From assembly GCA_018650165.1 (NCBI GenBank), contig JABIGM010000019.1, forward strand, positions 1 to 36,108: a stretch of 36,108 nucleotides of DNA, read 5' to 3'. Under the pieces are notes generated by a model that did not search any database, had not been told where the DNA came from, and saw only the letters and a program-made list of their open reading frames with translations. The translations under genes were made by a program, and so were the position numbers. This DNA comes from Methanobacteriota archaeon (lineage in GTDB: Archaea > Thermoplasmatota > Poseidoniia > Poseidoniales > Poseidoniaceae). Of this stretch, positions 1-36,108 are shown piece after piece (positions within the stretch are counted from its first letter, which is position 1; each line of letters opens with the position of its first letter).

Positions 1-76
1 AGAGATATTGCTCGTTAACCAGCGTCTTGCGAGCCATTGCAACAAATTGCCCAACCTCCACAGGTTCGCCCGCCAT
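1..76 (-). CDS. Possible N-terminus of a hypothetical protein running off the left edge
   Basis: On the minus strand an ATG at 76-74 opens a frame reading MAGEPVEVGQFVAMARKTLV and on to the window edge. The same frame is open back to base 205 with natural-looking composition, but no ATG, GTG or TTG is present upstream, so the ATG at 76 is the only visible start. A weak AT-rich TTATTC stretch lies about 30 bases upstream, which would fit a leaderless start. I do not recognise the family. It could equally be a chance frame in the region ahead of pus10. Confidence 0.3.
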   Translation of the reverse strand, partial: MAGEPVEVGQFVAMARKTLVNEQYL

Positions 77-190
77 GTCACAATTTGAGCGCCCATGGTT
101 CTTGAATAATCGCTTTGGGTAAAGGAAGAGGTTTTCAATAGATGGCCGGTCGCCAACTTCGTTCCAGTCTGGGGTTGGCCCCTTCTTGGA

Positions 191-1894
191 ATGGTGATTA
201 TTGTGTCAGACAAGGATACTTCAGCAGATAAATCCGATGAAGATGACGAATGGATGTCATATGCGAATGCTGGTTTTGGTTCAACAGACTATTCACTTTG
301 GGACGAGACAGAATCTCAACCGGAAGTTAGTACAGACCCTGATTGGGAAAATAACGATTTACAACTTGATACTGGTGAAGAAGAGATTCCAGCCGCTCCA
401 CGCCCGGCAGGACTGAAGCACTTGGTAAGAATCGGTACTTGCAACCACTGTTTAGGGCGCGTAGGTGGAAAGAAAAGATTTGAGCAATCGAACTATGAGT
501 CTGGAGTTGAAATCAGAACTAATGTTGTAGAAGGCGACCAAACAATGGCGCAGGCTAGAGAAGCCGAACCGCTATGTCCGTTTTGTGAAAACCTATTCGA
601 TGAGGCACCACTTCTTGCTGAATTAATCAAAGAAACCGTGGGTGAAAGAGAATGCTCACGAATGCAATTGGGTACTAGAATACCCAAAGACCAAACCGAA
701 GCGGAAGACCATATTAGAAAGCGATTTGGAGCAGGCGGCTCTGCTGCACTGAAGGTAAGTCTAGTCGATGAGATTGCTCGACAATTGAAATCGATTGGTT
801 TCCAAATAAAGTTGGTAATCGACAAGCCAGAAATTTTGGCACTAATCGACGTACTGACTCTGACTGTAGAACTAGACATACGCTCCCACTATGTGTATGG
901 AAGATATCGTAAACTGGCACGGGGGATTCCACAAACAAAGTGGCCATGCCGTTCTTGTAAAGGAAGAGGTTGTGAGCGATGTGACCAAACTGGGATGCAG
1001 TATCAATCATCTGTTCAAGGTTTAATCGGCGACCCGTCATTGGGATTGTTTGGTAGTAAAGAACATGCATTCCATGGAATGGGCAGAGAAGATATCGATG
1101 TCAGATGCCTAGGTCGTGGCCGTCCATTCGTTATTGAGATGAAGCAACCAGTAAAGAGAGAAGTTGACTATGATGCATTGATGAAAACCATCAATGAAAC
1201 TGCATCAGGACAACTCGAGGTAAGTGATATGCGAGCCTCAAACCGTAGTGAAGTTGTACGCGTTAAGGATACTCCTGCCGAAAAGTCCTATACAATTCGT
1301 TACAAAATCGAACCGATAACTCAGAAGGAGTTAGACCAAATCACTCAGGTCATGGAAATTTCCAAGAATAATGCCGACAGAAATCGTCGTCGACGAGATC
1401 ATCACAGAGGTAAGAGGCGCGAACTCAAAACGGAACCCGAACCTGAAATCGATTATTCACAATTGAAAAAAGCAGAATTAACAGCGCTTTGTGAAGAACG
1501 TGGACTGGCTAAGAGTGGAACAAAAAATGTGCTAATTGATAGGCTAGCGAATTTCAAAGAGGAGACTTTGCCGTTACCATCACAAGATTATGTAATGGAA
1601 ATAATGGAAAAATTACAGGGATGCACCCTTGCTCAAAGAACACCAGAAAGGGTCGCTCATCGACGTGCAGACAAAATTCGGAAAAGAAAAGTGCTTGAAA
1701 CATCTAATCCTGCTATCGGATTAGATGATGATGGAAATATGTATGGAGAGTTTAGTCTAAGATGCGAATCAGGAACCTACGTCAAAGAAACAGTTCATGG
1801 TGATGGCGGGCGAACTCAACCCTCAATCGCCTCCCTTGTCAAGGCAAAATGTACAGTCGAATGGCTCGATGTCGCCGATATTCACGCGGATTAA
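191..1894 (+). CDS. pus10: tRNA pseudouridine synthase Pus10 with an inserted SAP domain
   Basis: Pus10 makes pseudouridine 54/55 in the T-loop of archaeal tRNAs. What is visible: two CxxC pairs near the N-terminus (CNHC about residue 83, CPFC about 128) forming the zinc site, an internal CRSCKGRGCERC cluster, the catalytic REDIDVR motif at residues 299-305 followed by LGRGRPFVIEMKQP, and the family C-terminus QRTPERVAHRRAD and GTYVKETVHGDGGRTQPS. At about residues 417-456 lies a SAP-type helix-extension-helix (YSQLKKAELTALCEERGLAK, then KNVLIDRLANF) placed inside the catalytic region and preceded by a very basic stretch (RNRRRRDHHRGKRR). Pus10 normally lacks this insert. The ATG at 191 is used; a GTG at 203 is an alternative. 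First gene of a run of informational genes on this strand. Confidence 0.93.
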   Translation: MVIIVSDKDTSADKSDEDDEWMSYANAGFGSTDYSLWDETESQPEVSTDPDWENNDLQLDTGEEEIPAAPRPAGLKHLVRIGTCNHCLGRVGGKKRFEQSNYESGVEIRTNVVEGDQTMAQAREAEPLCPFCENLFDEAPLLAELIKETVGERECSRMQLGTRIPKDQTEAEDHIRKRFGAGGSAALKVSLVDEIARQLKSIGFQIKLVIDKPEILALIDVLTLTVELDIRSHYVYGRYRKLARGIPQTKWPCRSCKGRGCERCDQTGMQYQSSVQGLIGDPSLGLFGSKEHAFHGMGREDIDVRCLGRGRPFVIEMKQPVKREVDYDALMKTINETASGQLEVSDMRASNRSEVVRVKDTPAEKSYTIRYKIEPITQKELDQITQVMEISKNNADRNRRRRDHHRGKRRELKTEPEPEIDYSQLKKAELTALCEERGLAKSGTKNVLIDRLANFKEETLPLPSQDYVMEIMEKLQGCTLAQRTPERVAHRRADKIRKRKVLETSNPAIGLDDDGNMYGEFSLRCESGTYVKETVHGDGGRTQPSIASLVKAKCTVEWLDVADIHAD

Positions 1895-1908
1895 GGCTAT
1901 CGCGGTGC

Positions 1909-1914
1909 TTATAT
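1909..1914 (+). promoter_or_regulatory. Likely TATA box for the rpl21e transcript
   Basis: TTATAT lies in an otherwise GC-rich 86-base gap between pus10 and rpl21e. An initiation point about 25 bases downstream would leave a leader of roughly 40-45 bases before the ATG at 1981. This is position and composition only. Confidence 0.35.
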
Positions 1915-1980
1915 GGCCCGGGTAGGTCGGCAGGTTGCTTCCAACTGTCTTAGGACACGCGAAGCAGGGGTACGATTAAC

Positions 1981-2271
1981 ATGCAGAAATCCAAGGGCCA
2001 GCGCCAAGGCACCAGATCAATTCTACGTAAAGGACGTCACGACAAGGGACGAGTCGTCATTTCACGCATCATGCACGAGTACCAAGAAGGTGACCGCGTT
2101 GCTATCGTTTTAGACGGTGGACAACAGATGGGAATGCCTCACCGCAGATTCCAAGGGCGAACTGGATTTATCCAGAAGCGCCAAGGTAAGGCATGGGTTG
2201 TCGCTGTCAAAGACGGCAACATGCAAAAGACTGTGGTTTCACGACCAGAGCACCTACGTCCATTGGAGTGA
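1981..2271 (+). CDS. rpl21e: Large-subunit ribosomal protein eL21 (L21e)
   Basis: This 96-residue protein has the basic N-terminus typical of eL21 (KGQRQGTRSILRKGRHDKGR) and the SH3-like barrel segment EGDRVAIVLDGGQQMGMPHRRFQGRTG ending in RPEHLRPL. It is a structural protein of the archaeal/eukaryotic large subunit. The order eL21-RpoF-DUF655-KsgA that follows is a well-known archaeal gene neighbourhood, which supports the call. The stop is five bases before the rpoF start, so the two are probably co-translated. The ORF-track frame 1913-2113 overlapping it is a shadow. Confidence 0.96.
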   Translation: MQKSKGQRQGTRSILRKGRHDKGRVVISRIMHEYQEGDRVAIVLDGGQQMGMPHRRFQGRTGFIQKRQGKAWVVAVKDGNMQKTVVSRPEHLRPLE

Positions 2272-2276
2272 TATTA

Positions 2277-2639
2277 ATGACTGACAAAGGAACTTTCACA
2301 GATTTTCAATCAGTGCGTGAAATGCTTGAAGATGCTCAAAAGCGTCGTGGCTTTTTGACATATGAACAGAAAGCTGCTCTGCAGCATGCTGAATGGGCCG
2401 CTAGCGATAATCGAAACGGTTACAAGACTGAACCAAAAGTTTTCACGGATATGTTCACTGCAATCATGGAAATTGAAATCTTCCAGAAATACCCGGAACT
2501 AGCAGCGAAGTTGGCAGAACTTATGCCAATGCATTCTGACGATGTACGTGCGGTTATTGCTAGCCGCCGTATCTCGATAGAAGCTAGCGATGTCGAAGCA
2601 GTTCTAGACATCGTACGCCAAAATGTTGGCGTTAAATGA
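2277..2639 (+). CDS. rpoF: DNA-directed RNA polymerase subunit F (Rpb4-like)
   Basis: RpoF pairs with RpoE to form the stalk of archaeal RNA polymerase and helps in open-complex formation and RNA binding. The 120-residue product has the family pattern: an N-terminal helical tip (VREMLEDAQKRRGFLTYEQKAAL), then the HRDC-like part with AAKLAELMPMHSDDVRAVIA and a final SDVEAVLDIVRQNVG. The ORF track starts at 2193, but the ATG at 2277 fits family length and follows the rpl21e stop by five bases. Its usual archaeal neighbours eL21 and DUF655 flank it. Confidence 0.95.
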   Translation: MTDKGTFTDFQSVREMLEDAQKRRGFLTYEQKAALQHAEWAASDNRNGYKTEPKVFTDMFTAIMEIEIFQKYPELAAKLAELMPMHSDDVRAVIASRRISIEASDVEAVLDIVRQNVGVK

Positions 2640-2661
2640 AACCGACGGCCGGTGAGCAAAT

Positions 2662-3264
2662 ATGCGTAATGAGCGTCATAGTGGGCAACGTAGAAGCAGT
2701 TCTCGTACCGAAAAACCAGACCCTTTGATGAAAGTAGAATGGTGCCGAGTTATTGAACACCCCGAATCAGGTGGGGTTCTAGTGGTCATCACAGAACCAA
2801 ATTTACACGTGATTAGACTTCGTCCTAAATCCGGTTCTGGTTTGCAGATGGTAGGAGCTCGCCTATACATGGGAATAGACCATTCCAAGAGAGATGTAGT
2901 GCAAGATATTCTCGGTTTTGCACGTATCCGCGACCTTTCTAATTCAGCATCAATTGAACTTCCAGTTGTTATCCAGCAAGTTATAGAAGACTCCCCGGAG
3001 ATATTCATTCAACAATTCTTTAATCGTGCAGGAAACCTTTCTTTGAAGATGCACGCATTCGAATTATTGGCTGGCGTAGGAAACAAGAAAGCGATGGATA
3101 TGGTCACAAGGCGTGGCCGTGCAGGATGGGAAAATTTTGCGCAATTGGATGAAGACTGTGGCATTAATTCTGCAGAACTTCTTGCTAAGAGGTTTGTTTC
3201 AGAAATCGAGGATCGTAGCCTAGAGCCTCGATTAATCGATTTACTATTGCGTCAGGATGAGTGA
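2662..3264 (+). CDS. DUF655 family predicted nucleic-acid-binding protein
   Basis: This is the archaeal DUF655/COG1491 protein found between rpoF and ksgA. The visible core runs from an OB-like beta-rich half (residues about 25-75) to a helix-hairpin-helix segment (MHAFELLAGVGNKKAMDMVTRRG, about residues 130-152). The first 20 residues are basic and Ser/Arg-rich. A GGTGA ribosome site lies seven bases upstream of the ATG. The exact function is unknown; conserved linkage to RNA polymerase and rRNA methylation genes suggests a role in RNA metabolism or ribosome maturation. Its stop TGA overlaps a GTG start for ksgA. Confidence 0.88.
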   Translation: MRNERHSGQRRSSSRTEKPDPLMKVEWCRVIEHPESGGVLVVITEPNLHVIRLRPKSGSGLQMVGARLYMGIDHSKRDVVQDILGFARIRDLSNSASIELPVVIQQVIEDSPEIFIQQFFNRAGNLSLKMHAFELLAGVGNKKAMDMVTRRGRAGWENFAQLDEDCGINSAELLAKRFVSEIEDRSLEPRLIDLLLRQDE

Positions 3265-4103
3265 TTACCATGGGCCACGGAGCCCGTGTTTTGATTGAAC
3301 GACTGCGAATGCGTCAGGACAATATCAAATCTTTAGGTCAACACTTTCTGAATAATGAGGAAGTATTGGACGAAACAATTTCTCTTGCAGAAATAAGTCC
3401 AGATGACCATATAATAGAAATTGGCCCAGGGCCCGGCGTCTTGACAGAGAGGCTACTGGAGACCAATTGTTCACTTACTGCAATTGAACTCGATGATGGA
3501 GCATGCGAATTCCTTAGAGATAATTTCCCAGGTCTTAATCTCATTGAAGGCGATGCACTCAAAGTCAAATGGCCTAATGCAAACAAGGTAGTTGCAAATA
3601 TTCCTTACCAAATATCATCGCCATTAATCGACATCCTCACACGCAATAATTCCATCAAGGAAGTGGTACTATTGCTGCAGGAAGAATTTGCAGAACGGCT
3701 AGTTGTGGAATGGGAAAGTGATAGAGGCAGTCTTGGCATGTGTACTATGCTGGATTGGGAATGTACATTTGAAATGCGGGTCGGACCTCATTGTTTCACT
3801 CCATCACCCCAAGTTCATTCACGTCTAGTAACGATGTCTAGAATTGATTCTCCTGAGAATTCTAAACTTGCAAAATTATTGATTCGGCAAGCATTTTCTC
3901 AAAGACGCAAAAAAATCAGAAATACTCTTTCAAAGGCTCCAAAACGAATCGCTCGCATAAGAGGATGGCATGCAAAAGTGTATGTTGAGGCCATGCAGTC
4001 TATCGATTGTGAGTTTATTGATGAAAGGCCTGAAGATTTAGAAATCGAGGATTGGCTAGAATTAGCGCGGCTTCTCGAAGATGCTCGGGCGGCGATGGGT
4101 TGA
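3261..4103 (+). CDS. ksgA: 16S rRNA (adenine-N6)-dimethyltransferase KsgA/Dim1
   Basis: KsgA/Dim1 uses S-adenosylmethionine to dimethylate two adjacent adenines in the 3'-terminal hairpin of 16S rRNA, a late small-subunit step. Motifs seen: LGQHFL near residue 26, the SAM-binding IIEIGPGPGVLTERLLE, acidic AIELDD, GDALKVKW, and the catalytic NIPYQISSPLI. The C-terminal helical RNA-binding part contains QAFSQRRKKIRNTL. About 280 residues is normal. The GTG at 3261 overlaps the DUF655 stop as GTGA, a junction used elsewhere in this window; the ATG at 3270 is an equally reasonable start. Confidence 0.95.
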   Translation: MITMGHGARVLIERLRMRQDNIKSLGQHFLNNEEVLDETISLAEISPDDHIIEIGPGPGVLTERLLETNCSLTAIELDDGACEFLRDNFPGLNLIEGDALKVKWPNANKVVANIPYQISSPLIDILTRNNSIKEVVLLLQEEFAERLVVEWESDRGSLGMCTMLDWECTFEMRVGPHCFTPSPQVHSRLVTMSRIDSPENSKLAKLLIRQAFSQRRKKIRNTLSKAPKRIARIRGWHAKVYVEAMQSIDCEFIDERPEDLEIEDWLELARLLEDARAAMG

Positions 4104-4146
4104 CATCTAACCGCCGGCTCGGCCTGTCTCGTCGGGGGGGGTACAC

Positions 4147-5235
4147 ATGGCAAAGAAGGACACATATCTGGCTCTATTACGTCGAGGAATTGACGAGACT
4201 ACAGCAATGCAATTGGCAGATGCTGGAATTAAGATTGGAGATCTCAAGAAAATTGATAAATCTCAATTGGTAGAAAATTATGGATTAAAACCCGACATTG
4301 CAGATGGTGTACTCGAAATCATCACTGCAGGTCCTCAATCTCATGGAAAGGAAAGGTTCCTTTCCAAGGTTCTAGCGCCGGAGCGCAAACCTGAAAATAA
4401 GATTGAAGAATTAAAATTCAAGCGTAAACAAAAGGACGTTTTGTCTGAATTAGCAGAACAAAAAGAACGCCTGAAGCTTGCTAAGGTAGAAGCATTCCGT
4501 GCTCAAAAGTTAGTAATGAACCGTCTTGGAAAGACAGTTGAGTTGATTGTTAAGTTAGAAAACAATCTTGATGATGAAGGTAAAGATGACCAGAAAGTCA
4601 AGATTCGTGACCAACTTGAGACCCGCGGTCTTGAAGCAGCACGTGATCATGAAATGCTCGAACTAGAAGGAACACCTCAAGATATTGTTGATTTCCGAAG
4701 AAAGATAGTTCCTGAACTAATACTTCATGCATGTCCAAATTGTAACGAAGAAATGGACCCCCGTACAAGCAGGAATCCAGATGATTCGAAAAATTGGTCA
4801 TTCATTTGCTGGGAATGTGAGACTCCATTTAATGCAGGATTATCATTGACAGTAGACACGATAATGGAAAATGGCGGAAGAATCGAAATCGACCCCGATG
4901 CACGCCCTCGTAATCCAGTACCTCCAAAGCCAGCCTCTCAGGACTTTACCACAATCAATGAATTGGTTAAGGCTGAATTAGTACAAACCGGTGTCGATGC
5001 AGATTCAATGACACAAGCAGCTGAGCAATCAGTCTTGACAAGTGGATTGATGAGTATCAATGACTGGATTGACCAGACTCTCGCTGCTAAGGGCTACATT
5101 CAGGCACAAGAAGACCGAGAAGATTTCATTCTTAGAACCGGTGCTGGAGCAACTAAGTTCAACAAGTGGATGAAGAAAGCAGGACTTTACTTCAACAAGC
5201 AAACTGGACGTTGGTCACGCTGGGAAGATCGTTGA
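4147..5235 (+). CDS. Unrecognised protein with HhH-like, coiled-coil and zinc-ribbon parts
   Basis: I do not recognise this family. In order: residues 1-58 form a compact helical module (LLRRGIDETTAMQLADAGIK, then LKPDIADGVLEII) resembling the helix-hairpin-helix of RNA polymerase alpha C-terminal domains. About 80-165 is a highly charged predicted coiled coil. About 197-225 holds two CxxC pairs (CPNC and CWEC), a probable zinc ribbon. The last 110 residues end in an aromatic, basic KFNKWMKKAGLYFNKQTGRW segment. No signal peptide or membrane segment is seen. Its position next to ksgA and the HhH plus zinc ribbon suggest nucleic-acid or ribosome binding, which is inference. The ferredoxin gene starts nine bases after its stop. 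Confidence 0.85.
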   Translation: MAKKDTYLALLRRGIDETTAMQLADAGIKIGDLKKIDKSQLVENYGLKPDIADGVLEIITAGPQSHGKERFLSKVLAPERKPENKIEELKFKRKQKDVLSELAEQKERLKLAKVEAFRAQKLVMNRLGKTVELIVKLENNLDDEGKDDQKVKIRDQLETRGLEAARDHEMLELEGTPQDIVDFRRKIVPELILHACPNCNEEMDPRTSRNPDDSKNWSFICWECETPFNAGLSLTVDTIMENGGRIEIDPDARPRNPVPPKPASQDFTTINELVKAELVQTGVDADSMTQAAEQSVLTSGLMSINDWIDQTLAAKGYIQAQEDREDFILRTGAGATKFNKWMKKAGLYFNKQTGRWSRWEDR

Positions 5236-5244
5236 GGTGCTCAA

Positions 5245-5532
5245 ATGGGCCTCATCCGTTTCCTACGTGGTGCTAAATTACTAGGGCAAACAAATGAGAT
5301 ACCCGGCAAGTCTCTTGTAGAGCATGCGCATGCTGCTAATGTGGACATTCCTACTAATTGCACCAGTGGTAATTGTGGCTCTTGTATGGTTACTCTTTTG
5401 TCAGGAGACGTTAGTCTACCAGACCCCCTAACTCCAGGCCTTGATGAGGAAATTGTTTCCGAAGGTGCGAGACTGGGATGTATAGGAGTCCCATCAGGCG
5501 ATGTCGAAATCGATATTTTGCCACCAATTTGA
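5245..5532 (+). CDS. 2Fe-2S ferredoxin, plant-type fold
   Basis: This small 95-residue electron carrier has the plant-type cluster pattern CxxxxCxxC (CTSGNCGSC, residues 39-47) plus the distal cysteine in RLGCIGV near residue 79, so all four ligands are present. The N-terminus lacks a signal peptide, so it should act in the cytoplasm. The redox partner cannot be told from context: the neighbours are a hypothetical nucleic-acid-binding protein and a tiny membrane protein. It starts nine bases after the preceding stop and is likely in the same transcript. Confidence 0.92.
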   Translation: MGLIRFLRGAKLLGQTNEIPGKSLVEHAHAANVDIPTNCTSGNCGSCMVTLLSGDVSLPDPLTPGLDEEIVSEGARLGCIGVPSGDVEIDILPPI

Positions 5533-5541
5533 GGTGAATAA

Positions 5542-5700
5542 ATGGATATTCCACCATGGGTTTGGATTTTAAATATCGTAGGAGTAATTGCCGCAGTATG
5601 GTTTTTATCATGGCGTTTGAAATCTAAATTGGCTGAAGTTGAACAACGTCATGTAATGAGTGGAATAAGACATAGAAAACGCTTGGAAGAGTCTGAATGA
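5542..5700 (+). CDS. Small 52-residue single-pass membrane protein
   Basis: This ORF is too short for the supplied track. It starts at an ATG nine bases after the ferredoxin stop, with a full GAGGTGA ribosome site at 5531-5537. It encodes a short N-terminus (MDIPPWVW), one hydrophobic helix (ILNIVGVIAAVWFLSW) and a charged, probably cytoplasmic tail (LAEVEQRHVMSGIRHRKRLE). The strong ribosome site, tight spacing and clean membrane-protein layout argue that it is real. Function is unknown; it could anchor the neighbouring ferredoxin or assist the CorA-like transporter, but nothing in the sequence proves this. Confidence 0.8.
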   Translation: MDIPPWVWILNIVGVIAAVWFLSWRLKSKLAEVEQRHVMSGIRHRKRLEESE

Positions 5701-5740
5701 AGCCCCAAAACGCATATGAGTGAAATGGCGAGGCCCAAAC

Positions 5741-6727
5741 ATGGCCGAACTCCGTTTACAAACCACCGGCGCAGGCGTTGTTGCCTCGTCAGAGTTCACT
5801 TTAGATGGGCTGGAAGAGGCTATCAAGGGAAAGGGAACCGCTTGGCTTGACATTCTCAAACCCGATGATGAAGTCAAAGAATGGCTACAGAATATTGGAA
5901 TTGATGAACTAGCGATTGAGGACATTTACGGGCATGCTAGCGACACCGTTCAAAGATTCCACGGCCACCGATTTATCGTGGTACGCGCCCGTGATGCAGA
6001 CAATCGCTTAGATACAGAGCCAGTGGCAATCATTCTTCGTGGTGATATGATGATCACAGTTAGAGGAACTAGAATTCCTGCCCTTGATGTATTGGGCCGC
6101 CGTCTAAAGACTGCTGATGATGATGAAGTTGCAATCGGTGTAGATTTTCTGCTTTACGAATTACTCGACTCAATTGCAGACGATTGGACACCTATCTTGT
6201 CTGAATATTCTAATAAGTTGGACGACTTAGAATATCAGGTATTTGACCCATCGAAATCATATGAAGGACTGCTAGAGGGCCTTCACGATTTGAAGAGACT
6301 CTTGCGTGAAGCGAGCAAATCTATCGAATCCTTACAAGCAGCATGTTTGAGATTGCTAAAACCTGGGGAGAGATTGATTAACGAATCATCCTTGGCGTTC
6401 TTTACAGATTTACAACAACTATCCAACACTCTGGTAAAGCGATGTTCAGCATATTCGGCAGGTGCTACCAGCACAAGAGACACTTACCTTTCCCATGTAA
6501 GTATGAACTTAGCACTCTCGAATGCAAAGTTGACAGAAGTGATGACAACACTCACAATCATTGGTGCAATCATGTTGCCCCTAACCTTGATTGCTGGAAT
6601 ATTTGGAATGAATACCAAGTTACCAGCTCAGTTAGATGAACTTGGTGGGTTTTGGACAATCATGGCGGGGATGTCTCTCTTCAGCATAATGATGCTAAGT
6701 TGGTTCTATCGCAAAAAATGGATATGA
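5741..6727 (+). CDS. corA: CorA-family divalent cation (magnesium) transporter
   Basis: CorA proteins are pentameric channels for Mg2+ (some for Co2+ or Ni2+). The 328-residue product has an acidic, soluble N-terminal alpha/beta domain, a long helical stalk (about residues 150-260) and two C-terminal membrane helices. Between them is the signature GMN (IAGIFGMNTKLPA), followed by a short loop and the second helix ending FYRKKWI. The ATG at 5741 is preferred over the GTG at 5720 used in the ORF track. The stop abuts the convergent exporter gene with no spacer. Substrate preference beyond divalent cation is not visible. Confidence 0.92.
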   Translation: MAELRLQTTGAGVVASSEFTLDGLEEAIKGKGTAWLDILKPDDEVKEWLQNIGIDELAIEDIYGHASDTVQRFHGHRFIVVRARDADNRLDTEPVAIILRGDMMITVRGTRIPALDVLGRRLKTADDDEVAIGVDFLLYELLDSIADDWTPILSEYSNKLDDLEYQVFDPSKSYEGLLEGLHDLKRLLREASKSIESLQAACLRLLKPGERLINESSLAFFTDLQQLSNTLVKRCSAYSAGATSTRDTYLSHVSMNLALSNAKLTEVMTTLTIIGAIMLPLTLIAGIFGMNTKLPAQLDELGGFWTIMAGMSLFSIMMLSWFYRKKWI

Positions 6728-9700
6728 TTACTCTTCTTGAGTTGATTTTGTTTTAGGTTCAATTATCCCTAATGCTGCAGTGGTTAGTACCATTGATGCG
6801 ATTAGCGACAAGACAATCATCATTGCAGAGAATAATCCAAAGGTATTGAATAATCCCATTGATGAAGTAGCGATAATTGAAAATCCAGCGACATCCGAAA
6901 TCGCTGAACCAACTAAAGCAAGAGCACATGCGCCACCAACTCCATGTAAGGCTTGGCGATGATTGCCACCCTTTTCTCTACCTTCGCGATATCGTTCGGT
7001 AACATGTATACAATAATCGATACCTACGCCAAGAGATATCGTGGCAATAGTTACAGTTACAATATTTAGAGAATAACCAAATGCATAAATCAATCCATAG
7101 AGCCAAACAACAACCAATAGAATCGGTGTTAGGGACACAATTGCTTGCTTAACAGAGCGGAAACCAATAGAGAGTGTGATTAGAACAAACAACGAACCAA
7201 GCAATAGAGATGATTGCATTTCAGATTGCATTTTATCACTCGCAACGAATCTTGTAATCGGTTTACCAGTAAGCATTACCCATGTCAAAGGCTTATCATC
7301 TTCCGATGCCCCCTCTTCTTCCCAAGTACCCGATGAGAGATTTAGAAGAGGCCCTAAATCACTCTTGATTTTATCTATACCAGGACCCATTGATGGAAAA
7401 TCATCGGGAGAGGTTATTCCAAATCTAATCAGCATCATATCATAAGAAATATTCTTCCCACTTTCAGATAGCCATACTCGCTCAGGATCTGGAGTTTCAC
7501 TTGGTGCAATATACAAATCAATTAGAGATGAAGGTATTTCAGTGCCTGGAACTCCATCTAGTGTCAAAACCCCATAGAAGAATACAATACAATCTCTATC
7601 ATCTAAGTTTGGAGCATTTAGGATACCGATTTGTTCACAACCGGATTCATTGAAACCATGCCCCCAAAAAGGCTCAGGATTGCTCACCATCGACGCCGAT
7701 GCATAAATTACAAATTCATCAATGGCAAGAATATCGACCTTTCCATCAGGCTGTCTGGTCATTTTATCTATACCGCCGTCTAATCCTTTGTCTGCATTTT
7801 GCCTAAAGTCATCAATTGCTCTAAATACCTCAGGGTCGGCAACATCTCCCTCAATCAAGAGCATAGCAGGCTCTCCTTCATCGGAGAACCGTTCATTGAC
7901 CATATCGACTCCAAAGGCAAAATCTGAATCTTCATCAAGGAAATCATCAACGGAAAATTCCCCTTCTAAATTCACCATGCCCCAGGCGGCAGGAATTGTC
8001 AACAGAAGGCAGATTCCTGCAATAATTATTGGTCGAGATCCTGTGCCTGATTTTATTGCAATCTTTTGTAACATGTCGGTTCGAATGATATTACGTTTGA
8101 TTTTAGGAGAAGAATTCTTTCCTCTCTTTTCCAGCCATTCATCAAATGAGATACGAAGCAATGGCGCCCATATACCGGTCAATAAGAACGCTGCTAATAT
8201 TCCAAGACCAGCCTCAAGTCCGAACGACCTCAAAGCTGCAACATCACTGAAAAGATTAGCGCCAAATGCCGCCATAGTAGTAAGGCTAGTCAATATGATT
8301 GCCCGCCCAACTCTGTTGACAGTTATGCGGCCTGCACTTTGCGGAGAATTTCCTAAATTACGTTCTTCTTTGTAACGATGTAAAGCATGTAATGAATCAT
8401 CAATTCCAAGTGCTAGTACAAGAATTGGCAAAAGATTAGAGAACTGAGAACGAGAGATTAAGTCAATCCCTAACCAGCCTAAAAGAGAGGCAGAATGGCC
8501 GATTAGTCCCTGCATCCACAATAGTGCACCACCAAGTGATAAAGACACAATTGCAACATCCGACCATCGTCTTAGTGATGCATATAATAGAAAAATAATT
8601 GCAATACCCATACCGAAAATCAAGCCTCCAGAATTTTGTAATTCACGATTGACTTCTACATTTACTGCTTGTCCAACAACTAGAGTTAACGAATTATTAT
8701 CATGGCTGCGCAGGCTTCCTTCAAGATGCATTACAGACCATTCCAATGAACACATATTGTCAAGACCCAAGCAATATTCCGAGGTATATTCGGGAGGTTG
8801 TAGGACTAATTCCATACCATCTAAGCGGTAACCTCCAATCACCAAACCATCATCTGTGAATGAGATTTCTTTTTCAGGGTGAGCATCTTTCCAAATAGTG
8901 GTCCAACCAACCTCTTCCAAAGCAGCCCGATCTAGTTGAACCAATAGCCATGAAGCCGATGCAGACCAACGACCAGGTCCCGGTTCAGCATTCCTCCAAG
9001 TACCATCTTCATTCAGAGCACCACCGATTGGCCCTCCTACAATACCGGTATTTTCCGATGCTTTGACAAATCCTCTATCCAATGACAGCCATCTCAAGAA
9101 AGCAGAACCATTTGCTGCCGCCATTCTACTTGCCGCCAAATCAATATGTGCTTGAGTCAAATCTTCATCTTCAAATGTAAGGCATTCGAGTATACCACAA
9201 TCATCCCAATTTGTTTGGGCTGGCTCTAGTCCTGCTAAGGTCATCGTGGGATGTGTTAGAATCGATTCATTGGCCATAAAGCCACGGAAAATATCTGCAA
9301 GACTCATAACACCTGAAGTTTGTAAACCGGTTACATCATTGATGAACGGTTTGGTATAGTTACCAAGGGCATGGTCGTGAACTATCTGATGCTTTGATTG
9401 AATTTCTCGTAAAATAGTAAGATTCAGAATGCCGCCATCGGTATCTGTAATTCCAACCCATTCTTCTCCTGCATCAATTGCTTCATCAGCAGGGGGGAGG
9501 CTAGACCAATCTGGTGTTCCATCTTCGAGTAGTGGTACTGGGACTGGCGTGGAACCAACTGCTGCAGGGTCTCGTACGCTTACAACAAATCCAAGGATGA
9601 TTTCAGTGGTAGCAAATTCATCATTGATTTTACGCTCTGCGGTAAGTTCTGGCGATTCCATATCATACGATTCCATATCGATTGGTTCTAGTGCCTTTAG

Positions 9701-9799
9701 AGCACCAGGAATCATCAAGATAGTGAGGATAAAAACGGCTAAGTGCACCTTATTTCGGCGTGAAACTAGGACCTTTGATAGGGCTTCGAACTCAGCCAT
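6728..9799 (-). CDS. RND superfamily (MMPL/HpnN-like) membrane exporter
   Basis: This 1023-residue polytopic protein has the two-fold repeat of RND transporters: one N-terminal helix (VFILTILMIPGAL), a large extracytoplasmic domain to about residue 380, five membrane helices, then a second single helix (PIIIAGICLLLTIPAAWGMV), a second extracytoplasmic domain and five helices. Both halves show the family ALGIDDSLHALHRYKEE / GVGIDYCIHVTERYREG motif at the fourth transmembrane helix. The class is COG1033-like, linked in known members to lipid or hydrophobic-compound export driven by protons; the substrate here is unknown. It stands alone, convergent with corA and divergent from tRNA-Leu. A G-rich GGGGGGT ribosome site precedes the ATG. 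Confidence 0.9.
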   Translation of the reverse strand: MAEFEALSKVLVSRRNKVHLAVFILTILMIPGALKALEPIDMESYDMESPELTAERKINDEFATTEIILGFVVSVRDPAAVGSTPVPVPLLEDGTPDWSSLPPADEAIDAGEEWVGITDTDGGILNLTILREIQSKHQIVHDHALGNYTKPFINDVTGLQTSGVMSLADIFRGFMANESILTHPTMTLAGLEPAQTNWDDCGILECLTFEDEDLTQAHIDLAASRMAAANGSAFLRWLSLDRGFVKASENTGIVGGPIGGALNEDGTWRNAEPGPGRWSASASWLLVQLDRAALEEVGWTTIWKDAHPEKEISFTDDGLVIGGYRLDGMELVLQPPEYTSEYCLGLDNMCSLEWSVMHLEGSLRSHDNNSLTLVVGQAVNVEVNRELQNSGGLIFGMGIAIIFLLYASLRRWSDVAIVSLSLGGALLWMQGLIGHSASLLGWLGIDLISRSQFSNLLPILVLALGIDDSLHALHRYKEERNLGNSPQSAGRITVNRVGRAIILTSLTTMAAFGANLFSDVAALRSFGLEAGLGILAAFLLTGIWAPLLRISFDEWLEKRGKNSSPKIKRNIIRTDMLQKIAIKSGTGSRPIIIAGICLLLTIPAAWGMVNLEGEFSVDDFLDEDSDFAFGVDMVNERFSDEGEPAMLLIEGDVADPEVFRAIDDFRQNADKGLDGGIDKMTRQPDGKVDILAIDEFVIYASASMVSNPEPFWGHGFNESGCEQIGILNAPNLDDRDCIVFFYGVLTLDGVPGTEIPSSLIDLYIAPSETPDPERVWLSESGKNISYDMMLIRFGITSPDDFPSMGPGIDKIKSDLGPLLNLSSGTWEEEGASEDDKPLTWVMLTGKPITRFVASDKMQSEMQSSLLLGSLFVLITLSIGFRSVKQAIVSLTPILLVVVWLYGLIYAFGYSLNIVTVTIATISLGVGIDYCIHVTERYREGREKGGNHRQALHGVGGACALALVGSAISDVAGFSIIATSSMGLFNTFGLFSAMMIVLSLIASMVLTTAALGIIEPKTKSTQEE

Positions 9800-9868
9800 T
9801 GTTTACCCCCCTATCTTCTTGTTATTGAACAGTTGTATTCATTTGTGTGATATGTGACGCAGGTTTGG

Positions 9869-9952
9869 GCGGGGGTCGCCCAGCTTGGTCAACGGCGGTG
9901 GGTTTAGGTCCCATTTCTTATTGATTCGCAGGTTCGAATCCTGCCCCCCGCA
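9869..9952 (+). tRNA. tRNA-Leu (anticodon UAG)
   Basis: A complete class II cloverleaf can be drawn: acceptor GCGGGGG/CCCCCGC, D-arm GCC/GGC, anticodon loop TTTAGGT on a TGGG/CCCA stem giving UAG, a 13-base variable arm, T-arm GCAGG-TTCGAAT-CCTGC, and discriminator A. There is no encoded CCA and no intron. The UAG anticodon plus long variable arm identify it as leucine, reading CUA and probably other CUN codons. It is a single gene between the divergent exporter and the poly-Asp protein. Confidence 0.95.
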
Positions 9953-9975
9953 TCTCTTTTAGCATCTCTTTCATT
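9953..9975 (+). terminator. T-rich termination signal after tRNA-Leu
   Basis: Immediately after the discriminator base the sequence carries TCTCTTTTAG and then TCTCTTTC, two T-rich runs of the kind that end archaeal tRNA transcripts. There is no hairpin. The call rests on composition and position. Confidence 0.4.
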
Positions 9976-10053
9976 CTTGGTAAGTTTGTATTGTGAATAA
10001 TTTACAACTTAGTAATAGGTACATACATAGTGTAGTCCTTTCTCCCTAAATTT

Positions 10054-10590
<537 letters not shown>

Positions 10591-12669
10591 TCAAACAGGA
10601 GATAGGTCAAGAGCTCCTGACCAAATATCAAGGCCTCTAAGTCTGCAGTCAAACCGTTGACCAAGTTCTAAAACCGAACTACCATTTTCTCTCTCAACTT
10701 TCAGCCCATATTGATCGATCATCAAGCGTTCCTTACCACCCAACTGGCTCAAATGCATACGTCCTTCAAACGAACCATCATCTTCGAGATCCAAATATAT
10801 CCATGGGCTACGAAGACCTACCACTCTCGCATTCCAAGTCGAACCTTCTTCAGTATTGATTAGGTGCATGTTACAAGTACTTGCAACTAATTCCCATTCG
10901 AGTTTCTTAGCTTGCCTAGAACGGGTCGAGCAATGTTCTGAAATTTCTTCGACTTCTTCGAATGTATGGGTCCAGTCTTTACTTTCAAGCAATGATTTCA
11001 ACTGACGATGGGCCACTAGGTCTGGATACCTTCGTATAGGGGATGTGAAATGGACATAGGCATCCAAATCGAGACCAAAATGTCCAATATTTTCTTCACT
11101 GTAAATCGCCCTTTGCATTAATTGAAATAGCCCCTGATCTACAACCCGGCGCTTAATCTCAGAGAGTTCTGATGCTGCTGATTGGGCATTTCTCAAAGCC
11201 TGTAGCATTTCTGAGCGAGCCTGAGAATCAACAACACTTGAGAGATAGTTACCATCTATGACTTCAACAGTCTCTTCATTATCAAAAGATAGGCCGGCAT
11301 CAGCCCAAGCAGAAAGCAAATTCATTGTTTCAGTAGTTTCAGTCTCCCCGGTTTTTCTATGCGATGGCATTGGCAATTCAATATCCACATCTAAGCACTC
11401 TAGTTTAGCATTTAGAGATTCAACCTCGGGAGAATCCGGTGGCGAATGACATCTCCATGGTAGTGCGGATTCAGCATCTCCCAATAGATGTCCAACCGCT
11501 TCATTCGTTGCAACCATAAAAGCCTCAATCATTTCAGTAGCCTCATTTGGCCATTTCACTTCAAGAGTTATTTCATCCCCATTAATCCGAGGACGCCTTT
11601 CCGCTCCAGCGATGTCAAGACCGATTCTTTTTGCCCGCATCATTTTTGATAACTTCATCATTTCAGGGAATAGATTTCCTTCAATGACATCATCATATGA
11701 CAAATTTTGTTTTACACGGATTAGTGCTTGGTGCGCCTTGGTCGACACTACCCTTGCCTCATTAATTTTCATTTCAATAACCATTGCGTATCTATCGGCA
11801 TCATCTCTCAACGAACATAAATCATCAGCTAAACGTGGAGGCAGCATTGGAAGTACACAATGAGGAAGATATACGCTTGTAGCCCTTTCTCTGGCATATC
11901 TGTCAAGTGATGTATCGGGCTTGACATAGTGAGCAACATCTGCAATGGCGACCCATAATGTATCTTCAATAAGGCATACAGCATCATCAAAATCTCTTGC
12001 ATCAGGAGGATCAATTGTAGTGAATGGTATGTGTCGTAAATCAACTCTATTCTCTGACATCACAGGTTCGGGTAATTTCGCTGCAAATTCGATTAAATCA
12101 TCTCGATATATTCTCGGAAATGGGTTTGTCCCCATCTTTGTTCGATAAGCCAATCTAGCATCTAACATTTCTTCTGGAGTGAAACTGTCACGCATTAGCC
12201 ATGCCATAGATACCAGTGGGTCTGGGAATCGTAGTTTGGCTTCAGATTTCGCAACTTTCTCTAATTGTTTTGTCATATCAAAGCCAAGATATGTTCGCAA
12301 CACCTCCCCCTCCAATAATGAGAAATCATCAGGGAGACTCTCTCCCCTCAAAGTTGCAAGCATCGCACCTTCGTGTAATTGGTGTTGTGATGTCCTTACC
12401 GCTGCTTCAATTTCCTCTCTTTGTTGGGTCGAACGCAAAGAGAAATCATTTGTATCTCCAATAAACAATTCACCTTTTCGACAAGCATGTACAATAGTTT
12501 CTTGAATCTGAGAGTGTAATTGTTTTTCAGTTAATTTAAGATTAGATTCTTTCGATAAGATTGTACTAAGTGCCAAATCAACCGATAAGTTCCTCTCTAG
12601 ACCATGTGAAATCAATCTTCGATAAAGACGTTCATCAGGGGGACTTACCTTTCCCTTACGCCTTTTCAC
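10591..12669 (-). CDS. rnr: Exoribonuclease R / RNase II family (RNB domain)
   Basis: This 692-residue enzyme should degrade RNA processively 3' to 5'. The RNB catalytic core is clear: the acidic metal-binding segment [16 protein letters not shown], then [31 protein letters not shown], and the late [26 protein letters not shown]. The N-terminal 160 residues look helical, perhaps winged-helix-like, and the C-terminus is a beta-rich S1-like region. RNB enzymes are mainly bacterial and eukaryotic and occur only in some archaea, notably haloarchaea. The GTG start overlaps the dnaJ stop as GTGA, so the two are translationally coupled. Confidence 0.93.
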
Positions 12670-13529
12670 AAACCCACGTCCTTCAATGCCTGTAAGGCAT
12701 CTATTTGTGATTTGTCAAGTTCATCAAGTTCGTCCAAAATAAATTCAATATCAATCTCTTTCACCCGTTGGCGGTCACCAACTTGCGATAATGGCGGAAT
12801 AGATATTTTCCCCTTTACACCAGAAGGAAGAGTAACAGTAACCTTCCCACCGAGAATCAATGTGGAATATGGGATTTCAACTTCTTTGATAATTCTGCCA
12901 TTATCCCAGCGGCATCCTTCGCCAGGGTCAATTCGAATATTTACGATTAAATCTCCATTAATGCCTTGAGGGTGACCATGGCCTTGGTCTTTAATGCGAA
13001 TCTCCTTGCCATGTTTTACGTTAGGATTTACTTTGACACTCAGGGTGCGACGTTTTCTATCTATACTACCGTGGCTTCCTGGAATTAATTGAGTGTATGT
13101 TAGATTGAAAGAACCACCACTGGCAGCATCTTCGGGGGAAAGGTCGAGCCATGATACAGCATTCTTCCCTCTCTCCTGAGGAGGTCGTGGAGAGTTGTGC
13201 CGTCGTTGCCCCCCGCCCATACTTTTGCCAAACATTTGACCAAGGACATCCTCCATGCCACCCATGCCACCCATGCCGCCAAAGGGGCTGCCTCTACCGC
13301 CGCCAACTCCACCAAACATCTGTTCCTGCTCATGCTTACGGCGGGCTTCAGCCGTACCGATTGAATCGTAAGCGGCTTGTACTTCTTTGAATTTCGCCTC
13401 TGCTGCGGTCGAACCATCGTTACGATCGGGGTGGAATTGCCTTGCAAGTTTGCGAAAAGACTTCTTTATTTCAGCGTCACTGGCTCCCCGTGATACACCG
13501 AGAACCTGATATGGGTCTCGCTCCGCCAT
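12666..13529 (-). CDS. DnaJ/CbpA-type J-domain co-chaperone without zinc finger
   Basis: The first 70 residues are a J domain ([21 protein letters not shown]) with the HPD motif in RQFHPDRN that stimulates DnaK ATPase. A Gly/Met-rich linker follows ([18 protein letters not shown]), then the two beta-sandwich C-terminal substrate domains ([10 protein letters not shown] to [20 protein letters not shown]). The CxxCxGxG zinc repeats of type I DnaJ are absent, so this is a CbpA-like type II protein of 287 residues. It is the first gene of a two-gene unit with RNase R and lies divergently from secE. No dnaK or grpE is in the window. Confidence 0.92.
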
Positions 13530-13595
13530 GGGTCTATCGAGACACAGGTGTGCTTTGAATCAGTCGATAGCCGGAGCCTATCCGCGCCGCTGAGG

Positions 13596-13601
13596 TTAAA
13601 T
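13596..13601 (+). promoter_or_regulatory. Likely TATA box for the secE-spt5 transcript
   Basis: TTAAAT at 13596-13601 is the only AT-rich hexamer in the GC-rich dnaJ/secE intergenic gap. An initiation about 25 bases on would place a short leader before the strong GAGGTGA ribosome site (13630-13636) and the secE ATG at 13641. Confidence 0.45.
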
Positions 13602-13640
13602 GAGGGCCCTAAGTCGCCATGACACCACTGAGGTGAAACC

Positions 13641-13907
13641 ATGTCAGATGACAAGAACCAGACACGCTCCTTCGAGGACAAAGTCCAGGACAAGCAAGAT
13701 GCTATTGAAGCACAATTCCGCAAGATATCTCGCGGAAGCTGGGCTCGTATCATTCGTATGGCTCGAAAGCCTACGCCTCAGGAATTCAAACAAACATCAA
13801 TTATTTGTGGGATTGGACTATTTATCCTAGGTTTTATTGGGTTTGTAATGCTCGTACTGATGGACAATTTCATACCATGGCTTATCCATGATGTATTTGG
13901 TATCTGA
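13641..13907 (+). CDS. secE: Preprotein translocase subunit SecE (Sec61 gamma)
   Basis: SecE clamps the SecY channel in the cytoplasmic membrane. The 88-residue product has a charged amphipathic N-terminus, the family helix segment RMARKPTPQEFKQTS and one membrane helix (IICGIGLFILGFIGFVMLVLM). A single transmembrane segment and this length match archaeal Sec61 gamma. A perfect GAGGTGA site lies four bases before the ATG. It is directly followed by spt5, the usual archaeal and bacterial secE-nusG pairing, then by the L11-L1-L10-L12 genes. Confidence 0.94.
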   Translation: MSDDKNQTRSFEDKVQDKQDAIEAQFRKISRGSWARIIRMARKPTPQEFKQTSIICGIGLFILGFIGFVMLVLMDNFIPWLIHDVFGI

Positions 13908-13923
13908 TATTGGAGGGGAAATT

Positions 13924-14862
13924 ATGACTGACGCATTTATCGCATTTGTTCGCCACGAAGAGGAATTATTACTTCTTCATCGCTCTAAATCTGATTCAGA
14001 TTCACCAGGCCTTTGGGACGGTGTGTACGGAATTGGAGATACCGAAGAGGATGTACTTAACCGTGTAGCGGAATGTACCGGAATTCCTCTAGAGGATTTG
14101 GAATATGTTCGTGCAGGACCTGCACTTGGAATTGATATCGGAGGCCGTCTACAAGATATTGCTCCATGCCTAGTAGTATCTTCCAGTAAGGAAGTAACTC
14201 CAACAGGCCGTTACACTGAATCGATCTGGGTTGATCCGGGAAACATTGGTTGGGAAGACCGTGAAAATAACAGAACGAGACACCATGTATTCACAGATCT
14301 AGATATGGAAGGTAGCGAGAAATTGTTGCTGGAGATGTATGGTTCAGTTGCTACTTACCTTTACATCGTAAAGACTGCAATTGGTTCAGAGAAGCGCGTC
14401 GCTGATGAAATGAAAGCTCGTTTGATGGGCTCAGGCTCACTTTCAGCACTTAGCGATGATATATTCGGCATTCTTCATCCAACAGGCATGCGTGGATATG
14501 TAATCGTTGAATCCAGCGCTTCACACCATGTTGAGAAGTTAATCGGGCGTTCTGGTGGTCGTGATCCAAAGGCCCGCCGTGGACTAAATCAAACACCTCT
14601 AAAGAACGCAAAGACTGTTCTTCCAGGAGAGGCAGCACTCAAGGATATCCTACCGTACTTAGAGCCAAAGGCAGTTACCAGCGGCATAGAAGTAGGATGT
14701 ATCGTAGAGATTGTAACAGGAGCATTCAAAGGCGAAAAGGCACGTGTTACTAGTGTCGCAGAAACCAAAGAAGAAGTTAGTATGGAGTTGTATGAACAAC
14801 CTATCCCTATGACCCTAAAGATGCGTGGAGATCATGTCCGCGTCGTCGAGAGAGTCGAATGA
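13924..14862 (+). CDS. spt5: Transcription elongation factor Spt5 (NusG) with N-terminal degenerate Nudix-like domain
   Basis: Residues about 150-312 are archaeal Spt5: an NGN domain (SVATYLYIVKTAIGSEKRVADEM, then GMRGYVIVESSASHHVEKLIG) and a KOW domain (VGCIVEIVTGAFKGEKARVTSV). Spt5 binds the RNA polymerase clamp with Spt4 and aids processivity. Residues 1-140 are extra and resemble a Nudix hydrolase fold (AFIAFVRHEEELLLLHRSK, PGLWDGVYGIGD, GIPLEDLEYVRAGP). The Nudix box is degraded: where REUxEExGU is expected the sequence reads NRVAECTGI, so catalytic glutamates are missing. Archaeal Spt5 is normally about 150 residues; here it is 312. The ATG at 13924 with upstream GGAGGGG is preferred to the 13888 start. 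It follows secE, as expected for Spt5. Confidence 0.9.
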   Translation: MTDAFIAFVRHEEELLLLHRSKSDSDSPGLWDGVYGIGDTEEDVLNRVAECTGIPLEDLEYVRAGPALGIDIGGRLQDIAPCLVVSSSKEVTPTGRYTESIWVDPGNIGWEDRENNRTRHHVFTDLDMEGSEKLLLEMYGSVATYLYIVKTAIGSEKRVADEMKARLMGSGSLSALSDDIFGILHPTGMRGYVIVESSASHHVEKLIGRSGGRDPKARRGLNQTPLKNAKTVLPGEAALKDILPYLEPKAVTSGIEVGCIVEIVTGAFKGEKARVTSVAETKEEVSMELYEQPIPMTLKMRGDHVRVVERVE

Positions 14863-14877
14863 TTGCGCGCGGCGCGA

Positions 14878-14884
14878 TTAAATA
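14878..14884 (+). promoter_or_regulatory. Likely TATA box for the uL11-uL1-uL10-L12 transcript
   Basis: TTAAATA stands in a GC-rich gap just after the spt5 stop. Initiation about 25 bases downstream would give a leader containing the small hairpin CTCAC/GTGAG (14907-14922) and the GAGGTG ribosome site at 14928-14933. This suggests the ribosomal-protein block has its own promoter as well as any read-through from spt5. Confidence 0.45.
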
Positions 14885-14940
14885 GGGGAGGCAAGTCGGC
14901 AACCTGCTCACGTCCGTGTGAGTAACAGAGGTGTACAAAC

Positions 14941-15222
14941 ATGCCAAAGCCTTGGACCAGCCATCTTATCATAAAAGCGCTAGGTGTCAAGAAATGCAAT
15001 GGTAGTCTGGATGCCGCTACTGAGGACTTGAGCCTCGAAAAAGCGATGGACGTCGCTCGCCAAAAGCACAACGACGGCCACTTGACTGGAGCAGACCTGA
15101 AAGCGCAGACCCGTGAGGTCATCGGCACATGTGTGTCAATGCGTGTTAAGATCGATGGACTCTGGGCCAAGGACGCTCTGACCACAATTGAAAAAGGAGA
15201 ATGGGACGAACGATTTGCTTGA
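14941..15222 (+). CDS. rpl11: Ribosomal protein uL11 consisting only of the C-terminal domain
   Basis: The whole 93-residue product aligns with the C-terminal, rRNA-binding domain of archaeal uL11: WTSHLIIKALGVKKCNGS for the usual PPTSxLIKKELGLEKGSG, then LSLEKAMDVARQKH, the strongly conserved REVIGTCVSM, and a tail IEKGEWDERF. The N-terminal domain (about 70 residues, with the GPPLGP-type motif) is absent. The frame has a stop at 14923-14925, and only 78 non-coding bases separate it from the intact spt5 stop, so no upstream exon or frameshift can supply it. A TATA box and GAGGTG site precede the ATG. The C-terminal domain should still bind the GTPase-associated region of 23S rRNA; the N-terminal contacts with factors and the stalk base would be missing. 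Confidence 0.9.
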   Translation: MPKPWTSHLIIKALGVKKCNGSLDAATEDLSLEKAMDVARQKHNDGHLTGADLKAQTREVIGTCVSMRVKIDGLWAKDALTTIEKGEWDERFA

Positions 15223-15254
15223 ACTGAATCACGGACCACGGTAGAGGGGCTTGT

Positions 15255-15277
15255 CCCTTCGCAGACCGAAGGGGTGA
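15255..15277 (+). promoter_or_regulatory. Hairpin overlapping the uL1 ribosome-binding site
   Basis: CCCTTCG and CGAAGGG form a perfect 7-bp stem around the loop CAGAC (15255-15273). The 3' arm contains the start of the GGGGTGA ribosome site (15271-15277) of rpl1, seven bases ahead of its ATG. An upstream AGGGG (15244-15248) could compete for the same CCCT. The arrangement fits translational control of the uL1 cistron, for example feedback by uL1 as in other prokaryotes, but binding is not shown. Confidence 0.6.
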
Positions 15278-15283
15278 ACGGAA

Positions 15284-15928
15284 ATGGAACAGAAAATACA
15301 AGAAGCAATCAAGAACGCTATCGAAGGCGCTCCAGAACGTAAATTTGTTGAATCGTTAGATATGGCATTCACAATCAAAGATGTTGATTTGAAAAACCCT
15401 AACAATCGTATTCAAGAAGAAATCCGCCTACCTGCTGGTCGTGGCAAGCAAATCAAAATTGCAATGTTTGCAGCATCAGATGCTGCAAAGAAAGCAAAAG
15501 ATGCCGGTATCCATGTTATCGATCCATCTGAGATTGAAGAACTTGGAAAGAACAAGGGTAAAGCTAAGAAAATAGCAAACTCGTTTGATTTCTTCCTTTC
15601 AGAAGTCCCTCATATGGGATTGATTGGTCGTTACCTCGGTGTAGTTCTAGGTCCTCGTGGCAAGATGCCCCGTCCAGTTCCACCAGTAGTTGACCCAGCA
15701 GCAATAGCAGCAGGTCTTCAATCCACTACTGTAGTCAAGTCTCGTGACAAGGTTACTTTCCAAACATCGTTTGGAACTCTTGCACAATCTGAAGATGAAT
15801 TATTGAAGAACGCTATGGAAGTTTACACCCGTGTAACATCTCGATTAGAGCGCGGAGTAGGAAACATTCGTTCACTTAACATCAAGACCACAATGGGTCC
15901 AGCAACTAGAGTCGAGGTGGTTAATTGA
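15284..15928 (+). CDS. rpl1: Large-subunit ribosomal protein uL1
   Basis: uL1 forms the mobile L1 stalk near the E site and often represses its own mRNA. The 214-residue product shows the two-domain pattern: FVESLDMAFTIKDVDLKNPN and IQEEIRLPAGRGKQIKIAMFA at the N-terminus, the inserted domain with ASDAAKKAKDAG and PHMGLIGRYLGVVLGPRGKMP, and the C-terminal strand RSLNIKTTMGPATRVEV. Length and order match archaeal uL1. A hairpin overlaps its ribosome site. The stop codon overlaps the TTG start of rpl10 as TTGA. Confidence 0.96.
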   Translation: MEQKIQEAIKNAIEGAPERKFVESLDMAFTIKDVDLKNPNNRIQEEIRLPAGRGKQIKIAMFAASDAAKKAKDAGIHVIDPSEIEELGKNKGKAKKIANSFDFFLSEVPHMGLIGRYLGVVLGPRGKMPRPVPPVVDPAAIAAGLQSTTVVKSRDKVTFQTSFGTLAQSEDELLKNAMEVYTRVTSRLERGVGNIRSLNIKTTMGPATRVEVVN

Positions 15929-16938
15929 TTCCTAAGGTAGCATCCTGGAAGAAAAACACAGTCTCTGGGCTATCAGAAATGCTTGCTAAAGGTGGTACCT
16001 TTGCAGTAATCGATATTCATGGCGTGCCTGCCGATTCTATGATTGGCATGCGTGCAGGACTTCGTGACAAAGTAAACATTCAAGTTGCAAAAAAGCGTTT
16101 GATGAAGATTGCTTGGGAAGCTGCAGGAAATGATTTTGCAGACCTTGAGGAATTATACTCTTCAGCGGTTCAGCCAGCACTTGTTCAGACAGACATGAAT
16201 TCATTTGAAGTTTTCACAGAACTGAAAGCTACTGAAGCAGGCCGTGCAGCAAAGCCCGGCGACACAGCACCTTACGACATAATTGTTGACAAAATGGACA
16301 CTGGAATGCCACCAGGACCAATTGTTGGAGAATTAAACTCCGTTGGAATCCCTGCTAAAATTGTAAAGGGTAGTGTACAAATTCAAAAGAAGACAACAGT
16401 TCTAACAGAAGGTGAAGCATTCACTGGAGATCTTGGAATGATGCTCTCTAAGATTGGAATCAATCCAATCGTAACCGGTTTGCGACTTTGCGGTACTATC
16501 GAAGATGGTACTCGCTTTGAACCTGCAACTCTAGATATCGACTACGCTAAGTTTGAATCTGATCTAATCAGTTTCGGAGCAGGCGCATTCAATCTGGCTT
16601 GCAACATCCACTGGTTTACCAGTCAAACCGTACCAACACTCCTGTCCAAGGCGAGCGGCGAAGCTCTTGCACTGGCACTGGAGGCTGCAATTGTCACAAC
16701 AGACACTTTGCCGCATCTAATTGGACGTGCAAACCGTGGCGCAATGGGCGTTGCTGGTTCACTGTCTAGCGACGCACTCGATGAAGAGCTGAGCCAACTT
16801 CTTGGCGCAGCCGTTTCTGCTGCAGAATCTGCAGCAGCAGCACCGAGCTCCGATGAAGCCCCTGCCGAGGCTGAAGAGGAAGATGAAGAAGAAGAGGAAG
16901 AGGGCGGTTTCGACGGCCTTGGGTCCTTATTCGGCTGA
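15925..16938 (+). CDS. rpl10: Large-subunit stalk protein uL10 (P0)
   Basis: uL10 anchors the L12 dimers on 23S rRNA at the GTPase centre. The N-terminus VASWKKNTVSGLSEMLAKGG and KVNIQVAKKRLMKIA matches the archaeal rRNA-binding domain, so translation must begin at the TTG at 15925; the next ATG would remove conserved residues. A GAGGTGG site lies four bases ahead and the TTG overlaps the uL1 stop. The middle domain (PPGPIVGELNSVGIPAKIVKG) and L12-binding helices follow. The C-terminus is acidic and ends in GGFDGLGSLFG, nearly the same as the L12 tail, as is typical of archaeal P0. The 337-residue length is normal. Confidence 0.95.
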   Translation: MIPKVASWKKNTVSGLSEMLAKGGTFAVIDIHGVPADSMIGMRAGLRDKVNIQVAKKRLMKIAWEAAGNDFADLEELYSSAVQPALVQTDMNSFEVFTELKATEAGRAAKPGDTAPYDIIVDKMDTGMPPGPIVGELNSVGIPAKIVKGSVQIQKKTTVLTEGEAFTGDLGMMLSKIGINPIVTGLRLCGTIEDGTRFEPATLDIDYAKFESDLISFGAGAFNLACNIHWFTSQTVPTLLSKASGEALALALEAAIVTTDTLPHLIGRANRGAMGVAGSLSSDALDEELSQLLGAAVSAAESAAAAPSSDEAPAEAEEEDEEEEEEGGFDGLGSLFG

Positions 16939-16957
16939 AAATTTGAGGTGAAAAAAT

Positions 16958-17257
16958 ATGGAGTACGTATACGCTGCAATGCTTCTGCATTCTGCTGAAA
17001 CTGAGATCGACGAAAAAGCTGTCACTGCTGTCCTAAAGGCTGCTGGTGTAAGTGCTGACTCTGCCCGTGTGAAGGCTCTTGTAGCCTCACTAAGCGGTGT
17101 TGACATAGCTGAAGCAATGGCTACTGCCGTTGCTGCCCCTGCTGCTGCCGCACCTGTTGCGGCTGCCGCTTCCGCTGACGCTGCACCTGCAGAAGAAGCA
17201 GAAGAGGAAGAAGAAGAAGAGGGCGGCTTCGAAGGCCTAGGTTCTCTATTCGGCTGA
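16958..17257 (+). CDS. rpl12: Large-subunit stalk protein L12 (archaeal P1)
   Basis: This 99-residue acidic protein has the dimerising helical N-terminus ([20 protein letters not shown], then [16 protein letters not shown]), a long Ala-rich hinge and a poly-Glu tail ending [11 protein letters not shown], the factor-recruiting peptide. Several copies normally bind each uL10. A strong GAGGTGA site at 16945-16951 precedes the ATG, fitting the need for excess synthesis. It is the last gene of the ribosomal block and is followed by a structured non-coding region. Confidence 0.97.
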
Positions 17258-17280
17258 AGTCAGACGGAATCGAAACTGAT

Positions 17281-17516
17281 CCAATAGAACACTAGAGCCC
17301 ATTAGGGTTCGAGCGTAAGCAGGGTCCAGTTACGGTTACCCAAGCGGTCCACAGTCCGTGGTCAACCTCGCCCACTATTGGGCTGGGGATTGCGGGATAG
17401 ACCGTGAATGGACCATCCACAATCTCCCCTTCCTTGCGAAGGGGGGATTAGTGGCCTTACCAGCATTCGTTTGAGGAATGCACCCCCTATCTTCTTCATA
17501 CCCAACGATTTGGGTT
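17281..17516 (+). ncRNA. Candidate structured non-coding RNA / 3' leader region between rpl12 and the next gene
   Basis: The 265 bases between rpl12 and 17523 hold no convincing ORF but many hairpins. The strongest is CCAC-AATCTCCCCTTC (17417-17432) pairing with GAAGGGGGGATT-A-GTGG (17438-17454): 16 pairs with one bulged A and a CTTGC loop. Others are GCCCA/TGGGC (loop CTAT, about 17370-17383), GCATTC/GAATGC (17463-17481) and ACCCAA/TTGGGT (17500-17515), the last followed by TTTAGTTA and so terminator-like. GATTG at 17388 can also pair with CAATC at 17419. It does not show the conserved elements of RNase P RNA, SRP RNA or 5S rRNA. It may be an independent RNA or a long regulatory leader or trailer. 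The boundaries are approximate. Confidence 0.45.
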
Positions 17517-17522
17517 TAGTTA

Positions 17523-17981
17523 ATGCTCAGTCGGAAAGAGTTAGTTCTCGAGGTTTCTACCTCCCCGATTGAGAACATCAAATCTTTTCGAAGAATCACT
17601 GAATCGAATAGTTGGGAGATAACCAGCCACCAAGGTAGCAGATTAGTCGATCGTTTTGCAATCATCATGCCAATGGCCCAAAGTGCCCAAACTCTTGGCC
17701 TGGAAGTATTGGATGGGCCTCTACAGGGATTAGAAATTCATACCTGGGCGGAAACCAAGGGCAGTGCGGGTGCAATCAATATGGCCGCTTGGACTATACC
17801 GGGTGGAGAAGGTAATGAAGAAGCAAGAGAAATTATTCGCGAGTGGACAAAAGGACTCCCCAGATGTCCTTGGAAATGGACCTTCGGTGAAAGAAGTAGA
17901 ATTGGTTATCTATTGCCGGTTTTTCGTAGATCTCGTAAGACCTTTGCAAAGTTAGGTTTGACTGAATGGAATAAGCAATGA
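17523..17981 (+). CDS. Hypothetical protein, 152 residues
   Basis: I do not recognise this protein. It is soluble, with no signal peptide or membrane helix, and looks alpha/beta with a Trp- and Pro-rich C-terminal half (EWTKGLPRCPWKWTFGE) and a basic end. The ATG at 17523 lies just after a hairpin and TTTAGTTA, with no ribosome site, so its mRNA may be leaderless. The gene that follows is on the same strand after 54 bases with its own ribosome site. Codon use looks like the neighbours, which supports that it is coding. Confidence 0.72.
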   Translation: MLSRKELVLEVSTSPIENIKSFRRITESNSWEITSHQGSRLVDRFAIIMPMAQSAQTLGLEVLDGPLQGLEIHTWAETKGSAGAINMAAWTIPGGEGNEEAREIIREWTKGLPRCPWKWTFGERSRIGYLLPVFRRSRKTFAKLGLTEWNKQ

Positions 17982-18035
17982 ACCAAAACCCTTGGAAACT
18001 ACCACATATTACCCACAGATAACGGAGGAGCGACG

Positions 18036-18725
18036 ATGTCATTCATGGACGATATTAAAACCGACACAAATCTACAGAAATTAGTTGCAGGTATGGTTTT
18101 CTTCGCACTAGTTTTCCCTCTTTATTTTGGATATGCTTCCGGACAAGCAGATACGGATTTTAGCATGAGTGGACCAGTCGGAGATTATACGGTAAATGGA
18201 ACAATATCTTTCCATGAAATCGGTTCAGGCGGTGAGTTAATCGAACACGAGAAAACAGCAATTGTTGGAGCCAATTCAGATGCCGGGGGAGTGGAAGACC
18301 TGAATATTATAGGTTTTAGAATAACTACTAGCCATACAGATACCGAAACTCCTTGCGCACCAACCGCAACCCCTCAAGATGATGAAATTTCTGTTTTAGG
18401 TGGAATAAATGACAACACTACTTCCTATACCGGTACCGAATCAAATTGGGAAGGGTCCTATTTCTTCGTATCTGACTTTTTGAATGTGACATTTGAAGAA
18501 GTCTCTTCAACAGATTTAGACGAGCTGTTAGATGGTGGAGATGCCGGCTTTGGAGAATATACCTTTGAATTAGGAGTGACAGTTAATCGTGGCCAAGCAC
18601 CGTTTGGTGCTTGTACAAATAATGACAACAACGAACAAGTAGATTGGAAGATCGAATTGATTTCTTTGGAATACACCCTCGAAACGGTCGAGGCTGAAGA
18701 AGAGGAAGAAGAATCCGAAGACTAA
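18036..18725 (+). CDS. Hypothetical membrane-anchored extracytoplasmic protein with acidic tail
   Basis: This 229-residue protein has one hydrophobic N-terminal helix (LVAGMVFFALVFPLYFGYA) and a beta-rich outer domain with few charged-positive residues, three cysteines, and a terminal [11 protein letters not shown] run. No family is recognised. A GGAGGAG ribosome site lies shortly before the ATG. The layout (signal anchor, Asp/Glu/Thr-rich ectodomain) resembles other surface proteins in this window (31068-31913 and 33564-34247), and a role at the cell surface is inferred. It ends with no gap before the convergent phosphohexomutase gene. Confidence 0.75.
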   Translation: MSFMDDIKTDTNLQKLVAGMVFFALVFPLYFGYASGQADTDFSMSGPVGDYTVNGTISFHEIGSGGELIEHEKTAIVGANSDAGGVEDLNIIGFRITTSHTDTETPCAPTATPQDDEISVLGGINDNTTSYTGTESNWEGSYFFVSDFLNVTFEEVSSTDLDELLDGGDAGFGEYTFELGVTVNRGQAPFGACTNNDNNEQVDWKIELISLEYTLETVEAEEEEEESED

Positions 18726-20153
18726 TCACAGCAATTTGCTAATATTGGTTATTGGTGAAACTCTCTCATCAATCATTGCAAGTATCTCATCGAGAGTTTC
18801 TTGATCGTTCGCTTCAACTCTCATAACAAGAATCGCTTCTGTGTTCGATTTGCGAGCTAGATACCAAGCAGACTGCACTCCGTCCTTTTCGAAGCGCACC
18901 CTTACGCCGTCAATGGTCGAAGAATCATGGTCAGCAAAAGCCGCTGTGATTGCAGCAACGGTAGCCAACTTGTCCTCTTCAGCACACGGGATTTTCACTT
19001 CGCCAGTAGTTGGTAGGTTAGGCGCTAAGCGGTTTAATTCTGAACTGAAAGAAGCATCTCTGCGAGACCATAACTCTAGAATTCTAGCAGCGTTGTAAAG
19101 TGAACAATCAAAGCCATACCATCCACGGTCAGACATGAATATATGGCCACTCATTTCTCCAGCCATCAATGAATTAGGATGCTCTGCAAGAACTCTCTTC
19201 ATGAATGAATGACCGGTCTTTGCCATCATTGGTTTTCCACCAGCGGCAATAATTGCTTTTTCAACATTCATCGAACATTTGACATCATAGATTAGCAAAT
19301 CTTTTCCCTCTTCGGTTCCAACTACGTCGTCTGCCATCAAAGCAATTAATCGGTCAGGATAAACGAAGTCACCGTTTTCGTCGACAGCTCCGATTCTATC
19401 ACCATCTCCATCAGCACCCAAGCCCAATTCGCAATCATTGTCAACAACAGCCTTGGCTAAATCTATCATGTTGTATTCACGAGTTGGGTCTGCTCCATGA
19501 TTTGGTTCAGTATTATCCCAATCGCAGTACAAGTCGATATGGTCTGCACCAATCATGTCGAGAAGACGAACCATTGCTGGTCCAGGGACTGCATTGCCAC
19601 AATCGACTGCGACTTTCACAGGTCTAGCGAGTTTACCAGTTGATGCGACAATCGCTTCGAGGTATCTGTCTTCATGAGGATGATCAATATGTTCGCCATT
19701 ACCCTCTCTGAATTCTCCAGTTAGGAATACATCCTTCAATTCTTGAATTTCTTCACCGGCAAGCGGTAAAGTTCCTCTACACATCTTGAATCCATTATGC
19801 GTAGGCATTGGTAAGTGTGATGCAGTAACCATTACTCCCCCATCAACCGGTAATGTCCAACAGGCATGGTACAAGCAACCGGTCGAAACAATCCCTAAAT
19901 CTAGGACTTTAACGCCAGAGTCAACCAGTCCTTGAATTAGGTTTGATGCATAACTTGGACTCGATTCACGAATATCCCTTCCAACTGCGAAGGAAGAGCA
20001 ATCAAGGTAAGTTGCCATTGCACGGCCTAGGCGGTATGCGAATTCATCGGACAACTCTTCACCTGACAACCCACGGATATCGTAGGCTTTGAAACAGTGC
20101 GTTGGCCATGTGCCCATGTTGTAGGCCAGCGAGTCTTCTCGTATGTATTTCAT
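18726..20153 (-). CDS. manB: Alpha-D-phosphohexomutase (phosphomannomutase/phosphoglucomutase)
   Basis: The enzyme interconverts hexose 1- and 6-phosphates for nucleotide-sugar and glycan synthesis. Four-domain features are visible: FKAYDIRG at the N-terminus, the phosphoserine loop VMVTASHLPMPTHNGFKM (TASHxP), the metal loop LGADGDGDRIGAVD, and the sugar-binding GEMSGHIFM. The ORF track begins at 20204, but the ATG at 20153 overlaps the stop of the upstream small gene as ATGA, so that start is preferred (475 residues). Specificity for mannose or glucose cannot be settled from sequence. The ridA, small membrane protein and mutase genes form one coupled unit. Confidence 0.92.
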   Translation of the reverse strand: MKYIREDSLAYNMGTWPTHCFKAYDIRGLSGEELSDEFAYRLGRAMATYLDCSSFAVGRDIRESSPSYASNLIQGLVDSGVKVLDLGIVSTGCLYHACWTLPVDGGVMVTASHLPMPTHNGFKMCRGTLPLAGEEIQELKDVFLTGEFREGNGEHIDHPHEDRYLEAIVASTGKLARPVKVAVDCGNAVPGPAMVRLLDMIGADHIDLYCDWDNTEPNHGADPTREYNMIDLAKAVVDNDCELGLGADGDGDRIGAVDENGDFVYPDRLIALMADDVVGTEEGKDLLIYDVKCSMNVEKAIIAAGGKPMMAKTGHSFMKRVLAEHPNSLMAGEMSGHIFMSDRGWYGFDCSLYNAARILELWSRRDASFSSELNRLAPNLPTTGEVKIPCAEEDKLATVAAITAAFADHDSSTIDGVRVRFEKDGVQSAWYLARKSNTEAILVMRVEANDQETLDEILAMIDERVSPITNISKLL

Positions 20154-20341
20154 CGCCTTGTAAGAAATGAAATTGTTAATGCGATTGTTAGAAAAATTCC
20201 CCATTCAAGCAAGATGTCATTCCACCAAGCTGCTATTGTTAAGGCAGAGATTATTGGAACACTAATTTTGAGCAATACAGGCCACGTCATTAGATCTTCA
20301 GGAGGCTCCTCTAGATATGGGGAGCCTGGCATTTTAATCAC
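20150..20341 (-). CDS. Small membrane protein, 63 residues, coupled between ridA and the hexomutase
   Basis: The frame overlaps ridA at its start (GTGA) and the hexomutase at its end (ATGA), so it is sandwiched in a translationally coupled row. It encodes a short Pro/Glu-rich N-terminus (PGSPYLEEPPEDL) and two hydrophobic segments (PVLLKISVPIISALTIAAWW and WGIFLTIALTISFL) with a basic end. That fits a two-helix membrane protein. An in-frame ATG at 20332 is an alternative start. The precise overlaps are the best evidence that it is real. Function unknown. Confidence 0.7.
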   Translation of the reverse strand: MIKMPGSPYLEEPPEDLMTWPVLLKISVPIISALTIAAWWNDILLEWGIFLTIALTISFLTRR

Positions 20342-20712
20342 TCACTAGAATCGATTGCCTGAACAACGATTTCGACCTTTGCGCCAGCAGGTAGAGCTCC
20401 TGCTTCAAATGCAGCCCGTGCAGGCTTGATTACCACATTTTCAACCCATGCGCCGTACACTTCATTCATTGCAGCGAAATCATTGATGTCATCTAAGAGA
20501 ACTTGCGCATAGCAAATCGCTTCTTTAGTGACTCCAGCCGCCTCAAGTAGAGCATCGATTTTTGCAAGTGCGCCGGATGTCTGACTTTTGATGTCATCTC
20601 CGGCCTCAACATCTATCTGTCCAGATAGCCAAATCATACTACCAGCCTTCACTCCAGGGGTATATGGTCCATACAATTTACTTCCAGCCACGCTAATCGC
20701 TTTCTTCTGCAT
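20338..20712 (-). CDS. ridA: RidA/YjgF family enamine/imine deaminase
   Basis: RidA proteins hydrolyse reactive 2-aminoacrylate and related enamines released by PLP enzymes, protecting the cell. The product carries the family pattern: YGPYTPGVKAGSMIWLSGQID, VTKEAICYAQVLLDDINDFAAMNEVYGAW, then the ligand-binding PARAAFEAGALPAGAKVEIVVQA with the conserved Arg and Glu. The ATG at 20712 gives 124 residues, the usual length; the longer TTG/ATG starts near 20742 add a non-conserved piece. First gene of the coupled unit and divergent from the DUF354 gene. Confidence 0.93.
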   Translation of the reverse strand: MQKKAISVAGSKLYGPYTPGVKAGSMIWLSGQIDVEAGDDIKSQTSGALAKIDALLEAAGVTKEAICYAQVLLDDINDFAAMNEVYGAWVENVVIKPARAAFEAGALPAGAKVEIVVQAIDSSE

Positions 20713-20767
20713 AATAGGGCGCACTACATGGTGGCACATCAAAATAGCCCGTCATTCTCGAGTAATC

Positions 20768-21694
20768 ATGGCGACTGGGTGGGTTATCGATCATCCAGCG
20801 CACGCTCGGCTATTTGCGCCGCTAATGCGTGAGTTATCTTCGACCGATGACATCATCATAGCATGCGATAGAATCGAAGTAAGGGCAATGCTCGAGAATT
20901 GCGATGGACATATGCCTCGTAGACGAATTGTATGGGTGCCACGCCCGGTTGGAAAGGGGCGTTGGCGTAAGGCATGGAAACGCAGGAAGATATCTGGCAA
21001 AGCTCTGAAGGGAGTAGACAAAGTGGTAAGCGTAGGCGCACCGATTGAATTGAGGGCAGCGCCACGTAAAGCAAAACGCATCTACATCACAGATACCGAA
21101 GTAAACCATCTTGCTCATAGATTAGCAAAACCAACAGATATCATAATCCCAACCCATTTTATCGATTCTCTATCTGGTCCACTGATGAATAAGAAAGCAA
21201 AATTTCACAGAATAGATGGCTTGCATGGGCACATTCACCTAAGGCCACAATTGCGTTCGAAAGAGGTAAGAGAACCACCCAAAGTATTGGTGAGAAGATT
21301 GCTTGGAGATGGGATTCATGATAGCGATGAGATATTATCCATTCCTGAAAACTGGTTCGAAGGATTGACAATTCACTATGCTGATGAAAATGAAGTAGAA
21401 GGTAATCCGTGGGATTTAGATCGCACAATTGCCGGCATGGATGGAGTCATTACACAATCGGTAACTATGGCTAGTGAGGCAGTATTACTAGGTTTACCAA
21501 CCCTACTAGTGACCAAAGCAGTACGAGGTTTTATCGACAGGCTAATCGAGGATGGCTATCCATTATTCGTAGTTCGCGAACATGATGAGTCCATTCTAGC
21601 TGCATGGCTCGCAGGTATGCATTTAACAGATGCCATCGAGGTTCCAGATTGGCCAGATACTAAGTCAGAAATGCTTGATTTTATCAAGCATTGA
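20768..21694 (+). CDS. DUF354 family protein (glycosyltransferase-B-like fold)
   Basis: The 308-residue product resembles archaeal DUF354/COG1817 proteins, which share the GT-B fold of UDP-GlcNAc 2-epimerases and glycosyltransferases. Visible marks are WVIDHPAHARLFAPLMREL at the start, VVSVGAPIEL, a middle IDGLHGHIHLRP, and a C-terminal nucleotide-sugar-like region TIAGMDGVITQSVTMASEAVLLGLPTLLV. The activity of this family is not settled. The ATG at 20768 is used because the longer ORF would run back through the divergent ridA promoter. Proximity to the hexomutase and uppS suggests glycan work, which is inference. Its 3' end overlaps the convergent Nudix gene by 30 bases. Confidence 0.82.
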   Translation: MATGWVIDHPAHARLFAPLMRELSSTDDIIIACDRIEVRAMLENCDGHMPRRRIVWVPRPVGKGRWRKAWKRRKISGKALKGVDKVVSVGAPIELRAAPRKAKRIYITDTEVNHLAHRLAKPTDIIIPTHFIDSLSGPLMNKKAKFHRIDGLHGHIHLRPQLRSKEVREPPKVLVRRLLGDGIHDSDEILSIPENWFEGLTIHYADENEVEGNPWDLDRTIAGMDGVITQSVTMASEAVLLGLPTLLVTKAVRGFIDRLIEDGYPLFVVREHDESILAAWLAGMHLTDAIEVPDWPDTKSEMLDFIKH

Positions 21695-22087
21695 CATATG
21701 GTCTCCAGCTAAACTCTCTACTTCAGAAATCCGATACCAAGCTGCACTTGCAGCGTCATCCCCAGCAATGGGTTCTTCAAATGCAGCTACAAGATAAGCA
21801 ATTGAAACAATATGGCCCCGAGGGTCCCTTTTTGGGTCCCCCTTTACACAAAGTAATCTGACAACCTTGCCATCAATCCCGCACTCTTCTTTGAGTTCAC
21901 GAATGACAGCAACCTCAGGGTCTTCATCAGACTCGACAAAACCTCCTGGAAAAGCAAGCATTCCTTTCCAAGGCTCATTCTTTCGTCGAATTAGAAGGAC
22001 TTCATCGCCTCGGATAGCGATGGCATCTACTGCTAAAGAGGGTTGAGGCCATTGGCCACAATCATCACAAGCAGCCAAATCACTCAC
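21665..22087 (-). CDS. Nudix hydrolase (ADP-ribose/nucleotide pyrophosphatase type)
   Basis: The complete Nudix box GX5EX7REUXEEXGU is present as GGFVESDEDPEVAVIRELKEECGI, so this 140-residue enzyme should be active on nucleoside diphosphate-linked substrates. A CDDC pair at the N-terminus hints at a partial zinc site. The ORF track begins at 22345, but that extension only shadows uppS; the GTG at 22087 overlaps the end of uppS by eight bases and is the natural start. The substrate is not defined, though coupling to uppS may link it to isoprenoid or nucleotide-sugar metabolism. Confidence 0.88.
   Translation of the reverse strand: MSDLAACDDCGQWPQPSLAVDAIAIRGDEVLLIRRKNEPWKGMLAFPGGFVESDEDPEVAVIRELKEECGIDGKVVRLLCVKGDPKRDPRGHIVSIAYLVAAFEEPIAGDDAASAAWYRISEVESLAGDHMSMLDKIKHF
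21670..21692. terminator. Perfect palindrome shared by two convergent gene ends
   Basis: AATGCTTGAT and ATCAAGCATT form a 10-bp stem around TTT. It lies inside the last codons of both the DUF354 gene and the Nudix gene, and the reading registers are symmetric, so the proteins end MLDFIKH and MLDKIKHF. It may act as a bidirectional termination signal. The stem is seen directly; the function is inferred. Confidence 0.5.
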
Positions 22088-22859
22088 CAAACCTACGCTT
22101 GCGTGCTTGATATGTCTGAATCGCTTTGAGCAATTCTTTTTTAGAAAATGATGGCCAAAATACATCAGTAAAATATAATTCACTATATGCCATTTGCCAA
22201 AGTAAAAAGTTTGAGATGCGCTCTTCCCCTGAGGTCCGAATGACGAGATCCGGATCTGGCATTTCAGCAGTGTAAAGTCTGCGACTAACTTCTTCTTCAT
22301 CGATTGATTCGAGTGGTAGTTTTCCAGAGCAATGGTCCTCTGCAATACTTTTTATCGCTGCTAACATCTCTTCACGACTGCCATAAGCAAGACAAATTGT
22401 GAACGTATAGTCCTCGTATTCCGAGGTTTTATTTTCCGCATAATCGATTGCCTCATTTACTGAATCTGGCAATAATTCACGCCTACCAATTATCTGAACC
22501 TTAACACGATTTTCGTGAATTCGAGGGTCATCGGCAATATCTCTTAATCCCTCAATATAGAGTTTGAATAGTCCATCTAGTTCATCGATTTGGCGACTTA
22601 GATTTTCAGTTGATAACGCATAGACAGTAAAATATTTAATTTCCAATTCCATTACCCAATCAAGCACTTGTTCGAGTTTCATTTTGCCCATCTTATGGCC
22701 AATATCAGTTTCCAAAGCTTTGGACCAAGCGAATCTTCGATTGCCATCCATAATAATTGCAAGGTGGTTGACTTTTACTGGATGTTTGATTACGTTTCGC
22801 AATAATTTTGCCTCAACAGCATTACCAAGAACATCTCCGAGGCGGTTGCTAATACCCAT
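22080..22859 (-). CDS. uppS: cis-Prenyltransferase (undecaprenyl/polyprenyl diphosphate synthase, UppS)
   Basis: UppS condenses isopentenyl units with Z stereochemistry to make the lipid carrier for glycan assembly. Signature regions are present: HLAIIMDGNRRFAWSKA (catalytic Asp, binding Arg), GHKMGKMKLEQVLDW, FTVYALSTENLSR, and the C-terminal DLVIRTSGEERISNFLLWQMAYSELYFTDVFWP. The ATG at 22859 with an upstream GAGGGGG stretch gives 259 residues; the ORF-track start at 22895 is a TTG. It is followed with eight bases overlap by the Nudix gene. In archaea the product is usually dolichyl-like polyprenol for N-glycosylation. Confidence 0.95.
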   Translation of the reverse strand: MGISNRLGDVLGNAVEAKLLRNVIKHPVKVNHLAIIMDGNRRFAWSKALETDIGHKMGKMKLEQVLDWVMELEIKYFTVYALSTENLSRQIDELDGLFKLYIEGLRDIADDPRIHENRVKVQIIGRRELLPDSVNEAIDYAENKTSEYEDYTFTICLAYGSREEMLAAIKSIAEDHCSGKLPLESIDEEEVSRRLYTAEMPDPDLVIRTSGEERISNFLLWQMAYSELYFTDVFWPSFSKKELLKAIQTYQARKRRFGE

Positions 22860-22933
22860 ATTTGTCGCCCCCTCTATCCTCCCGATTATCTTCAACCGTT
22901 TGAGTTAATCCCCCTCGCCCCCTCGGCTCTTTC

Positions 22934-23968
22934 ATGGAGGAGCGACCTTGGTGGCCAAAGGGCATCTTGCAAAGTCACGATGCCTCCACAATATCCACTA
23001 CTTGGGGTACAAAGAATCTCCATAATCCAGATGTCACTATTGAATGGTGGAACTCTTTGGATAATACCTGGGGCGACTGGCCTGAAATTACAAACTATGA
23101 ATTGATTGAAGAAGATCGAAGTGGAATGTGGTTCGATATTGGTCAATTCAGGGCTCTCGTAATTCCTATCCCGACTGGCAAACATGTATCGCGATTAGTA
23201 CGAAACCCCCAACTGAAAGCAAGACTGAACACACAGTTACAATTGCCGATTGCAGGCTGCGATAAAGATGGAGACCACGTCCTCATCTATCCTAAAGAAA
23301 ATCCAAAAAAGGTGACGGCCAAATCCCTTGCAGAGTTACATAAATCTCTGATTGATGGAAATTGGACTACCCCAAATGATGAACATGGGTGGAATGCAAG
23401 ACTGAAAAAAGTAGAGGACACGCTCAAAACCAGTACCCTTTGGAGAGCGCCCCATAGTTACCTGACCATCGGAATACCTAGAATTGAATTGAATGGAATG
23501 CGGCCAATTCCAATTCCGCTTAGTGAAGCGTTAATTTGGCCAGAACACACAAATCTTCCAATGATAAGGCAAGCCATAAAGCACAATGTGTTACTAAAAT
23601 GGCGAGAATATATCCCTTCCAAACATTGGGATGAAAGTGTTCTCCGTGTGGCGACCGGGGGGGTTGCGCATATGAAATACGACTTGAATCTATTAGCCAA
23701 AGCCGAATCTGTTGCGTTTGGATATGACGTTCCCGAAGTTGATGAATATCTTGCAGGTGTAGACCGTTTTCAAACAAAATTAGGGAATATGCGTCTTATG
23801 AAAATGGGAATACCATTAGCGATATTTGGATTGATAGGCTCCTTTTGGTTAAGTCGCGCAGGAGAGTTCGCTAACCCAAATATTGGGTATATCACCTTTG
23901 GAATAATCGGGTTGATTTCAGCTTCTCTTTATTCTGTTTCCGAACCAGATTGGCGCGATCAATTGTGA
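22934..23968 (+). CDS. Hypothetical protein with two C-terminal membrane helices
   Basis: I do not recognise this 344-residue protein. Residues 1-280 are soluble and Trp/Pro-rich (TTWGTKNLHNPDVTIEWWNS), with no signal peptide, so this part should be cytoplasmic. Two hydrophobic helices follow (IPLAIFGLIGSFWLS and IGYITFGIIGLISASLYSV), with a short tail ending DWRDQL. It is a tail-anchored layout. The gene is divergent from uppS and its 3' end overlaps the convergent mscS gene by ten bases. No ribosome site is visible before the ATG, so a leaderless mRNA is likely. Confidence 0.75.
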   Translation: MEERPWWPKGILQSHDASTISTTWGTKNLHNPDVTIEWWNSLDNTWGDWPEITNYELIEEDRSGMWFDIGQFRALVIPIPTGKHVSRLVRNPQLKARLNTQLQLPIAGCDKDGDHVLIYPKENPKKVTAKSLAELHKSLIDGNWTTPNDEHGWNARLKKVEDTLKTSTLWRAPHSYLTIGIPRIELNGMRPIPIPLSEALIWPEHTNLPMIRQAIKHNVLLKWREYIPSKHWDESVLRVATGGVAHMKYDLNLLAKAESVAFGYDVPEVDEYLAGVDRFQTKLGNMRLMKMGIPLAIFGLIGSFWLSRAGEFANPNIGYITFGIIGLISASLYSVSEPDWRDQL

Positions 23969-25047
23969 CGTCTACGGTTGTCATGGAACCTGAGTCCACA
24001 TGTCTTAGCGAGTTCCATTATTTGGATTAATAATTCCTCACGGGCTTCTCTCTCAGCAGTACCACTAGCGATATCCCAGTATATGTTACAACCAATATCG
24101 ACTGCATCAGGGCCTAGTGATGAGATTCGTGCATATGATGCATCTTCTTTCATCGTCTTCTCATGCTTCACTACAAGGTCAACAACTCCACTGCAGAATT
24201 CTAACACATCGGACGGTTCTGAATTTATATCTAGTTTGAAAATTGGTTGCCAACGACGGAATCTTCGCTTGCCCCAATTTTCAACAGGAGTATTTGTCAA
24301 GTTAGCATTAGGCATCGTAATTACAGTATCAAGACTGGTTCGAATCAATGTTGTGCGAAGACCGATTTGTATGACTTCACCTTCAACAGATCCAATAATT
24401 ATCCAATCTCCAACTTGGAAAGGCCGGTCGAGTAGAACGGTTGTTGCACCAAAGATATTCGAAATAGTATCTTGAGCAGCGAGTGCTAGAGCAAGTCCTG
24501 TAATTCCTAAGCCGGCAACCATCGTAGTTAGGTCAAACCCGAGCGCATCTGCGATGAAAACCAATCCGAAAATGACAATCAAGAAACGCATAATACTCTC
24601 AGCAGCAGAAACCACAGTTTTTTGAGAACCATCTAATTCTCCATCATCATCAGTCCAAATTACAAATCCATGAACCACTCCCACAAATCTGAAAGCAGTA
24701 ATTACAATTGAGACTACCATTCCTAATTTGAGCAAGGATTCTACCATGCCTAAATCGGCTATCAGCATCAGGCTAACCCAGCAACCAGCAGCAACTCCAA
24801 GTGATTTACCTGAACCGATTAATGCTTCACTTGCAACTTCACTAACCTTGCGTAAATTACCAAAAACACGTGGTAACAATCGACCACATAGTTCTCTAAT
24901 TATGAATATCAAAGTCAGTAGTATAGCGACTGTAATAATGCTTTCAGCACTTACTCCAAAAATCTCTTTGTCGTGGCCTGGAATGGCATCAATAATTCTC
25001 TGCATAACCCTTTCGAGGAGCACTAGAGGGAAGTGGTTTTCGCTCAT
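23959..25047 (-). CDS. mscS: Small-conductance mechanosensitive channel MscS
   Basis: MscS opens under membrane tension to release solutes in hypo-osmotic shock. The 362-residue product has four to five N-terminal membrane helices, then the pore helix region GLGITGLALALAAQDTISNIFGA, followed by the MscS beta domain (RPFQVGDWIIIGSVEGEVIQIGLRTTLIRT, TMPNANLTNTPVENW), and the C-terminal alpha/beta vestibule. All family blocks are present. It stands alone on this strand, divergent from the carboxypeptidase operon and overlapping the end of the preceding plus-strand gene by ten bases. Confidence 0.94.
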   Translation of the reverse strand: MSENHFPLVLLERVMQRIIDAIPGHDKEIFGVSAESIITVAILLTLIFIIRELCGRLLPRVFGNLRKVSEVASEALIGSGKSLGVAAGCWVSLMLIADLGMVESLLKLGMVVSIVITAFRFVGVVHGFVIWTDDDGELDGSQKTVVSAAESIMRFLIVIFGLVFIADALGFDLTTMVAGLGITGLALALAAQDTISNIFGATTVLLDRPFQVGDWIIIGSVEGEVIQIGLRTTLIRTSLDTVITMPNANLTNTPVENWGKRRFRRWQPIFKLDINSEPSDVLEFCSGVVDLVVKHEKTMKEDASYARISSLGPDAVDIGCNIYWDIASGTAEREAREELLIQIMELAKTCGLRFHDNRRRHN

Positions 25048-25059
25048 TTTAGTTATCTG

Positions 25060-25077
25060 AGCCCCCTAAGGGGGGCT
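25060..25077. promoter_or_regulatory. Inverted repeat in the mscS/carboxypeptidase divergent promoter region
   Basis: AGCCCCC (25060-25066) and GGGGGCT (25071-25077) form a perfect 7-bp stem with TAAG loop in the 84-base gap between two divergent genes, 13 bases from the mscS start and about 55 from the carboxypeptidase start. It could be an operator or an mRNA leader hairpin for either gene. Only the symmetry is seen. Confidence 0.4.
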
Positions 25078-25131
25078 ATTTCATGGACGCGACGCTTTGA
25101 AGAGGGGGGCGGCTCTGGCTAGAGCGATAGC

Positions 25132-27390
25132 ATGAGTTTCGAATCCCGTCAAAGTTCACTCGCAATTCTTCTATTGCCGTTTTTGCTATCTTTCCTTTCA
25201 CCTATGGTTAGTGCTAGTGTTGAACAAAGTGAAATTGCTGCAGAAGAGCAAACTGATATGGAACCATGGGACCAATGGGACCAAGATGATGAAGGGAAAT
25301 ACATTTTTTGCGAATACAATTCTGAAGGCAATGCAGAGTGTGATTATCTATTCCCTTGGGGGGGCGATGAACAGATGCAATTCAAGGAATATCATTCTTA
25401 TGAAACGATGAAAGCCCGAATGCTTCGCTTAGCAGCAGATAATTCTGAATTTATGCAATTTCATGAAGGATTAAACGGTGGAACAAACGCACGTGGAGAG
25501 CAAACAACATCCAATAATTACGAAGGTTGGTATTACGGACACGGCTCACCTTGGTTGAAGATTACTGGTAATGTAGAGGGCGGAGTTACTAACACATTTA
25601 ACGGCGATAGTGGTAACTATCCAGACCGACCTGATGTCATGATTGTTGGAAACCATCACGCTCGAGAATGGATGAGTTATGAAACACCGCTTCTTGTGAT
25701 GGAAACAATAGCTTACTACTATGGAAAGGGCCCTATCGATAATGATGGCGATGGACTCATTGACGAAGATCCATGGGGCGATGCAGATGGCGATGGTCAA
25801 ATTGATGATGATGGCGACTGTCTCTCCTTAGCCGCAGAATGGCAAGACAGTAATGGGGACGGAAAGCCCTGTAACCCGGGAGATTTCGGTGTCGATGAAG
25901 ATTTCAGTGAAGTGGAATTAACCAATCTTGTTAACAATCGAGAAATCTATCTTATTCCAATGTTAAATGTTGATGGTAACAAGTATGACCGTGAAGTTTG
26001 GGTTGGCAACAATTGTGATGGCGGAGAAGCTTGGGAGAACGGTTGTGCAACATCTGGATGGAGAAAGAACCTACGTGATAACACTGTAACCGGAGTAACT
26101 CCAATTCCTGACCCTGACGAAGCAGTAGACCCTGCTTGTGACGGAGTTGACCTAAACAGGAATTACCAATTTGAATGGGGCGCACCTCTAGGGGCAACCG
26201 GCCCATTATTCCCTGGAATGTGTTATGCAGGTGAAGCCGGTCCAAACAATGATGTTTACAACGGACCAGTTGATACAACAGACCAAGATGACGACGGCCG
26301 TCTCAATGAAGACCATGTTGATGGAAAGGATGACGATGGAGACGGACTACTCGATGAAGACTGGATGGGTGGAAACTCCGAACCGGAAACAAAGTTCATC
26401 CAAGATTTGACTGAAATGAATGATGATGATGGTGACGGTTCTTCTGATTACAAAACCACATTGACTTACCACTCCTTCTCTGAATTGGTATTGTATCCAT
26501 GGGGACACTGCACTAATTGTCAGAGTCCCGACCATGAGCAATTGATTTACCATGGTGACCAAATGGCAACTATGACCGATTACACAAATATGCAATCTTC
26601 AGATTTATATCCAACCTCTGGAGATTTCTGTGATTGGCATTATGGGGTTCACGGCTCTTACTGTTACACTATGGAAATCGGAACTGCATTCCATCAACAT
26701 CAGGATGATGTTGACCATATTGCTGTTAGAAATATTGGTGTTGCATTTTACATGGCCGAAATGGCAGATAATCCACGTGAAAGAGCCGATTTGGCATTAG
26801 CCAATGTTTGGAGAAATCAAATTCTTGAGCAACCTAGCCAACTCGTTATTCCTGCATCTGGCTCAATACCTGTCGAAATGTGCTTAGACACAGCCTTCTC
26901 TATCGATTATGCTGATTCTGCGTCCCATGTAATGTACAGGATGGTCAAACCAAGTCGTTCCCAATCCGATTATGGGCCAGGCGAATGGTTCTCTGAAGAT
27001 TGGTCATCTGTAGGATTTGAATCTGCAGATGATGATTGTGAACTTCTCAATTCAAGCGGTACAGGGTACAAGATTGTAGCATACCTTCCAATAGAAGATA
27101 CTGCGAATGGTAAGTTGCATTACAAGGCAATGATTTCCACTCTTAGTGGAACACAGAAGGTTGAGTATCCTCAAAATTCACAATATTATGAAATTAAGAT
27201 TGACTACAGAGCTCCATTCGGTTCCTTGTTTGGTTCAGTTATGTTATTCATGACAGTGGCAGTATTTGTTTGGGGTGGATTAGGTGTTTGTCTCAGAATG
27301 ATGATGGTAGACCCCGACGAGGTAAAATATCTGGATGATGTTTCTGATGCAATTCTTGATGCTGAACTTTCTGAGGAGGACTCTTCATGA
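25132..27390 (+). CDS. Secreted, membrane-anchored M14 zinc carboxypeptidase with Ca-binding Asp repeats
   Basis: The enzyme should remove C-terminal amino acids from peptides outside the cell. A signal peptide (LAILLLPFLLSFLSPMVSAS) is followed by the M14 domain. Zinc ligands are HAREWMS (HxxE, about residues 176-179) and the His in TYHSFSELVLYPWG (about 447); substrate-binding Asn-Arg is in DLNRNYQFEWG and the catalytic Glu is in YTMEIGTAF (about 514). Three Asp-rich DxDxDG stretches, such as DNDGDGLIDEDPWGDADGDG, interrupt the domain and probably bind calcium. The last 60 residues hold a membrane helix (GSVMLFMTVAVFVWGGLGVC) and a cytoplasmic acidic tail. The stop overlaps the transporter start as ATGA. 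Confidence 0.93.
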   Translation: MSFESRQSSLAILLLPFLLSFLSPMVSASVEQSEIAAEEQTDMEPWDQWDQDDEGKYIFCEYNSEGNAECDYLFPWGGDEQMQFKEYHSYETMKARMLRLAADNSEFMQFHEGLNGGTNARGEQTTSNNYEGWYYGHGSPWLKITGNVEGGVTNTFNGDSGNYPDRPDVMIVGNHHAREWMSYETPLLVMETIAYYYGKGPIDNDGDGLIDEDPWGDADGDGQIDDDGDCLSLAAEWQDSNGDGKPCNPGDFGVDEDFSEVELTNLVNNREIYLIPMLNVDGNKYDREVWVGNNCDGGEAWENGCATSGWRKNLRDNTVTGVTPIPDPDEAVDPACDGVDLNRNYQFEWGAPLGATGPLFPGMCYAGEAGPNNDVYNGPVDTTDQDDDGRLNEDHVDGKDDDGDGLLDEDWMGGNSEPETKFIQDLTEMNDDDGDGSSDYKTTLTYHSFSELVLYPWGHCTNCQSPDHEQLIYHGDQMATMTDYTNMQSSDLYPTSGDFCDWHYGVHGSYCYTMEIGTAFHQHQDDVDHIAVRNIGVAFYMAEMADNPRERADLALANVWRNQILEQPSQLVIPASGSIPVEMCLDTAFSIDYADSASHVMYRMVKPSRSQSDYGPGEWFSEDWSSVGFESADDDCELLNSSGTGYKIVAYLPIEDTANGKLHYKAMISTLSGTQKVEYPQNSQYYEIKIDYRAPFGSLFGSVMLFMTVAVFVWGGLGVCLRMMMVDPDEVKYLDDVSDAILDAELSEEDSS

Positions 27391-29075
27391 GTCAATCAGA
27401 CCAGTTTAGCGGTAGAATGGGTTTAATTTTCGCCTCAATTGGTGCTGCAATCGGTACTGGAAACATTTGGCGATTTCCGCGAATGGTAGGTGCTAATGAA
27501 GGAGGAACATTCCTCATTCCCTGGCTCATTTTCTTGTTTGCTTGGTCTATTCCTCTAGTAATTGCAGAGTTCGCTTTAGGAAAGCGTTCACGTACTGGTA
27601 CAATTGGAACATTCAGAATTTTCGCTGGTAAGCACTTTGCTTGGATGGGTCTTTGGACAGCTTGGATTTCGACAGCCATTGGTTTCTACTATGCAGTTGT
27701 AGCAGGATGGTGTTTGAAATATTTCCAACTTGGAGTTTCCAACGGCCTAGTCGGTGAAAATGTCGACACACAATTGGTATGGAATGAATTCTTACAATCA
27801 CCAGGTTCAGTAATTTTCTTCCAATTTTTAGTTATTGCAATTACTCTACTAGCAATTTGGAAAGGTGCAAAAGCAATTGAAAAGGTCAATGTAATTCTGA
27901 TGATTTCATTATTCGTACTACTGTTCATGTCCTTAGGATTATCATTGTGGATGGATATGGCAGACGGCTCTCTTGATGGATTCCTGTTCATGTTCACAGT
28001 GAAATGGAGTTCTTTGAGCGAGCCCTCTATTTGGATAAATGGATTATCGCAATCAGCATGGTCTTGTTCTGCTGGAATGGGTATGGCAATTACTTACTCG
28101 GTTTACATGCGCAAAGACGAGGACACTACACTCAATGCATTCACAATGGGATTAGCTAACAATTCAATTTCAATTATCGCAGGCCTAACCGTGCTTTCTG
28201 CAATCTTCGCAGTATCTGATAACCCTCTTGACACAGTAACCAATGGATCTTCAGCAATTACTTTCCTTGCTTTACCTGAAGTTTTCGCACAAGCACCTGG
28301 CGGTGGTATTGGAGCTTGGGTGATGATGAGTGGTTTCTTCTTAGCACTCTCATTCGCTGCGCTCACATCAATGATTTCTACAGTCGAATTATGTGTTCGA
28401 AATTTCGTTGACCATGGATATGAGCGTGAAAAGTCGGTTTTACTGACTTCAATAGCGATTCTGATTTTTGGCATTCCATCTGCAATGTTATGGATTACAA
28501 TTGCACCAGATGGTACTGCCTTCCCACAATTCCTTGAAGTTCAAGACCACATTTGGGGATATGGATTGATGTTTAGCGGTCTGTTTATCGCATTTACAAT
28601 CTGGAAGTATGGCTACAAAAAATGGCGTGCACATGTTGAGTCTGGAGAAGCAGCACCGGGACTATCTGGATACCTTGGTGTTGGTGTTTCAGCATTCCGT
28701 GATGATTTCATCAACACTGGTGATAACGATATCTGGATCGGCAGATGGTGGGACCTTCTGATGTATCTTGCATTCCCATTCTTGTTCACGATTCTAATCG
28801 TGTCGTATTTCGGAGATATGATCACAAATACTCCAAATGTTTGGCATCCAACAAATCCACATGGAATTACAATCATCCTTCTATTCTGGGGAGTTGTCGC
28901 AGGTGGTTTTATTTTACTCAACAAGAAATTGATACAACGCCCACTATTCAGGAATATCCCAGAAGGTGCAGATGTCGATATTTCGATGCTTCCTGGAGGC
29001 GATGATGACCTTGTTTGCGAAGTTGGAGAATATCCTGCAGGATGGGAACATCTTGCTGAAAAAACTGAAGCATGA
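27387..29075 (+). CDS. Neurotransmitter:sodium symporter (NSS) family amino-acid transporter
   Basis: NSS proteins import amino acids or related amines with sodium. The 562-residue product has about twelve membrane helices and the family helix-1 sequence FASIGAAIGTGNIWRFPRM with the GNIWRFP sodium/substrate site, followed by NEGGTFLIPWLIF and VIAEFALGKRSR. The charged cytoplasmic end is slightly extended (DVDISMLPGGDDDLVCEVGE). Its ATG overlaps the carboxypeptidase stop, so it is made together with the peptidase; amino-acid scavenging after peptide trimming is the likely function. The individual substrate is not determined by what is visible. Confidence 0.94.
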   Translation: MSQSDQFSGRMGLIFASIGAAIGTGNIWRFPRMVGANEGGTFLIPWLIFLFAWSIPLVIAEFALGKRSRTGTIGTFRIFAGKHFAWMGLWTAWISTAIGFYYAVVAGWCLKYFQLGVSNGLVGENVDTQLVWNEFLQSPGSVIFFQFLVIAITLLAIWKGAKAIEKVNVILMISLFVLLFMSLGLSLWMDMADGSLDGFLFMFTVKWSSLSEPSIWINGLSQSAWSCSAGMGMAITYSVYMRKDEDTTLNAFTMGLANNSISIIAGLTVLSAIFAVSDNPLDTVTNGSSAITFLALPEVFAQAPGGGIGAWVMMSGFFLALSFAALTSMISTVELCVRNFVDHGYEREKSVLLTSIAILIFGIPSAMLWITIAPDGTAFPQFLEVQDHIWGYGLMFSGLFIAFTIWKYGYKKWRAHVESGEAAPGLSGYLGVGVSAFRDDFINTGDNDIWIGRWWDLLMYLAFPFLFTILIVSYFGDMITNTPNVWHPTNPHGITIILLFWGVVAGGFILLNKKLIQRPLFRNIPEGADVDISMLPGGDDDLVCEVGEYPAGWEHLAEKTEA

Positions 29076-29085
29076 GGTGTGATAC

Positions 29086-29709
29086 TTGGAGTTGAGCCTT
29101 TTCCAATGGATTGGGTTAGGGCTTGGAATTGCCATTATTCTGATACCTATTGTTAGATGGTTTTGGAAACGTTTTGACATGCCTAGTAAACGGGCTGTAG
29201 AAATCATGCAACGTCAAGAAAAAGAGCAACATGAAGCCGAAATGTGGGCCGGAATCGAAGCACAAGTTGAGGCGGAGACCTCCGCAAAACGTGAATCTGA
29301 GATGAAGCAACGCGAGAAGCAAGAGCGTGGTGGAAAGACATTAGATGAGGTTGAATCAGTAGATGTTTGGAACAAACTTGGCATAGACGTACCAATTAAA
29401 CCGGTTGATAGAGAAATAGCGCCCCCTGTTACTCTTGAAAAAACACCTAGTGATGAAGAAACTGATGATGAGTCACTGGCGGAACCAGGGGACGAAGCCG
29501 AACAGGCTGAAGCACCTGATGAGCCGGACTGGGAATTAATTGACAAAATGGCAAATTTAAGTGAGCCAATGGAAGGGGTTCCAGATGCCCCCGATCTTCA
29601 AGAATTAGTTATCGAAGAACCACCTAAATCTGTCGAAATAGAGCCTCAAGTTCTCATGCAAAAAGAAGAATTCGTCAATGATGAACCGGATTGGCCAGTT
29701 AAGTGGTGA
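29086..29709 (+). CDS. Membrane-anchored coiled-coil, acidic hypothetical protein
   Basis: This 207-residue product has one N-terminal membrane helix (WIGLGLGIAIILIPIVRWFW), a charged coiled coil (IMQRQEKEQHEAEMWAGIEA and onward to about residue 80), and a long Glu/Asp/Pro-rich, probably disordered cytoplasmic tail. Translation appears to start at a TTG (29086) with GAGGTG just upstream; no ATG fits. It begins ten bases after the symporter stop, so it is the third gene of the peptidase-symporter unit. It could be a scaffold or accessory subunit of the symporter, which is inference. Not related by sequence to a family I know. Confidence 0.75.
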   Translation: MELSLFQWIGLGLGIAIILIPIVRWFWKRFDMPSKRAVEIMQRQEKEQHEAEMWAGIEAQVEAETSAKRESEMKQREKQERGGKTLDEVESVDVWNKLGIDVPIKPVDREIAPPVTLEKTPSDEETDDESLAEPGDEAEQAEAPDEPDWELIDKMANLSEPMEGVPDAPDLQELVIEEPPKSVEIEPQVLMQKEEFVNDEPDWPVKW

Positions 29710-29718
29710 TACTGGCTT

Positions 29719-29763
29719 CTTAGGCCTAAGGGCATCCGTTCATCTGAAATGGTGGATGCGCCC
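29719..29763 (+). promoter_or_regulatory. Two adjacent inverted repeats just before hisS
   Basis: CTTAGGCCTAAG (29719-29730) is a perfect 12-base palindrome. Directly after it GCATCC (29732-29737) pairs with GGATGC (29754-29759), and outer GGG/CCC can extend the stem with a small bulge; an inner CAT/ATG continues it. The pair lies between the coiled-coil gene stop and the hisS start at 29775. They may terminate the upstream operon or control hisS. The structures are seen; the roles are inferred. Confidence 0.45.
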
Positions 29764-29774
29764 CCGTAGTTGTG

Positions 29775-31094
29775 ATGGTACAGAGGCCACGCGGAACACG
29801 GGACTTTCTCCCGGATGTCATGAACAGGCGCCTCGCCTTTGAGAATCTTCTCGAAAACAGGGCACTGTCTCATGGTTTCAAGCGTGTTCAAACTCCAATC
29901 TTTGAGACGCTAGACCTCTTTACAGCAAAGTCCGGTCCTGGTGTTGTAAAGCAACTATATGCATTTCAAGATAAGTCGGATAGAGCATTGACTCTTCGTC
30001 CTGAATTGACAGCACCAGTAATGCGAATGGTTAGTGAAGAAATGCGCAGTTCTCCAAAGCCCCTTAGATTGTCTTACTTTGGGCAATGCTTCAGATATGA
30101 AGAATCCAAGAAAGGGCGTTATCGTGAGTTCTTCCAATATGGTGCAGAATTAATCGGTGCAAGCGGACCTCTAGCTGAAGCGGAGGTTGTCGCTCTTGCT
30201 ATCGACATGCTCGACGCTTGTGGTTTGCTGGAATATGAAGTTCGCATTGGCCATGTAGGTGTTTTACGCGATATACTAACTGGATTGGGACTTTCAGAAC
30301 AGGGTGAGCCTGAAGCTCCAGTCGCTAGTGCAATGCGCTTACTTGACAAAGGAGATTGGGACGGCCTAACTGAATTGTTTGCAGCAAATAATGTAGATTC
30401 ATCTGCAACCGGTAACCTGCGAAGATTATCTGAATTAGACGGAGGTATCGAGACCCTTGAATCCGCTAGGTCAATTCTTTCCACAATGGGAATATCTCAT
30501 GATTCACTTGATGAATTAGCAGCATTACTTACTGCATTAGAATCGTTAGCCCCAACTCCACCTTCACTCAAAGTGAATCTTTGTGTTGCGCGTGGATTGG
30601 ATTACTACACAGGTATGGTTTTCGAAGTTAATGTTGCAGAACTTGGCGGTGAAGGCCAAGTTCTTGGAGGCGGTTCTTACAAACTCCTACATTTGTTTGG
30701 ATTAGAAGACCTCGACCCTTCATGTGGATTTGGTCTAGGTTTCGACAGAGTCCTTCTTGCACTTGAAGCACAGGCTGAAAGAGCAGGTAGAAGTGAAGTT
30801 GTACCTGGCGAAACCCCTGCTCCACGCACATTGATGCTACCGTTCAAAGTCGATTCAACCGCTGTACTTGGAATTGTAAAGAGTCTGAGAGACGAAGGTC
30901 ACCATGTAGAGTTAGACCTGCGTGGTAAGAATATTGGTAAGTCCCTTGATTGGGCTTCAAAGAATGGCTTCACCAACGTAGTGATTGTAGGCCCTCAAGA
31001 TATTGAGAGTGGACAATGTAGTGTGAAGAATCTCGTTTCTGGCGACCAAAATGTGGTTAACCTAGATTCAGGATCTATCTCTGCTGTCCTCTGA
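29775..31094 (+). CDS. hisS: Histidyl-tRNA synthetase
   Basis: HisRS charges tRNA-His with histidine. Class II motifs are clear: RPRGTRDFLPD at the N-terminus, motif 2 YFGQCFRYEESKKGRYREFFQYGAELIG, LTLRPELTAPVMRM, the histidine-specific ARGLDYYTGMVFEV, and motif 3 FGLGFDRVLLAL. The C-terminal anticodon-binding domain (RTLMLPFKVDSTAVLGIVKSL, then ELDLRGKNIGKSLDWASKNG) completes the usual 439-residue length. The ATG at 29775 follows a GTG at 29772, and either could be used. The 3' end overlaps the convergent secreted-protein gene by 27 bases. Confidence 0.95.
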   Translation: MVQRPRGTRDFLPDVMNRRLAFENLLENRALSHGFKRVQTPIFETLDLFTAKSGPGVVKQLYAFQDKSDRALTLRPELTAPVMRMVSEEMRSSPKPLRLSYFGQCFRYEESKKGRYREFFQYGAELIGASGPLAEAEVVALAIDMLDACGLLEYEVRIGHVGVLRDILTGLGLSEQGEPEAPVASAMRLLDKGDWDGLTELFAANNVDSSATGNLRRLSELDGGIETLESARSILSTMGISHDSLDELAALLTALESLAPTPPSLKVNLCVARGLDYYTGMVFEVNVAELGGEGQVLGGGSYKLLHLFGLEDLDPSCGFGLGFDRVLLALEAQAERAGRSEVVPGETPAPRTLMLPFKVDSTAVLGIVKSLRDEGHHVELDLRGKNIGKSLDWASKNGFTNVVIVGPQDIESGQCSVKNLVSGDQNVVNLDSGSISAVL

Positions 31095-31913
31095 TTCTTT
31101 CTTGCTTGGTAAGTAAACAGCAGCCAGTGTCATTGTTGCAAGCGCTGACATGAATAGGAATCCCGGTTGCTCTTCTGCCACAGGTATGCCGTCTTCTCCA
31201 GCCTGGAAGGCTTCATCCCAAGACACAGGGTCGATTGGCAATTCAACACGGGTATCTCCTTCTGCTGAAAGTTTCATCGTGAAGTTAGCAATTTCTCCAC
31301 TGACGGTAATCGGTGAAGTCTGCTGACGGTCTCCCTTTACCTTCATCTCGATTTGTATAGATGGGTTTGCAGTCGATGCATCCCATAGAGTCTGGCCTTC
31401 AGTAATTCTATGTGTTACTGTAATCGGATTCCATCCTATTGATACCTGAGGGACATGCTGGCGGAAAATAGTGGTTGCTCCAGCCCATAATGTAATATTC
31501 AATTCTTCACAATCGTTTGTGCATGGACCATCATTATCATTATTTGTCCAGTCTCCATCGAGGTAAATATTCAGAACGATTCTAACTTCGCCATCGAGAG
31601 TCATGTTGAGCCTCTTGCTCATTTGAGGGTTCATAGAGAATCGCTGGTCGATATTTATTACACCCTGTGGCCTCTCTTGAGAATACATATTGTCTCCAGC
31701 ATTATCGGTTTCATTTGCATTGAAATGCGACCAGAAAGTAGACTGTCCATTAGACCATAGATAGAGCACGGTTTGATTTTCACAAGGCTGTTCAGGGTCT
31801 TCCATACATGGGTCGACAATCTCTTCATCCTCCATGGTTGTAGTTGTACCTCCAACTACAGGTACACTGAGCAGAATTGCCAACAAAATTGCCAATGCAC
31901 TACGGCCTCGCAT
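31068..31913 (-). CDS. Hypothetical secreted protein with C-terminal membrane anchor
   Basis: A signal peptide (SALAILLAILLSVPVVGGTT) starts this 281-residue protein. The ectodomain is Asp/Asn/Thr-rich and beta-like, with an early CMEDPEQPCENQ cysteine pair and a later CTNDCEE pair. A C-terminal helix (FLFMSALATMTLAAVYLPSKK) with a charged end could anchor it. No family is recognised. It follows ftsZ after 49 bases on the same strand, so a role at the division site or envelope is possible, but nothing in the sequence demonstrates it. Confidence 0.75.
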   Translation of the reverse strand: MRGRSALAILLAILLSVPVVGGTTTTMEDEEIVDPCMEDPEQPCENQTVLYLWSNGQSTFWSHFNANETDNAGDNMYSQERPQGVINIDQRFSMNPQMSKRLNMTLDGEVRIVLNIYLDGDWTNNDNDGPCTNDCEELNITLWAGATTIFRQHVPQVSIGWNPITVTHRITEGQTLWDASTANPSIQIEMKVKGDRQQTSPITVSGEIANFTMKLSAEGDTRVELPIDPVSWDEAFQAGEDGIPVAEEQPGFLFMSALATMTLAAVYLPSKKESEDSRDRS

Positions 31914-31962
31914 GGTGTATCCTTAACACCGCTATGATTTGGAACTTGCGAATCATTGCGAT

Positions 31963-33123
31963 TCAGTCAAACCGTTGAAATCCAACAGAACTACTGTTTT
32001 GAGATTTGGCCCGAGTGAGTTTGAGCATGTCTCCAAGTTGGTCAGGTTCCATGCGTGCTTTGTTCATTTCAATTCCACCTACTCCGGTAATAATTGCCAT
32101 GACTTTGATTGTATCGCCAAATCCAGGGTCCTGTCTTGCACCCCAAATTACATTGGCTTCATCACTGACATTTGCAGTCATCAAATCAACGACCTGTGAT
32201 GCGTTTTCTAGAGTCATAAATTTACCTCCAGTTACATGAATTAAAACACCGGTCGCTCCAGATACATCCACATCTAATAGTGGATGATTGAGAGCTTCGT
32301 GCACTACCTCTTCAGGTCCGCGGTCACTTTCTCCATACAGCATCATTGTGACTCCACCGTTTGCCATAATAGCGCGAACATCTGCGAAGTCGAGGTTGAT
32401 TAGAGAAGGTAATGTGATTGTTTCAACGATACCCTTCACAATTTCTGCGACCAATTGATCCATTATTGAAAATGCTTCATCCAAAGGTAGGTTTGGTACG
32501 AAATGAAGTAATCGGTTATTGTCTAGAACTAGAACTGCATCAGCAACCTGTCTCAAACTCTCAAGACCTTCCAAAGCGCGCTTCATTCTCTGTCGACGTT
32601 CTACATGGAATGGAGTTGTTACAATTCCAACAACCAATGCGCCGGCAGCTTTTGCTTCTTCAGCCACAATAGGACAAATTCCAGTACCGGAACCTCCGCC
32701 TAATCCACTAGCGATGAATACTAAATCTGCTCCTGTAACAATCCTTCGAATCATTTCCCGGCCTGCTTCTGCACAGCGCCTTCCAGTACTAGGGTCGCCT
32801 CCAGCTCCAAGCCCTCGAGTAATATGTCTACCAACTAACAATTTTTGAAGAGCGCGGGTGTGATCTAAATGCTGTTTGTCGGTATTGATTGCAACAGTAA
32901 TTGCACCTTCTACACCAAGATGAGTAATACGATTGAGTGTGTTGTTTCCTGAACCCCCGCAACCAACGATTAGAATACGCGGATTTGGAACACCGAATGA
33001 GCCCATGTCATCATCCAGCAACGCAGTAGAGCCCTTTCCAATTGCCTCTTGGGCAAGTGAAGCCACCATGTCATTCAACGATTGGTCTGCTGGTCTAGTT
33101 GTGCGTGTTGCATCGGGCCCCAT
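31963..33123 (-). CDS. ftsZ: Cell-division GTPase FtsZ
   Basis: FtsZ polymerises into the division ring. The 386-residue protein has the nucleotide-binding start ILIVGCGGSGNNTLNRI, the tubulin signature as GLGGGSGTGICPIVAE (Ser for the usual Thr in GGGTGTG), and the T7 loop SLINLDFADVRAIM that completes the GTPase site in the next subunit. The C-terminal half (MLYGESDRGPEEVVHEALNH, then VIWGARQDPGFGD) also fits FtsZ. The first 40 residues are an unconserved extension. A GGAGG site lies nine bases before the ATG. Its upstream region carries three 13-bp repeats and is shared with divergent tRNA-Tyr. Confidence 0.95.
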   Translation of the reverse strand: MGPDATRTTRPADQSLNDMVASLAQEAIGKGSTALLDDDMGSFGVPNPRILIVGCGGSGNNTLNRITHLGVEGAITVAINTDKQHLDHTRALQKLLVGRHITRGLGAGGDPSTGRRCAEAGREMIRRIVTGADLVFIASGLGGGSGTGICPIVAEEAKAAGALVVGIVTTPFHVERRQRMKRALEGLESLRQVADAVLVLDNNRLLHFVPNLPLDEAFSIMDQLVAEIVKGIVETITLPSLINLDFADVRAIMANGGVTMMLYGESDRGPEEVVHEALNHPLLDVDVSGATGVLIHVTGGKFMTLENASQVVDLMTANVSDEANVIWGARQDPGFGDTIKVMAIITGVGGIEMNKARMEPDQLGDMLKLTRAKSQNSSSVGFQRFD

Positions 33124-33162
33124 CCCTTACGCCTCCAAGAAAAACAAGGCTGTTCATTTCAC

Positions 33163-33168
33163 TATTAA
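33163..33168 (-). promoter_or_regulatory. Likely TATA box of ftsZ
   Basis: On the minus strand TTAATA lies about 40 bases ahead of the ftsZ ATG. Initiation roughly 25 bases downstream would leave a short leader with the GGAGG ribosome site at 33136-33132. The 13-bp repeats begin ten bases upstream of it. Confidence 0.45.
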
Positions 33169-33177
33169 CGGTGATGC

Positions 33178-33216
33178 TCGCGAGCATGAGTCGCGAGCCT
33201 ATTTCGCGACCCTAAT
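33178..33216. repeat. Three tandem 13-bp repeats containing TCGCGA
   Basis: TCGCGA occurs at 33178, 33191 and 33204, exactly 13 bases apart, giving units TCGCGAGCATGAG, TCGCGAGCCTATT and TCGCGACCCTAAT. The first is inside a longer palindrome, GCTCGCGAGC. The array lies between the ftsZ TATA-like box and the one for tRNA-Tyr, so it may be an operator for a repressor or activator of ftsZ. No similar group was noticed elsewhere in the window. Confidence 0.65.
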
Positions 33217-33243
33217 ATCAAGTCCAGTTCAGTCTGAAGAATT

Positions 33244-33249
33244 GATATA
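33244..33249 (+). promoter_or_regulatory. Likely TATA box of tRNA-Tyr
   Basis: GATATA lies in the sequence AATTGATATACGCG, 24-29 bases before the first base of tRNA-Tyr. That is the usual distance for an archaeal TATA box, so the call is reasonable by position. Confidence 0.5.
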
Positions 33250-33272
33250 CGCGAGGTTGGTCGCACAGACTA

Positions 33273-33373
33273 CCTCGCTTAGCTCAGTTGGTAGAGCACC
33301 TGGCTGTAGTTGGAAAATTCCAAACGTCTCAGCAGACACCAGGGTGTCCCCAGTTCAAGTCTGGGAGCGGGGA
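33273..33373 (+). tRNA. tRNA-Tyr (anticodon GUA) with a 28-base intron
   Basis: Exons fold into a cloverleaf: acceptor CCTCGCT/AGCGGGG with the C1-G72 pair known for archaeal tRNA-Tyr, D-arm GCTC/GAGC, anticodon stem CCTGG/CCAGG with loop CTGTAGA, T-arm CCCAG-TTCAAGT-CTGGG, discriminator A. The intron (33310-33337) sits at the canonical 37/38 position. A strict bulge-helix-bulge can be drawn: central helix CTGT with GCAG, three-base bulges AGT and ACA on either side, each cut after its second base. No CCA is encoded. The repeat-rich spacer begins right after the tRNA. Confidence 0.93.
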
Positions 33374-33436
33374 CTCTAATTCTAGACGTTAGGTTAGTCC
33401 ACGCTAAATCGAGAGGTTGAACGATGTGTGGCCAAA

Positions 33437-33553
33437 CCTCTCTCATGAGAGCGGGGGCCACTTCCGTTGGTATCAGATTCTATCTTGCTCCCCACATAGT
33501 CGAGAGTTTGCTCGCTTTGCTCACAGCCCTCTCTCATGAGATCGGGGACCACT
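33437..33553. repeat. Pair of 26-bp direct repeats downstream of tRNA-Tyr
   Basis: CCTCTCTCATGAGAGCGGGG at 33437, running on to GCCACT at 33462, recurs at 33528-33553 with 24 of 26 bases identical. Each copy contains a CTCATGAG palindrome (CTCTCATGAGAG in the first copy). The first copy also lies inside a larger stem, GTGGCC (33428-33433) with GGCCAC (33456-33461), and GAGAGGTT (33411-33418) can pair with AACCTCTC (33435-33442). The end of each repeat resembles the tRNA-Tyr 3' end. They may be remnants of an integration site or regulatory stems. Confidence 0.65.
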
Positions 33554-33556
33554 AAT
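33511..33556 (+). pseudogene. Possible tRNA-Tyr fragment remnant
   Basis: CTCGCTTTGCTCA (33511-33523) matches the 5' part of tRNA-Tyr (CTCGCTTAGCTCA) in 12 of 13 bases, and GATCGGGGACCACTAAT (33540-33556) resembles its 3' end plus flank (GAGCGGGGACTCTAAT). The middle of a tRNA is missing. This could be a decayed partial copy left by integration or recombination at the tRNA gene. Short matches like these can also arise by chance. Confidence 0.35.
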
Positions 33557-33563
33557 CTTCGAT

Positions 33564-34247
33564 TTATTCAACGATAGCATCGAAGAATACAGCATTCCAA
33601 GAAACATTCACTTCTTCCCCACTATCTGAAACAGTTGGGAGCACAGAGCCCGGAGGATTATTTACGCTTACTTCGACATCAAGTTCGAACACTCCTTGTC
33701 CATGAGATGAATCCATCCATTCATTCACCCAGAATTGTTTATCGTTTCCGGCTACACTCAGGCTTGTTCCATTGTAATTAGGGAATACGTATAGAACAAG
33801 TGACATAGTTTCACAATCCGAATTCATGGCACTAAGTACATTGTTTTCATGACCCCATACAGCACTCACTCCAGTCGGAGTTAAGTCGACAGATACAGTA
33901 TCGCACCGGTCTTGTAATTCACCTGATGTTTCATCATAACTAATGTCTACGAAAAGTATACCAAAGCCGTTATGAGATTCAAACATCTCGTTTGGAGCAG
34001 AAAACTCTAGAGTCACTCTTTCATCATCATTAACAACTCTCGAATCTTCATAGACAAACGAATTTTCTTCAAAATCAATAGTATAATTTTCTAAATCAAA
34101 TTGAGATTGGATATCATCCTTTAAAACGAACCAGAATACCGATGCATGATAAATTACGACCGCAACTAAAAATGTCAAAAAGATAGTCATACCATTACGA
34201 GGCTCATCTTTAGAAAAAAAGTCTTTGAGAATATTATTTTCAGTCAT
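33564..34247 (-). CDS. Hypothetical single-pass membrane protein with extracytoplasmic domain
   Basis: Residues 1-20 are charged, followed by one membrane helix (MTIFLTFLVAVVIYHASVFWF). The remaining 185 residues are acidic and beta-rich with a cysteine pair (DRCDTV and NSDCETM), likely outside the cell. No family is recognised. The gene starts one base after the stop of the polytopic gene (TAA then ATG), so the two are probably expressed together. A role as partner of that membrane protein is inferred. Composition is AT-richer than the ribosomal block. Confidence 0.72.
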   Translation of the reverse strand: MTENNILKDFFSKDEPRNGMTIFLTFLVAVVIYHASVFWFVLKDDIQSQFDLENYTIDFEENSFVYEDSRVVNDDERVTLEFSAPNEMFESHNGFGILFVDISYDETSGELQDRCDTVSVDLTPTGVSAVWGHENNVLSAMNSDCETMSLVLYVFPNYNGTSLSVAGNDKQFWVNEWMDSSHGQGVFELDVEVSVNNPPGSVLPTVSDSGEEVNVSWNAVFFDAIVE

Positions 34248-35564
34248 TTAAGCACCTCTTTCGATTGCAATATTCACAAGGATATCCATTTGCCAAATAA
34301 TAAATGAAACTAGTAAAGCCACCAAACAATATATCAAGCAAGCCCAATCAATTCTGTGAATATATTTTCTTGGAATATCAATTTCTGGGAACCACTTTTT
34401 ATCGACTCCTTTACGTAAATCTGCAGGATTACTTACCAATGTGTGGAATGATTTTTCTTCCCAACCAATTCCGAAAGCGATTATAATTCCAAGTAGTGCA
34501 GCAGTAATCATTTGATTTATTGGAATAACCGATTGTATCAATTCAAGAATTGCAGATGTAGCTACAACGATCAGTATGATTGACATTATCTTCGCCATAG
34601 GCTTTGTCTTTTCATTGATGTCAAATAATCCAAATTTGAGTAAAATGTACATGGCAATGATTGGTCTGGCAATTGTGAAATGTAAATTTGTAGTGAATAT
34701 TGACCATAATTCAAGAACCTCGCCTTTGCCTTCGCCCAAAACAAATCCAGTATCGGATCCAGTGGAATATATCGAATAACCAATTAATCCTAGAGCAAAA
34801 TAAGGCGCTATAATATACAATAATTTGTTAGGATCACCTTTTATTGCCTGGTAAACCTCAATACTCACAATTGCTAATCCAGCGGCTATTCCAATCGAAT
34901 AACCTGATGTCCACATGAAATCCCATAGAGTCGAAGTAAACGATCCTCCTCCAAGGTCGATAAAGAAGAAGTATTCTGATTGTAGAATTAATCCTGGCCA
35001 CCACATCCAAACATGACCCAGAACCAAAGTTAGGAACAAACCTGCAAGAAGTGCGATATTCCTGGTAGCATCTGTTCTCTTCTCACGAGGTGCCAATCGG
35101 AATTTGATATACACTGTGCCCCACAATAATGAAGAAGAATAGTAAACGAAGCCAGGAATGTGCAAGGCTGTAAAATTTAATCCTACAACGTCTAGTATCA
35201 GTCGGAACACTATGAACCCGGCTATTATGGAGAAGCCAATTTTGACCTGTTTGATATTTCTCAAAAATGGGACAGGGTATAGTAATGCTATTGAACAAAT
35301 GCTGGCAGCAAATATGTAGTCCATAGCAAACGCGATTTCAAGCCAAAATTGCCACACGAGTCCGTCTGTTGAAAGAACCTCCTCGTTGAAATATCCAGTT
35401 GCAGCGTTTTGAATTCCTTTTGTGATGAACATCAGGCACAAAATGTGAGCGGCTATCGCTTCATTCCATGCTAAATTTTCATTGCGTCTTACGAGACGTA
35501 ATGACAATCCACCAAGAGCGATACTTAGAATTGCACCGATAAAGAGTAAATTCGTCTCTTCCAT
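34248..35564 (-). CDS. Polytopic membrane protein of unknown family
   Basis: About eleven hydrophobic helices can be counted in this 438-residue product, the first being LLFIGAILSIALGGLSLRL and the last LIYCLVALLVSFIIWQMDI; there is no enzyme motif or domain I recognise. A short cytoplasmic segment near the end (NPADLRKGVDKKWFPEIDIP) precedes the last helix. It resembles the sensor-like membrane parts of some signalling proteins but has no kinase. The ATG at 35564 is preferred; the GTG at 35675 would overlap the upstream gene by 29 bases and add 37 residues with no helix. Middle gene of the operon. Confidence 0.75.
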   Translation of the reverse strand: MEETNLLFIGAILSIALGGLSLRLVRRNENLAWNEAIAAHILCLMFITKGIQNAATGYFNEEVLSTDGLVWQFWLEIAFAMDYIFAASICSIALLYPVPFLRNIKQVKIGFSIIAGFIVFRLILDVVGLNFTALHIPGFVYYSSSLLWGTVYIKFRLAPREKRTDATRNIALLAGLFLTLVLGHVWMWWPGLILQSEYFFFIDLGGGSFTSTLWDFMWTSGYSIGIAAGLAIVSIEVYQAIKGDPNKLLYIIAPYFALGLIGYSIYSTGSDTGFVLGEGKGEVLELWSIFTTNLHFTIARPIIAMYILLKFGLFDINEKTKPMAKIMSIILIVVATSAILELIQSVIPINQMITAALLGIIIAFGIGWEEKSFHTLVSNPADLRKGVDKKWFPEIDIPRKYIHRIDWACLIYCLVALLVSFIIWQMDILVNIAIERGA

Positions 35565-35646
35565 AATCTCGGCTAAATCAGTGTCTACAATAACTTTGGC
35601 CCGAATAGAAGTAATTTGGCTATTTTTGATCCAAGTCTGGTAATTA

Positions 35647-36108
35647 TCAAACCGGTTGGAGAGTCTGATAACCACCAGGACGCATCAATTTACCATCTCT
35701 GCATAACGCATCGACCAAATCTTCAGCAGCATCTCGTGAAATATCGCAGCGATTCGCTTCTGTCAGAACATCATTGAGAGATACAACTTGTCCTGTTTCC
35801 ACATGTATTCTTCGAACTATTTCTAGGATTGTTCTTTCTCGAATCCTATTATTTCTTGGTCGACTTTTCTCTTTCTCAATAATTTCGTCAGCTTCTTCCA
35901 TAGTAATTGGGAATTCTATATTTCTGGAATCGATATTGTGATTTCTTAATTTTTGATCTATTACACATTGAATACAATGTTCGTCAATATTTTCTCGAAG
36001 TAGTTTTTCAATAAACTGACTTCGAGAACTATACTCTCCCTCTTCACTCTTCTTCTCAATCAAGTCAATTAAATCACTACTTAGGCTCACAGATAACTGG
36101 TACTTCCT
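35647..36108 (-). CDS. RHH/winged-helix DNA-binding regulator, 5' end outside the window
   Basis: The ORF track begins at a GTG at 36090, but the frame stays open to the window edge, reading RKYQLSVSLSSDLIDLIEKK, so the true start lies beyond 36108. That start has the strand and first helix of a ribbon-helix-helix DNA-binding domain (SRSQFIEKLLREN follows). The C-terminal 75 residues (TILEIVRRIHVETGQVVSLN to DALCRDGKLMRPGGYQTLQP) match the winged-helix fold seen at the C-terminus of archaeal MCM. A CIQC pair near residue 40 could bind zinc. A two-domain DNA-binding regulator of the operon is the likely role. Confidence 0.7.
   Translation of the reverse strand, partial: RKYQLSVSLSSDLIDLIEKKSEEGEYSSRSQFIEKLLRENIDEHCIQCVIDQKLRNHNIDSRNIEFPITMEEADEIIEKEKSRPRNNRIRERTILEIVRRIHVETGQVVSLNDVLTEANRCDISRDAAEDLVDALCRDGKLMRPGGYQTLQPV

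Follow-up and report, generated by a model that had tools for sequence, protein, structure and literature searches.

What is a short phased repeat doing directly upstream of an archaeal cell-division gene? The hexamer TCGCGA occurs three times near the ftsZ gene in a 36,108-nt stretch of DNA (the window, taken at its whole length) from a Poseidoniaceae (Marine Group II) metagenome-assembled genome, a 1.75-Mb assembly that is ~80% complete. The surface ocean holds abundant Marine Group II archaea, none of which has been cultured as far as we know, and to our knowledge the timing of FtsZ expression in archaea outside the haloarchaea is largely unknown. A first-pass annotation of the locus had suggested two roles for the repeat, a protein-binding site governing the cell-division gene and an iteron or other replication-linked site. 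Here we ask which of these, or what else, the array is likely to be.

Position and layout of the array

The ftsZ gene (31963..33123, minus strand) encodes a protein of 386 aa that matched TIGR00065 (E 1.5e-111) and the Pfam families Tubulin and FtsZ_C. A Shine–Dalgarno sequence, GGAGG (33132..33136, minus strand), lies 8 nt before its ATG and is conserved in the congeners. Further upstream we read a TATA-like GTTAATA (33163..33169, minus strand), of which TTAATA is invariant in the genus. From the usual archaeal spacing, the ftsZ transcription start would be near 33138. The divergent gene (33273..33373, plus strand) is a tRNA with an intron in the anticodon loop (Rfam RF00005, 52.2 bits); its identity as tRNA-Tyr was read off the GTA anticodon, and its promoter has a TATA-like TTGATATA at 33242-33249. 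TIGR00065 and Rfam thus confirmed both neighbors between which the first-pass annotation had placed the array.

The segment 33178-33216 consists of three 13-mers, TCGCGAGCATGAG TCGCGAGCCTATT TCGCGACCCTAAT, and TCGCGA opens each one. We numbered the hexamers from the distal end, assigning them no strand. Site 1 (33204..33209) is the distal copy, which is eroded in several species, often to TCGCAA; site 2 (33191..33196) is the middle and most conserved copy; site 3 (33178..33183) is promoter-proximal, with 8 bp from its end to the TATA-like GTTAATA downstream. The exact 13-bp period upstream of this box, as first noticed, therefore holds for copies beginning at 33178, 33191 and 33204. With the start placed near 33138, the array would span roughly −40 to −71.

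On the ftsZ strand, the layout is GGG-TCGCGA-AATAGGC-TCGCGA-CTCATGC-TCGCGA-GCATCAC-C-GTTAATA. The GGG flank distal to site 1 (33210..33212) and the GCATCAC block between site 3 and the TATA box (33171..33177), both on the minus strand, are invariant in the genus, and the latter could be the BRE. Between sites 1 and 2 lies AAATAGGC (33197..33204, minus strand), which has its last A-side base in common with site 1 and whose AAA is genus-invariant. In the alignment, a conserved GGC precedes site 2 and a conserved GC follows site 3, whereas the bases between the two hexamers are variable; sites 2 and 3 with these flanks therefore make up an inverted repeat, GCTCGCGA-N7-TCGCGAGC (33176..33198, no strand). 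So the description of three phased copies stands, with the refinement that they are not simple direct repeats, since the flanks turn sites 2 and 3 into an inverted pair.

A search of the whole window allowing up to 3 mismatches found the triple once, against 0.01 expected in shuffles. The single hexamer was neither enriched nor depleted (7 found, 6.1 expected), and it is therefore the phasing that is unusual; TCGCGA is also the sequence recognised by the NruI restriction-modification system. When we looked for a bacterial sigma-70 promoter or an intrinsic terminator, none was found.

Conservation of the array within the genus

We then compared close relatives having ftsZ in the same arrangement, a check raised in the first-pass annotation. 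The array was kept at the same place in 15 of 15 congeners having DNA upstream of ftsZ (fourteen genomes of the search set and locus L039, which are kin to each other and mostly incomplete metagenome bins). All three hexamers were exact in 7 of these, two in 4 and only one in the remaining 4 (G005, G026, G003 and G023), the rest being degenerate. As four species retain a single intact hexamer and several have an eroded site 1, a full triple cannot be a strict requirement.

We counted the changes along the ftsZ gene tree of the 15 sequences. Site 2 had 1 change in its 6 positions, site 3 had 3 in 6 and site 1 had 12 in 6, whereas the 7-bp spacer between sites 2 and 3 had 36 changes in 7 positions, which is faster than the ftsZ third codon positions (4.0 changes per site). 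The GGG flank showed no change and GCATCAC showed 0 in 7 positions. Pooled, sites 2 and 3 had 4 changes in 12 positions; compared with the third-position rate this gives a Poisson P of 3e-16, a value that assumes independent sites and is meaningful only as an order of magnitude. When positions were permuted within the array, the full set of 18 hexamer positions gave p 0.003. The ftsZ array thereby has the sequence features expected of an archaeal promoter-proximal operator: its sites are conserved, are phased or symmetric and adjoin a promoter, and the spacers are free to vary. Judged from these sequence comparisons, it is a real and selectively maintained feature, beyond what chance would produce.

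We also considered an action of the array as RNA, where GCTCGCGA-N7-TCGCGAGC would form a hairpin in an ftsZ leader transcribed from a start further upstream. An eight-pair stem with a 7-nt loop is possible, single-strand folding of the stretch outperforms that of shuffled sequences (z −3.0, DNA parameters), and a TATATC is present upstream in the ftsZ direction, though at a position that fits the tRNA promoter. However, among the congeners no pair was changed on both sides, and the departures mostly leave unpaired cells. The conserved TATA-like box and Shine–Dalgarno sequence, moreover, are found on the downstream side of the array, at normal spacing. Owing to the absence of compensatory changes we do not favor the hairpin, and regard it as quite improbable.

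The array is anchored to ftsZ

Across the congeners, the array keeps a constant distance of 7 nt to the TATA region of ftsZ. This bears on whether the array acts chiefly on the divergent tRNA-Tyr gene, as might be supposed from its location between both promoters and because most congeners also have a CGCG overlapping the tRNA promoter. Insertions and deletions (G022, G023), however, alter the distance to the tRNA TATA box, whereas that to the ftsZ box stays constant, and we consider a primary role at the tRNA gene very improbable.

The same anchoring speaks against a replication or segregation element, be it an iteron, an origin or a partition site, although short palindromes in phase adjoining a cell-division gene could have suggested one. 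There is one short cluster of three instead of a long iteron set, and the exact array has no second copy in the assembly. Among those window proteins that were scanned with Pfam, none belonged to Cdc6/Orc1, to another initiator family or to a partition family, and the sole replication-like item in the window, in this genome only, is an MCM-like tail fused to a ribbon-helix-helix (RHH) domain at the edge. The replication-linked role raised as possible in the first-pass annotation is accordingly not supported; we rate it as extremely improbable.

Gene order differs on the two sides of the locus. The ftsZ gene and hisS downstream of it are syntenic within the genus. The DNA 3′ of tRNA-Tyr (33376-36108 in the window) differs in nearly every genus genome compared, several contigs end just past the 3′ end of the tRNA gene, and insertions seem to be frequent on this side, as at a hot spot.

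Distribution across genomes

The exact double site occurs a single time in the 1.75-Mb assembly (~80% complete), and this occurrence is at ftsZ. With up to 2 mismatches, the triple was found in 12 of 171 genomes of the family, all from the same genus, and in none of the 144 genomes of ten other family genera. As the other genera do not have the array in its triple form, it is an elaboration at the level of the genus. One of the 12 genus matches (G016, C45) sits in a long open frame and is not the ftsZ array.

Matches to the double site away from ftsZ in the genus genomes showed no excess over a reversed control pattern, and several of those inspected fell within long open frames; a wider regulon was thus rejected. 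The only promoter-like match, upstream of pyrG (CTP synthase), was also discarded, as relatives do not preserve a 13-bp array there but share a different leader block. This block, ACCCAATGTTGAAAGGGGAGGCGCGACGGCCTCAAAGCCCGTTGAAG, is conserved in the 60 bp before pyrG in most genus genomes (loci L195-L214) and is possibly a leader element.

An older element at the ftsZ promoters of Poseidoniales

Outside the genus, the ftsZ promoters carry AAATCG at a fixed offset from GTTAA: of the 36 sequences scored, all 36 have AAA, while T, C and G are each present in 34 to 35. The pattern [AGT]AA[TA]CG stands 27–31 bases before the TATA-like GTT in 46 of 65 other Poseidoniales ftsZ loci, compared with 0.004 expected per promoter; this count spans both families and includes related sequences, so that it does not represent 46 independent cases. 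The promoters showing this order-wide element, ~29 bp before the TATA-like box, are in loci L045-L110. AAATCG-N29-GTTAA occurs once in the closed MG-II chromosome CM001443, at ftsZ. Another genome that we searched has five copies, one of them the ftsZ site, and the restriction of this arrangement to ftsZ is therefore not universal.

In the array-bearing genus, the offset of this element reads AAAT(A/G)GGC, and therefore the array appears to have been built around the older element. Two distant relatives, L092 and L096, have GGCTCGCG where site 2 would be, and one other group of loci (L074, L077, L078, L080 and L082) has TCGCGA where site 3 would be. In those loci, the density of TCGCG upstream of ftsZ is ~4-fold that elsewhere. 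The array is best explained as having been elaborated, within this genus only, from an older promoter element that is ftsZ-specific and spread through the Poseidoniales. It is also possible, though we would put this forward tentatively, that a dedicated DNA-binding protein reads the order-wide, ftsZ-only AAATCG element, which in the genus would have been expanded into a three-site cooperative operator.

RHH proteins as candidate binders

A natural candidate for such a protein is a CdrS-like RHH regulator, the Poseidoniales counterpart of the haloarchaeal regulator of ftsZ. CdrS binds at −50 upstream of ftsZ1 in Haloferax volcanii, and ftsZ1 falls on repression of cdrS (PMC8406309). The cdrS–ftsZ2 locus is described in the literature as conserved across archaea, and nearly every genome of the genus has one well-conserved RHH_1 protein of ~124 aa. 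The gene for this protein, however, is not adjacent to ftsZ, and its promoter has conserved repeats of its own beside the TATA box, TGTAATCA..TGTAATACA, and lacks TCGCGA. These repeats stand in tandem directly before the TATA-like box of the RHH gene (locus L132, ~1180-1460, and the matching loci L167-L187), and the gene is likely to be autoregulated. If so, the differing repeat suggests a different recognition sequence, which makes the genus-wide RHH protein an unlikely binder of TCGCGA. We also looked for an RHH gene beside an ftsZ gene and found none; the second ftsZ is preceded by radA (identity read from the sequence).

The window itself contains an ORF with an RHH_1 domain and an MCM-like tail (35647-36108, minus strand), cut by the window edge. 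It is absent from the other genus genomes, in which only the MCM-like tail has matches, and we rejected it as the regulator. The tail shares 76% identity with the C-terminal end of a 718-aa open frame located at another place in this genome, and this protein of ~720 aa is probably an MCM. Taken together, a CdrS-like protein as the reader of the array appears unlikely.

Discussion

The array is probably a promoter-proximal operator of ftsZ, bound by a predicted transcription factor. Of the two roles first suggested, that of a phased binding site governing the cell-division gene is the one that the comparison upheld: the hexamers are held and the second spacer is free in 15 of 15 congeners. We propose that a dimeric DNA-binding protein most likely sits on the inverted repeat of sites 2 and 3, and that the bound protein would also reach over site 1 together with the conserved AAA..GGC core. 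It would bind ~40–70 bp upstream of the putative start, abutting the BRE/TATA region. From there it would most likely aid the recruitment of TBP or TFB and so activate ftsZ; repression through crowding of the BRE is the lesser option.

The likeness to other promoter sites helps to place the array among known systems. MraZ boxes are phased short repeats upstream of the dcw cell-division cluster of bacteria. They share with the ftsZ array the phased short repeats at a cell-division promoter, but they are bacterial direct repeats with another sequence and period. In archaea, the typical binding position of an activator is upstream of the BRE (PMC5512572, PMC5937170). EarA of Methanococcus maripaludis has four 6-bp sites upstream of the BRE of the fla promoter, where activation was shown experimentally (PMC5512572). 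The ftsZ array resembles this arrangement in having several 6-bp sites immediately upstream of BRE/TATA in a euryarchaeal promoter; it differs in sequence, target gene and lineage, and its activating role is predicted where that of EarA is experimental. The TFB-RF1 site of Pyrococcus furiosus, TCTG-N5-CAGA, activates transport genes (PMC5937170). It is likewise palindromic and just upstream of BRE and TATA, but it is a single site of another sequence with transport genes as its target. The CdrS site is symmetric and lies ~50 bp upstream of an archaeal ftsZ start, so that the likeness is one of symmetry and, with the putative start near 33138, of position, as the array would then fall within the ~40–110 bp upstream expected of a CdrS site; CdrS has 18 genome sites, whereas the ftsZ array was found only at ftsZ (PMC8406309). 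Given where archaeal activators typically bind, and where the EarA and CdrS sites lie, activation is the better guess; by this analogy the factor is more likely an activator than a repressor, although position alone separates the two poorly.

A literature search for TCGCGA with archaeal promoters returned nothing relevant, and we found no description of the ftsZ array in the literature searched (open-licence papers only). Going by its sequence features, then, the array represents a familiar general type of operator, and for this group of archaea the literature that we searched gives no account of ftsZ control. As a short, ftsZ-specific and selectively held predicted operator, it can serve as bait for the regulator of cell division in Marine Group II archaea, and the older element nested within it shows how such an operator grows.
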